Shown: positions 1 to 35,831 of the stretch, piece by piece | How positions within the stretch are numbered: position 1 is the first letter of the stretch | How the letters are laid out: every line of letters starts with the position of its first letter | IMG/VR virus record: IMGVR_UViG_3300033571_032600 | Location: 1 to 35,831 of that record | DNA: 35,831 nt | Origin: a virus | Reading direction: 5' to 3' (one strand) | Notes under the pieces: generated by a model | What the model was told of the DNA's origin: nothing | Database searches by the model: none | Seen by the model: only the letters and a program-made list of their open reading frames with translations | Program-made: the position numbers and the translations under genes

Positions 1-399
1 ATGTTCTTCAGAAATGATTGGCCGAGCAACGATTTTGGACAAGTGGTTATCAAGAACTTATTTGGAACTTGGATATTTGGCTCAATCATTGCTACTTTGA
101 ATCCAGAGCTTGGTATTACCTCTTGTGCAGATGCTACAAGTGTTTTGCATGGTCAAACATTCAAGACTGGAACAATCAAGCATCCAGAAACTCAGAAAAA
201 GGTTCGTGGCTTTATCAGAGATGCGGAAGGCAAATTTATACCTCATCCAACTGGAAAACAATATTATGATCCCCATTCTTGGGAGAGAGCTTTAGACCAA
301 GCCAGAAATTACAAATTGCAAGCTGATGTACATGAATCAACTAAAGATATTTACTGGCATTTTGAAATCAAGGATCTTTTACGAGAGTTAGTAAAATGA
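1..399 (+). CDS. Unknown protein of the neck/tail gene block, probably 5'-truncated by the window edge
   Basis: The reading frame is open from the first base of the window, so the 132 residues seen may be only the C-terminal part. The stop overlaps the next start (ATGA), indicating translational coupling with the gp14-like gene. The C-terminal half is charged and contains a Tyr/His-rich stretch near residue 85, followed by a helix ending in a basic tail. I see no enzyme motif. In T4 the gene before gp14 is the neck protein gp13. By position this could be its counterpart, but I cannot recognise gp13 in the residues. Function is therefore left open; the coding call rests on the coupled arrangement and normal composition. 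Confidence 0.6.
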   Translation: MFFRNDWPSNDFGQVVIKNLFGTWIFGSIIATLNPELGITSCADATSVLHGQTFKTGTIKHPETQKKVRGFIRDAEGKFIPHPTGKQYYDPHSWERALDQARNYKLQADVHESTKDIYWHFEIKDLLRELVK

Positions 400-929
400 T
401 CTATAGAAACGATGGCAAACCATATTCAGTTACAGGTTCAAGGCAGCAATTTGACGATGGGTTGCCGGAACACGATTTATTCAATACATGGGATGAGGAA
501 TCAATAAAAATCGGTGGATCTCCGATTTTTTATTATGAGCTTTTTATTGATACCAACAATGTAGATCCAATTTACTTGGAAAGCAGAATAAAGATGTTTA
601 ATCCACATCCTGTTCAACTATATGCTTTTTATGAGCCGGTTCCAAGTCAAAACTTGCAAACTGCATTCGGTATTGATAGCCCTGATGACATGATATTTGA
701 ATTGAATTATCGTTCAGTACTACGAGATCTAGGTCATGTACCAAAAATTGGATCTAGAATTTTTTCTCCATTTTTAAAAGAAAACTGGGTAATTATAGAA
801 AGGAAAACTGGAGAGATGAAGATGTACGGCGTAGTGCGGTTACAACTTATATGTCAGAGATTCCAAGAAGATGATGTTAGTGGAACCTCTGTCAACAAAG
901 CTCCTGATGTTGATTACAAAATTGTTTAA
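396..929 (+). CDS. Putative neck protein, T4 gp14-like
   Basis: 177 residues. The start overlaps the previous stop by ATGA, and the following gene begins 12 nt after the stop. The middle has a beta-rich stretch around a PIFYYE motif, then a segment with the pattern P-K-I-G-S-R-I-F-S-P-F, then E-N-W-V-I-I-E-R near residues 130-137. That order resembles T4 gp14, where a hydrophobic strand series is followed by a 'proline, glycine, aliphatic, phenylalanine' turn and a strand reporting an interface. gp14 with gp13 forms the head-completion (neck) complex that joins tail to filled head. Position just before a gp15-like gene, as in T4, supports this. The similarity is seen by eye only and is weak, so another neck or tail-terminator protein is possible. 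Confidence 0.45.
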   Translation: MIYRNDGKPYSVTGSRQQFDDGLPEHDLFNTWDEESIKIGGSPIFYYELFIDTNNVDPIYLESRIKMFNPHPVQLYAFYEPVPSQNLQTAFGIDSPDDMIFELNYRSVLRDLGHVPKIGSRIFSPFLKENWVIIERKTGEMKMYGVVRLQLICQRFQEDDVSGTSVNKAPDVDYKIV

Positions 930-940
930 AGGTGGAAAAC

Positions 941-1588
941 ATGAAAAGTTTTTATGAATTTTATCGACTCATACAAGAGAGAAAACTATGGGAACAGGAT
1001 ATGGGTGATCCCATGTCTGCTGGTGGCCAAGTTGGTGCTCCCCCTATGCAAGGAGGTATGCCTCCGGGTGGCATGCCATCTAATGTTCCTCCCATGCAGG
1101 GCGGTGCACAGGGTGGCATGCCTCCTGCTGAAGGACAACAGGCTCCTCCTGCCGAAGGTGAAGAAGGAATGTCTAATGTTGCTCCAAGTGAGGGAGAGCT
1201 TGATGTAAGCAATGTTGATCAAGCCTTAGAAGCCCTTGCTGGCATGGTTGATAATTTTAAGAGTATGGATGAAGAGAAAGGTGCTCAAGTTGAAGAGCTT
1301 GTTTCTCAGTTAAATTCTTTGATCAAGAGTTTGACAGGACAAGAAGAAGCACCTCCTGAAGGTGAAGAGGGCGCAGAAGAAGCTCCTCCCGAAGGTGCCA
1401 ATGGTATGAGTCCTATTCCTCCCGGCGGTGCTGGCATGGAAGGTGGACCCGGTGCTCAAGATCTCGGTGGCATGGGCGGTATGCCTTCTACACCTGACAT
1501 GGGTACATCACAAGCTGGTGCTGGTGGTATGGGTGGCATGGGCATGGCTGGCGGCGCTGCCGCTGCTGGTGGGCCTCCCCTAGCTTAG
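941..1588 (+). CDS. Pro/Gly/Met-rich low-complexity protein with capsid-targeting-like N-terminus
   Basis: 215 residues from ATG 941, preceded by AAAGGTGG at 928-935. A GTG at 932 is in frame but lacks its own ribosome site. Residues 1-13 (MKSFYEFYRLIQE) form a short amphipathic helix ending in I-Q-E. This resembles the T4 internal-protein capsid-targeting sequence (MKTYQEFIAE), cut by the gp21 protease after an L/I-x-E type site. The rest is disordered: Pro-Gly-Met repeats (about 20-65), acidic segments, one predicted helix with heptad-like spacing (about 90-130), and a Gly/Met/Ala-rich tail. A packaged internal or scaffold-like virion protein is the inference; no catalytic motif is visible. 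The stop codon overlaps the convergent dam stop by 4 nt. Confidence 0.7.
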   Translation: MKSFYEFYRLIQERKLWEQDMGDPMSAGGQVGAPPMQGGMPPGGMPSNVPPMQGGAQGGMPPAEGQQAPPAEGEEGMSNVAPSEGELDVSNVDQALEALAGMVDNFKSMDEEKGAQVEELVSQLNSLIKSLTGQEEAPPEGEEGAEEAPPEGANGMSPIPPGGAGMEGGPGAQDLGGMGGMPSTPDMGTSQAGAGGMGGMGMAGGAAAAGGPPLA

Positions 1589-2475
1589 TAATTTGTAATT
1601 ACTAGTTCTTTACCAATATTTTTACCAACTTTTTCGTTGTTATCGTCCATCCAAATATGATTTTGGATGGACTTTGCACTTGATGTGCCACCATAAATCC
1701 ATGCTTCTTCATGGAAATTAAAATTGTATTTTCCAAATATATTTCTTATTTCAGGTCTGTCATCATAACTTATGCAAATTTTATGAGGACTTTGACTGCA
1801 TAGTTTTGCGAACTTTTCATGATCTTCAGCTTTGAAGTTATGGTCATATAATTTTAGCTTTTCTGGAAGTAGTGTGTTTTTGAAATATGGTGGGTCACAA
1901 TAAATCCAACAATTTCCATCGGATTTTTCGAGTAATAATTGTTCATAAGAATGATTTGTTATTTTTACATTTTCTAGATGGGCTGCGGCTGCTTCCATTA
2001 TTGGTTTCTTGGTTATGTTCCAACCTTCAGGTTTTGAATAATACATTTGGCATTTTACTTGATACCTTACTCTTCCAATCCAAACCGTTCTGTTGATAAA
2101 AAAATATCTTAATGCCTGATCGCATTCTTCGTTTTCTGCAAAAAAGTCAAAATGTTCTTTTAACCTTTTATTGTAAATAGCTTTTCCTCCGGGTTTGGTA
2201 GAAACCTTTTCTTCACCTTTTTTTTCAGGTTCTATTTCTCTGCATTTTTTTATAAAGTCTTCTGGTCTGTCTCTTAGCGCCGTATATACATGTATAAGAT
2301 TTTTATCTAAATCATTGATCCATCTTTTTTCAATTTTTGGCAAGGCAAAAAAAATTCCACCACCACCAACAAAAGGTTCTCTATATTCTGATATATTATC
2401 TGGTTTAAATTTAAGTATTTTTTGTTGTACTGAAGATACGCTTTTGCCACCGGGATATCTAAAAATGCTTTTCAT
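1585..2475 (-). CDS. dam: DNA adenine-N6 methyltransferase (Dam, D12 class)
   Basis: 296 residues from ATG 2475. An upstream in-frame start at 2493 is less likely because the family begins right before the F-R-Y-P-G-G-K-S motif. That motif (residues 5-12) is motif X. Next come E-P-F-V-G-G-G-G (motif I, S-adenosylmethionine binding), N-D-L-D (motif II) and the catalytic D-P-P-Y (motif IV). The order X-I-IV is that of the alpha class to which T4 Dam and E. coli Dam belong, which methylate GATC. GATC is common in the window, consistent with a phage that protects this site rather than avoiding it. The gene sits alone on the minus strand between gp14-like and gp15-like genes, interlocked by a 4-nt stop overlap with its neighbour. 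The exact target site is inferred from family only. Confidence 0.92.
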   Translation of the reverse strand: MKSIFRYPGGKSVSSVQQKILKFKPDNISEYREPFVGGGGIFFALPKIEKRWINDLDKNLIHVYTALRDRPEDFIKKCREIEPEKKGEEKVSTKPGGKAIYNKRLKEHFDFFAENEECDQALRYFFINRTVWIGRVRYQVKCQMYYSKPEGWNITKKPIMEAAAAHLENVKITNHSYEQLLLEKSDGNCWIYCDPPYFKNTLLPEKLKLYDHNFKAEDHEKFAKLCSQSPHKICISYDDRPEIRNIFGKYNFNFHEEAWIYGGTSSAKSIQNHIWMDDNNEKVGKNIGKELVITNY

Positions 2476-2477
2476 AT

Positions 2478-2485
2478 AATAAATA
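2478..2485 (+). promoter_or_regulatory. Candidate T4-type late promoter box AATAAATA
   Basis: AATAAATA lies 19 nt before the gp15-like start and differs from the T4 gp55-dependent consensus TATAAATA at one base. An initiation point about 6 nt further would give a short leader carrying AGGA at 2496-2499. The gap here is only 29 bp between divergent starts, so an AT-rich chance match is possible. Confidence 0.4.
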
Positions 2486-2504
2486 ATTAACAAGCAGGAA
2501 ATTT

Positions 2505-3497
2505 ATGAAACCAATTGGTCCAAATACAAACAGTTACGATAAGTCTTTGAATGATATAAAAGAAAAATCGTTTCAATGGCGTTCTGAGAATATTGATCCA
2601 GCGCCGGGTTTTACGAAGCAACCTCCGGACAATCAGAATAATATTGGTCTGAATGTTCCAGATGACTGGCATACTGATATTTTTACGCAAAAGATAGGTC
2701 TTGGATCTGCTAACAATTGCGATCCGATGCAGACTGGTGCTATTGTAAATGATTTGCAGACTCCTAATAGAAATACAATTTACAGGTATGCGAAATCTGT
2801 TCGTGCTTGTGACGAAGCTGTAATGGATTTGTTTAGGAATCTTGTAATCATTGATGAGGATGGAAAAGCTCATCCTGTGCCAATCATATGGGCAACACAG
2901 GAGAGAGCAGTTGCAGCAGTAGTTCAGGAAAATGTACGCAAAGACGATACATTAGTTGTTGATAGAATTAAATTGCCCATGCTTGCTATAAGTAGTACAA
3001 ACTTTACTGTTGATCTTGCGAGATATACATACCACCAAGCTCTTAATTATCTAAATGATGCGAATGGCAAACCAACTTTTACAGCCTCAGAGAAATATGA
3101 TAGAGATACTGTTTTTGGTGTTGCAAGAGGTATACCTTTAAATATTGATTATACACTTTATGCATGGACAATGCAACTAGAAGATATGAATCAAATGTTA
3201 GAACAAATTGTAACTAAATTTAGCCCTGTTGCATACATAAAAGTACGAGGGGTTTTGTGGGAAGTTGCTGTCAAATTATCGTCTATAGGCAACAATCTTC
3301 AAACTGAACCGGGTGATGCTGCTTTAAGAGTTATTAAGTTCCAATTTGGTTTGACTGCTGAAACATATGTTGCACAGCCTATCAAGCGGGAAAAAGCGGT
3401 TCTTAAAACGAGAATTGACATTGTTAATTCTCTTGATGAGCAGCAAATAAGTGAGGTTTTACATCGACTAGAGGAAGCAGTTGAGGAATTGCAATGA
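2505..3497 (+). CDS. 15: Tail sheath stabilizer/completion protein, T4 gp15-like
   Basis: 330 residues; ATG preceded by AGCAGGA. The central part has P-V-P-I-I-W-A-T-Q-E-R (about 122-132), then I-K-L-P-M-L-A-I-S (about 153-161), then L-N-I-D-Y-T-L-Y-A-W-T (about 213-223) and an M-N-Q-M-L-E-Q-I helix. The same order is in T4 gp15 (VPITYASKEH, LPRINLHL, PIKMIYELSIFTRY, QIVEQILPYF). gp15 caps the tail by binding sheath and tube ends and connects to the neck. The first 90 residues are extra relative to T4 and look disordered with many Asn/Pro. The stop overlaps the next start (ATGA). The T4 neighbours gp16 and gp17 (terminase) do not follow here. Confidence 0.65.
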   Translation: MKPIGPNTNSYDKSLNDIKEKSFQWRSENIDPAPGFTKQPPDNQNNIGLNVPDDWHTDIFTQKIGLGSANNCDPMQTGAIVNDLQTPNRNTIYRYAKSVRACDEAVMDLFRNLVIIDEDGKAHPVPIIWATQERAVAAVVQENVRKDDTLVVDRIKLPMLAISSTNFTVDLARYTYHQALNYLNDANGKPTFTASEKYDRDTVFGVARGIPLNIDYTLYAWTMQLEDMNQMLEQIVTKFSPVAYIKVRGVLWEVAVKLSSIGNNLQTEPGDAALRVIKFQFGLTAETYVAQPIKREKAVLKTRIDIVNSLDEQQISEVLHRLEEAVEELQ

Positions 3498-3730
3498 TTG
3501 AAATCAAAAACCTAAAAAAACACCCGGTACAGCTGGTAATTAAATCTAGACTTGCACCAGATAGCTTTACAGTTTTGAACATTCCGGGCATCGGTAAAGG
3601 AAAAAATATTTTTAATTTGGAAGAAGAGAGATCAACTGAATATATAGATAGAGCAGTAAAAGCTGGTCTTATATCAACCAGACAACTAGTGAACAGATTA
3701 GGTACAGGAGACAAACATGGCAATACTTAA
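3494..3730 (+). CDS. Small protein between gp15-like and sheath genes
   Basis: 78 residues. Start overlaps the gp15-like stop by 4 nt, and the end overlaps the sheath start by 14 nt, so it is translationally coupled on both sides. The N-terminal half reads like one small beta domain (N-L-K-K-H-P-V-Q-L-V-I ... D-S-F-T-V-L-N-I-P-G-I-G-K-G); the C-terminal half has a short helix (Y-I-D-R-A-V-K-A-G-L-I). Small proteins of this layout sit before sheath genes in many myoviruses, but I know no assigned role. Sheath context suggests a tail-assembly part. Confidence 0.7.
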   Translation: MIEIKNLKKHPVQLVIKSRLAPDSFTVLNIPGIGKGKNIFNLEEERSTEYIDRAVKAGLISTRQLVNRLGTGDKHGNT

Positions 3731-6068
3731 GGGATTTCCTCCCTCCAATACGATCAGTCCTTCAGTCAGAATCACTGAAAAAGACTTGAGCTTTGTTGCG
3801 GCAGAGCCGAGCTTGAACCGCATTGGTTTAGTTGGTTTTGCGTCCAAAGGACCGGTAAACACACCCACAACAATTTCAACTTTGACTCAATTTGCCACAG
3901 TGTTTGGCAATCCTCATCCCGATGTCACAGACTCTTACATGATTTATGCTGCACAACTTGCTTTGCTAGTAAGCAACGAAGTAGTGGTAGTTCGTGTTGC
4001 GGACCAAGAAATTGGTAGCCCAACCTATGCTGAAACAGCTTCTGTTGACATTCTGAAGGCTGGAGAAGTAATCGATGTTTTAGGTGATGGTGTAGTTTCT
4101 ACTCCTTGGACACTGACCGATGACTTGTTCTTCAGATGGAAGCTAAATGGCGTACTTGCATCAAAGACATTGGTTCTCTTGGGTGGAACTACATTTGCCA
4201 CAGCTACTGAAGTTGCAGAAGAACTAAACGCACAGCTTAATCCATCAATCGATGGAATTGAGTTCTATGAATACGGTGGCAGCGTTGGTATTCGTACTGT
4301 ATGGGCATATGGCCCATCTGCTTCCTTGGAGTATGTAAGCGTCAAGGATATGTTGGTTGGCCCCGGAAGCCCAGTCTTCCTTGGCGAGGCTATGGAAGCT
4401 GGACAATTGATTGGAACCAACTCAAACTATCCTAGCACTTCATCTCCCGGTGATTTTGATTTTAGTGCTTTAACATCTTTGACACTACAAGTTGTCGTCA
4501 ATGGAACCAATGTTCTAGCTATCGACAATGTTGTTCAAGTAGTTGACCTAGCATCCTTGCTCGTAGGTGGACCTTACACATCAACACAAATTGTTACAGC
4601 TATCAACAACTACATTACAGCAAGTCTGCCCGGTGGTTTTGAAGCCTTCGACTACTATGGATTCGTAGGATTAAGAACCCTAACATTTGGTCGTGATGCT
4701 AAGATTAGTGTAAAAGCAGAAAGCACCGCTGATACACCTCTTGGACTAGACAACCTTGTTCATACAGGCGTTACTCCATCAGCAGCATCTGACGAAGTTG
4801 GCGCAGCAACAGCTGGTCTACTTACTGGTCCAACAGCAGTAGATACAACTCCAACATTCACAATCACTGCCGACAGCCCCGGTATTGAGGGTAATTATAC
4901 TAGTATTCTTTTGACTAACGACACAGAAGGAAATACATTCAACATTCAGGTTTTCAGTGATGGTAATCCTGTAGAATCTTGGGGAAATCTAACTAAGGAT
5001 CAAGCTTCACAGTATTATGTTGGAACATACCTTGATCTAGTAAGTGATTATATCAAGTGTGTTGACAACACCTCTGTTACCAACCCACCAAAAAACAGCC
5101 CAGCAACTGGTGATGCTTTAAGTGGTGGCACCGATGGCTTGCCAACTGATCCAGATGATCAAGACGCTTTGTTGATTGGCAATGTAAATGCCTTCACTGG
5201 CCTTTATGCTCTCTCTGAGCCAGAGCAAATTGATATTGATCTAGTAGCAGTGCCCGGACACTCTTCAACATCAGTTGTTTTGGCTATGTTGAACCTCTGC
5301 CAAAACTATCGCCAAGACAGCCTAGCGATTGTTGATCCTCCATTTGGATTGACACCACAGGAAATTGTGGATTGGCAAAATGGTGTTCATCCACTCAATA
5401 CAACCAGATTCGATTCTGACTTCGGTGCTTTGTACTGGCCTTGGGTTAAAGTTCGTGACACATACAACAATCTAGATGTATGGGTTCCACCTAGCGGTGC
5501 AGTTCTCGCAACAATCTGCCGAAGTGACAACTTGTCATTCCCATGGTTTGCTCCTGCTGGCGTGACTAGAGGTGTTGTCCCCGGTATCACAGATGTTTAT
5601 ACACAGCCTACACTAACCGAAAGAGATTTGATGTATGGCAACCGCAATGCTATCAACCCGATTATTGTCTATCCTGACATTGATGGGTTCCTAGTTTGGG
5701 GTCAAAAGACTCTACAACGCAGGCCAACTGCTTTGGATAGAGTGAATGTTAGAAGGTTGATGTTTTATCTTGAGAAGAACATCAGATCTCAATCTAGAGC
5801 TTTGTTGTTCGAGCCACACACTGCGTCCTTAAGGTCTCGATTTGTTGACTTGGCCAATGGTATTTTACAAAATGTCAAGACAAATCAGGGAGTTTATGAT
5901 TATGTGATCAAATGTGACGAGGAAATTAATACACCTGATGTCATCGACAGAAACGAAATGAGAGCTAGAATTGGTGTACAACCTGTTAAGGCAGCAGAAT
6001 TCATATTCATCGAGTTCTCTCTGCACAGGACTGGCACCTTCAATGAAAATACAGAGGTAGTAGTCTAA
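3717..6068 (+). CDS. 18: Contractile tail sheath protein, gp18 family
   Basis: 783 residues, longer than T4 gp18 (659). Strong AGGAG at 3706-3710. The N-terminus (P-S-V-R-I-T-E-K-D-L-S, then R-I-G-L-V-G-F-A-S-K-G-P) is the standard sheath opening. The C-terminal half has the conserved V-A-V-P-G-H-S-S region, Y-P-W-V-style W-P-W-V-K-V-R-D, P-P-S-G-A-V-L-A and the R-R-L-M-F-Y-L-E-K-N-I terminal domain. Between about residues 115 and 355 lies an insertion with two similar beta-rich modules (see findings). Codons are visibly richer in C/G-ending forms than in neighbouring small genes, as expected for a highly expressed structural gene. The product stacks in hexameric rings around the tube and contracts on infection. 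Confidence 0.96.
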   Translation: MAILKGFPPSNTISPSVRITEKDLSFVAAEPSLNRIGLVGFASKGPVNTPTTISTLTQFATVFGNPHPDVTDSYMIYAAQLALLVSNEVVVVRVADQEIGSPTYAETASVDILKAGEVIDVLGDGVVSTPWTLTDDLFFRWKLNGVLASKTLVLLGGTTFATATEVAEELNAQLNPSIDGIEFYEYGGSVGIRTVWAYGPSASLEYVSVKDMLVGPGSPVFLGEAMEAGQLIGTNSNYPSTSSPGDFDFSALTSLTLQVVVNGTNVLAIDNVVQVVDLASLLVGGPYTSTQIVTAINNYITASLPGGFEAFDYYGFVGLRTLTFGRDAKISVKAESTADTPLGLDNLVHTGVTPSAASDEVGAATAGLLTGPTAVDTTPTFTITADSPGIEGNYTSILLTNDTEGNTFNIQVFSDGNPVESWGNLTKDQASQYYVGTYLDLVSDYIKCVDNTSVTNPPKNSPATGDALSGGTDGLPTDPDDQDALLIGNVNAFTGLYALSEPEQIDIDLVAVPGHSSTSVVLAMLNLCQNYRQDSLAIVDPPFGLTPQEIVDWQNGVHPLNTTRFDSDFGALYWPWVKVRDTYNNLDVWVPPSGAVLATICRSDNLSFPWFAPAGVTRGVVPGITDVYTQPTLTERDLMYGNRNAINPIIVYPDIDGFLVWGQKTLQRRPTALDRVNVRRLMFYLEKNIRSQSRALLFEPHTASLRSRFVDLANGILQNVKTNQGVYDYVIKCDEEINTPDVIDRNEMRARIGVQPVKAAEFIFIEFSLHRTGTFNENTEVVV

Positions 6069-6090
6069 TACAGAAAAGGAGACTAGCAAT

Positions 6091-6741
6091 ATGGGCTATA
6101 ATATGGGTATCGGCAAGTTAGCCGAAAGAAATGTTACCTTCAAGAGAAAGTTTAGATGGGTCTTCAGGGTTGAAGGGATCAATGGCAATCCATCTGCCGT
6201 AATTCCAGAACATTATGTCAAAACAACCAAGAGACCAAGCATTGATATGGGTGAATTGAAGGTTTTTCACCTTCATGGTGAAATGCCTATGCCCGGAAAG
6301 CTTGTTTTCAATGATTTCGATGTAACATACTTCGACATTATTGATAACGAGGACTCCATGTTGCAGTTGTACAACTGGATTGGTGGAGTTTATGACTTCC
6401 TGTCTCCAACTGGCACATCTGCCAATCCAAGAGCCGGATCGTTTGCTACAGGTCCGGGTGGCTATTCTGCTACTGCTAAACTCGGCATGCTTGATGGTTG
6501 CGGTAATGGTCTAGAGCAATGGACTATGTACATGTGCTGGCCATCTAAGGCCGATTTTGGCGACCTTGATTACAACTCCTCCGACGAGTGTAATATCAGT
6601 GTTACATGTAAATATCAATTTGCAAAAAGAGTGAACCTTGCAGGCAATCAGCCAAACTTCACCTGTGCAAGCAATCCAAGGGCTACAGCTGGATCTGGCT
6701 TTGCCTTCCCATTCGTTGGCGCTCCCGGTGGTCCTACATAA
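6091..6741 (+). CDS. 19: Tail tube protein, gp19 family
   Basis: 216 residues, preceded by AAAAGGAGA at 6075-6083. It directly follows the sheath gene, as in T4. Family features: K-R-K-F-R-W-V-F-R-V near residues 17-26, K-R-P-S-I near 49, L-H-G-E-M-P-M-P-G-K near 61-70, then L-D-G-C-G-N-G-L-E-Q-W and the conserved final beta strand region I-S-V-T-C-K-Y-Q-F-A. The T4 protein is 163 residues; the extra length is a Gly/Ser/Pro-rich loop (about 108-130) and a Gly-rich tail. It forms the inner tube of the tail. A strong terminator follows 26 nt after the stop, ending the tail transcription unit. Confidence 0.93.
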   Translation: MGYNMGIGKLAERNVTFKRKFRWVFRVEGINGNPSAVIPEHYVKTTKRPSIDMGELKVFHLHGEMPMPGKLVFNDFDVTYFDIIDNEDSMLQLYNWIGGVYDFLSPTGTSANPRAGSFATGPGGYSATAKLGMLDGCGNGLEQWTMYMCWPSKADFGDLDYNSSDECNISVTCKYQFAKRVNLAGNQPNFTCASNPRATAGSGFAFPFVGAPGGPT

Positions 6742-6766
6742 GACTGATAATGTTAAAAAATACATT

Positions 6767-6800
6767 AAAGGTGCTAGAATAAAACTAGCACCTTTTTTTT
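6767..6800 (+). terminator. Rho-independent terminator after tail tube gene
   Basis: A perfect 11-bp stem AAAGGTGCTAG (6767-6777) / CTAGCACCTTT (6785-6795) with a 7-nt loop, followed by a run of T to 6800. The left arm preceded by A's could also work on the opposite strand. Confidence 0.93.
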
Positions 6801-6807
6801 ATAAATT
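6800..6807 (+). promoter_or_regulatory. Candidate late promoter box TATAAATT for second tube gene
   Basis: TATAAATT begins at the last T of the terminator and differs from TATAAATA only in the last base. Initiation near 6813 would give a leader of about 17 nt that contains GAGG (6822-6825) before ATG 6831. The terminator-promoter pair would uncouple the second tube gene from the first. Confidence 0.5.
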
Positions 6808-6830
6808 ATAATAGATATATTGAGGTTTAT

Positions 6831-7391
6831 ATGGCACAAAACATGGGAATATCTTGGGCGTTCAACAAAGTTTTCAAAAGAAAATTTCGTTGGTTGTTTT
6901 TTATTCCCGGTGTTGTAGATGATGGAATTAAGGCACTGCCTCCACTTTCTGGATCTCGTCCATCTATAAAATTCGAACAAGTAAGTATTCAGCATCTAAC
7001 TGAAACTATATATTTTCCGGGTAGGCCAAGCTATGATCCTATTACATTAAGCTTATATGATGTGCAGACATATAGTCCTGTTTGGGATTGGATTTTATTG
7101 TTGTATGATCCTTACAACGGCACTTATAAGCGATCAACCACACAAGGTGGCTTAGATTACAGCACCTACAAAACTAATTGCTATTTGTCTTTATACGATG
7201 GTTGCGGAGAGGAAATAGAGAGATGGTATTTTGAAGCTGCTTGGTGTGAGAGTGCAAATTTTGGCCCTTTAAACATGAATGAAACAGATTCATGTATGGT
7301 TGATATTACTCTGCGTTTTGATCGTGCATATCGAATGCAGTCACAATCAAGTTTTGACACAGCTACAGTTGGTGGTCCGGGTTCAATCTAA
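6831..7391 (+). CDS. Second tail tube-like protein (gp19 paralogue)
   Basis: 186 residues; GAGG at 6822-6825. It shares the tube layout with the gene at 6091: G-I-S-W-A-F-N-K-V-F-K-R-K-F-R-W at residues 6-21, S-R-P-S-I near 44-48, Y-F-P-G-R-P near 62, L-Y-D-G-C-G-E-E-I-E-R-W near 123-134, and a final M-V-D-I-T-L-R-F strand. It lacks the Gly-rich loop and tail of the first tube. It has its own promoter-like box and follows a terminator, so it is expressed separately. Such paralogues can serve as tube initiator, terminator or tail-fibre adaptor; the sequence does not tell which. Its end overlaps the convergent gene at 7383 by 9 nt. Confidence 0.88.
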   Translation: MAQNMGISWAFNKVFKRKFRWLFFIPGVVDDGIKALPPLSGSRPSIKFEQVSIQHLTETIYFPGRPSYDPITLSLYDVQTYSPVWDWILLLYDPYNGTYKRSTTQGGLDYSTYKTNCYLSLYDGCGEEIERWYFEAAWCESANFGPLNMNETDSCMVDITLRFDRAYRMQSQSSFDTATVGGPGSI

Positions 7392-7619
7392 GAATTGGTC
7401 AGCCTTGATAGTATCCCTACATTTTTGTAAAAAGTCTTCCAGTTCTTTTGGCTTCATGCCGAGTATTCTGCAAGCACCGCTTTTATTCAATCTTCCCTTT
7501 TTAGTATAAACTTTATTTTCATTCATCAACAGAGCTTCTATCTTTTCTTTGAAACCATTATTTTCGAGGATTTGCAGTATCTCTTGTTTTTCTAAAACTT
7601 CTAAAAAATTCTTGGCCAT
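7383..7619 (-). CDS. Small helical protein with helix-turn-helix-like C-terminus
   Basis: 78 residues, almost wholly helical. The C-terminal half reads L-N-K-S-G-A-C-R-I-L-G-M-K-P-K-E-L-E-D-F-L (about 43-63), with the spacing of a helix-turn-helix ('A-C-R-I-L-G-M' then 'K-E-L-E'). It follows the gp55-like sigma gene on the same strand, so a late-transcription accessory role is conceivable, but it does not look like T4 gp33. No good ribosome site precedes ATG 7619; a tiny open frame just upstream may deliver ribosomes (see 7624-7635). Confidence 0.65.
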   Translation of the reverse strand: MAKNFLEVLEKQEILQILENNGFKEKIEALLMNENKVYTKKGRLNKSGACRILGMKPKELEDFLQKCRDTIKADQFLD

Positions 7620-7623
7620 ATAT

Positions 7624-7635
7624 TTACGACAGCAT
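7624..7635 (-). other. Three-codon leader frame (M-L-S-stop) upstream of the 7619 gene
   Basis: On the minus strand AAAGGAAAGACT (7652-7641) is followed by ATG-CTG-TCG-TAA, then ATAT, then the ATG of the 78-residue gene. The Shine-Dalgarno is well placed for the tiny frame and too far (about 25 nt) for the main start. Termination-reinitiation is the likely use; it could also be chance. Confidence 0.35.
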
Positions 7636-7692
7636 TATGCAGTCTTTCCTTTCTAATTTATATTTAAATTATAATTAAATAATAATAGAAGT

Positions 7693-8229
7693 CTATCGTC
7701 TGTCTCCATATTTGTCAAAATTTTTGCTATGTAACTTATCTTTTCTTTTATTCATAGAATCCAATCCTAGTTTTATTTGTATTAAATCGTTGTATCTCTT
7801 TTTGAGTTCTTGATAATTTCTTGCACTTCTCCATAGTTGTCGGAAATGGTTAAGGATACATGTCGTCATATAATTGAAAGCTTTTCCTTTTGCAGGATCA
7901 AACTTTTCTGCTCTTTCAAAGCATATTAAAACACCTTCTTGCACAGCATCATCCTCGTCTATATGGCTAAATTTGGCATATCTTACGATGTTTGAACTTA
8001 GCGTGTAGAATGCGCTTGCAAGTATTTTTTGTGCTTCTGAATACTCTGCTTCTGCCTGTAGTATTTCTTCAGGGTTAACATTCAAAGGATTTTTAAGGTT
8101 CTTTGCTTGTTGTCTTTGAATCCTTGCATCATTTTGTAAAAGCGCCAGTCTTTGCTTTGCTCTTTGGGCTTTTTGATACTTAATTATAATTATCTCAAAT
8201 GATTTGTTGTTTAGATATTCTGTTGACAT
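7693..8229 (-). CDS. 55: Late transcription sigma factor, T4 gp55-like
   Basis: 178 residues; TAAGGAGAATA precedes ATG 8229. Residues about 77-140 are a sigma-70 region 2: L-S-S-N-I-V-R-Y-A-K-F, then D-E-D-D-A-V-Q-E-G-V-L-I-C-F-E-R, then F-D-P-A-K-G-K-A-F-N-Y-M-T-T-C-I-L-N-H-F-R. The 'D-A-V-Q-E-G ... A-F-N-Y-M' pattern is the core-binding and -10-reading part. As with T4 gp55 (185 residues) there is no region 3 or 4, so it would read only the late TATAAATA box. The N-terminal 60 residues are a basic helix. TATAAATA-like boxes in the window (2478, 6800, 11788, 25777, 25814, 29435, 29439) fit this role. The C-terminal tail is basic. Confidence 0.78.
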   Translation of the reverse strand: MSTEYLNNKSFEIIIIKYQKAQRAKQRLALLQNDARIQRQQAKNLKNPLNVNPEEILQAEAEYSEAQKILASAFYTLSSNIVRYAKFSHIDEDDAVQEGVLICFERAEKFDPAKGKAFNYMTTCILNHFRQLWRSARNYQELKKRYNDLIQIKLGLDSMNKRKDKLHSKNFDKYGDRR

Positions 8230-8250
8230 TATTCTCCTTAGGTAATATAA

Positions 8251-8421
8251 ATGAAAAAGATTATTGAAATTTTTTACGAATATTTAGCAAATCCACAAAA
8301 AAAACACAACCTTATGCATATTATAGAGATTTGTAAAAAGCAAAATATATTAGAGAAACAAGCGAATATTTTACAATTAATAATCAAGGATCAAAAAGAT
8401 GATAGCACTGTTAATAGATGA
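8251..8421 (+). CDS. Small unknown protein, 56 residues
   Basis: ATG 8251 follows TTAGGT (8239-8244) and TATAAATG. It encodes M-K-K-I-I-E-I-F-Y-E-Y-L then a Lys/Asn-rich helical stretch, ending 22 nt inside the next gene (stop TGA 8419-8421). The overlap and the absence of any other use for these 150 bases argue that it is real. No function is recognisable. It shares the divergent promoter interval with the gp55-like gene. Confidence 0.5.
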   Translation: MKKIIEIFYEYLANPQKKHNLMHIIEICKKQNILEKQANILQLIIKDQKDDSTVNR

Positions 8422-9205
8422 AATAGGCAACTCAATATCTCTTGATTATTACAAGCAATACTCAGGCAGAATATTTACAACAAACAAAGATATCAACTTT
8501 TTTGATAAAAAAATACTTGGAAACCAAGTATTACTTGATCAATTTCTTGCTTCTCAAAGAATCGATGGATTATTGCTTTTAAAAGAACATGAAAAAATTA
8601 AATTGTTTGATGTGTCTAACTTCAAAACTAAATCGCCTTTAGTTTGTGTTTCGAATAAAAAATGGATACTTAAACAAAAAAGGCTTTATACAAAAAGAAC
8701 AAATTTATTTTTCGATGAATGTCAATCTATTCTTTTAGTTGATGAAAAAACTCAACTGAAACAACCATTTATTGATGGAAATTTAATTTCTTTGATAAAA
8801 GTTTATCAAGATAAAAATTACAAGCAATTTGTTATTGATAGTGAAAAGTGGCTTTTCGACAATCAGAACAAAATATACGAACAGATTATGGTGCGTTATT
8901 ATGCAGGTATGGTGTATTACTTCAAATTAAACAATATAAACAAAGCTTTAGAACATTTGGGCATCGCAATTTTATTTTGTCCGCAAATGCCAGAATTGTG
9001 GTGTGTTTGGGGAGATATACTTGTGGATTCTAAGCAATATGAAAAGGCTCTAGAAATATTTAGAAATGCAGATCATGTGAAAAAACACAGAAATATTTTT
9101 GACAATTATCCTTTATGGTTAGATAGAAATGAGTCATATGCAGAAAGCATGATTGTTAAACTTAAAAAGATTGTACAAACAATACAGATAGTCACAACAG
9201 TTTAA
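8399..9205 (+). CDS. TPR protein, tail of a glycosyltransferase-associated family
   Basis: 268 residues; AAGGA at 8386-8390. The N-terminal 140 residues are alpha/beta with no motif I recognise. From about residue 140 it is a TPR array: Y-A-G-M-V-Y-Y-F-K-L-N-N-I-N-K-A-L-E-H-L, then P-E-L-W-C-V-W-G-D-I-L-V-D-S-K-Q-Y-E-K-A-L-E, and an Y-P-L-W-L-D-R-N-E-S-Y terminal segment. This TPR pattern, with 'P-E-x-W-C-x-x-G-D' and a final 'P-x-x-x-x-x-x-Y' segment, is usual at the end of phage family-2 glycosyltransferases. Here no DxD motif is evident, so the N-terminal part may be a different or degraded domain. The stop overlaps the convergent neighbour by TTAA. Confidence 0.7.
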   Translation: MIALLIDEIGNSISLDYYKQYSGRIFTTNKDINFFDKKILGNQVLLDQFLASQRIDGLLLLKEHEKIKLFDVSNFKTKSPLVCVSNKKWILKQKRLYTKRTNLFFDECQSILLVDEKTQLKQPFIDGNLISLIKVYQDKNYKQFVIDSEKWLFDNQNKIYEQIMVRYYAGMVYYFKLNNINKALEHLGIAILFCPQMPELWCVWGDILVDSKQYEKALEIFRNADHVKKHRNIFDNYPLWLDRNESYAESMIVKLKKIVQTIQIVTTV

Positions 9206-9585
9206 AAAACATATTCAAGTTCATTTACAATAACAGTAACTTGGTCTTCATACCTGCTAATTGCAATTTGCTTTCTGCCTGCTGGTAATCTTTTGAGCCT
9301 TCCCTCTAGCTCTCCTATACTACAGTTTATAATGGTCCAATTGTTTCTTGATAATTTGTCTACTTTTTCATCCATACTTTTATATGCTTTATCAGGAAAG
9401 TATTCTTTCAATGCATCTTTTGCTTCTTTCAATACCTTTTCGTAAATTGGGAAGTTACATGTACAGCTTGGATTGGCAAGAAACTTCTGCACATCTTTAG
9501 TGAGTGTTTCTGGCAGCTTGTCACGAAACTTAGCGTCTCTCAAAGCTGTTTTGACATCAAGTAGAGAAATTTCATTATTTTTCAT
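9202..9585 (-). CDS. Unknown charged protein
   Basis: 127 residues with AAAGGAT before ATG 9585. Mostly helical and charged (K/E-rich), with a C-T-C pair near residue 41 in a loop and a short beta C-terminus (Q-V-T-V-I-V-N-E-L-E-Y-V-F). No known domain recognised. It is the last gene of a tightly overlapping minus-strand cassette (10483 to 9202), expressed together with the zinc-ribbon and membrane proteins. The stop is interlocked with the convergent TPR gene (shared TTAA). Confidence 0.65.
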   Translation of the reverse strand: MKNNEISLLDVKTALRDAKFRDKLPETLTKDVQKFLANPSCTCNFPIYEKVLKEAKDALKEYFPDKAYKSMDEKVDKLSRNNWTIINCSIGELEGRLKRLPAGRKQIAISRYEDQVTVIVNELEYVF

Positions 9586-9805
9586 TTTTTATCCTTTTCA
9601 AAATATAACCACATTCTTTGCATTTGAAAAAAGGATTTCTCTCTATGTAAACAGGCTTGGTTTTTTTGTCTTTATTGTCATGATCTATATGTGGCGGCTT
9701 TTTTTGGACATATGATTTCTCTATTGTAATGAGATCATCTTCTGACTTGTAGAAATATTTTTTACTACATCGTTCACACCAGTATGTTTTTAGTTTTTCA
9801 CTCAT
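9575..9805 (-). CDS. Small zinc-ribbon protein
   Basis: 76 residues. Two Cys pairs, C-E-R-C at residues 10-13 and C-K-E-C near 62-65, separated by a charged loop, make a zinc ribbon or rubredoxin-like knuckle. The start (ATGAG) overlaps the end of the membrane protein gene by 8 nt and its own stop overlaps the next gene, so it depends on coupling. The role is unknown; such proteins can bind nucleic acid or act as redox or assembly factors. Confidence 0.65.
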   Translation of the reverse strand: MSEKLKTYWCERCSKKYFYKSEDDLITIEKSYVQKKPPHIDHDNKDKKTKPVYIERNPFFKCKECGYILKRIKNEK

Positions 9806-10124
9806 GTGTCTTTATTGTTGTGTTTGCTTCAAGGTACATCAAAAACATCGCCCAAAAATAACTGAGTGCGGATGATGAGCATCCAACAGCAAAAATTCTT
9901 CCAACATCCAGTACAGCCAGCTTCTCAGGAAAATAAAAAATCATGCCCATAAAAATGCCACACCAAAAACCACTACATTGGTAGCAGTTCAGCATTTTCA
10001 TCAAAAAAGAAGGCGTAATTTTTTCTATCAATTTTTTTGCCGCATTAGATATTTCACTTTCAACGACAATTTGTGTCATTCCAATTGATCCTGTAATGCA
10101 CAAAAGCAATTGAGCTATTTCCAT
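9798..10124 (-). CDS. Small membrane protein with CxxCxGFW motif
   Basis: 108 residues; GAGGTAAC lies within the upstream gene before ATG 10124. Three hydrophobic spans are visible: about residues 4-20, 52-66 and 78-98. C-Y-Q-C-S-G-F-W-C at 47-55 precedes the second span. A Cys-x-x-Cys-x-Gly-Phe-Trp turn between membrane helices is known from a family of small bacterial and phage membrane proteins of unknown function (of the DUF1360 type, from memory). There are no lysis features such as a holin charge pattern beyond the helices; a holin-like role cannot be excluded. Confidence 0.65.
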   Translation of the reverse strand: MEIAQLLLCITGSIGMTQIVVESEISNAAKKLIEKITPSFLMKMLNCYQCSGFWCGIFMGMIFYFPEKLAVLDVGRIFAVGCSSSALSYFWAMFLMYLEANTTIKTHE

Positions 10125-10483
10125 AAAGTTACCTCGATATTTTCTTTTTTTCTATATAAACAAAAATCTATACAATTAAAGTCTTCAGGTAAATCAAATT
10201 CAAGTGAGTCAACGACAGATGATATATTTTCAATAGGCTTTTGAACTGTGTCTGATAATAATACCTTGACACCTAAAATATTTGATATAATTTCTAAATC
10301 ATTCTTATCTAAATAATTTAAAAATGTAATAACTATATTATTTTTTATATATCTTAGCTGTGGTACCGTACTGGCCATCAGCCATGTATCAAAAATATTT
10401 TTGTATTTTTGCAATTGTTCAATAATTGTTTTATTATGAAAAACAATTTGTTCTACATTTTTATAGTCTAAAGTAATAGACAT
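10115..10483 (-). CDS. Unknown protein, first gene of minus-strand cassette
   Basis: 122 residues, Ile/Leu/Asn-rich, mixed helix and strand, no recognisable motif. It overlaps the membrane protein gene by 10 nt. It has no Shine-Dalgarno; the start is directly preceded by a perfect odd palindrome (10484-10498) containing TATAATAG 3 nt before the ATG, so initiation may be leaderless or nearly so. Confidence 0.6.
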   Translation of the reverse strand: MSITLDYKNVEQIVFHNKTIIEQLQKYKNIFDTWLMASTVPQLRYIKNNIVITFLNYLDKNDLEIISNILGVKVLLSDTVQKPIENISSVVDSLEFDLPEDFNCIDFCLYRKKENIEVTLWK

Positions 10484-10498
10484 AAACTATTATAGTTT
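10484..10498. promoter_or_regulatory. Palindrome AAACTAT-T-ATAGTTT in divergent promoter gap
   Basis: Perfect 7-bp inverted repeat around one base, directly abutting the minus-strand start at 10483 and 24 nt from the plus-strand start at 10522. Both strands carry a -10-like TAT(A/T)ATAG inside it, so it could be a bidirectional promoter or operator. Confidence 0.4.
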
Positions 10499-10521
10499 TA
10501 GAATAACAAATAGGAGATAAG

Positions 10522-11604
10522 ATGAGTGAGGAAATTTTCCGTCCACAAAGACCCAATACAAACAATCCAGCACAACAGCACTTTAATGCTAGTCAGCAGT
10601 TTGAACATCAACCAGAGCATTTGTCACCAACAGCACACCATCCGGGTAACCAACCGGCACATCCCAAAACAAACCCTGATCAAGGTGTGCAAATTACAGG
10701 AAACATCCCTCCACAACTTCTAGAAAGAATGCAAAAAAAGAAGGCTAAAGATAGTGAGGTTCAAGCTGCTCCATCTCTTGGCTCTTTCTCTGCAAATATG
10801 AGTTCAAATCTATTAAGTATTTTGGAAACTCTTAAATCTCAATCGCATCACTTTGAAGAAGTAAAGCTTCCATCTTTAGGTAGGTTTTACGATGGCACAG
10901 ATGGCCCAACCAACGGGATCATTCACATTCGTCCCATGACCGGAGAGGAAGAGCAAATCTTGGCTACACCTAGATTTGTAAAAAAGGGTATTGCTGTAAA
11001 CATGATTTTCAGCAGATGTATACAAGAGCCAATTAAGCCTGAAAATCTCTTGTCTGTTGATAGGACATTTTTACTTATCTATTTGCGTGGCATTTCTTAC
11101 GGAACTGATTACGAAGTTGAAATCAAGGATCCAGAATCTGATCGTAAGTTCACAACAGTTATTGATCTTGATACTTTAGAAATTGAACCATGTCCTAATG
11201 ACTATGGCCCAGAACTTACGGATGTATTGCCAAAATCTGGCCTAACAGTTAATTACAGACTAAGTCGTGGCAGAGACGAGACTGCACTTCAGGAATATCG
11301 TGACAAGAAACTGCGCCAAGCTGGCGATTCTTCTACTGACGACAGTTTGCTTTATAGGACTGCTATGTTGGTTGATGATATTCAGGGAGTTACAGATAAA
11401 AACGAACTGAATGTGCTTTTAAAGAATCTGCCAATTCAGGATGTATCGTATCTTAGAAATCTTGTGACAGAGCCTCCATTTGGCATCGATACGAAAGTTA
11501 CTATTATTTCTCCTATATCTTCTGATGAATTTGAAATCGAACTACCTCTAGAAGCAAATTTTTTCTTCCCACGGGGCAAGAAGAAGGAGAAGACCCAAGC
11601 GTAG
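10522..11604 (+). CDS. gp26-like baseplate hub / tail assembly chaperone protein
   Basis: 360 residues, ATG preceded by TAGGAGATAAG. The N-terminal 90 residues are Gln/Pro/His-rich and disordered. From about residue 113 the pattern E-V-K-L-P-S-L-G-R-F-Y, then I-H-I-R-P-M-T-G-E-E-E-Q-I-L, then a long alpha/beta region matches the T4 gp26 family (T4 base plate protein family). T4 gp26 is 208 residues and is a hub component or assembly factor. Similar proteins in other myoviruses act as tail assembly chaperones. The 3' end carries slippery heptamers followed by an open -1 frame (11565-11780), as tail assembly chaperones do, so a longer product of about 420 residues is probably also made. Confidence 0.7.
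   Translation: MSEEIFRPQRPNTNNPAQQHFNASQQFEHQPEHLSPTAHHPGNQPAHPKTNPDQGVQITGNIPPQLLERMQKKKAKDSEVQAAPSLGSFSANMSSNLLSILETLKSQSHHFEEVKLPSLGRFYDGTDGPTNGIIHIRPMTGEEEQILATPRFVKKGIAVNMIFSRCIQEPIKPENLLSVDRTFLLIYLRGISYGTDYEVEIKDPESDRKFTTVIDLDTLEIEPCPNDYGPELTDVLPKSGLTVNYRLSRGRDETALQEYRDKKLRQAGDSSTDDSLLYRTAMLVDDIQGVTDKNELNVLLKNLPIQDVSYLRNLVTEPPFGIDTKVTIISPISSDEFEIELPLEANFFFPRGKKKEKTQA
11556..11565 (+). promoter_or_regulatory. Slippery sequence for -1 ribosomal frameshift
   Basis: In the gp26-like frame the bases read A-AAT-TTT-TTC. This contains two overlapping canonical X-XXY-YYZ heptamers: A AAT TTT (11556-11562) and T TTT TTC (11559-11565). A small hairpin, CTTCCC with GGGcAAG, follows at once. The -1 frame is closed upstream (TGA at 11532-11534) and open downstream to 11780. 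Confidence 0.6.
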
Positions 11605-11780
11605 CACTATGGAAAAATCTTGCTGAAGAAATGTTCTTTTTTCAGTACCACATGAAAATTCCAAGAAGCCAATGGGTTACCATGCCAATAGGCGAGAGAA
11701 GATTTTTGATGAACAGGTTTGTTGAACAAAAGAATATTGAAAACGAAGAAATGGAAAGACAAAGAACAAACAAAAGTTAA
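11565..11780 (+). CDS. -1 frame extension of the gp26-like protein (tail chaperone T-like domain)
   Basis: After slippage at 11559-11565 the -1 frame gives 71 residues ending at TAA 11780. The body is D-P-S-V-A-L-W-K-N-L-A-E-E-M-F-F-F then helix-rich R-R-F-L-M-N-R-F-V-E-Q-K and a charged tail. Without frameshifting the only start is ATG 11631 (49 residues), which has no proper ribosome site and would drop the well-formed W-K-N-L-A-E-E helix. The layout, a short helical domain with W, F and M anchors in the -1 frame right after a tail gene, is that of the frameshifted partner of tail assembly chaperones (lambda G/GT type). A stand-alone gp51-like small protein is the alternative. Confidence 0.55.
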   Translation, partial: LPTGQEEGEDPSVALWKNLAEEMFFFQYHMKIPRSQWVTMPIGERRFLMNRFVEQKNIENEEMERQRTNKS

Positions 11781-11787
11781 TTTAAAG

Positions 11788-11795
11788 GATAAATA
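11788..11795 (+). promoter_or_regulatory. Late-box-like GATAAATA, 4 nt before ATG
   Basis: GATAAATA ends 4 nt before ATG 11800. The same bases overlap AAAGGA (11784-11789), a usable ribosome site, so the match may be partly incidental. The spacing equals that at 25826, 29430 and 29451. Confidence 0.4.
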
Positions 11796-11799
11796 AGTA

Positions 11800-12543
11800 A
11801 TGGCAGCAACTAAAGAAAGATATCAAAATCCAGTAATTGGTGATAATCTAATACTTCGTTTATTCTTTTACAACAGCAATAATTTTGCAGATGTTACAGA
11901 AATTCAAAAGATTGATATTTACTTCGTTCCTGAAGGAAAGAGCATAAATGATGTTGATTCTAGAAGACTTGTTCAAACGATTCTTCCAGTAAACATCTTG
12001 CAATCTGACACAGGTCAATATTATACAGAAATTACTCTGACAGAAAACCAATACATTATTGGTAATTATGTTGATGTATGGACTGTTAATTTTAACGATG
12101 TGTATGAAGAAATATCTACAGTAGAAAATCCTTTTACTGTTTATCCTAATCTTTGGTACACAACTCCAATACCAGTAGTTTACGATTTCAATTTTGCCTT
12201 CAGACCATCAAGATTCCGAAAAGGTTCTAAGAGATACATTATTATTGAAGTAACTCCAAATGTGCCTAAAGGTACGGATTTACAGAGATACTATGAGAAC
12301 TTAGCTATAGTTGGTGAAATGAAAGTTTCCATGGAACAAAGGTCTGGAGCGTGTTTGCCTCAAGAAACTGATTTAAGAATGATCTTTGAAAAAGAACCCG
12401 TTACTTATCGAGAGAAAAAATTTGGCTATTTCCAATTAGATACAGCCGATCTTGAGGTTGGAATATATGATATATGGTTTGAGCTAGATCTTGGCGACAA
12501 TGTATATATTTCTGAAAGAAATCAGCTACAAATTTTTGAATAA
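11800..12543 (+). CDS. Beta-rich unknown structural protein
   Basis: 247 residues. Two successive beta-sandwich-like halves can be traced. Residues 10-120 run G-D-N-L-I-L-R-L-F-F-Y, then Y-Y-T-E-I-T-L, then G-N-Y-V-D-V-W-T-V-N-F. Residues 125-247 run S-K-R-Y-I-I-I-E-V-T-P, then G-Y-F-Q-L-D-T-A-D-L, then G-I-Y-D-I-W-F-E-L-D-L. Each half ends in 'G-x-Y-x-(V/I)-W', as Ig-like modules do, which suggests an internal duplication. No enzyme residues. It follows the tail chaperone-like gene, so a baseplate or tail decoration protein is likely. A weak hairpin follows the stop. Confidence 0.7.
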   Translation: MAATKERYQNPVIGDNLILRLFFYNSNNFADVTEIQKIDIYFVPEGKSINDVDSRRLVQTILPVNILQSDTGQYYTEITLTENQYIIGNYVDVWTVNFNDVYEEISTVENPFTVYPNLWYTTPIPVVYDFNFAFRPSRFRKGSKRYIIIEVTPNVPKGTDLQRYYENLAIVGEMKVSMEQRSGACLPQETDLRMIFEKEPVTYREKKFGYFQLDTADLEVGIYDIWFELDLGDNVYISERNQLQIFE

Positions 12544-12562
12544 TTTCGAAACCGGCGAAATT
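12542..12562 (+). promoter_or_regulatory. Hairpin AATTTCG / CGAAATT, 59 nt before moxR-like start
   Basis: Perfect 7-bp stem around the loop AAACCGG, overlapping the stop of the upstream gene and followed by TTTTTTG at 12571-12577. It may act as a weak terminator. A very similar hairpin lies at 14018-14039, 58 nt before the next gene, which suggests a shared regulatory element. Confidence 0.45.
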
Positions 12563-12621
12563 AGTTTACTTTTTTGTCCTTCAGTGTAATTTGATCTTAA
12601 CACTACACGGAGGACTAACTC

Positions 12622-14088
12622 ATGACTATTACAGCTGAACGCATGGATTGGTGGTTCAAACGGAACAGCAATGTTTTGTTGCGTGGCCGTCATGGTGTCG
12701 GCAAAACCGCCATGATTCAAGAATGCTTTGAACGAAATGGCTTGATTCTTAATGAAAGCTATATCTATCTTAGTGCATCTACTCTCGATCCTTGGGTTGA
12801 TCTGATTGGTGTGCCCAAGGAACAATCTGATAGCGAGGGTAATAAGTATTTGGGACTTGTTCGTCCTGAATTGCTTTACAAGGGTAACATTCAAGCTATC
12901 TTTTTTGACGAGTACAACCGTAGTCCGAAGGAAGTTCGGAATGCTGTAATGGAGTTGATTCAAAAGAAGTCTATCAACGGTTTTAAATTCCCCAACCTTC
13001 GTATGGTTTGGGCAGCAGTAAATCCTGTTACAGAGGATAACAGCTATGCCGTTGAAGATGATGACAAGGCACAAATTGACCGTTTTAAAGTGCAAGTAGA
13101 TGTGCCTTACGAATGTGATAGGGGGTACTTTGTTAAAACCTATGGCGAGAACCTTGCTTGTGCTGCTCTTGAATGGTGGAACGGTCTGCCAGAGGCTGAA
13201 AAAGACAAGGTTTCACCTCGTCGGCTGGACTATGCTGTTGAAGAGTTTGTTGCTGGTGGTTTCGTTGAAGATATCCTGCCTGCAAGCTCGAATATCAGCA
13301 AGCTTTTAAAAGCTCTTCGTGTTGGTTCTGTGGAACTCAAACTGAAAGAGTTTTATGAAACCAAAGACAAAAAGGCTATCAAAGCATTTTTTGCATCTGA
13401 GAATAATTGCGATCAGTCTTTGAAATACCTTTTGAACAATGATGATTATCTCAAATTTTTCCTACCGTTCTTGAACAAGGAAAAATTGGTTTCCGTTATC
13501 TCGGTTGAAGATAAGGTGCTTAAGCACATTATTGATAACCGGGAAGATGAGCAAGACTATCAGAATATTCTGCAAAATGTGCTTGCTGGTGGAAACTTGG
13601 ATCTAATCAGAAGGATTAGGGCTGCTATTAAGCCGGTTAAGAGATCTGTGTCTATGCATGAACCATTTAATAAAGGAGGAAACGCATCTCCACCGCAAAT
13701 ACATAGTCCTGTCAAAACACGAAAAGATTTAGAAACAACATTTTTCGATGTTATGAAAAATGCGCATGTAACTGATTTCAGCATTATCGACAAAAAAATA
13801 GATAGTTTTGAAAATGTTGTTAAGAATTTACCATCAGATATCACACTAAATGAAGCTGAATCTGTTTTGAGGTTTATTTCTAAGATATGTACAACTTCAA
13901 CTGTTGCAACTATATCATCAGTAGATTTTTACAATCTTATACCTGTTACTAATTTTGCTGTTGACACTATAGCAAAATATAGTAAAACAGATCCAGCAGA
14001 CATTTTTCGTCTGTCTGAATTTTCGGAACTGGCGAAATTGCTCAAGGGCTGGGGCTTATCGTGTGGAGTAATTGGACTTAATACATAG
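12622..14088 (+). CDS. MoxR-type AAA+ ATPase
   Basis: 488 residues; GGAGG at 12609-12613. Walker A is G-R-H-G-V-G-K-T (22-29), Walker B I-F-F-D-E (93-97), sensor 1 A-A-V-N-P (131-135) and an arginine D-R (153-154). This is the order and spacing of MoxR/CbbQ-type ATPases, which remodel or insert cofactors into partner proteins together with VWA proteins. The AAA+ part occupies about the first 300 residues. From about residue 345 to the end the protein is Ser/Thr/Ile-rich with A/T-ending codons and no known domain; an internal AAAGGAGG lies at 13674-13681. This may be a fused or later-acquired tail. The gene is 9 nt upstream of the VWA partner, forming an operon. Confidence 0.88.
   Translation: MTITAERMDWWFKRNSNVLLRGRHGVGKTAMIQECFERNGLILNESYIYLSASTLDPWVDLIGVPKEQSDSEGNKYLGLVRPELLYKGNIQAIFFDEYNRSPKEVRNAVMELIQKKSINGFKFPNLRMVWAAVNPVTEDNSYAVEDDDKAQIDRFKVQVDVPYECDRGYFVKTYGENLACAALEWWNGLPEAEKDKVSPRRLDYAVEEFVAGGFVEDILPASSNISKLLKALRVGSVELKLKEFYETKDKKAIKAFFASENNCDQSLKYLLNNDDYLKFFLPFLNKEKLVSVISVEDKVLKHIIDNREDEQDYQNILQNVLAGGNLDLIRRIRAAIKPVKRSVSMHEPFNKGGNASPPQIHSPVKTRKDLETTFFDVMKNAHVTDFSIIDKKIDSFENVVKNLPSDITLNEAESVLRFISKICTTSTVATISSVDFYNLIPVTNFAVDTIAKYSKTDPADIFRLSEFSELAKLLKGWGLSCGVIGLNT
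14018..14039 (+). promoter_or_regulatory. Second copy of the hairpin element, 58 nt before the VWA gene
   Basis: AATTTTCG and CGAAATT flank GAACTGG inside the moxR-like coding end. Compared with 12542-12562 about 19 of 22 positions agree, and the distance to the next ATG (58 against 59 nt) is conserved. Further similarity runs through GTAATT, CTTAA and GGAGG up to the ATG. Confidence 0.4.
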
Positions 14089-14097
14089 GAGGGAATC

Positions 14098-15558
14098 ATG
14101 GGCGATCACGATACGCAAGTTATTAGTGAGGCTGAATGGAAGCAGATTTGCTGTGATCTGCAAGACTATCATGCTGTATTTTATAAAATTGCAGAAATTG
14201 GTCGCCCTGCCTTCCGTACAGACATTAATACGGCTTGTGTGACTTTTGATAAAGCTGGAAGTTTTGTAAACTTCTTTTTCAATCCCAAGTTTTGGAATGA
14301 GTGCCAATACTACGAGAAGCTTTTTGTTATCTGCCATGAGGCTTTACATATTCTGTTGAATCATGGTCTGCGTTTCAAGAATCCCGATGAACGGGAAATT
14401 GCCAATGTTGCCATGGACATTGCAGTAAATCATGGCTTGCTCGACCGCTTTGGTTTTGTGCGTGATCAGATTCGCAACAACGAAAGTCTTTGCTGGGTTG
14501 ACACTGTGTTTCCCGGTGAAAAGCAGTCTAATGGGTGGCCTATTCCTGCCGATGAGAGCAGTGAATTTTACTTCCGTATGTTGAAGAAAAAACTTAAGAA
14601 CAAGAAACAGCCACAAAAGCAACCGTGGTCTCCCAGTTCTGGTGGTCAGAAGGATGATAAGAAGGGTGCCGGTCAGAAGGCAGATGACCAGCAAGGCGAT
14701 GATTCAGATGATCAAAATGATGGTGATAAGCAAGAAGGCAAAAAGTCTAAAAAGCCTGCCAAATCACCTACTTATCAAACTCTTGATGATCATGATTCAA
14801 GCTTTCCAACTATGGAAGATATTTCCAAGGAAAGTGGAGACTTTACAGATGTAATTAAAAAGCTCGATAGTGAGTTGAGCGATGATGAGAAGAAAGAAAT
14901 CGAAGGATTCTTGAAGACTCATACACCTGAACAGGTTGCAGGTCATGGCGCAGGAACTCTATGGCATATTGTTCCGGATGAAGTTTTGAATGCCAGAAAG
15001 AATAAAAAGTGGGAGAGCGTGATTACGGATTGGGTTCGCAAAGCTTTGAAAAAATGTGTCAAGCCTTCTTCTCAATGGAGCAGGCAAAATCGTCGGCACA
15101 CCATGCTCCCTAAAACTTTCATGCTGCCAAGCAAAATGGCTGTTGAAAATATGTTCATGGAAAAAGATAAAATTGCTTTGCGATTTTATTTCGATGTTAG
15201 TTATAGCTGCTGTTATTTCTGGAATAGGTTCGTGAAAGCAGCGATGTCGATTGATCCTAAAAAGTTTGATGTCACGCTTGTATCATTCGATACTTCAGTT
15301 ACTGAGATTGCCCAGAAAGACTTGGGTAATATTCAAGCTGGTGGTGGTACTTACTTTCACATTATTGAGGAGGACATACAGAATTACAAAAATACTACCG
15401 GAAAGCCACATCCTGAAGCTGTGTGGGTTCTTACTGATGGTTATGGCACTAAGGTTCATCCAGAAAAACCAGAAAACTGGTACTGGTTTTTGACAGATGG
15501 CTTTAAGGATTATGTGCCAAAAAAATCCAAAGTATTTAATCTGCAAGATTTTGAGTAA
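14098..15558 (+). CDS. DUF2201-type protein: metallopeptidase-like domain plus VWA domain
   Basis: 486 residues; GGAGG at 14088-14092. The N-terminal domain holds H-E-A-L-H (80-84) followed by L-N-H and later a D-I-A-V-N-H (107-112), a zincin-like motif as in putative metallopeptidases of the DUF2201 N-terminal family. Residues about 160-250 are a Lys/Asp/Gln-rich disordered linker. The C-terminal third is a VWA-like domain: D-V-S-Y-S (366-370, MIDAS), L-V-S-F-D-T-S, G-G-G-T-Y (MIDAS Thr) and V-L-T-D-G-Y-G. DUF2201 proteins are encoded next to MoxR ATPases in bacteria, as here. The target is unknown. The end overlaps the convergent nuclease gene by 23 nt. Confidence 0.88.
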   Translation: MGDHDTQVISEAEWKQICCDLQDYHAVFYKIAEIGRPAFRTDINTACVTFDKAGSFVNFFFNPKFWNECQYYEKLFVICHEALHILLNHGLRFKNPDEREIANVAMDIAVNHGLLDRFGFVRDQIRNNESLCWVDTVFPGEKQSNGWPIPADESSEFYFRMLKKKLKNKKQPQKQPWSPSSGGQKDDKKGAGQKADDQQGDDSDDQNDGDKQEGKKSKKPAKSPTYQTLDDHDSSFPTMEDISKESGDFTDVIKKLDSELSDDEKKEIEGFLKTHTPEQVAGHGAGTLWHIVPDEVLNARKNKKWESVITDWVRKALKKCVKPSSQWSRQNRRHTMLPKTFMLPSKMAVENMFMEKDKIALRFYFDVSYSCCYFWNRFVKAAMSIDPKKFDVTLVSFDTSVTEIAQKDLGNIQAGGGTYFHIIEEDIQNYKNTTGKPHPEAVWVLTDGYGTKVHPEKPENWYWFLTDGFKDYVPKKSKVFNLQDFE

Positions 15559-16090
15559 AGAAAAACTCATCATCAAGCTTCAATAATTCTTTGACAGGAA
15601 CACAGATCCATTCACGGTAGTTTATACTATACATATAGCTACCTTGAATGTCTGTGTTCCTTAAAAAAGCAAGCCATGGTTTTCTATCTCTTTTCCAAAT
15701 CAAAACAGGTATCTTTCCACATCTTTTACTATCATCTGTAACTTGTTGTAAAAAGGAATCCAGTTCTGTATTCCCACTTTCAAAAATATTATTTAAATCA
15801 ATCTTGTTGTATCCACCTTTTGATTCAAGCACAAACCGAAAACCTTCTGGGCAACAAATGTCCCCGGTAAGCGTTTCTTTTGCATGCTTAGGCATATTCT
15901 TTACCTGACCCCATCGATTGCCTGATCCCACGCTTCTTGAGAATGTCTTGTTTAAGTGGGCAAATCTTTCGTTTAAAATACCAACCAATTCTCTCTCTAC
16001 CCTTTTGCCCTTACGACCACCATCTACTTTTTTCTTTTTATTGCTAAATTTTTCGATATGGTATGTGTCATCTAAATCATCAAAATTCAT
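15536..16090 (-). CDS. PD-(D/E)XK nuclease, Holliday-junction-resolvase-like
   Basis: 184 residues; AAAGGAAAAAT precedes ATG 16090. Residues 26-40 (R-K-G-K-R-V-E-R-E-L-V-G-I-L-N) hold the N-terminal catalytic Glu. S-R-S-V-G-S-G-N-R follows at 51-59, then G-D-I (76-78) and E-S-K (89-91), giving the E...D...ExK signature. The S-x-G-S-G-N-R element recalls archaeal Hjc and phage RecU-like enzymes. It would cut branched DNA during recombination or packaging. It is the last gene of the recombination/nucleotide operon and overlaps the amidotransferase stop by 4 nt. Ordinary structure-specific or repair nuclease roles are also possible. Confidence 0.72.
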   Translation of the reverse strand: MNFDDLDDTYHIEKFSNKKKKVDGGRKGKRVERELVGILNERFAHLNKTFSRSVGSGNRWGQVKNMPKHAKETLTGDICCPEGFRFVLESKGGYNKIDLNNIFESGNTELDSFLQQVTDDSKRCGKIPVLIWKRDRKPWLAFLRNTDIQGSYMYSINYREWICVPVKELLKLDDEFFFTQNLAD

Positions 16091-17145
16091 ATTTTTCCTT
16101 TTATGTTATTGTTAAGATAGTTTATTTTATCATTTAATTCTTTTATTTCATTTATTGTCTTTTCATATGATGCATTATCTTGTTCCTTTTTCTGCAAAAG
16201 ATTAAGAATATTATTTTCTAATTCCTTTTGATTTTTTGCCAACAATGCTACGGATTCAAAAACAACATCTTGTTTAGATTTTTGAACAGAATTTTTTTCT
16301 ATATTAAAAGTAATATCATTAGCAGAAGATATATTGTAAAATTTATCTTTCATGTTACAATTTTCATCAGTAAAAACTGACTCGAAAATATTCATTTCAA
16401 TTTCATTTGATTTGTTATAAATTATTTCATGTATTTCATATGGTTTTATTTCTAATAAATTATCGCAATTAATAAATATTTTTTTAGTTTTTATTTTCTC
16501 TAGTGCTTCAAAAAAAATGTCTAAAGTACTGAAAAAAAATATCTGGCCAATTTGATCAATAAGATTTGCCATAAACAAAGGTCTATGTTTATTTCTAAAT
16601 AAAAACAAGCTGCGATTATTTTTTTCTATCTGTGAATATGCTATGGCAAATTGACTATTAATTGTATGGCTTAATAAAAATGACAAATTATCTACAATAG
16701 GACTATCGTGTTGTTCTAGAACTCTTAATATTATTTCTGAATCACAAGAGCTTTCTGTTTGATAAATATTTTTTAAGTAATTATATTCATCTCTAGAGAT
16801 AATTCCGTTATGTATGACAGCTTTTTTTAAATCAGTGCTTATGAATGGGTGGTTGTTTATATTGTCAGATGGTAATCCAACTCCAACCGAAGCTGCCCTG
16901 CAATGAAAAATTCCTAAATTTAAATTATTATTCCATATGTCCAAATAGTTTTTTTCATATATTAACTTAGAAGATGGTCCCGGTTGTTTATGATAATATA
17001 TCTTGTTTTGACCAAACTCGCTTACGCAATAATAGCCAGCAGCATCAACACCACGCTCTTGAGTTATATCAAAAAGAGCAGTAGTTAATTCTTTTGTTTT
17101 AACTGGATCATTGCTTGATCCTATGAATCCCAATAATCCGCACAT
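16087..17145 (-). CDS. Stand-alone class II glutamine amidotransferase (GlmS-type glutaminase) with coiled-coil tail
   Basis: 352 residues. M-C-G-L-L-G begins with the nucleophile Cys2, exposed after Met removal. GlmS-type glutaminase landmarks follow: R-G-V-D-A-A-G (31-37), H-C-R-A-A-S (81-86), H-N-G-I-I (112-116) and S-C-D-S-E (133-137). The glutaminase domain ends near residue 230. There is no SIS, PurF or AsnB domain after it, only about 60 residues of unknown sequence and a Lys/Glu/Asn-rich coiled coil (about 295-352). It would release ammonia from glutamine and pass it to a partner. The start lies 3 nt after the stop of the Pro-rich gene, without a ribosome site of its own. Which acceptor is aminated is not visible. 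Confidence 0.85.
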   Translation of the reverse strand: MCGLLGFIGSSNDPVKTKELTTALFDITQERGVDAAGYYCVSEFGQNKIYYHKQPGPSSKLIYEKNYLDIWNNNLNLGIFHCRAASVGVGLPSDNINNHPFISTDLKKAVIHNGIISRDEYNYLKNIYQTESSCDSEIILRVLEQHDSPIVDNLSFLLSHTINSQFAIAYSQIEKNNRSLFLFRNKHRPLFMANLIDQIGQIFFFSTLDIFFEALEKIKTKKIFINCDNLLEIKPYEIHEIIYNKSNEIEMNIFESVFTDENCNMKDKFYNISSANDITFNIEKNSVQKSKQDVVFESVALLAKNQKELENNILNLLQKKEQDNASYEKTINEIKELNDKINYLNNNIKGKI

Positions 17146-17148
17146 ATG

Positions 17149-17673
17149 TTATTGTAGTGGAGGTGCACCTATTGGAGCAGTAGGTTTAGCTGGTGGATTT
17201 ACGCTAAAGCCAGACATGCCTTCTGGACCTGTTTCTGGGGCCGTAGGAGGCATAATATTGCTTGGTGGTATCTCTGGTTTGTTTGCTGCATCTTGTCTTT
17301 GAACACCAAGATCATTAACAGGAACATTCATATTCTTAAGTATGTTTTGTATTTCTACAACGCTTGAAGCAATAGTATCTTCTAAATTGTCGTTATCAGA
17401 TAATGCTTTAGCTAAAGCCACACCTACTTTTTGCATACCTTTTAAAAATTTTAAATCATCATCTAGCCAATGGCCGCCTAATAGACTCCGGATTTGATTT
17501 ACGATCTTATCTGTAAATCTAACCAGATTCTTAGTACCGATCTTCTTGGCTTCGTCCTGTATTTCTTGTAGAGATGTAAGTATTTCACTTATCTCTTTTC
17601 CAAGAAATGCACGATTCTCCTTAAAAATGAATGATTTAAAATCTAAATCAATATGTGAATATTCATTGATCAT
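17149..17673 (-). CDS. Unknown helical protein with Pro-rich tail
   Basis: 174 residues. The start overlaps the CTP synthase stop (ATGA), so it is translationally coupled. Residues 1-110 are helical (E-I-S-E-I-L-T-S-L-Q-E-I-Q-D, L-K-F-L-K-G-M-Q-K-V-G), while 125-174 are Pro/Gly/Ala-rich and disordered, ending A-P-I-G-A-P-P-L-Q. Similar low-complexity tails occur in the proteins at 941 and 25770. No motif; the position between a synthase and a glutaminase is suggestive of a linker or structural role but proves nothing. Confidence 0.65.
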   Translation of the reverse strand: MINEYSHIDLDFKSFIFKENRAFLGKEISEILTSLQEIQDEAKKIGTKNLVRFTDKIVNQIRSLLGGHWLDDDLKFLKGMQKVGVALAKALSDNDNLEDTIASSVVEIQNILKNMNVPVNDLGVQRQDAANKPEIPPSNIMPPTAPETGPEGMSGFSVNPPAKPTAPIGAPPLQ

Positions 17674-19307
17674 ACACTATCTATGCTTTCATTCTTTCTC
17701 TTTGCTGAATTTTCTATCAATCCAACGAACAAAGGGGAAGCATTTTGTAACCTTGATTTAAACTCAGGATGTGCTTGCGTACCAATAAAAAATGGATGTA
17801 TTTCCTTGTCTAGCTCCATTATTTCAATCAAATTGCTGTCAGGATTTCTGCCAACAACCCGCAAACCTTTAGATTCAAATTCTGGCATGCTAACAAGATC
17901 GTTGTTGACCTCGTAGCGATGCCGATGTCTTTCATAAATGGTTTTTTTCTTATAGTATTCGTATGATACAGAATCTTTGCTTAGCTCACATGCATATGAA
18001 CCAAGGCGCATAGTGCCACTTTTCTTAACAATCTTTTCCTGTCCCGGTATGTAATGAACTACAGGATACTTGGTATTAATATTAAATTCTTCACTTGTAG
18101 CATCTTCCCATCCAATATGTCTGGCAAATTCTATAACAGCACATTGAAGTCCCAAGCAAATGCCTAAAAATGGAATCTTTTTCTCTCTTACATATTTAAT
18201 TCCTTTTATTTTGCCCTCAACACCTCTTACATCAAAGCCACCGGGCACAATCATTCCATCGATGTTTTCAAAAAGCTTGTTTAAACATTTATTGTCTTTA
18301 CAAGCTTCGACTTCGTCAGCATTGATCCAAACAATTTCAGCTTTGACATTCTTAGCAACAGCTGCATGGAAAATAGCTTCCTTCAAACTAAGATATGCTT
18401 CATCGCAATTGTCATATTTGTTGAGAACAGCAATTCTGACAGTAGTCAGGTCTTCATTGCCAATATATTTTTCTACCAAGTCACGGTATTTATGAATTCT
18501 TACTCCATTGCGGGTAAGATGGAACTTATCAATAATCAGATCATCAACATGTCTATTGTAAAACTCAATAGGTACCTGATATACAGATTTTACATCTGGA
18601 GCTTCAAACACTGCGCTTTTAGGAACATTTGTAAGATTGGATATTTTTTCCATAATAGGCGCTGGTATAGGCCTATCTGTTCGGCAGAATAATATTTCAG
18701 GTTGCAACCCGGAACTCTGCATGCCTTGAACAGCCTGCTGGAACGGCTTGGTCTTAAACTCTTTGATAGTTGGTATCCACAGGACAGGAGCTACCAAAGA
18801 AATAATTACATCGTTCCAATTCTTTTGTTTGAACTGCCGAATCGCTTCTAAAAATGGATAAGATTCTGAATCACCAACTGTTCCACCTATTTCAACCAAA
18901 ACAATATCTGCATCTTTTCCTAATTCCAAAAGCCTGTTTATTATTTTGTCAGTAACATGTGGGACAATTTGAACAGTTTGGCCAAGGTACTTGCCCTGAT
19001 CTTGCTCTTCAATTATTTCTTTGTATACAGTTCCAGAAGTAAGGATATTTTTAGAACTAACCTGACAGTTGATAATTCTTTCGTATGTTCCAAGATCAAG
19101 ATCCGTTTCGGATCCATCGTCGCACAGAAATACCTCTCCATGCTCTCTTGGTGCTAGAACACCAGCATTCGTATTCAAATAAGGATCAAACTTAATAGGG
19201 ACAATTTTAAGGCCTCTCATGGCCAAAAGTAATCCTAAGCTTGCGATGCTGACACCTTTTCCGGTGCCACTAATAACGCCACCACAAACAACAATGTACT
19301 TGGCCAT
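17670..19307 (-). CDS. pyrG: CTP synthase, full length
   Basis: 545 residues, the same length as the E. coli enzyme. AGGAAG lies before ATG 19307. The synthetase domain has S-G-T-G-K-G (13-18), K-F-D-P-Y-L-N (39-45), H-G-E-V-F (56-60) and E-T-D-L-D-L-G (67-73). The class I glutaminase domain has the nucleophile elbow G-I-C-L-G (Cys384) and H513/E515 of the triad in Q-A-H-P-E-F. All key residues look intact, so it should convert UTP, ATP and glutamine to CTP. It precedes two coupled genes and follows the RNR genes, a nucleotide supply block. A TATAAT-like box (minus strand, 19348-19343) and AATAAATA (19377-19370) lie upstream as possible promoters. Confidence 0.96.
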   Translation of the reverse strand: MAKYIVVCGGVISGTGKGVSIASLGLLLAMRGLKIVPIKFDPYLNTNAGVLAPREHGEVFLCDDGSETDLDLGTYERIINCQVSSKNILTSGTVYKEIIEEQDQGKYLGQTVQIVPHVTDKIINRLLELGKDADIVLVEIGGTVGDSESYPFLEAIRQFKQKNWNDVIISLVAPVLWIPTIKEFKTKPFQQAVQGMQSSGLQPEILFCRTDRPIPAPIMEKISNLTNVPKSAVFEAPDVKSVYQVPIEFYNRHVDDLIIDKFHLTRNGVRIHKYRDLVEKYIGNEDLTTVRIAVLNKYDNCDEAYLSLKEAIFHAAVAKNVKAEIVWINADEVEACKDNKCLNKLFENIDGMIVPGGFDVRGVEGKIKGIKYVREKKIPFLGICLGLQCAVIEFARHIGWEDATSEEFNINTKYPVVHYIPGQEKIVKKSGTMRLGSYACELSKDSVSYEYYKKKTIYERHRHRYEVNNDLVSMPEFESKGLRVVGRNPDSNLIEIMELDKEIHPFFIGTQAHPEFKSRLQNASPLFVGLIENSAKRKNESIDSV

Positions 19308-19392
19308 TTTTTCTTCCTGTGACTTTGGTTCTTAATATACATATTATAAAAAACAAATCAAATAAGTTTTATTTATTGAATTAAGTGAGTGT

Positions 19393-19647
19393 TCATTCAA
19401 CGAATTGATTAAGTTCCTCAAAAAACATGCATCCTTGGTGTTCAAATGTCAAAAGGCCTTTTCTGGGGCTTTGGTGATTAATACACACTCCCCAATCGTT
19501 TCCTAAATCACCTTTCAATGGCATAAAAAACTTACAGTCACATGAACAGTCTGGGCCATAATTCTGCTCCCTATCCCTATCGCCAAACGGCTTAAAATCC
19601 GATGGCATACGGATCAAAGCTAAATGTAATTTTTTCTGAGTATCCAC
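19393..19647 (-). CDS. Small conserved-looking Cys-rich protein
   Basis: 84 residues if started at GTG 19647 (TAGGTTG upstream, within the end of nrdA); an internal ATG at residue 14 is the alternative. It has C-S-C-D-C at 34-38, W-G-V-C near 52-55 and H-Q-G-C near 70-73, with the phrases G-D-L-G-N-D-W-G-V-C and R-K-G-L-L-T-F-E-H-Q-G-C. These look like a metal-binding fold. I recall bacterial proteins with the same phrases but cannot name their function. It follows nrdA by 9 nt, so a redox or metal role linked to RNR is a guess. Confidence 0.65.
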   Translation of the reverse strand: MDTQKKLHLALIRMPSDFKPFGDRDREQNYGPDCSCDCKFFMPLKGDLGNDWGVCINHQSPRKGLLTFEHQGCMFFEELNQFVE

Positions 19648-19656
19648 GATTACAAC

Positions 19657-21303
19657 CTAGCTTTCGCATGAGGTGCAGGTCAGAATTGATCTTGCAAAGT
19701 TTTGGGCAGCGTTTACGGAAATTTGATAATACAAACCCTTAATGCCCATTTTCCATCCTTCAATAATTAAGGAATTTACATCCTTTGTTGGAATAGATGG
19801 ATGAATCATAAGGTTAAGGCTTTGCCCTTGGTCAATATATTTTTGTCTCTGTGCTGCCTGAATTACGATCTCTTTAGGACTAATTTCAGCAAATGTCTTG
19901 AAAACATTCTTTTCTTCTTCAGTAAGAAAATCTAAATGTTGAACACTGCCACCATTCATAAGAATGCTTTTCCATACCTCTTCGGTATCTTTACCCTTAG
20001 CTTTCAAAAGCTTTTCAAGCTCTGCATTCTTGATTGTAAATTTACCTTTTTGAAGATCTTTAATGTAGTAATTGGTCCTATGAGGTTCAATTCCTTCCGA
20101 AACCTGACCAAGAATAAATGCAGAAGACTTTGTTGGGGCAATGGCTAGGAGCGTTGTGTTCCTTCTGCCATATCCTTTGCAAACTTCAGGCTCACCATAT
20201 TCTTCTGCTAATTTTGCGCTAGCTTTATAGGCAGCGTCTTTAATGTTCTTTGCAATTTGAGTGTTATGGAACTTTGCTTCCATACTTTCCCAAGGGATCA
20301 TCTTGCTCTGAAGATAGCTGTGCCAGCCAAGCCAGCCAACACCCAATGCACGATGCCTTTCGGCAAAGCGAACAGCCCTTTCCATGAACTTAATGTTTTT
20401 AGCTTTTTGAATAAACTCTGTCATTACAGCATCAAGAAGATATACAAGAAGTTCTACTGCATCAGTGTCTTTCCATTCATCATAGTAAAGAATATTCATA
20501 CTACTTAAGTCACATACAAACGACTCTTCTTCGTTATCAGCTAAATAGATCTCATTGCAAAGATTGGAATGTGTAATTTTCATTCCTTTTTCTTTGTAAC
20601 AATCAACAGTATTGTTGTTTGCATTGTCTATAAATGAAATATATGGATATCCAAAGTTTGCTCTCATTTCTAGAACTTTTGCCCATACTTTTCTTTTTTC
20701 AGCATCTCCATCAATCATGGCTTGCAACCAATAATCTGGAACGCAAACACCAAATGAAAGATCCTGAATAGGAAATCCTTCGGTTCTGATTTGAAGAAAT
20801 TCCATGATATCTGCGTGATCTATTGGCAAATAGGCTGCAAAGTTGCCTCTTCTGGTGCTTCCTTGACTGACTATTTGGATTAAATTTTCAAACGCCTGCA
20901 TGAAATGCACAGAACCGGAGCTTGTTCCGTTGTTCTTGATCTCTGCTCCTCTGGGCCGTAGGTTCCCGAATGTTGCAGATGTTCCTCCACCATATTTGGT
21001 CATCATGGCGACTTCTGCCCATGTGTAGGCAATAGACTCCATGCTGTCGCTTATGGTTGATCCAAAGCAAGATATTGGCAATCCTCTGTCATTGCCAAAA
21101 TTAGTCCATATAGGAGTTGATAGGCTGTACCAGCCCTTCTGAAAGTTCTCTTTAAATCTAGCTGCGAATCCGGGCTTATTTAAAAACCTTTCAGCGGTAT
21201 TGCAAATTTCATCAACTCGTTGATCAACGGTCTGTCCGTTAACCAAATAATCTCTCTCAAGAAAGATTTGAGAGAGTTCAGTTAGCCATCTGTAGTTGTT
21301 CAT
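19657..21303 (-). CDS. nrdA: Ribonucleotide reductase large subunit, class I, no ATP cone
   Basis: 548 residues, against about 750-760 for E. coli or T4 NrdA. Its start shares a base with the nrdB stop (TAATG). Radical and redox residues are all present: I-S-C-F-G (first redox Cys), S-N-L-C-N-E-I (Asn, thiyl Cys, Glu), V-C-D-L-S-S-M-N (second redox Cys), G-L-Y-Y-Q (tyrosine pair of the radical path) and C-T-S-C at the C-terminus for reduction by glutaredoxin/thioredoxin. The ATP-cone regulatory domain is missing, so dATP inhibition through the cone is lost. Specificity-site loops such as G-G-G-T-S-A-T-F-G are present. It makes dNDPs with NrdB. Confidence 0.95.
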   Translation of the reverse strand: MNNYRWLTELSQIFLERDYLVNGQTVDQRVDEICNTAERFLNKPGFAARFKENFQKGWYSLSTPIWTNFGNDRGLPISCFGSTISDSMESIAYTWAEVAMMTKYGGGTSATFGNLRPRGAEIKNNGTSSGSVHFMQAFENLIQIVSQGSTRRGNFAAYLPIDHADIMEFLQIRTEGFPIQDLSFGVCVPDYWLQAMIDGDAEKRKVWAKVLEMRANFGYPYISFIDNANNNTVDCYKEKGMKITHSNLCNEIYLADNEEESFVCDLSSMNILYYDEWKDTDAVELLVYLLDAVMTEFIQKAKNIKFMERAVRFAERHRALGVGWLGWHSYLQSKMIPWESMEAKFHNTQIAKNIKDAAYKASAKLAEEYGEPEVCKGYGRRNTTLLAIAPTKSSAFILGQVSEGIEPHRTNYYIKDLQKGKFTIKNAELEKLLKAKGKDTEEVWKSILMNGGSVQHLDFLTEEEKNVFKTFAEISPKEIVIQAAQRQKYIDQGQSLNLMIHPSIPTKDVNSLIIEGWKMGIKGLYYQISVNAAQNFARSILTCTSCES

Positions 21304-22289
21304 TAAAACAAATCCTCTGCTGTTGTAGGTTTAACTTTCTTTGAATAGGTCACTGGTTTCTTGTGGAAAAAGTCTGTATTAACTTCCGCATGAATTTCGT
21401 CATCAAACCATTTTAACTCAGCTACCGCACCTTGGTCAGCTTCAAAAACTTTTTGACCACCAATCATTTCTAAACTTTCATTGAATCTATGCTTGATATA
21501 CTCTTTAATTACTTCCTTTTTGATAAAAGGAAGCTCTCCAGCTTCAAAAATCCAATCAATAATTTTTTCTTCTGCTTCGTATGCTTTTTTGCAAGCACGG
21601 TACAATTTTTCATAAAACTCACTATTAAACCATTCAGGAAATTCTTTTTGAATTTGTTTTATGACAAAAACACCAAGAAGAGCATGTAAAGTTTCTTCTT
21701 TTTGTGTAGCTTGTACGACATTGTCAATATCTTTTAAACAATTCATATATTTGTTGAATGACTTAATAATTACAAACTGTGAAAACAAGCTTACATTTTC
21801 AATAAAAATTGAAAATAATGTAAGTGTAAGCGTGTAATTTTCATTACTGTTATCGGAAGCTCCTTTAAGATATTTTGTAAGATAATCAACTCTACCTTGA
21901 ATAACAGGATTTTGTAATAGTTGATCAAACTCATTATTCATTCCAAGAATTTCTAGAAGATGAGAATAAGCATCTGAATGGCGTACTTCAGATTCACCGA
22001 AAGTAACACCTACCTGATCAAATTCAGCTTTTGGAAACCTTTCTCCAAGTTTGGTCCAGAACTTTTTTACTGATATCTCTATTTGAGAAATAGCCAACAT
22101 GGCGTTCTTTAAAATACTTTTTTCAACAGCAGATAGCCTGACATTGAAGTCTTGAATATCTCCTATGAAGTTCCATTCACTAACAAGCCAATAGCTGTGA
22201 TTTATTGCATTTTTATATTCAATAACTTCTGGATATTCAAAAGGTTTGAAGGCTACTCTTTTTTCAAAAATATTTCTTTTTGATGACAT
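21303..22289 (-). CDS. nrdB: Ribonucleotide reductase small subunit, tyrosyl-radical type
   Basis: 328 residues from ATG 22289, chosen because AGAGG sits 6 nt before it; an upstream TTG frame to 22349 lacks a ribosome site. The di-iron and radical residues read E-V-R-H-S-D-A-Y, matching E115-x-x-H118-x-x-x-Y122 of E. coli R2. An I-E-I-S helix 30 residues earlier gives the first carboxylate and K-E-E-T-L-H gives the later Glu and His. The C-terminus (P-T-T-A-E-D-L-F) is the tail that docks in NrdA. It lies 63 nt after gp46 and is coupled to nrdA. Confidence 0.95.
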   Translation of the reverse strand: MSSKRNIFEKRVAFKPFEYPEVIEYKNAINHSYWLVSEWNFIGDIQDFNVRLSAVEKSILKNAMLAISQIEISVKKFWTKLGERFPKAEFDQVGVTFGESEVRHSDAYSHLLEILGMNNEFDQLLQNPVIQGRVDYLTKYLKGASDNSNENYTLTLTLFSIFIENVSLFSQFVIIKSFNKYMNCLKDIDNVVQATQKEETLHALLGVFVIKQIQKEFPEWFNSEFYEKLYRACKKAYEAEEKIIDWIFEAGELPFIKKEVIKEYIKHRFNESLEMIGGQKVFEADQGAVAELKWFDDEIHAEVNTDFFHKKPVTYSKKVKPTTAEDLF

Positions 22290-22352
22290 ATGAAACCTCT
22301 TGTATTGTTTTGGGAATTTATCTATGTGTGAGTTTGTAATTTTACACAAAAA

Positions 22353-24371
22353 TCATGACTTTTCAAGTTGTGTCATTCCTTTTTGCATCACTAAATCCAG
22401 TGTATCACAGCCATTTAGAAATTCGATTAAATCATGATCATGTGTAGTAATAAAAACTTGTTTTTCCTTATTTAATTCACAAATCATATTGTAAATTCCA
22501 GCAACGCCTTGTGGATCAACATTTGATGTAACTTCGTCCAGAAAAACAATGTTAGGTGTTTTTCCGGAATTTAATGACATAACATGTGCAAAAGCTTGAC
22601 TAAGGGCCAAATTTATTCTTCTTCTTTGGCCATTACTCATGCATTCATAAACATACTTGTTGTTATCTGTTGGATATTTTTCTATGGTTTCCTCAAACTC
22701 ATTATTGAATTTCAATGTGATTTTGTTTTCGATAAGGAATTGCATCCAATAATTGATGTTTGAATTTAAAGCTGGAATAATTTCATCGATAACATACTTT
22801 CTAATTCCTGAATCTCCAAAAGCGGATATCCAGTATTCATAATACTTTGTCTTTTCATTAAGCTCTTTATAATAAACATCTTTATTGTCTTTATTTTCAT
22901 TGATGGTTTTTATCTCAGATTCAGAAACTTCAATCAAATTATCGTATGGTGATGGCTGCTTCGATGCTGCCACCTTTGTATCCAATTGGTTTTTTAAGAG
23001 GTTTATTTTTTCCTCAATAACTTTGAGCTTAGCATTTGGTTCTGGTTTTTTAATTTTCAGCAAATCATTTAGCGTTTTAGACTTTGTACTTTTCTCAAAA
23101 TTTTGCTTTTTAATATTGGACTGCAACAACGCTATTTTTTCATCTGCTGATTTCTCCGTGGTCTTCAATTTGTCCAGCTTTTCTTTTTCTGCTACATATA
23201 TTTCTTTTTTGCTGTTACTGATTTCGTACTTGCCTGCAAGTTCATTTTTGTAATTAATTAAAACAATATCATGAGATGATTTATCAACTGTTTGCAAACA
23301 GTGTGTACACTTAACTCCATCCTCCAAGTTTTCTATCTTGGATACATTTGATTCTATAATTTTAATTTCAGACAACAATGATTGATAATCCGATTTCAGT
23401 GAATCACATTTTTTAGAATAATCGTCAATTTGTGACTTCAGTTTATTCTTAAGCTCACTGATCTGTGTTTCATTTTTTTCAAGAGTTGCAATATTGTCAT
23501 CTATGTCAACAATTTCTTTTTCCAAAATACTTATGTTTTCTAAAACCTGCTCGTATTTTTTAAGCTCTGTATCTTCTCCTACAACCTTAGACTTTTCTTG
23601 ATCTAATATTCTAATAGCCTCAATATACTTTTTTATTTCTTCGATGTTTTTATCATTCCAGTCTTTTTTAGATTTCTCAAGCCTAGCTTGATTCAACTGC
23701 TCATCAGAGAGTTGTTTTTCAACAAATTGAATTTCTTTTTCTAAATTTTTAATACAATCCTTATGATTTTTTAATATTTTTTTGGCATTTTCGTGATATG
23801 AACGATATTTCTCCAATGACAATAAATTTTCAACAATTTGTCTCTTTTCAGACGCATCACATTCTAGAAAAGAACTAGTGTTATCATCTGTAAAAATGGC
23901 AACATTTATAAATGTCTCATATGACATTCCAATTATATCTTCAACCATTTTTTGAGTGGCTGGCATTCCACCCAAGGTGATTTCTGTACTATCATCCCAT
24001 TGGTTATTAGAGCTTTTCCACAATCTTAATGCATCGGGCTTCCTTGTCCTCTGAAGTTTGTAATCATCCCAATAAACCTCAACCTTAAGTTTTTTTCCAG
24101 TTTCATTGTTTATTACATCTTTGTGACCAATTTTATTAGGCTTTCTTATGGTCTTGCCATACATTCCATAAACAAGAATAGCAGGTATAGATGATTTTCC
24201 AACTCCATTACTAGCAATTTTGTCTTGCGATTTTGAACTTTCTGTTACATCAAGATTCTTGCCACGAATCAAAACAATATTATTGAATTTAGAGAAATCA
24301 ACTTCTATTCCTTTGTTGCCAAAACAAAGAAAATTCTCTGCATACAGTTTTTTGAAATTTATCTTTTTCAC
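22353..24371 (-). CDS. 46: Recombination endonuclease subunit gp46 (Rad50/SbcC-like)
   Basis: 672 residues, longer than T4 gp46 (560). An N-terminal Walker A (A-S-N-G-V-G-K-S-S, about 53-61) is preceded by an acidic/Ser loop. Long coiled coils run from about 190 to 510, with a zinc hook C-T-H-C near residue 358. The C-terminal lobe carries the signature S-N-G-Q-R-R-R-I-N-L-A-L-S and Walker B V-F-L-D-E-V. With gp47 it resects DNA ends for recombination-dependent replication. The stop of gp47 is 1 nt upstream of its start. The coiled coil is the source of the extra length. Confidence 0.94.
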   Translation of the reverse strand: MKKINFKKLYAENFLCFGNKGIEVDFSKFNNIVLIRGKNLDVTESSKSQDKIASNGVGKSSIPAILVYGMYGKTIRKPNKIGHKDVINNETGKKLKVEVYWDDYKLQRTRKPDALRLWKSSNNQWDDSTEITLGGMPATQKMVEDIIGMSYETFINVAIFTDDNTSSFLECDASEKRQIVENLLSLEKYRSYHENAKKILKNHKDCIKNLEKEIQFVEKQLSDEQLNQARLEKSKKDWNDKNIEEIKKYIEAIRILDQEKSKVVGEDTELKKYEQVLENISILEKEIVDIDDNIATLEKNETQISELKNKLKSQIDDYSKKCDSLKSDYQSLLSEIKIIESNVSKIENLEDGVKCTHCLQTVDKSSHDIVLINYKNELAGKYEISNSKKEIYVAEKEKLDKLKTTEKSADEKIALLQSNIKKQNFEKSTKSKTLNDLLKIKKPEPNAKLKVIEEKINLLKNQLDTKVAASKQPSPYDNLIEVSESEIKTINENKDNKDVYYKELNEKTKYYEYWISAFGDSGIRKYVIDEIIPALNSNINYWMQFLIENKITLKFNNEFEETIEKYPTDNNKYVYECMSNGQRRRINLALSQAFAHVMSLNSGKTPNIVFLDEVTSNVDPQGVAGIYNMICELNKEKQVFITTHDHDLIEFLNGCDTLDLVMQKGMTQLEKS

Positions 24372-24372
24372 T

Positions 24373-25449
24373 TTACTCTACCTCTGTTTCTGCAAAATTA
24401 ACGATTTGCATCCCAACATCTATAAGTGTGCTTTGATCTAGGTTGCTGGGGTTTACTTGCTGCACATACTTTTCTACTATTTTCGATTCATCTTCAAGAA
24501 CTGATTTGGCATCAGTCAGAACATGCTCGTCCATTTGCTTAGTCTGCTGTCTAATTTGAACTGTTGAGATGTTAAAATTTTCAAGCTTTTTGCTTATTTC
24601 TTTCTTGGCGACATTGTCAGATGTATTCTCAGAAAGAATGCAAACGAAAGATTTTTCAAGATCTTCTTTGCTATAATTTTCTAATTCATTTTCTTTAATG
24701 TAATAATGCTTTGGACTAAACTTATTTTCTATGTATTTAATTTTATATTCATTGGTATCTAAAAGTATTATATGTTTTTCAGAATGTGCTTCTCCGAAGC
24801 TAAGTTGAAGTGGACTGCCTATGTACTCCACATACTTAGCGAGTTTTTGCGCAGCATGATAATGACCAAAAAATACATGCTTATACTTTAAAAACAGATT
24901 TCTATCTACTTTAGTCATGTCACCATCATGTTCTATTGCTACATCCGCTATAGACCCTGCTGAATTCAACTTTGCTCCATCTACGGCTATATGGGCAAGC
25001 AAGAACTTTGCTTCTATGTTTTCTTGAGATAATTTAGAAAGTTCATCTATTGGGTTATGAGTATACGGGACAAAGTGCCAAGAGCTATCAGCTACTCTTA
25101 ATTCTTTTGTTTCAGTTATTGTTTCAAAATTGTTCAATGCGCCAAAAGGATAAATGCTGTTTACGCTCCAGCTGTTGGCAAACCACATATCATGGTTTCC
25201 AAGTAGCAAATATGTTTTAAATTTCTTGTTTTGATATTTTTCTAATATTTTAAAAACTTCTGTAAATGTGTATGAATCTATTTTTTGTCTTTCGTGTAGA
25301 AGATCTCCACCAAATAAAATTGCATCAACATCGTTTTCTTCAGCTTGAGTAAAAACCCAACTTAAACACTTAAGACAGTCATGTAACCTGTCAACACTTT
25401 TTTTGTGTGGGTGAACATGCATGTCACTGAATAAAAGTATTTTTGCCAT
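24373..25449 (-). CDS. 47: Recombination exonuclease subunit gp47 (Mre11/SbcD-like)
   Basis: 358 residues. Metallophosphatase motifs in order: F-S-D-M-H-V-H (7-13), G-G-D-L-L-H-E (about 47-53), G-N-H-D-M-W (about 83-88) and F-G-H-Y-H-A (about 193-198). The spacing and total length fit T4 gp47 (339). It opens the minus-strand operon; no good Shine-Dalgarno precedes ATG 25449. The C-terminal 90 residues are helical and probably contact gp46. Confidence 0.94.
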   Translation of the reverse strand: MAKILLFSDMHVHPHKKSVDRLHDCLKCLSWVFTQAEENDVDAILFGGDLLHERQKIDSYTFTEVFKILEKYQNKKFKTYLLLGNHDMWFANSWSVNSIYPFGALNNFETITETKELRVADSSWHFVPYTHNPIDELSKLSQENIEAKFLLAHIAVDGAKLNSAGSIADVAIEHDGDMTKVDRNLFLKYKHVFFGHYHAAQKLAKYVEYIGSPLQLSFGEAHSEKHIILLDTNEYKIKYIENKFSPKHYYIKENELENYSKEDLEKSFVCILSENTSDNVAKKEISKKLENFNISTVQIRQQTKQMDEHVLTDAKSVLEDESKIVEKYVQQVNPSNLDQSTLIDVGMQIVNFAETEVE

Positions 25450-25494
25450 GAATGAATACTATCAAATGTCATGGTAAATTCAAATACTTATTTT

Positions 25495-25770
25495 TTATTT
25501 TGGTTTGGGCAGTTTGTTCTTTAGATAATCTTCTAGATCTCTCCAAACTTCATATACATCAAGTTTGGTTTTAGGTTGCCCTCCTGCTGGTGCAGCACCG
25601 GGCATTCCACCTAAGTCTGGAGGTGGTCCTCCGGGGGGTGGCCCTCCTCCACCTAAATCTGGTGGTCCTCCGGGGGGTGGTCCTCCTCCACCTAAATCTG
25701 GTGGTCCTCCGGGTGGGGGAGCATCCTCTTCGTTTAATACAATTTGTAAATATTCTCTAAATGTTCTCAT
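25495..25770 (-). CDS. Small Pro/Gly-rich repeat protein with capsid-targeting-like N-terminus
   Basis: 91 residues from ATG 25770 (GTG at 25773 is an in-frame alternative). Residues 1-14 (M-R-T-F-R-E-Y-L-Q-I-V-L-N-E) form an amphipathic helix ending L-N-E, like the T4 capsid-targeting sequence. Residues about 17-55 are tandem units of 13 residues rich in Pro-Pro-Gly-Gly with D-L-G. The C-terminus (K-T-K-L-D-V-Y-E-V-W-R-D-L-E-D-Y-L) is helical. AATAAATA lies 6 nt before the ATG. A packaged internal head protein is inferred; the repeat number may vary between relatives. Confidence 0.65.
   Translation of the reverse strand: MRTFREYLQIVLNEEDAPPPGGPPDLGGGGPPPGGPPDLGGGGPPPGGPPPDLGGMPGAAPAGGQPKTKLDVYEVWRDLEDYLKNKLPKPK
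25601..25725. repeat. 39-bp tandem repeats coding for Pro-Gly units
   Basis: Near-identical units with period 39 bp (about three, the last imperfect) inside the gene ending at 25495. Each unit contains CCTCCGGGG-type runs. It is a coding minisatellite and a likely site of length variation by slippage or recombination. Confidence 0.75.
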
Positions 25771-25776
25771 CACAAG

Positions 25777-25784
25777 TATTTATT
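25777..25784 (-). promoter_or_regulatory. Late-box-like AATAAATA before the 25770 gene
   Basis: On the minus strand AATAAATA ends 6 nt before ATG 25770 (3 nt before GTG 25773). No Shine-Dalgarno is present. One base differs from TATAAATA. Confidence 0.45.
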
Positions 25785-25813
25785 GTAAATTGCTACAAAT
25801 TTCCGAACTGTTC

Positions 25814-25821
25814 AATAAATA
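25814..25821 (+). promoter_or_regulatory. Late-box-like AATAAATA, 4 nt before ATG 25826
   Basis: AATAAATA, then ATAT, then ATG. No Shine-Dalgarno lies upstream. It shares a 55-bp divergent gap with the box at 25777-25784, each serving one strand. Confidence 0.5.
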
Positions 25822-25825
25822 ATAT

Positions 25826-26320
25826 ATGCTTAAATTTGATTCTTGGCGATTAATGAATGAAGACGCAGAAAATCCTGATGCAAATTCTCAGGACGGTTCT
25901 GAGCGGGTTTCAACATCTGCTCCAATTACAGATGTTGAAGACATAGTGTCACAACCAACAGTTGCTGCACCAACTGCTCCTGCAACTGCATCAAACCAGA
26001 CATATAAGCTTAAACCATGGAAAGCTGGTAAAACTGAAATTATGAAGTTTTGGAAGGGCATACAAACCAACTTGCCATTCGCACTAAAGCCAATTGAATA
26101 TGACCACAAGGGCACAACTATTCAGGAAGATGGCATAAGAATAACAGGATCTAAAGAATTTATAACATCTGTTATTTCAAGATTGAAAGATTTTCTTATT
26201 TACGAAAATCCAGAAACTAAATTAATGGTATCATACAGGCAATCACCAAAAAGCTTGAAACCCGGATCAAGAAATAGCTATAGTTTTTATCTTCAAGTAA
26301 AACAAAGAGGCAAGAAGTAA
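25826..26320 (+). CDS. Unknown protein with capsid-targeting-like N-terminus
   Basis: 164 residues. The N-terminus M-L-K-F-D-S-W-R-L-M-N-E resembles the tags at 941 and 25770. Residues 13-60 are a Ser/Thr/Ala/Pro-rich disordered spacer. Residues 60-164 form an alpha/beta domain (K-P-W-K-A-G-K-T-E-I-M-K-F-W, F-I-T-S-V-I-S-R-L-K-D-F-L, Y-S-F-Y-L-Q-V-K). No catalytic pattern. Likely a virion or internal protein. The next gene on the minus strand ends exactly at the following base. Confidence 0.65.
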   Translation: MLKFDSWRLMNEDAENPDANSQDGSERVSTSAPITDVEDIVSQPTVAAPTAPATASNQTYKLKPWKAGKTEIMKFWKGIQTNLPFALKPIEYDHKGTTIQEDGIRITGSKEFITSVISRLKDFLIYENPETKLMVSYRQSPKSLKPGSRNSYSFYLQVKQRGKK

Positions 26321-26506
26321 CTATATTTTTTTCTTTTTATATTTTTTTACCGGTTTTCTTTTTGACACATCATCTATTACAACTTGAGTTTTATCAATAG
26401 ATTTCTTTATTTTTTCACCCAAATTCGACTGGCTTTCCGTCATAGTATGAACTTGAGACTCTAATTTGTTTATTATTCTTACAACATTTGCAAGCTCTTC
26501 GTACAT
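26321..26506 (-). CDS. Small coiled-coil protein with basic tail
   Basis: 61 residues from ATG 26506, chosen because AAAGGGG lies 8 nt before it; a longer upstream frame to 26617 has no ribosome site. The N-terminal 40 residues are a helix with heptad spacing (V-V-R-I-I-N-K-L-E-S-Q-V). The C-terminus is very basic (K-R-K-P-V-K-K-Y-K-K-K-K-I), as in small nucleic-acid-binding phage proteins. Function unknown. Confidence 0.6.
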   Translation of the reverse strand: MYEELANVVRIINKLESQVHTMTESQSNLGEKIKKSIDKTQVVIDDVSKRKPVKKYKKKKI

Positions 26507-26661
26507 GATATAACCCCTTTGTATAGGTAATCTATTTACCCACCATCTATATATTTGTACATTACATTTGGTATCATAGGTGCTTATTATAACCATCAAC
26601 AATTTGACAAAAAACATTTGTTTGATAGAATTGAATTTTTACACATGGACGGAGTTTTTGT

Positions 26662-27711
26662 ATGATAAATTTCACCGATGAACAAAAAAACTTAATTGAT
26701 TTTGTAGAGAAAAACTTTAAAACTAGAGAACATATCACAGTAGGTGGGTTTGCTGGCTCTGGCAAATCTACATGTCTTTCCCACTTATCTAATAAATATC
26801 CAGAGTTTAAAGTCTGTGCATTCACTGGGAAAGCTGCCAATGTTTTGAGACGCAAAGGTATCCCTGATGCGTCTACCATCCATTCTTCAATATATCACTA
26901 TGAAGAAAATTATAAAGGCGATTTAATATTTAGATTAAAGAACAAAAATCAAATAGATTTCTCAGGCTTGTTTGTAGACGAAGCTAGTATGATCAGTGAA
27001 GAGATTTTTGATGATCTTCTTAGCTTTAATGTTCCAGTTGTTTTTTTTGGTGACCATGGGCAGCTTGAGCCTGTTGGATCAAAATTTAACTTGATGAAAA
27101 AGCCAGATGTTGCTTTGGAAACAATTCATAGGAATGCTAACACTATAGCAAAGTTTGCCGACTTTCTTAGGAAAGGAAATCAAGCCAAGGATTTTTCGGA
27201 AACTGATGAGACAGTATCAATAGTACCTAAAAGGGTTGTGAAAACAGAGGATTTTACAAAAACAGATCAGGTAATATGTGCTTTCAATAAAACAAGAATG
27301 CTTATCAATCGTAAAGTGCGTGAGTTTCTACAATATAACAAAACACTTGTAAAGAATGATAAGATAATATGCTTGAAAAACAATAAGAATCTTGGTATAT
27401 TCAACGGTATGCAAGGAAATGTAGTAAATTTTAGTGGTAAAAGAATTACATTTCGTGATGACAACAATACATTGATTACTGTCAACGCATTTCTAAAACA
27501 GTTTGGTGAAGAAAAACTTCACGAATCAGCAGGAACCGAAAAAGACTTAGGATTTTTTGACTATGGTTATTGCATCACATGTCATAAAGCACAAGGTGAT
27601 GAATGGAATAATATAATAGTCATAGAAGAAAAATGTGATTTGTGGGATCACACTAGATGGGCATATACGGCTGCTTCTAGGGCACGAAACAAAATTGTAT
27701 GGGCAATCTGA
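26662..27711 (+). CDS. dda: Dda-like SF1B DNA helicase
   Basis: 349 residues; CGGAG at 26649-26653. It has a Q-motif-like start (T-D-E-Q-K-N-L-I), Walker A G-F-A-G-S-G-K-S-T (29-37), Walker B V-D-E-A-S-M-I (about 105-111), motif III F-F-G-D-H-G-Q-L-E-P, and C-terminal Y-C-I-T-C-H-K-A-Q-G (motif V) with Y-T-A-A-S-R-A (motif VI). Length and order match T4 Dda (439) with a shorter tower region. It would unwind DNA at origins and clear forks. UvsW follows 7 nt later. Confidence 0.9.
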   Translation: MINFTDEQKNLIDFVEKNFKTREHITVGGFAGSGKSTCLSHLSNKYPEFKVCAFTGKAANVLRRKGIPDASTIHSSIYHYEENYKGDLIFRLKNKNQIDFSGLFVDEASMISEEIFDDLLSFNVPVVFFGDHGQLEPVGSKFNLMKKPDVALETIHRNANTIAKFADFLRKGNQAKDFSETDETVSIVPKRVVKTEDFTKTDQVICAFNKTRMLINRKVREFLQYNKTLVKNDKIICLKNNKNLGIFNGMQGNVVNFSGKRITFRDDNNTLITVNAFLKQFGEEKLHESAGTEKDLGFFDYGYCITCHKAQGDEWNNIIVIEEKCDLWDHTRWAYTAASRARNKIVWAI

Positions 27712-27718
27712 GGACAAA

Positions 27719-29134
27719 ATGGCAACTAATATAATTGTAAATAATGATATAAGCGTTTTGTCTTCGGACAATACTGAACTTCTAAAGTTTTTGTATGACA
27801 ACCTTAGGTTCAGGGATAGAAACTATTTCCACAATGCTCGTTTCCGACAAAGATTATGGGATGGTTTTACAAATTTTTTTAATCAGAACAATGGTAAATT
27901 TCTTACAGGTTTGTTACCAGAAGTATATGCTGCCTGTAAACACTTTGGCATAAAGCCAGATTTTGTAGATCGTCGTACAAAATGTGAATTTTTAACAAAT
28001 GAAATAAAACCCGATTTCATGAATCAGTGGTTACCCCAAGGAATGTCTCCAATAACTCTTGAAGACTATCAGTGTGAACTTGCTAATCAGGCTATAAAAA
28101 ATAAAAGAGGAATTATATTTGCTCCTACATCAGCTGGAAAAAGCTTAATAATGCTTTCAATATTAAAATCACTACCTCCTACTACTAAAACTTTAATATT
28201 ACAAAACAGGAAAACTCTTGCTGCCCAGAATTATGAAGAGTATGTAAAATGGGGCTTGCAAAATGTTGGAAGAATATGGCAGGGATACAATGAACCAAAT
28301 ACATTCACTGTAGCTACAGTGCAATCTGTTGAAAAGGCTATAGACATATTGCCTAAAATAGAAGTTTTATTAGTTGATGAAATACATGATATGATGTCAA
28401 CAGCACCAAAAAAGGTTTACAGGTTATTGAAAAATTGCAGCGTCAGAATAGCAGTTAGCGCAACTCCATTCAAACATGGAGAAACAGATAAAATACAAAA
28501 ATATTATGTCAAAGGTTTTTTCGGTCCATTGTTCAAAATCCAATCAACTCAAACAGGTTTGATAACCACTAAAGAATTACAAGAGAGAGGAAGGCTGTCT
28601 AAAAGCAAATGTACTTTTTATAAAGTTAAAAATCCCAGTCTCGATTACGAGATTTATATTGATGCAGTTACTAAAGGATTAGTTGAAAATGAAGAATTTC
28701 ATCAAATGGTATTGTCAAAAACACTAGATCTTAAAGGCAGAACACTAATTCTTGTTGAAAGACTTGCTCACGGAGATGCTTTGCAGAAACTAATGCCTAA
28801 TGCCCTATGGGTACAAGGAAAAGATAATAATGAAACAAGACAGCAGGTTATAGAAAAATTACAAAAAGCTAAGAACTGTGTAGCCATAGCAACTCAAGGT
28901 ATCTTTAATACTGGTATCAATGTTTTTGTTCATAATTTGATCAATGCTGCCGGTGGTCAGGCAGATCATCTTATTATACAAAGAATGGGCAGAGGACTAA
29001 GAACTGCCAAGGATAAAGATGGTTTAAATTATATTGACTTTATATTTGAAAATAATCCATATCTTCATAAACATAGCATGAAAAGAATTAAAATTTTAAA
29101 ACAACAAGGACATCAAGTTGATGTTGTTGATTAA
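27719..29134 (+). CDS. uvsW: UvsW-like SF2 helicase
   Basis: 471 residues from ATG 27719, which has GAGGAC 4 nt upstream; a longer frame from 27635 lies within dda and is unlikely. The N-terminal domain (about 1-110) is the UvsW DNA-binding part. Then A-P-T-S-A-G-K-S (135-142), D-E-I-H-D, A-V-S-A-T-P-F and R-M-G-R-G-L-R. T4 UvsW (503) has the same layout. It unwinds R-loops and branched DNA and moves T4 from origin-driven to recombination-driven replication. It pairs with the gp46/47 and UvsY-like genes here. Confidence 0.92.
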   Translation: MATNIIVNNDISVLSSDNTELLKFLYDNLRFRDRNYFHNARFRQRLWDGFTNFFNQNNGKFLTGLLPEVYAACKHFGIKPDFVDRRTKCEFLTNEIKPDFMNQWLPQGMSPITLEDYQCELANQAIKNKRGIIFAPTSAGKSLIMLSILKSLPPTTKTLILQNRKTLAAQNYEEYVKWGLQNVGRIWQGYNEPNTFTVATVQSVEKAIDILPKIEVLLVDEIHDMMSTAPKKVYRLLKNCSVRIAVSATPFKHGETDKIQKYYVKGFFGPLFKIQSTQTGLITTKELQERGRLSKSKCTFYKVKNPSLDYEIYIDAVTKGLVENEEFHQMVLSKTLDLKGRTLILVERLAHGDALQKLMPNALWVQGKDNNETRQQVIEKLQKAKNCVAIATQGIFNTGINVFVHNLINAAGGQADHLIIQRMGRGLRTAKDKDGLNYIDFIFENNPYLHKHSMKRIKILKQQGHQVDVVD

Positions 29135-29430
29135 TTTTTATGGTCACTAACTATAAGATTTATGATGTCAGCAAGTGTTCCATTCTTAGTTTTAAGTAAG
29201 GTTAAGATTTCATCTTGAGATATTGGAGAAAGTTCTTCGAACATTTTCCAGTTAATTATATTATCATACAGTAATTTTATATCATAATCAGATAATCTTT
29301 TAGTATTAATTTCTTTATTATTTTTTATTTTAATTGGATGAATTTGATGCTTGATAGCATCTCTAACATTATTAAATGTTTTTCTTTCTGAATTTTCAAT
29401 CCAAAGTTTGAAATTAATAAATTTGTGCAT
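29131..29430 (-). CDS. Unknown small protein with capsid-targeting-like N-terminus
   Basis: 99 residues. M-H-K-F-I-N-F-K-L-W-I-E starts it, an amphipathic helix ending W-I-E. The remainder is helical (R-L-S-D-Y-D-I-K-L-L-Y-D-N-I-I-N-W, I-L-T-L-L-K-T-K-N-G-T-L-A-D-I-I). A perfect TATAAATA lies 4 nt before the ATG and there is no Shine-Dalgarno. The stop is interlocked with the uvsW stop (TTAA). Likely a late virion or internal protein. Confidence 0.62.
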   Translation of the reverse strand: MHKFINFKLWIENSERKTFNNVRDAIKHQIHPIKIKNNKEINTKRLSDYDIKLLYDNIINWKMFEELSPISQDEILTLLKTKNGTLADIINLIVSDHKN

Positions 29431-29434
29431 AGTT

Positions 29435-29446
29435 TATTTATACATA
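29435..29446. promoter_or_regulatory. Overlapping divergent late boxes
   Basis: The 20-bp gap between two divergent ATGs (29430 minus, 29451 plus) holds TATAAATA on the minus strand (29442-29435) and TATACATA on the plus strand (29439-29446), sharing 4 bp. Each ends exactly 4 nt before its ATG. Neither gene has a Shine-Dalgarno. Confidence 0.6.
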
Positions 29447-29450
29447 TATT

Positions 29451-30263
29451 ATGCATAAATTTAACTTAACAGAATGGCTTGGTGTACCCGCCGAAAGATT
29501 ATTTGGTTTTTCCAATGATGTAAAGGCTAGTAGTCCTGTAAAATACAGTGAAGAACCTTTAGAACCATTGGGGCCATCCATGATTCTAGATGAGTTAACA
29601 TGGCTTGGGTCAATTAATAATAAAAAACCCAATCGTTTATTTGAAAACATGGTCGATTATGGGCATGATGCAGATAAAATGCAGGTAGTTATATCACCAT
29701 TGGGATCACTTAAGATAATTATAAGAAAAATTGGTATAGCTCTTGAAGGATCACATATTCCTATTTGTTACACAATTTACCCTTTGATTAACGATTATAA
29801 TCACAATGGTGAATCGGACGACAAGATTGAAAATATAATTGCCAATAAAATTGCTGATAAATTAACTGAAATTGATAATAGACAATTACTTACTGGTGTT
29901 AAGGATTACGATAAACTAAAAGAATTGACTTTGGAGTTAGCAAGAAATGTTAGGGCTAATCATCCAAAATGTATGCACTTTGAGGGTGTAGTATCGCCTA
30001 ATGAGAATCAATATACAATTTATTTGCAGTATAATGGGCAGGGAGTAGAGGCACCAAGTGCTAGGAGAGCAGAACAATTTGATATACATATGCAATATCA
30101 AAAAGATACAGGTTTAATTCGATGCTGGGCAAACGAAATTACAAGTCCTACAAGACAACACTTGTGGCAAGTTCAGCCAAGTGAATGGGATGAGTATTTT
30201 TCCCCTAAACAAAAAAATTCTGAAATTATTGAATGTATTATGAATGCTTTGTATACCTACTAA
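29451..30263 (+). CDS. Unknown protein, likely virion component
   Basis: 270 residues. It starts M-H-K-F-N-L-T-E-W-L, similar to its divergent partner (M-H-K-F). Residues 30-70 are Pro/Ser-rich; 80-130 are beta-rich (M-Q-V-V-I-S-P-L-G-S-L-K-I-I-I-R); then a helical part and a Trp-containing C-terminus (R-C-W-A-N-E-I). No known enzyme motif. TATACATA sits 4 nt before the ATG. The stop overlaps the convergent gene (CTAA). Confidence 0.65.
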   Translation: MHKFNLTEWLGVPAERLFGFSNDVKASSPVKYSEEPLEPLGPSMILDELTWLGSINNKKPNRLFENMVDYGHDADKMQVVISPLGSLKIIIRKIGIALEGSHIPICYTIYPLINDYNHNGESDDKIENIIANKIADKLTEIDNRQLLTGVKDYDKLKELTLELARNVRANHPKCMHFEGVVSPNENQYTIYLQYNGQGVEAPSARRAEQFDIHMQYQKDTGLIRCWANEITSPTRQHLWQVQPSEWDEYFSPKQKNSEIIECIMNALYTY

Positions 30264-30943
30264 GTTTCGTAGGGAAAGTATTTGTTATAAAATTCCATTA
30301 ATTTTGAAATATCAAAATCTTGTAAATTTTCAATATTTGACAAGTCATAAATATCCTTTTTTATTATTTCTGGAAGTTGTTTGATCCAATTAGAACAAAC
30401 AACATATAAAGGACTAATCTTTTTAAGTATCACATACTTGAGGATATTGCTAGCTTCTTTTTTGTAATTTTCAAATGTATTATCTTGTTTTAAAATATCA
30501 TTTAATGTTTTGGCTGTTTTTTCAAACTCACTAACAACACTGCTTTCAACAAAAGCGTAAACTGCTTTCTCTTGCTTTCTTTTTTGTTTTACCAGATGTT
30601 TCCAAACGACATATCTTGCTTGTGCCTTTTCACCATGCAATATGGATGCATCAACTAATATTCTTTTTCCTTCTGATTGTAGTTTTTTAGCTATTTCTAA
30701 TTGTGCCCTCATATAAAGAATAAATTGAAATCCTTTAAATTCATTTTTTTTATTTGTTACAAATTTCAACATATGTTTAAAAATAATTGTTTTTCTAATA
30801 TCGCCTTTTTTCGCTATTTTGGGGTGTCTGTAATCTGGCAAAAGTTCTCTTGTCAATTTAATCCATACACATGCTAATTGATAAGCCAAGATTTCATCTT
30901 GGGTGAGTTTCAGTTCCAGTGCCATGTGTGGATCGTATTGCAT
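30260..30943 (-). CDS. Unknown helical basic protein
   Basis: 227 residues if started at ATG 30943; an upstream GTG (30976) and a downstream ATG (30925) are alternatives and none has a clear ribosome site. It is helical and Lys-rich (H-L-V-K-Q-K-R-K-Q-E-K), with L-T-Q-D-E-I-L-A-Y-Q-L-A-C-V-W-I-K near the N-terminus. There is no catalytic motif. It is transcribed away from the noncoding region that precedes the polymerase. Confidence 0.6.
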   Translation of the reverse strand: MQYDPHMALELKLTQDEILAYQLACVWIKLTRELLPDYRHPKIAKKGDIRKTIIFKHMLKFVTNKKNEFKGFQFILYMRAQLEIAKKLQSEGKRILVDASILHGEKAQARYVVWKHLVKQKRKQEKAVYAFVESSVVSEFEKTAKTLNDILKQDNTFENYKKEASNILKYVILKKISPLYVVCSNWIKQLPEIIKKDIYDLSNIENLQDFDISKLMEFYNKYFPYET

Positions 30944-30962
30944 TTTTTCATCATAAATGATT

Positions 30963-30989
30963 TGCAAAGAAAACACAACACACTATAAT
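30963..30989 (+). promoter_or_regulatory. Possible sigma-70-like promoter upstream of candidate RNA
   Basis: TTGCAA (30963-30968) and TATAAT (30984-30989) with a 15-bp spacer, in the noncoding gap. The -10 is perfect and the spacer is short. It points toward the structured region at 31085-31340. Confidence 0.35.
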
Positions 30990-31084
30990 GAATTTGTGAT
31001 TTGAGTATGGTGAAGTGTCAACCAGAAAGATGATCATCAAAAGCTGAATGTATATGAATTCAAAATCTAATATATTTGCTTTTG

Positions 31085-31340
31085 GTAAAAACCCGCTGGG
31101 GCGGTACTCCCTGCCAAGCCCATTAGGTAATACGGGAACCTAATGTCCAGCAAAAGATGAGGTGTGCCAACCTTCGCCAAAAACGGCAGGCAGTAGGACT
31201 TCAAACTTCCTACAGAAGTGTTGGTTAAGAATCTTAAAATCGACACATTAAACCCAAGACTAAATCTTGCAAATGTAAGATTTAGCAATAAGGTTTAAAG
31301 AGTTTGGAAGAAACTTATTTAAGTTTTTTTTCTTCCACAC
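31085..31340 (+). ncRNA. Candidate structured noncoding RNA of unknown class
   Basis: In the only gap over 300 bases (30944-31470) there is no convincing gene, but many exact helices. First domain: GCTGG/CCAGC (31095-31099, 31147-31151) closes a three-way junction holding GGCGG/CTGCC (31100-31104, 31111-31115) and CATTAGGT/ACCTAATG (31121-31128, 31138-31145). Second: GCCAAC/GTTGGT (31166-31171, 31220-31225) encloses a GCC/GGC hairpin (31176-31187) and GTAGGA/TCCTAC (31193-31213). Third: TTAAACC/GGTTTAA (31248-31254, 31292-31298) around CTAAATCTT/AAGATTTAG (31260-31268, 31277-31285). Last: GGAAG...CTTCC (31306-31336) with a T-rich bulge, possibly a terminator. Loops are A-rich on the plus strand. 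No tRNA, tmRNA, RNase P or group I intron signature was found. Confidence 0.55.
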
Positions 31341-31470
31341 TCCTTAAGCCTGCCCCCCGGTTTTGCCCAAATTTTCCAAATTAACAAATAAGACAAGACT
31401 TTGCGATTTCGTAGCATGAGTGTGAATTCTGTGGTATTATTTATTTTCAATATCTCTTGAGGATGGCCAT
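31341..31470 (+). promoter_or_regulatory. Leader region of the family A polymerase gene
   Basis: Holds a short C-rich run (31352-31358), then TATTAT (31435-31440) as a possible -10 and TTGAGG (31457-31462) as ribosome site 8 nt before ATG 31471. No gene is seen in it. Replication origin function is possible given its position before replisome genes but no iterons were found. Confidence 0.35.
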
Positions 31471-32787
31471 ATGATTGACTTGGGCAACCTTTCATCTGAG
31501 TTGCTTTCTGCCTGTTCTACAGAACCGCTTATTTTCGTTGATTTAGACCCATCTGATCCAGATACCACCACGATGGTCAATCTGAGCTTAAAACTTAATT
31601 TAAGCGGTGTTAATGGCTTTTCTAAGTCGTTGGTTTTGACTACTGAAAACTATCTTCATGTTTTGAGTCTGTTTGACTCAATATTAACCACTAAGAAAAA
31701 ACCTTTAGTTGGATACAATTTCAAAAACTTATTTTCTTTTTACAGGCGCTTATCAAAGAAGAATCTTTCAGTAAGTAATTTTCTTGATTTGTATTGGTAT
31801 GAATCATACTGCGGTCTGGAATCTTCTCAGGGGAATCTGAAAAAGGCTTTGCAATCTGTTAAGACATTCACTTCCAATAAAGAAGTTTTTTCTTTATATA
31901 AAAATATTTACTCTGATATAATTTCAAAAGTCATACCCGGAATTGAATCATTTTGTTTGATTAATGACGATACTGGTAAGGCGGTGTATTCTAATTACCA
32001 TATAGAGGGTCAAGAGAATGGTAGGCTTTCATGCTCGTGTGACAAAAGGAATGTTTTTAACCCTCATTCGTTGGGGGATGAGAAAAAGCATTTGATTTTT
32101 TATGATATATCATATAAGTATTTTTTGCAATTTGACTATAAAAACATGGAAGTATCTGTGCTGGCTAAATTGTCAGACGATAAAGAGTTAAACAGTATAT
32201 TGTCGGACAATAAAAACGATGTTTACTCCCAGATTTTTTATAGGATCACAAATTTAAAACATCATGATGATTCCAAAAATTTTGGGAAAAAAATGTTTTT
32301 GCCGCTTATATATGGTCAAACCCCAAACGGGTTGGCAAAAAATCTTGATATATCCTTAGATCAAGCGGAAATCTATTACAATTCAGCAAAAAAGATATTC
32401 AAACAAGCTTTTGATTATGTTGAGCAAGCGCAGGCATATGCTCATGAGCATGGTTACGCTGTGGATATTTTTGGTAGAAAAAGGTTCTTTGATTCTGGGG
32501 AGCATTACAAAGCAAGGAATTTCATTGTTCAATCACCATCGGCTTTAATTTGTCTGGAAGCTTTGCTAAAATTGTATAGAAATACGAATGATTTGTTTTC
32601 TTTGGCTTTTCATGTACATGACGGCTATTTTCTTGCGATAAAAAAAGACAAGATTCAAGATGCCTTTTTTGCAGCAAAAAAAATATTGGAAAGCCCAACA
32701 GATTTGATGCCCGGACTTGAATTGCGAGTAAGTGCCAAGGCCGGTTCGAATCTTGAAAAAATGTTTGAAATTGACAATAGAAAGTAG
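31471..32787 (+). CDS. Compact family A DNA polymerase with degenerate exonuclease domain
   Basis: 438 residues, far shorter than Pol I (about 930) or T7 gp5 (704). Polymerase motif A is F-D-Y-K-N-M-E-V (Asp222, Glu227). Motif B is K-N-F-G-K-K-M-F-L-P-L-I-Y-G, aligning Lys269, Lys273, Leu277 and Tyr281 with E. coli Arg754, Lys758, Phe762 and Tyr766. Motif C is H-V-H-D-G with the catalytic Asp384, but Gly385 where Pol I has Glu883. The N-terminal part resembles a 3'-5' exonuclease with lost catalytic residues (V-D-L-D for DxE; N-F-K-N-L for NxxxD). GAGG at 31459-31462. It heads a block with gp41-like helicase, so it may be the replicative enzyme in place of the T4 family B polymerase, or a special-purpose one. 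Confidence 0.9.
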   Translation: MIDLGNLSSELLSACSTEPLIFVDLDPSDPDTTTMVNLSLKLNLSGVNGFSKSLVLTTENYLHVLSLFDSILTTKKKPLVGYNFKNLFSFYRRLSKKNLSVSNFLDLYWYESYCGLESSQGNLKKALQSVKTFTSNKEVFSLYKNIYSDIISKVIPGIESFCLINDDTGKAVYSNYHIEGQENGRLSCSCDKRNVFNPHSLGDEKKHLIFYDISYKYFLQFDYKNMEVSVLAKLSDDKELNSILSDNKNDVYSQIFYRITNLKHHDDSKNFGKKMFLPLIYGQTPNGLAKNLDISLDQAEIYYNSAKKIFKQAFDYVEQAQAYAHEHGYAVDIFGRKRFFDSGEHYKARNFIVQSPSALICLEALLKLYRNTNDLFSLAFHVHDGYFLAIKKDKIQDAFFAAKKILESPTDLMPGLELRVSAKAGSNLEKMFEIDNRK

Positions 32788-32794
32788 GTGTGTT

Positions 32795-33352
32795 TTGAGT
32801 TCTATATACAAAAACTTTCCTATAACATCAGAAGAGTTTGTTTTACTTGATAAGAAGTTTGGCCAATTGTGCTACTATGCTGCTTGGCAATTGACTAGGA
32901 AGAATTCAGCTAATAATCACCAATGTGATTTGGAAGATTTTAAGCAAGAGCTTATGCTAAGTGTTTTGAGGGCTGGGTCATATTATAAACGACAAATTTA
33001 TATTGATAGTTGCTTTGAAACATTATATGCTTCAAAGTTAAGTTTAATAAACAGGAAGATAACAGATCAACTTTTCGACCTTTGGAAAAACAGAACTCGT
33101 CATGGAGCAAATAGGCAGAAGTTTGGAGATCATCAGGAATTTATTTTACAAAAATTGTGCAAGACCAACCTTCATCCAGAAAATGTTCCTGATATAAATA
33201 AAGCTTTGGTGTTTGATACCAAGTTTTTTACTTATTGCAAACAGATCGTCTGGAATGCTCAGCGTAATCTTGGTAAAAAGATCACTAGAGAAAAGCCGAT
33301 CAGAAGTGGGCAAGTAAGTTTGTCAGACCATGATTATCTTGTTTATGGGTGA
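32795..33352 (+). CDS. Possible sigma-region-2-like protein
   Basis: 185 residues if started at TTG 32795, preceded by TAGGTG; the frame continues upstream into the polymerase gene, so the start is uncertain. Residues about 45-80 (C-D-L-E-D-F-K-Q-E-L-M-L-S-V-L-R-A, then I-Y-I-D-S-C-F-E-T-L-Y-A-S-K-L-S-L-I-N-R-K) recall the core-binding and -10 helices of sigma region 2 ('D-x-x-Q-E...R...Y...F'). A later S-L-S-D-H-D-Y-L-V-Y ends it. It lies between polymerase and helicase genes. Alternatives are a replication accessory or clamp-type protein. The match is by eye and weak. Confidence 0.5.
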   Translation: MSSIYKNFPITSEEFVLLDKKFGQLCYYAAWQLTRKNSANNHQCDLEDFKQELMLSVLRAGSYYKRQIYIDSCFETLYASKLSLINRKITDQLFDLWKNRTRHGANRQKFGDHQEFILQKLCKTNLHPENVPDINKALVFDTKFFTYCKQIVWNAQRNLGKKITREKPIRSGQVSLSDHDYLVYG

Positions 33353-33356
33353 ATGA

Positions 33357-34859
33357 ATGAGTGAATTAACTGACAAGGAAGCCGCATTAGTTGATTCACT
33401 TGTAAAAAGTGCTCATAAACCGTCAAAATTTAAATGGGATGACAACTTCCAGAGAAGAATACTTGGTTTAATTCTTACTGATAGTTTCTTTTTAGTACAA
33501 TGTAAGTCATTGATTATACCTGAGTATTTCACAAATGAAGCTCATGTTATAATTTGCAACACTGTTTATGAACATCATGAAAAATACAAATGCATGCCTG
33601 AAAAATTTGTTGTGCAGCAATTGTTTTTAGAGAAACTAAAAGACAAACAAGAATCTGTTGTAATTTATTACAAAAATGAGCTTGAAAACATTTACGAAGC
33701 TTTTGTTCCTTCTCCATCATCAAGAGAAGTGTTGTTAGACAAAATTCTTATTTTTTCAAAAACTCAAGCTTTAAGAATTGCTATGGATTTGTCACAAAAG
33801 GATTTGAAAAAAGATCCTGAAAGTGAGGAAGTTTGGACAAAAATATATGAGCGTTTTCGTGACGCTATGAATATTAATAAAAGTTTTGAAATAGGCTTTG
33901 AATATTTTAAGAACATAGCTGACTTTTTTACAGAACTTGGTAAAGACTTTGATGTCTCTGACAGATTTACAAGTGGATTCAGCAAGATTGATGAATGTTT
34001 GTCAGGTGGTGGTCCGAAAAGAGGGGAAATATTTGCTTGGATAGGCATGCCGGGAAAAGGCAAGTCGCTAAGCTTGGTGAAAGCAGCAGTTGAAAATGTA
34101 AAGCTTGGAAAAAAAGTAATGTATCTGTCCGTTGAGATGGATTGGATCAGTATTTCCAAAAGGTTTACGAGTCAGTTTACTTTACTGCCACATGGTAGTT
34201 TGTTGAATCATAAGAATGAAATTATTGATTTGTTGGATATGGGTGTAAAGGAATTTTCTGATAAAAATCGATTTGTGGTTAAACAGTTTCCATCTGGACA
34301 AATTGATGTAAATGACATAGCTGCATATCTTAATCAACTTGAATTATATGGATTCAGGCCAGATCTGCTGATTGTAGATTATCCGGGTGAAATGAAGGAC
34401 GCTCCGGGTTTACCACAGTGGGAATCAAAATATCGTATCATGCGAGATTTGCGTGGCTTAGCAATTCAAAAGGAAATGTGTGTTTATACTGCGATGCAGC
34501 CGAATAAGAATGCTGCAAGTCTTGGAGAGGCAGAATTTATTGATGAAGGAACAATCGGTGGAAGTTTTGATCAATTCAAACCGCTTGATGGTTTGTGGTC
34601 AATAAATCAGACAAATGATGAAACTGAGGCTGGATATGGTCGTGTGTTTGTGGTAAAACACAGAAATGGCAAGAGTCGTTACAGTTTTACTGTTAAGTAT
34701 GACAAAGAAACTTTGGACATTCGAGAGTGTTCAGAAGGTGCATACAGACTTGCCATGCACAATCTTTCTGAGCAGAAAGCTGGAAACACCAATATAGATG
34801 GTTCTGTTACAAACAAGAATGTTTCAACCCAAGAAGAGGAGATAGATTATGCCGAGTGA
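33357..34859 (+). CDS. 41: Replicative DNA helicase, T4 gp41/DnaB-like
   Basis: 500 residues, close to T4 gp41 (475). The N-terminal collar region (about 1-180) is helical. The RecA-type domain has G-M-P-G-K-G-K-S (230-237, Walker A), M-Y-L-S-V-E-M-D (H1a-type Glu), L-L-I-V-D-Y-P-G-E-M (Walker B), T-A-M-Q-P-N-K (sensor Gln) and V-K-H-R-N-G-K-S-R (arginine finger region). It loads on the lagging strand and unwinds ahead of the polymerase with a primase. The C-terminal 40 residues are a disordered acidic tail. The stop overlaps the UvsY-like start by 11 nt; GAGGAGA within the tail serves the next gene. Confidence 0.93.
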   Translation: MSELTDKEAALVDSLVKSAHKPSKFKWDDNFQRRILGLILTDSFFLVQCKSLIIPEYFTNEAHVIICNTVYEHHEKYKCMPEKFVVQQLFLEKLKDKQESVVIYYKNELENIYEAFVPSPSSREVLLDKILIFSKTQALRIAMDLSQKDLKKDPESEEVWTKIYERFRDAMNINKSFEIGFEYFKNIADFFTELGKDFDVSDRFTSGFSKIDECLSGGGPKRGEIFAWIGMPGKGKSLSLVKAAVENVKLGKKVMYLSVEMDWISISKRFTSQFTLLPHGSLLNHKNEIIDLLDMGVKEFSDKNRFVVKQFPSGQIDVNDIAAYLNQLELYGFRPDLLIVDYPGEMKDAPGLPQWESKYRIMRDLRGLAIQKEMCVYTAMQPNKNAASLGEAEFIDEGTIGGSFDQFKPLDGLWSINQTNDETEAGYGRVFVVKHRNGKSRYSFTVKYDKETLDIRECSEGAYRLAMHNLSEQKAGNTNIDGSVTNKNVSTQEEEIDYAE

Positions 34860-35289
34860 ATCGTTTGCCATCGGTGATCAAAATTTTGAGATAGATGTAG
34901 ACAATTTGAAGTTCAGCGATGCAACATTGAATCAATTTTTTGAAAAAATATCTGGCATTACCGATTATGTTGGTGCAGCTTTGGCAGAAAGCACCAGACA
35001 GCATTCTTTGCTTGAAGCAAAATACAAGCAGGAATACATTAGAAAATTTAAAGAATATAAAGAGGATGGAAAGAGCGATAAAACTTCTGAACTCTATGCA
35101 GAAGGCGATCCAGATGTAGCATTGATTAAAGAGGCAGTAATAAATGCAAAATATGTTAAAGATAGATTGTATGCTCATTTATCTGCATTAAACAATTCAA
35201 GAGATGATGCTCATAATAGAGGTCATATGTTGCGCAAGGAAATGGAAAAGCTTGATATGGAAGTAAGAATGGGCATCGCTGGAATGTAA
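34849..35289 (+). CDS. Putative UvsY-like recombination mediator
   Basis: 146 residues, close to T4 UvsY (137). After an acidic N-terminus (F-E-I-D-V-D-N-L), helices run Y-V-G-A-A-L-A-E, K-Y-K-Q-E-Y-I-R-K-F-K-E-Y. Then comes D-P-D-V-A-L-I-K-E-A-V-I-N-A-K-Y and a final helix with R-G-H-M-L-R-K-E-M. T4 UvsY shows the same plan: K...Y...G, 'D-K-D-V-L-K-V...Y', then R-G-F-A-I-K. UvsY loads UvsX on gp32-covered single strands. No UvsX gene is in the window. Overlap with the helicase gene supports a replication/recombination role. Confidence 0.5.
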   Translation: MPSESFAIGDQNFEIDVDNLKFSDATLNQFFEKISGITDYVGAALAESTRQHSLLEAKYKQEYIRKFKEYKEDGKSDKTSELYAEGDPDVALIKEAVINAKYVKDRLYAHLSALNNSRDDAHNRGHMLRKEMEKLDMEVRMGIAGM

Positions 35290-35301
35290 TGGAGTGCTAT
35301 C

Positions 35302-35831
35302 ATGCGTCTTAAAAGAAATACAGAAAGAGCAGATGGTAAAGTTTACTGGAGTACAAAGATTATAAATGGCGTTAAAAAAGAAGTTTGGATTACCAAAGAA
35401 CAATTTAAAAAATGGAATGCTGGAAGACTGAAATATGTCAGAGATAAAACTTTAGCTTATCATGAGGAGCAGAAAAAGCTTCCTAAAGAAGAGAGAAACT
35501 ATTTTGGAAAATTAGATCCAGTATCTGGTTTATACTTTTGTAAAATATCCTCAAGTGGCAAACCTGTTTTTGTAACATTTGAGAAATTGCAGGAGTACAA
35601 AGCAAGATCCAATATAAGAAAAAAAAGGTATTACCAACGGTGCAAACAATTTGAAAGACCTGCCGTGTATTTGGGTGACAAACACCCAAGTATTGATGGG
35701 TTGTTTGTTAAAAGAATCTGTAACAATAAAGTGTTTTATGGAACATACGAAGAAGCGCAGAAATGCATTCAGTCTTTAAAAAATTCTTATAAAAAGTATA
35801 AGCAAAAACATAAAGATGCTATTAAAATGAG
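35302..35831 (+). CDS. Basic protein of unknown function, cut by the window end
   Basis: GGAG at 35291-35294 precedes ATG 35302; the frame runs 176 residues to the window end without a stop. It is very basic with Trp/Tyr residues and three similar modules of the form G-x-x-Y/F...K/R...F/W-x-T/F-x-E (Y-W-S-T-K-I...W-I-T-K-E-Q-F; Y-F-C-K-I-S...F-V-T-F-E-K-L; F-V-K-R-I-C...F-Y-G-T-Y-E-E-A). Such repeats suggest a DNA-binding array of the AP2 or homing-endonuclease type; an HNH nuclease domain may follow beyond the window. This is a guess. Confidence 0.7.
   Translation, partial: MRLKRNTERADGKVYWSTKIINGVKKEVWITKEQFKKWNAGRLKYVRDKTLAYHEEQKKLPKEERNYFGKLDPVSGLYFCKISSSGKPVFVTFEKLQEYKARSNIRKKRYYQRCKQFERPAVYLGDKHPSIDGLFVKRICNNKVFYGTYEEAQKCIQSLKNSYKKYKQKHKDAIKM

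Follow-up and report, generated by a model that had tools for sequence, protein, structure and literature searches.

A T4 gp26/gp51-type gene of an uncultured phage clade carries a conserved candidate −1 frameshift site that would produce short and long tail assembly chaperones

The locus lies on the plus strand of a 35,831 nt stretch of viral DNA (IMG/VR record IMGVR_UViG_3300033571_032600), here called the window. A gene running from 10522 to 11604 encodes a gp26-like protein of 360 amino acids that matches the Pfam family PF12322 (T4_baseplate, i.e. gp26/gp51) with an E value of 2.5e-10 and 40.9 bits, against a curated cut-off of 24.5, and phrog_150 with an E value of 1.7e-15. Translation in the zero frame gives a protein with the C-terminal end ...EANFFFPRGKKKEKTQA*. 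Close to the 3′ end of the gene the sequence GCA AAT TTT TTC TTC CCA holds two overlapping slippery heptamers, A AAU UUU (11556-11562) and U UUU UUC (11559-11565), each in zero-frame phase. An open −1 frame covers 11535-11780. Eight of its codons precede the slip and are not expected to be translated, while 71 codons and the stop at 11778-11780 form an extension occupying 11565-11780. A slip of −1 on U UUU UUC would join 348 zero-frame residues to these 71, giving a predicted long form of 419 amino acids. The heptamers and the limits of the frame are exactly as given in the preliminary description of this DNA, which had expected a fusion product of about 420 residues.

Genes for the sheath and two tube proteins precede the gp26-like gene at a distance of about 3 kb. 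The tube-like genes are in tandem (6091-6741 and 6831-7391, both phrog_4542), and this order is kept in two long relatives, as judged by the sizes of their open reading frames. A gene for a late-type sigma factor (phrog_234 / phrog_351) is located on the minus strand inside the tail module at 7693-8229. Shortly downstream of the gp26-like gene there is an AAA-type ATPase at 12622-14088 (phrog_1297, E 1.9e-15); one relative (L195) has an open reading frame of similar size (546 amino acids) downstream of its corresponding gene.

A protein search of IMG/VR using the gp26-like gene returned 80 loci, 79 of which can be read to the end of the gene. TTT TTC is present at the slip site in all 79. The complete U UUU UUC heptamer is found in 77, the remaining two (L012 and L013) having C UUU UUC. 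In every one of the 79 the −1 frame is open and alignable over about 70 codons with a conserved product, and there is no stop or frame break between slip site and extension, so that the frameshift proposed from a single sequence gains support from its relatives.

A codon alignment of the gp26-like gene was made from 58 distinct loci, and the fraction of the commonest codon was measured at columns where the residue is conserved. This reaches 0.97 or more only at the three phenylalanine codons of the slip site (58/58, 58/58 and 57/58); at the seven remaining conserved phenylalanine columns it lies between 0.55 and 0.74. Some of this fixation, that of the C in the second and third codons, serves the −1 reading as well, but the last T of the first codon no longer contributes to coding once the frame has shifted. 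The A AAU UUU heptamer is absent from at least 12 of the 58 loci, where GGT, AGT or GCC precedes instead; U UUU UUC is therefore the likelier functional heptamer, and A AAU UUU is probably accessory or incidental. In the region past the zero-frame stops, median dN/dS in the −1 frame is 0.149 and pooled pN/pS is 0.275, compared with pooled pN/pS values of 1.08 and 1.42 for the two other frames of the same region. Judged by these alignments, the extension is under purifying selection at the protein level in the −1 frame only, and the occurrence of the slip site together with the shifted extension is far beyond chance. Sequence analysis establishes the site, the extension and the selection acting on both.

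We have considered other ways in which such an extension might be expressed or arise. It could be a separate small gene, started at an ATG at 11631 in the −1 frame or by re-initiation past the stop of the gp26-like gene, and small ORFs at this position are annotated as genes in their own right in some isolates, e.g. SP-15 and immuto. This ATG is the first in the frame. The sequence ahead of it (aaaaatcttgctgaagaa) contains no Shine-Dalgarno element, in agreement with the preliminary description, and in most relatives its position is occupied by Ile, Val or Gln. Several loci have their first ATG, GTG or TTG only at about codon 31-34 of the extension, within a conserved helix, and no conserved start codon for the extension in the shifted frame was found among the loci of the 79 relatives. 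The conserved residues begin at the slip, ahead of any start, the first invariant ones lying upstream of 11631, and a separate gene would leave the codon fixation at the slip unexplained. We consider it very unlikely.

A change of frame during transcription, with RNA polymerase slipping on the run of six T so that some mRNAs lose or gain bases, appears equally improbable. Six T is a short run for polymerase slippage, and L012 and L013 have only five; moreover the heptamer keeps its zero-frame phase, with a fixed C following the T run, as tandem slippage of tRNA-Phe predicts. In one genome a single frame break in a truly continuous gene, caused by sequencing error or decay, would look identical to what is seen here. 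However, all 79 loci, which come from many assemblies, have the break at one and the same codon, and both frames are under selection, so that this explanation is scarcely credible. We are left with ribosomal frameshifting at U UUU UUC as the preferred reading.

The RNA following the slip site provides one point against frameshifting. No conserved stimulatory structure was found within the 40-60 nt that follow the slip (mean z of 0.14 and −0.55), and its lack near the site counts against the frameshift account. Most of a weak structural signal seen at 80 nt is due to a GAAGAA...TTCTTC hairpin, located at 11623-11650 in the window, about 60 nt past the slip. The hairpin recurs in relatives because the extension encodes a conserved E-E-x-F-F-F motif, and the signal may be purely coding in origin; z for the window is 0.36.

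The structure of the gp26-like protein was modelled by AlphaFold2 from 44 sequences and compared with solved structures. It matches 3klu (YqbN; Z 7.4), 2ob9 (the HK97 tail assembly chaperone, TAC; Z 5.7) and 5ir0 (PICI-like ORF19; Z 5.5). These matches lie mainly in residues 231-317 of the model, and the next one has a Z of 3.2. We take YqbN to be a chaperone of the TAC kind, although the title of the PDB entry is silent on this. These Z values are moderate and the agreement in kind is the telling aspect, so that the TAC fold predicted for the short form is supportive rather than proof. The extension is modelled as three helices with a pLDDT of 87.7. Fold searches with the extension alone against the PDB and BFVD gave no useful match; a sequence search of the PDB gave zero matches for the gp26-like protein, and those for the extension were at chance level. 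Pfam matches of the extension, such as those to Tma16 and ApaG, were rejected as chance, the extension being short and charged.

Both gp26 and gp51 of phage T4 belong to PF12322, and gp51 has about 48 additional residues at its C-terminus. Extensions pooled from the frameshifted genes align with these gp51 tails with an hhalign score of 25.3, the best of 60 column-shuffled controls scoring 15.7. Those of the other phages alone give 87% with an E value of 3.9e-6. For the extensions of the window clade alone the direct match is weak (E 0.085), a point against our account, for which the pooled profile is required. The alignment of the pooled extensions makes T4 gp51 look like a long form and gp26 like the corresponding short form.

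We conclude that the locus very probably encodes a short and long TAC pair of the G/GT type, made by −1 frameshifting in a T4-related phage with a contractile tail. The tail chaperone reading of the preliminary description is essentially right, being backed by the fold predicted for the short form and by the resemblance between the extension and the C-terminal tail of T4 gp51. Its further suggestion, that frameshifting in a T4-like hub gene would link two systems, concerns a link that is already published, and "tail assembly chaperone" is a more fitting name for the PF12322 protein than "hub gene".

The position of the gene in the window clade is less easily accommodated. Neither the window nor the 19-kb stretches that were examined yielded a recognizable tape measure gene, and in the window clade the genes next to the chaperone are not a tape measure, which counts against the TAC account. 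In favour of it, the chaperone gene of LIS04 and immuto has the position usual for a TAC, between the genes for the tail tube and the tape measure; its neighbours in SP-15 and Mel-JY01 are the tube gene on one side and a large gene on the other.

If the locus functions as we propose, most ribosomes would terminate at 11602, giving the short chaperone of 360 residues. In a minority the two tRNA-Phe molecules on UUU UUC (11560-11565) would slip back by one base and re-pair on UUU UUU, and these ribosomes would continue for another 71 codons before terminating at 11778-11780, adding a helical C-terminal domain to give the long form. Such slippage at U UUU UUC in vivo is inferred from the sequence. 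The rate of slipping, and a role in assembly through binding of the tape measure and tube, are suggested by analogy with lambda gpG/gpGT, where the tape measure protein is covered by many short chaperones and a few long ones, tail-tube subunits are brought in by the C-terminal domain of the latter, and the chaperones have gone by the time the tail is complete; the same would apply here.

Isolated phages in GenBank fall into two sets. Atu_ph07, RAS14 and XacN1 carry the extension in frame −1, at TTT TTC or TTT TTT; SP-15, LIS04, vB_SagM-GXN1, Mel-JY01, immuto and LR756508 carry it in frame +1 (or −2). A scan of IMG/VR with the immuto gene gave 80 loci, 73 of which are long enough to be read. 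All 73 carry the extension in frame +1 (or −2), at TTT YTW TGG and once at TTT CTT TAC, so the difference in frame is not an error. Variants with TTT CTA TGG fit a +1 slip of tRNA-Phe from UUU to UUC, and not a slip of −2. Homologous extensions in the +1 (or −2) frame are found in loci L115-L194, L083, L084, L086-L088 and L092. The −1 and +1 sets of extensions are related, with a score of 28.5 against 15.1 for the best shuffle, and 97.7% for the mixed +1 set. The immuto and SP-15 type chaperones therefore share with the window clade a homologous gene and a homologous extension at the same phenylalanine codons, and differ from it in the frame of that extension, +1 (or −2) rather than −1. As read from these alignments, the direction of recoding is switched within the chaperone family, between sister clades using −1 and +1. 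No relatives resembling XacN1 were found in IMG/VR, the search for SP-15-like relatives found only SP-15 itself, and no extension was recognized in Slicko01.

A further relationship may exist with bacterial contractile injection systems. The window extension has no match to DUF6760 (PF20546); weak matches were found for 8 of 45 extensions from relatives, the best having an E value of 0.0034. Comparison of profiles gives 90.8% and a score of 34.5, the best shuffle being 21.4. In all eight readable bacterial loci, which represent few lineages and include three that are near-identical, a chaperone-sized gene situated between tube-like genes is followed in the −1 frame by DUF6760, which abuts or overlaps its end. 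These loci are L103 (1145-1677), L104 (1456-2009, minus strand), L105, L106 and L108-L111. GGGAAAG, the slip heptamer of lambda, is present in zero-frame phase in five of the eight. Common to both systems is thus a small helical domain that is encoded in the −1 frame and overlaps the end of the gene before it. The upstream gene is PF12322 in the window, whereas that in the DUF6760 loci is not recognized as such and has a weak likeness to Mu gp41 (E 0.068). On this evidence DUF6760 may be the frameshifted end of a chaperone, and not a separate gene. Among titles and abstracts on injection systems with frameshifting and a chaperone, none addressing DUF6760 was found.

Taken together, we think it rather probable that a single chaperone family has three means of obtaining the long form at a homologous point, i.e. 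a −1 slip on U UUU UUC in the window clade, a +1 slip on UUU_Y in the immuto clade, and a duplicated, fused gene in T4. A related two-form chaperone would exist in bacterial contractile injection systems, with DUF6760 as its frameshifted end, and selection would keep the short and long pair while the route to it changes. The switch of frame and the DUF6760 lead make testable the idea that selection acts on the ratio of short to long forms rather than on the mechanism of recoding. These two observations are less expected than the TAC pair itself, and could be of most interest to specialists. More generally, PF12322 proteins, usually annotated as baseplate hub, would in this large clade of uncultured phages be a frameshifted chaperone pair, so that many "baseplate hub" records would hide an unannotated C-terminal domain, and the two genes of T4 look like an alternative answer to the same need.

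Production of a short and a long chaperone by way of a slip signal is common in tailed phages. In lambda the two forms, gpG and gpGT, cover the tape measure, and the tube is recruited through the additional domain of gpGT (PMC5009743). The present pair resembles these and other frameshifted TACs, with a fold like that of the HK97 and YqbN chaperones; it differs from lambda in its slip sequence (UUUUUUC, as against GGGAAAG), in belonging to another sequence family, and in that the tape measure gene is not adjacent in this clade. The TAC of Vandenendeviridae and Pakpunavirus also has a conserved −1 frameshift at poly-T with an unbroken −1 frame (PMC12846349). Its motif is GTTTTT, unlike that found here, and the likeness is one of slip site and frame.

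The hub assembly chaperones of T4 are listed as including gp26 and gp51 (PMC3004832). According to papers that cite the work, genes of the gp26/gp51 type are treated as TACs of T4-like phages by Vladimirov et al. (2022; doi 10.1016/j.virol.2021.11.003), and their TAC nature is to that extent already published and not new. Passages citing that work state that some T4-like phages dispense with frameshifting and have separate genes for a short chaperone and a longer, fused one (PMC10885494), and that poly-T slip sites are found in TAC-N genes (PMC12846349). The T4 arrangement, i.e. two PF12322 genes, one with an extra C-terminal tail, is absent from the window record and 14 relatives, each of which has one copy of PF12322, most of the relatives being fragments. 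The window clade and T4 thus have the PF12322 protein in common, together with pooled extensions that resemble the C-terminal tail of gp51, and they differ in that a single gene with a −1 slip would provide here what T4 encodes in two genes.

Follow-up and report, generated by a model that had tools for sequence, protein, structure and literature searches.

The 20-bp gap between two divergent genes at positions 29431-29450 is likely a minimal T4-type late promoter that fires in both directions and yields leaderless mRNAs. Leaderlessness is inferred, as none of these phages has a mapped RNA 5' end. The layout appears to be a recurrent architecture rather than a one-off, and it is a variant of a known promoter type. 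The window, meaning the whole stretch of 35,831 nucleotides that was analyzed, is an IMG/VR fragment (35.8 kb) from a T4-related phage with a contractile tail; it has matches to the sheath, tube, sheath stabiliser, and baseplate hub, and to a UvsW-type helicase, a DnaB-type helicase, ribonucleotide reductase, and a family A DNA polymerase. Contig G005 (44.6 kb) comes from the same virus. The closest record in the annotated collection is the uncultured 595-kb phage LR756511, whose sigma factor is 56% identical to that of the window and whose copy of the 270-aa protein described below is 31% identical. Elsewhere in the window, a D12-class N6-adenine DNA methyltransferase lies amid tail genes (1585-2493), and adjoining genes encode an AAA_3-like ATPase (below the cut-off) and a DUF2201 metallopeptidase-like protein (12622-15558).

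Two overlapping boxes in a 20-bp gap

The gap reads AGTTTATTTATACATATATT and has one box for each strand.

29431..29450, no strand: intergenic gap of 20 bp, proposed bidirectional promoter
29435..29442, minus strand: late box TATAAATA, 4 nt from the ATG of the 99-aa gene
29439..29446, plus strand: late box variant TATACATA, 4 nt from the ATG of the 270-aa gene
29131..29430, minus strand: 99-aa protein with N-terminus MHKFINFKLWIENSE, a capsid-targeting-like tag and a body without known function
29451..30263, plus strand: 270-aa protein with N-terminus MHKFNLTEWLG, a capsid-targeting-like tag and a conserved body without known function

The minus-strand box is followed by AACT and the ATG at 29430, and the plus-strand box by TATT and the ATG at 29451. 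The boxes have 4 bp in common (29439-29442), and the A bases of the two ATGs are 21 bp apart. The minus box is an exact match to the T4-type late consensus TATAAATA, and the plus box differs from it by one base. The box is close to palindromic and occurs on both strands. A Shine-Dalgarno (SD) sequence is absent before both genes. Either 8-mer on its own is unremarkable in the AT-rich window: TATAAATA was observed twice against 3.2 expected, and TATACATA five times against 1.3 expected.

The positions of the two start codons are established. In-frame stops lie directly upstream of both ATGs, a TAA at 29436-29434 for the minus gene and a TAG at 29430-29432 for the plus gene, which excludes any start further upstream at an ATG, GTG, or TTG. 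Downstream, the first Met after the start is residue 63 of the 99-aa protein and residue 44 of the 270-aa protein, and a downstream start would therefore lose the conserved N-terminus. Alternative starts were ruled out on the in-frame stops and the tag conservation. Convergent neighbors overlap the ends of both genes, an arrangement that fits two single-gene units. The two MHKF codon runs form an inverted repeat (AAATTTGTGCAT/ATGCATAAATTT) that was considered as an invertible switch or hairpin. It is absent in the next relative, L004, and because it is not kept there we take it to be a by-product of similar tags.

The initial annotation had described overlapping divergent boxes in a 20-bp gap, sharing 4 bp and each 4 nt from an ATG, and this held exactly. 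It had also stated that both proteins begin with MHKF, which is correct for the window; MHKF itself is not conserved, whereas the F-x-x-W and F-K-E-W-L patterns are. Protein starts at a downstream Met, which it had named as an outcome that would refute its reading, are made very unlikely by the stops and the conserved tag.

The tagged proteins

In an alignment of eight relatives, F7 and W10 are invariant in the tag of the 99-aa protein, and E8 and W9 in that of the 270-aa protein. The conserved tag types are F-x-x-W and F-K-E-W-L, respectively. Neither protein has a PHROG or Pfam match, and searches of PHROGs, Pfam, and PDB sequences gave nothing credible on their function. In T4, a capsid targeting sequence directs the internal proteins into the head (PMC3012670). 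The tags of T4 IPI, IPII, and IPIII follow [FY]-x-x-[FWY] plus an acidic residue (MKTFKEF, MKTYQEFIAEA), and the window tags FKLWIEN and FREYLQ are alike; the others in the window are F-N-L-T-E-W-L and FDSWRLMNE. The bodies of the tagged window proteins are unrelated to the T4 internal proteins, and the nearby T4 late boxes are leadered. Both tagged proteins of the pair are probably packed into the head, an inference for which packaging and prohead protease cleavage are untested.

A second divergent tagged pair is found in the window.

25495..25770, minus strand: 91-aa protein, tag MRTFREYLQIVLNEE followed by Pro/Gly repeats
25777..25783, minus strand: ATAAATA box, 6 nt from the ATG at 25770
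25815..25821, plus strand: ATAAATA box, 4 nt from the ATG at 25826
25826..26320, plus strand: 164-aa protein, tag MLKFDSWRLMNED

Its products start with MRTFREYLQ and MLKFDSWR across a 55-bp gap (25770-25826), and the corresponding gaps in relatives are 33, 34, and 55 bp. At 17149-17673 on the minus strand, the protein MINEYSHIDLDFKSFIFKEN has a tag-like start, with the variant box ATAGATA 4 nt from its ATG; the matching site in relative G003 has ATAAATA instead.

The association of tags with close-set boxes was scored with an F-x-x-W regular expression, a rough test that misses some cases and overcalls others. Within the clade, 15/39 close-box starts matched compared to 55/536 open reading frames (ORFs); the figures for LR756511 were 11/20 and 49/401. 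Every short-gap double-box pair recorded for the clade and LR756511 is flanked on either side by a tag-like start.

Position of the box relative to the start codon

In eight relative contigs, distances were taken from every ATAAATA to the ATG of an ORF with 60 aa or more. The motif was found 4, 5, and 6 nt before the ATG in 10, 7, and 7 cases, a total of 24 compared to 2.4 expected from the rate of 20 permuted motifs (P about 2e-16). The 20 permutations of the same letters gave 0-8 cases each at this distance. The 24 cases include orthologues and are not 24 independent events. A second ATAAATA group lies 14-30 nt before the ATG. SD-like sites accompany one of the 24 close boxes compared to 17/31 boxes of the distant group (P = 9e-5) and 189/411 ORFs generally (P = 2e-5). 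These data show that the position of the box relative to the ATG is far beyond chance across the relatives.

Middle-position variants also peak 4-6 nt before the ATG (ATATATA, 10/116; ATACATA, 5/100). This enrichment supports the plus-strand box TATACATA, with the proviso that two of the five close ATACATA cases are the 29431-29450 gap itself and its orthologue. Position -13 of the box is not conserved in the 24 clade sequences (A7 G7 T5 C5), and the clade consensus is NATA[A/T/C]ATA, not strictly TATAAATA. When these sequences were aligned on the box, there was no information content near -35. In G001, ATAAATA lies 5-6 nt before the ATGs of very long minus-strand ORFs at 58410, 64701, and 77722 (1534, 1947, and 3061 aa), whose starts are variants of YPQITF.

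Conservation of the divergent pair

The orthologues of both proteins are divergent neighbors in all eight aligned relatives. The pair proteins of the nearest distinct relative, G003/L004, are 74% and 52% identical to those of the window. The 12-bp double-box core TATTTATACATA (29435-29446) is identical there at 12/12 positions, whereas the gap flanks match at only 3/8 bases and differ at 5/8 (P = 0.004 for core versus flanks). Equivalent gaps between tagged genes in relatives measure 13, 16, 17, 18, and 20 bp; the 13-bp gap, GATAAATATATTT, occurs in L009 and L013. The orthologous gaps of L007, L008, and L010 keep a box, but with leaders of roughly 26-28 nt; the pair does not strictly require leaderless starts.

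A wider search for the 270-aa protein identified 34 loci, down to 29% identity; the locus table retains a few near-duplicate loci. The box lies 4-6 nt from the ATG of the 270-aa protein in 12/26 loci examined and 4-6 nt from the ATG of the tagged partner in 9/21, compared to a background of 34/1174 ORFs in the same loci. The gap of L134 has an 18-bp perfect palindrome, AGTAATATATATATTACT, between the two ATGs. L122 and L135 are 57% GC, and their only TATATA in 6.8 kb is inside the 16-bp gap. Across five GC-richer contigs, TATATA-N4-7-ATG occurs 39 times and the reversed pattern three times. No relatives were found in bacterial genome contigs. Single boxes between two tagged genes were also seen. 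G010 has a second shared box in a 60%-GC stretch (L138), where one TATATA separates the tagged genes MRFREWLLLQES and MKTFLEWLVESD at spacings of 4 and 5 nt to the respective start codons. At L030-L031 (G003 64330-64347), a 16-bp gap has one ATATATA box for two tagged genes.

These comparisons bear on two alternatives. The first is that AT-rich words overlap here by coincidence, the genome being 65% AT. Each 8-mer is indeed near its expected number in the window, but the position statistics, the conservation of the core with changed flanks, and the recurrence in distant and GC-rich relatives all but exclude chance, and it was rejected on these comparative data. The second is that the AT-rich stretch acts as a translation enhancer or unstructured start region on longer read-in transcripts rather than as a promoter. 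AT-rich upstream stretches are common in genes that lack an SD. Against this idea, the genes diverge, so a read-in transcript must start inside the opposite gene; only ATAAATA-like words peak before the ATG, and the 20 permutations of equal composition do not; and the TATATA core survives in the 57%-GC relatives. We consider it very unlikely.

A candidate late sigma factor

The promoter reading calls for a protein that recognizes the box, and the window encodes a candidate.

7693..8229, minus strand: 178-aa sigma factor of the late-transcription (gp55-like) type, candidate box reader

This protein matches Pfam Sigma70_r2 above the cut-off, and phrog_351 and phrog_234 (late sigma) at 1e-7. Direct hhalign comparison to T4 gp55 is weak but in the right region, and because of this weakness the gp55-type assignment rests on the PHROG and Pfam profiles. 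The phrog_234 family is found exactly once in each of the seven relatives tested. The presence of a late-sigma-like gene is established; that it reads the boxes is inferred. The T4-family gp45 sliding clamp (phrog_223) had no match in seven relative fragments or the whole LR756511 record, although a divergent clamp could escape this search. The T4 route of clamp activation is thus not established.

The main rival is that the boxes are not a phage late promoter but an ordinary symmetrical -10 promoter, bidirectional as in Escherichia coli and used by the host housekeeping (sigma70-type) polymerase. In bacteria, symmetrical -10 elements commonly fire in both directions from starts 7-25 bp apart (PMC10268837), the A bases of the two ATGs are separated by 21 bp, and TATAAA and TATACA look like -10 elements. 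Three observations speak against this explanation. The close-box set has no -35 signal; the motif is the T4/cyanophage late box NATAAATA and is located before structural and tagged genes; and a late-sigma-like gene is present in the window and all seven relatives tested. A housekeeping promoter is therefore unlikely.

Comparison with known promoters

T4 late promoters resemble the gap in their 8-bp AT box with no accompanying -35 element, in the late-sigma-like protein, and in the use of both strands. They differ in spacing. In the T4 control (150 kb), ATAAATA comes no closer to an ATG than 12 nt, with a mode of 28 nt, and the leaders have an SD, whereas the close-set boxes of the window clade lie at 4-6 nt and almost always without an SD. 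The clade also differs from T4 in its free position -13, its tolerance of C or T in the middle of the box, and the lack of a detected T4-family clamp. Divergent late boxes exist in T4 at genes 4/53 and inh/segE (L051 27337-27385 and L052 12007-12057), both with SD leaders. The T4 late box spans -13 to -6 (PMC2988020), which for a 5-nt spacer places +1 on the A of the ATG. The 4-nt spacers of the window need a one-base shift because this numbering puts +1 on the T. This shift and the one-base variant in the plus box are among the points against the late-promoter reading.

The degenerate box of cyanophage late promoters (NATAAATA; Syn9, S-PM2) is the same as in the gap. Syn9 has no ATAAATA 3-9 nt from an ATG, and its late boxes are leadered, unlike those of the gap. 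Pelagiphage HTVC008M (L067-L074) has close-set boxes like the clade, with 9/45 ATAAATA at a spacing of exactly 5 nt to an ATG and not one at 3, 4, or 6 nt, but without the tag association. The 5-nt-spaced ATGs of HTVC008M are usually followed by G. Its 5-nt peak is indirect support for a start about 13 bp from the first base of the box, an inference made without 5'-end mapping. The 335 kb of LR756511 examined have 14 ATAAATA at 4-6 nt, many before tagged proteins. This phage resembles the window in that feature and in keeping the divergent pair, but its copy of the pair has an SD leader on one side.

Symmetrical promoters of bacteria have overlapping -10 sequences and opposite starts 7-25 bp apart (PMC10268837, citing Warman et al. 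2021). The gap is similar in that one near-palindromic region would serve two opposite starts; its boxes overlap and its predicted starts are about 21 bp apart, with two-way firing unmeasured. The bacterial promoters depend on the housekeeping sigma, and one of their two transcripts is often an antisense or non-coding RNA, whereas both sides of the gap encode tagged proteins and both mRNAs are predicted to be leaderless. Leaderless phage transcripts are mentioned in the literature (PMC5312081). The open-access literature searched had no report of leaderless T4-type late promoters, or of one common to two tagged genes; subscription papers were outside the search.

Discussion

We propose that the gp55-like late sigma (7693-8229) would bring host RNA polymerase to the AT box without a -35 element. 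The polymerase would bind either way round, one way at a time; two-way binding would be possible because the near-palindromic box is found in both orientations. Transcription is predicted to start about 5-6 nt beyond the box, either on the A of the ATG or no more than one base away, and both mRNAs would be leaderless and lack an SD. Translation may then follow the leaderless route, with a 70S ribosome on the 5'-terminal AUG. In each direction the promoter would drive one gene only, whose product has a capsid-targeting-like N-terminus. The box positions and their conservation, and the lack of an SD and a -35 signal, are shown; reading of the boxes by the sigma, the 5' ends themselves, the route of translation, and packaging into the capsid are only inferred.

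Most of the initial annotation's reading of the gap is upheld. Its assignment of the boxes to the T4 late type is supported by the late-sigma-like gene in the window and the missing -35 signal, but the T at -13 that it gave the box failed for the local consensus, where this position is free. A start within about a base of the ATG is supported by the position statistics and the missing SD, with the 5' ends inferred. Its claim of a minimal bidirectional promoter gains support from distant relatives, which keep the divergent gap, and the arrangement proved to recur rather than being confined to this gap.

In the textbook case of T4, late mRNAs have SD-bearing leaders. The T4-related group studied here appears to have merged the promoter with the start codon, in places with one palindromic box per two genes. 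A bolder reading, which we hold as less likely than not, is that a broad group of T4-related and huge phages uses a portable leaderless cassette of about 15-50 bp for expression and packaging, consisting of a late box, 4-6 nt, the ATG, and a capsid-targeting tag. If so, two cargo genes placed back to back would rely on a single palindromic box, and a gene body that recombined into place after an existing promoter, start, and tag could become new cargo. Late mRNAs without leaders would then form a systematic class in these phages, perhaps favored by a late alteration of the ribosome. A pelagimyophage study did not find late promoters by the usual method (PMC7029224), and close-set boxes may explain this failure. 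The arrangement predicts leaderless late mRNAs for specific classes of protein, and it offers NATA[ATC]ATA plus 4-6 nt plus ATG as a simple rule by which starts and capsid cargo might be called in uncultured phages.

Follow-up and report, generated by a model that had tools for sequence, protein, structure and literature searches.

The window, by which we mean the whole stretch of DNA analysed here (35.8 kb), is a viral contig from IMG/VR. It encodes T4-like tail genes (sheath, gp15- and gp19-like, baseplate), ribonucleotide reductase, SbcCD, helicases, a sigma-like ORF, and a family A DNA polymerase. A full-length CTP synthase (17670-19307, minus strand; PF06418, E 2e-97) lies beside the ribonucleotide reductase genes. 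ARAGORN found no tRNA or tmRNA in the 35.8 kb. Directly upstream of the polymerase gene, polA (31471-32787, plus strand; Pfam PF00476, E 1.3e-29), and on the same strand, we predict a noncoding RNA of ~370 nt (30996-31365). Its start (~30996) was inferred from the -10 box of a promoter match and its 3' end from the end of conservation, with a core at 31008-31361. An AT-rich gap (31362-31470, 67% A+T) separates this core from polA; it is possibly the site of an RNA-to-DNA switch or of a polA promoter, and either function is inferred. The divergent neighbour on the other side (30260-30976, minus strand) encodes p238, an all-helical protein kept in RNA-bearing and RNA-less relatives. Its structure model is good (pLDDT 82), and its single functional fold match, a phage helicase loader, is weak (E 0.27); this likeness might, at most, suit an origin. 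As an RNA-specific partner p238 was rejected because RNA-less relatives have the gene too. The 185-aa gene after polA (32795-33352, plus strand) is highly conserved in the clade (49-77% identity). It resembles sigma region 2 by eye, is matched weakly by Pfam Sigma70_r2 in 3 of 11 members, and makes a useful marker gene for this uncultured clade.

The structure, read 5' to 3' on the plus strand, starts with the hairpin P0 (UGGU/ACCA, loop GAAGUGUCA, 31008-31024), in which two of the four pairs have changed on both sides between phages. Its loop holds GUGUC (31015-31019), which pairs with GACAC at 31242-31246 to form the pseudoknot PKa; in L003 GUGUC/GACAC is replaced by UUGUC/GACAA. A three-way junction follows, made of P1 (31095-31099 with 31147-31151; 5/5 pairs changed on both sides), the hairpin P2 (GGCGG/CUGCC, 31100-31115; two such pairs), and the hairpin P3 (CAUUAGGU/ACCUAAUG, loop AAUACGGGA, 31121-31145; four such pairs). 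The P3 loop carries CGGG (31133-31136), which pairs with CCCG (31356-31359) at the 3' end of the RNA. This second pseudoknot, PKb, reads CGGG/CCCG, UGGG/CCCA, CGAG/CUCG, or CAAG/CUUG in different phages. The long-range helix P4 joins GGCAGGC (31185-31191) to 31348-31354, and occurs as GGCAGGC/GCCUGCC, GGCGGG/CCCGCC, and GGCUGGUU/AACCAGCC. It is crossed by P5, in which CCAACCUUC (31167-31175) pairs with GAAGUGUUGG (31215-31224). Two regions vary between phages: a hairpin of differing length between the P4 5' side and the P5 3' side (31192-31214), and a domain (31247-31341) that in the fold of the window forms two hairpins, including a T-rich stem. The conserved 3' end CCUUAAGCCUGCCCCCCGGU (31342-31361) holds the 3' sides of both P4 and PKb.

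We aligned the conserved blocks of six phages and counted pairs on this hand-drawn structure. The alignment has 38 base pairs in seven helices (P0, P1, P2, P3, P4, PKa, and PKb), three of which are pseudoknots, and 99.6% of its cells are paired. Both sides have changed in 16 of the 38 pairs, against 6.3 +/- 1.6 in shuffled alignments (0/500 reach 16), and the covariation score is 0.407 against 0.163. When the partners are slid by 1-3 columns, pairing falls to 33-44%. The double changes, the shuffles, and this drop on sliding together show that it is not a chance fold. Because the register of the eighth helix, P5, is not the same in all phages, this helix was tested by swapping strands: duplexes of a phage's own strands average -9.3 kcal/mol, those between phages -3.1, and only one of 5040 permutations, the identity itself, is as good. 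Positions 31060-31360 of the plus strand fold at -95.6 kcal/mol (z = -6.5 relative to dinucleotide shuffles, 0/100 as good), and the minus strand folds less strongly (z = -4.4). The G-U cells (~10 of 226) favour the plus strand as the strand of the transcript. The structure was drawn from the same sequences on which it was evaluated, and seven sequences are few; shuffles and slides correct for this only partly.

Relatives were reached in viral contigs through the window's polymerase. Seven distinct phages, including that of the window, carry the RNA at the same place, directly upstream of polA and on the same strand. Their polymerases are 60% (L010, equal to L011), 47% (L024), 45% (L003), 47% (L012), 47% (L013), and 38% (L014) identical to that of the window, and the RNA core measures 354-449 nt. 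L014 was left out of a covariance model of the P1-P3 core and was recovered by it independently, at E 4e-4; the model finds one copy per phage, invariably before polA. The next gene is always polA, at 75-130 nt, and the intervening gap has 67-75% A+T in 7/7 phages. A pattern scan of bacterial genome contigs gave 94 matches, none of them confirmed by the covariance model and thus due to chance; the window's polymerase has no relative in the same contigs. Host or prophage copies of the RNA are therefore unsupported. No reading frame of at least 35 aa is common to the RNA family (L012 has none), and on this ground a protein-coding reading of the region was rejected. Minus-strand frames are shared only among the window, L010, and L003, whose DNA is most alike. 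Rfam 15 has no family matching the window at the gathering threshold, a permissive search gave nothing meaningful, and 0 of 15 relative loci match. Group I introns, RNase P, and tmRNA misfit by eye in strand order and motifs, in agreement with Rfam and ARAGORN. The stretch is thus very likely a real, conserved, and previously uncatalogued folded RNA, even if its transcript has not been observed.

The RNA appears to have its own promoter. A sigma70-type match (TTTGCA, 17 nt, TATAAT; 30961-30989, plus strand) ends 18 nt before P0, and in 6/7 phages the best match has its -10 box ending 17-21 nt before this hairpin. In each of these six, 2-17 of 200 shuffles are as good. L014 lacks a convincing promoter upstream of P0. 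The promoter is inferred from sequence, by a consensus match at a constant distance; neither its activity nor transcription has been tested. No intrinsic terminator was found between the RNA and polA in the window.

These results can be set against an original prediction, made for this stretch without database searches. It had proposed a multi-helix noncoding RNA of no recognised class and called for covariation and Rfam checks; this held, with strong covariation, no Rfam match, and no shared frame. So did the unusual density of stems (by the plus-strand z-score of -6.5, with 0/100 shuffles as good), the perfect TATAAT box (30984-30989, with TTTGCA 17 nt upstream), and the orientation toward the family A polymerase gene, which is the next gene on the plus strand. 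The proposed extent, 31085-31340, held in part: the RNA is longer at both ends, adding P0 (31008-31024) and the 3' end (31342-31361). Of two proposed three-way junctions, the first (P1/P2/P3) held, but the remainder is no plain second junction, P4 being crossed by P5. The T-rich stem taken as the 3' end is instead a variable internal stem, and the stem inventory had missed the two loop-to-strand pseudoknots.

We used the sigma-like gene just after polA as a clade marker and found 124 relatives in viral contigs, 80 of whose loci were retrieved, in contigs of up to 458 kb. In 25 of 40 representatives the plus strand of the gap before polA folds strongly (z < -3), compared with 1 of 40 inside polA. 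Inspected by eye, the gaps of remote relatives hold RNAs of the same plan with the pairing letters replaced. The P3 loop and the 3' end pair as CGGG/CCCG, UGGG/CCCA, CGAG/CUCG, or CAAGC/GCUUG, and P4 is GCCGAC/GUCGGC, AUGCUGAC/GUCAGCAU, CUAGGUUCU/AGAACCUAG, or a 12-bp helix. The 3' strand of P4 stops a few nt before that of PKb in all superfamily RNAs compared. Strand-swap tests gave 0/20000 for PKb, P4, and P0 and 1/20000 for P3, figures inflated by the choice of the superfamily strands by eye. These elements were also recovered by an unguided descriptor search in 14 of 45 sequences, without being significant in each. A subfamily aligned separately (L171, L184, L201, L212, and L217) has 33 pairs, 97.6% paired, with double changes in nine (0/500 shuffles), and P5 again crosses P4. 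The motif of this subfamily was found in 24 contigs: 19 have the conserved loop, all of them at 427-547 nt before polA, and the other five, without loop and without polA, look like chance matches. Throughout, the analysis is limited: the contigs are metagenomic fragments whose completeness is unknown, each subfamily offers few distinct sequences, the structures were drawn by hand, and the host is unknown.

Other lineages of the clade have something else in the slot upstream of polA. In one RNA-less lineage a 427-aa gene fills it (L019:1639-2922; also L018, partial in L016 and L017). This gene has a weak match, below the cut-off, to archaeo-eukaryotic primases (AEP; PF22548, E 9e-5), and its structure model is too poor to be used (pLDDT 35). 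Another RNA-less lineage has a conserved 387-aa protein with an IHDSI motif (L023:3829-4992, L190:1976-3160, L220:1999-3162, L236:1989-3164), for which Pfam, PHROG, and PDB gave no sensible relative. It looked polymerase-like by eye; profile comparison gave nothing, and we dropped the idea. In L185, L186, L205, L232, L234, and L015, the last 620 nt before polA hold different strong hairpins, several with GCGAAGC-type loops. Hairpins of this type are very stable DNA hairpins.

Strand composition gives information on where replication starts. Since simple GC skew follows gene orientation in these phages, we did not rely on it alone, and regressed the third-codon GC skew of each gene on its strand, with a step term placed at every gene junction. 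We examined the window and the whole contigs L010, L003, L012, L013, and L014, along with two RNA-less relatives. The junction holding the RNA ranked 5/104 in L010, 2/64 in L003, 1/89 in L012, 2/27 in the window, 6/48 in L013, and 1/83 in L014 (Fisher 6.7e-5 for the six combined), and the pooled best step lies within ~1 kb of the RNA. The orientation-corrected GC3 skew goes from ~0 or below upstream of the RNA to between +0.15 and +0.25 downstream. There, genes on both strands show a G-rich plus strand (+0.11/+0.20 in L010, +0.19/+0.23 in L003), which gene orientation cannot explain. The leading-strand direction is that of the RNA. TA3 skew gives poor support (Fisher 0.032). These data, inferred from sequence, make it likely that the site before polA is a replication origin in the window's own clade.

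The association of the switch with the RNA is not strict. The RNA-less G011 and G007, of the same synteny, show no switch at the site (ranks 62/76 and 9/34). The RNA-less G018, whose slot holds the 387-aa gene, has the sharpest switch of all at the same place (1/189), which means that not every lineage needs the RNA for its origin. Remote RNA-bearing contigs show a weak switch or none (3/94, 12/72, 24/74, and 6/44 within 45 kb). For much of the clade, replication likely starts in the region before polA, and the RNA is one of the occupants of this place. Among the functions raised in the original prediction, an association with an origin has thus gained independent support from the skew switch, a regulator of replication genes is not excluded, and there is no direct evidence for a large phage ribonucleoprotein RNA.

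Several known systems share some of these traits. The RNA II of ColE1 is a noncoding transcript with its own promoter, a few hundred nt upstream of the origin that it opens, and it serves as the primer from which a family A polymerase synthesises the leading strand, in the direction of transcription (PMC5043065). Like the phage RNA, it is folded and lies immediately before a site where replication starts, a site that in the phages is inferred. The phage RNA differs in having no Rfam sequence match, a fold locked by several covarying pseudoknots, a C-rich 3' end paired to its own P3 loop, and a host replicon that is a large phage encoding its own polymerase. The T4 origins oriF and oriG are primed by transcripts and have a promoter with an AT-rich stretch downstream (PMC3016281); in being a phage origin with these two features they resemble our locus. 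The minimal T4 origins are ~100 bp long and lack a conserved folded RNA, and R-loop formation there is independent of specific sequence (PMC3016281). The T4 polymerase is of family B. ROOL and GOLLD are phage-encoded RNAs with complex folds and unknown function (PMC12286853). Together with OLE they are, like the phage RNA, large ornate RNAs with pseudoknots, but the RNA studied here is about half their size or less, differs in fold and sequence, and has a fixed site before polA rather than near tRNAs. ROOL and GOLLD are often near tRNA islands, whereas the window has no tRNA. Finally, mRNA leaders and riboswitches also lie directly upstream of one gene and are co-oriented with it. Unlike them, the phage RNA has a conserved promoter match of its own, several locked pseudoknots, and no recognised expression platform, and its site coincides with a skew switch.

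Our first-choice reading, ahead of a polA leader, a trans-acting RNA, and a DNA element, is that of an origin RNA that would prime or license leading-strand synthesis in its own direction, by analogy with the RNA II of ColE1. We give it a probability of ~0.42, and it is thus a leading hypothesis that may well be wrong. It builds on features that are shown, i.e., the structure, its conservation, the position of the promoter match, the site before polA, and the switch of strand composition there. The locus shows some of the features that a transcript-primed origin should display: a position at the leading-strand start with an orientation that follows the fork (in the window's own clade, more weakly in remote relatives), and a promoter match upstream. 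In the proposed scenario, a sigma70-type RNA polymerase would transcribe a free-standing RNA of ~370 nt away from the divergent gene and toward polA. During transcription P0 would pair with the central GACAC strand, the P3 loop would capture the C-rich 3' end, and P4 and P5 would lock the two halves of the RNA together. Folding would thereby put the 3' end in the AT-rich stretch before polA, where the RNA, or a read-through product, may supply or position a primer for leading-strand synthesis or hold the duplex open. It would act like the RNA II of ColE1 or a T4 R-loop origin, except that its fold is fixed. The production of the RNA, its end point, the priming, and the relevance of the fold to priming are all inferred.

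There are objections to this scenario. The switch occurs without the RNA in G018 and is weak or absent in remote RNA-bearing relatives. The C-rich 3' end does not favour an R-loop exactly there; the most stable hybrids with DNA are those of G-rich RNA. Some RNA-bearing phages encode a Prim-Pol primase, and thus a primer RNA is not strictly needed. We had considered that the RNA replaces a primase, an idea that arose from the AEP-like slot gene and the absence of DnaG, Toprim, and AEP-TOTE matches. It was dropped because RNA-bearing phages encode Prim-Pol elsewhere: Prim-Pol type primase domains are found far from polA in G004 (C1:126210-126620) and G006 (C1:66911-67324).

The alternative that survives best is a cis-acting leader of the polA mRNA. 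The RNA would be a 5' UTR controlling termination or translation, and its fold would sense a ligand, a protein, or the polymerase itself. This remains possible, because polA is the fixed neighbour. In all members found, the RNA immediately precedes polA and points the same way, the window lacks an intrinsic terminator between the two, and the distance to the start codon (75-130 nt) is fairly constant. Against it, inspection by eye revealed neither an expression platform common to the phages nor an alternative pairing close to the start codon. The gap is wide for a mechanism that masks the ribosome site, and usual leaders are smaller than this fold, which has several pseudoknots and a 3' end that is locked. 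The skew switch would then be a coincidence, although an origin may simply share the gap. A free-standing, trans-acting ornate RNA like ROOL, GOLLD, or OLE, merely housed in the origin gap, seems unlikely. The promoter match of its own, the several pseudoknots and loop-strand contacts, the phage location, and the lack of an evident protein partner would fit. However, the RNA is never away from polA (19/19 copies), the window has no tRNA, and Rfam gives no match to the ROOL, GOLLD, or OLE families. The weakest alternative, a DNA element (either a replication origin or a site of recombination) that works through DNA hairpins and needs no transcript, draws on the position at the skew switch, the strong folding of the minus strand, and the GCGAAGC-type hairpins in the slot of a sister lineage, but is very unlikely given the G-U pairs kept on the plus strand, the promoter at a fixed distance, and long-range pseudoknots typical of RNA.

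A bolder version of the origin-RNA reading is conceivable: the pseudoknotted RNA superfamily may be the replication-start device of a large clade of uncultured giant phages, where the RNA fold, not an initiator protein, would define the origin and deliver the RNA 3' end to the polymerase of the phage. The slot would have passed to a protein-coding gene in some lineages. The only member of the clade among 50,697 deposited phage records is an uncultured genome of 595 kb.

Outside model systems, only few origins of phages are known, and we are aware of none that a conserved folded RNA marks. In the phages studied here, which have no cultured member, a superfamily of structural RNAs coincides with a polymerase gene and a switch of strand composition. 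Should priming hold, the mechanism would add a new variant to the transcript-primed origins. Transcript-primed initiation would extend from small plasmids and T4 to giant phages if replication is primed or licensed by the RNA. This would also provide a defined structure with which to study what lets a transcript start DNA synthesis; the rules of R-loop formation are still listed as open in a review on T4 (PMC3016281). Even if the RNA turns out to be a leader or to act in trans, it represents a new and widespread superfamily of phage RNAs.
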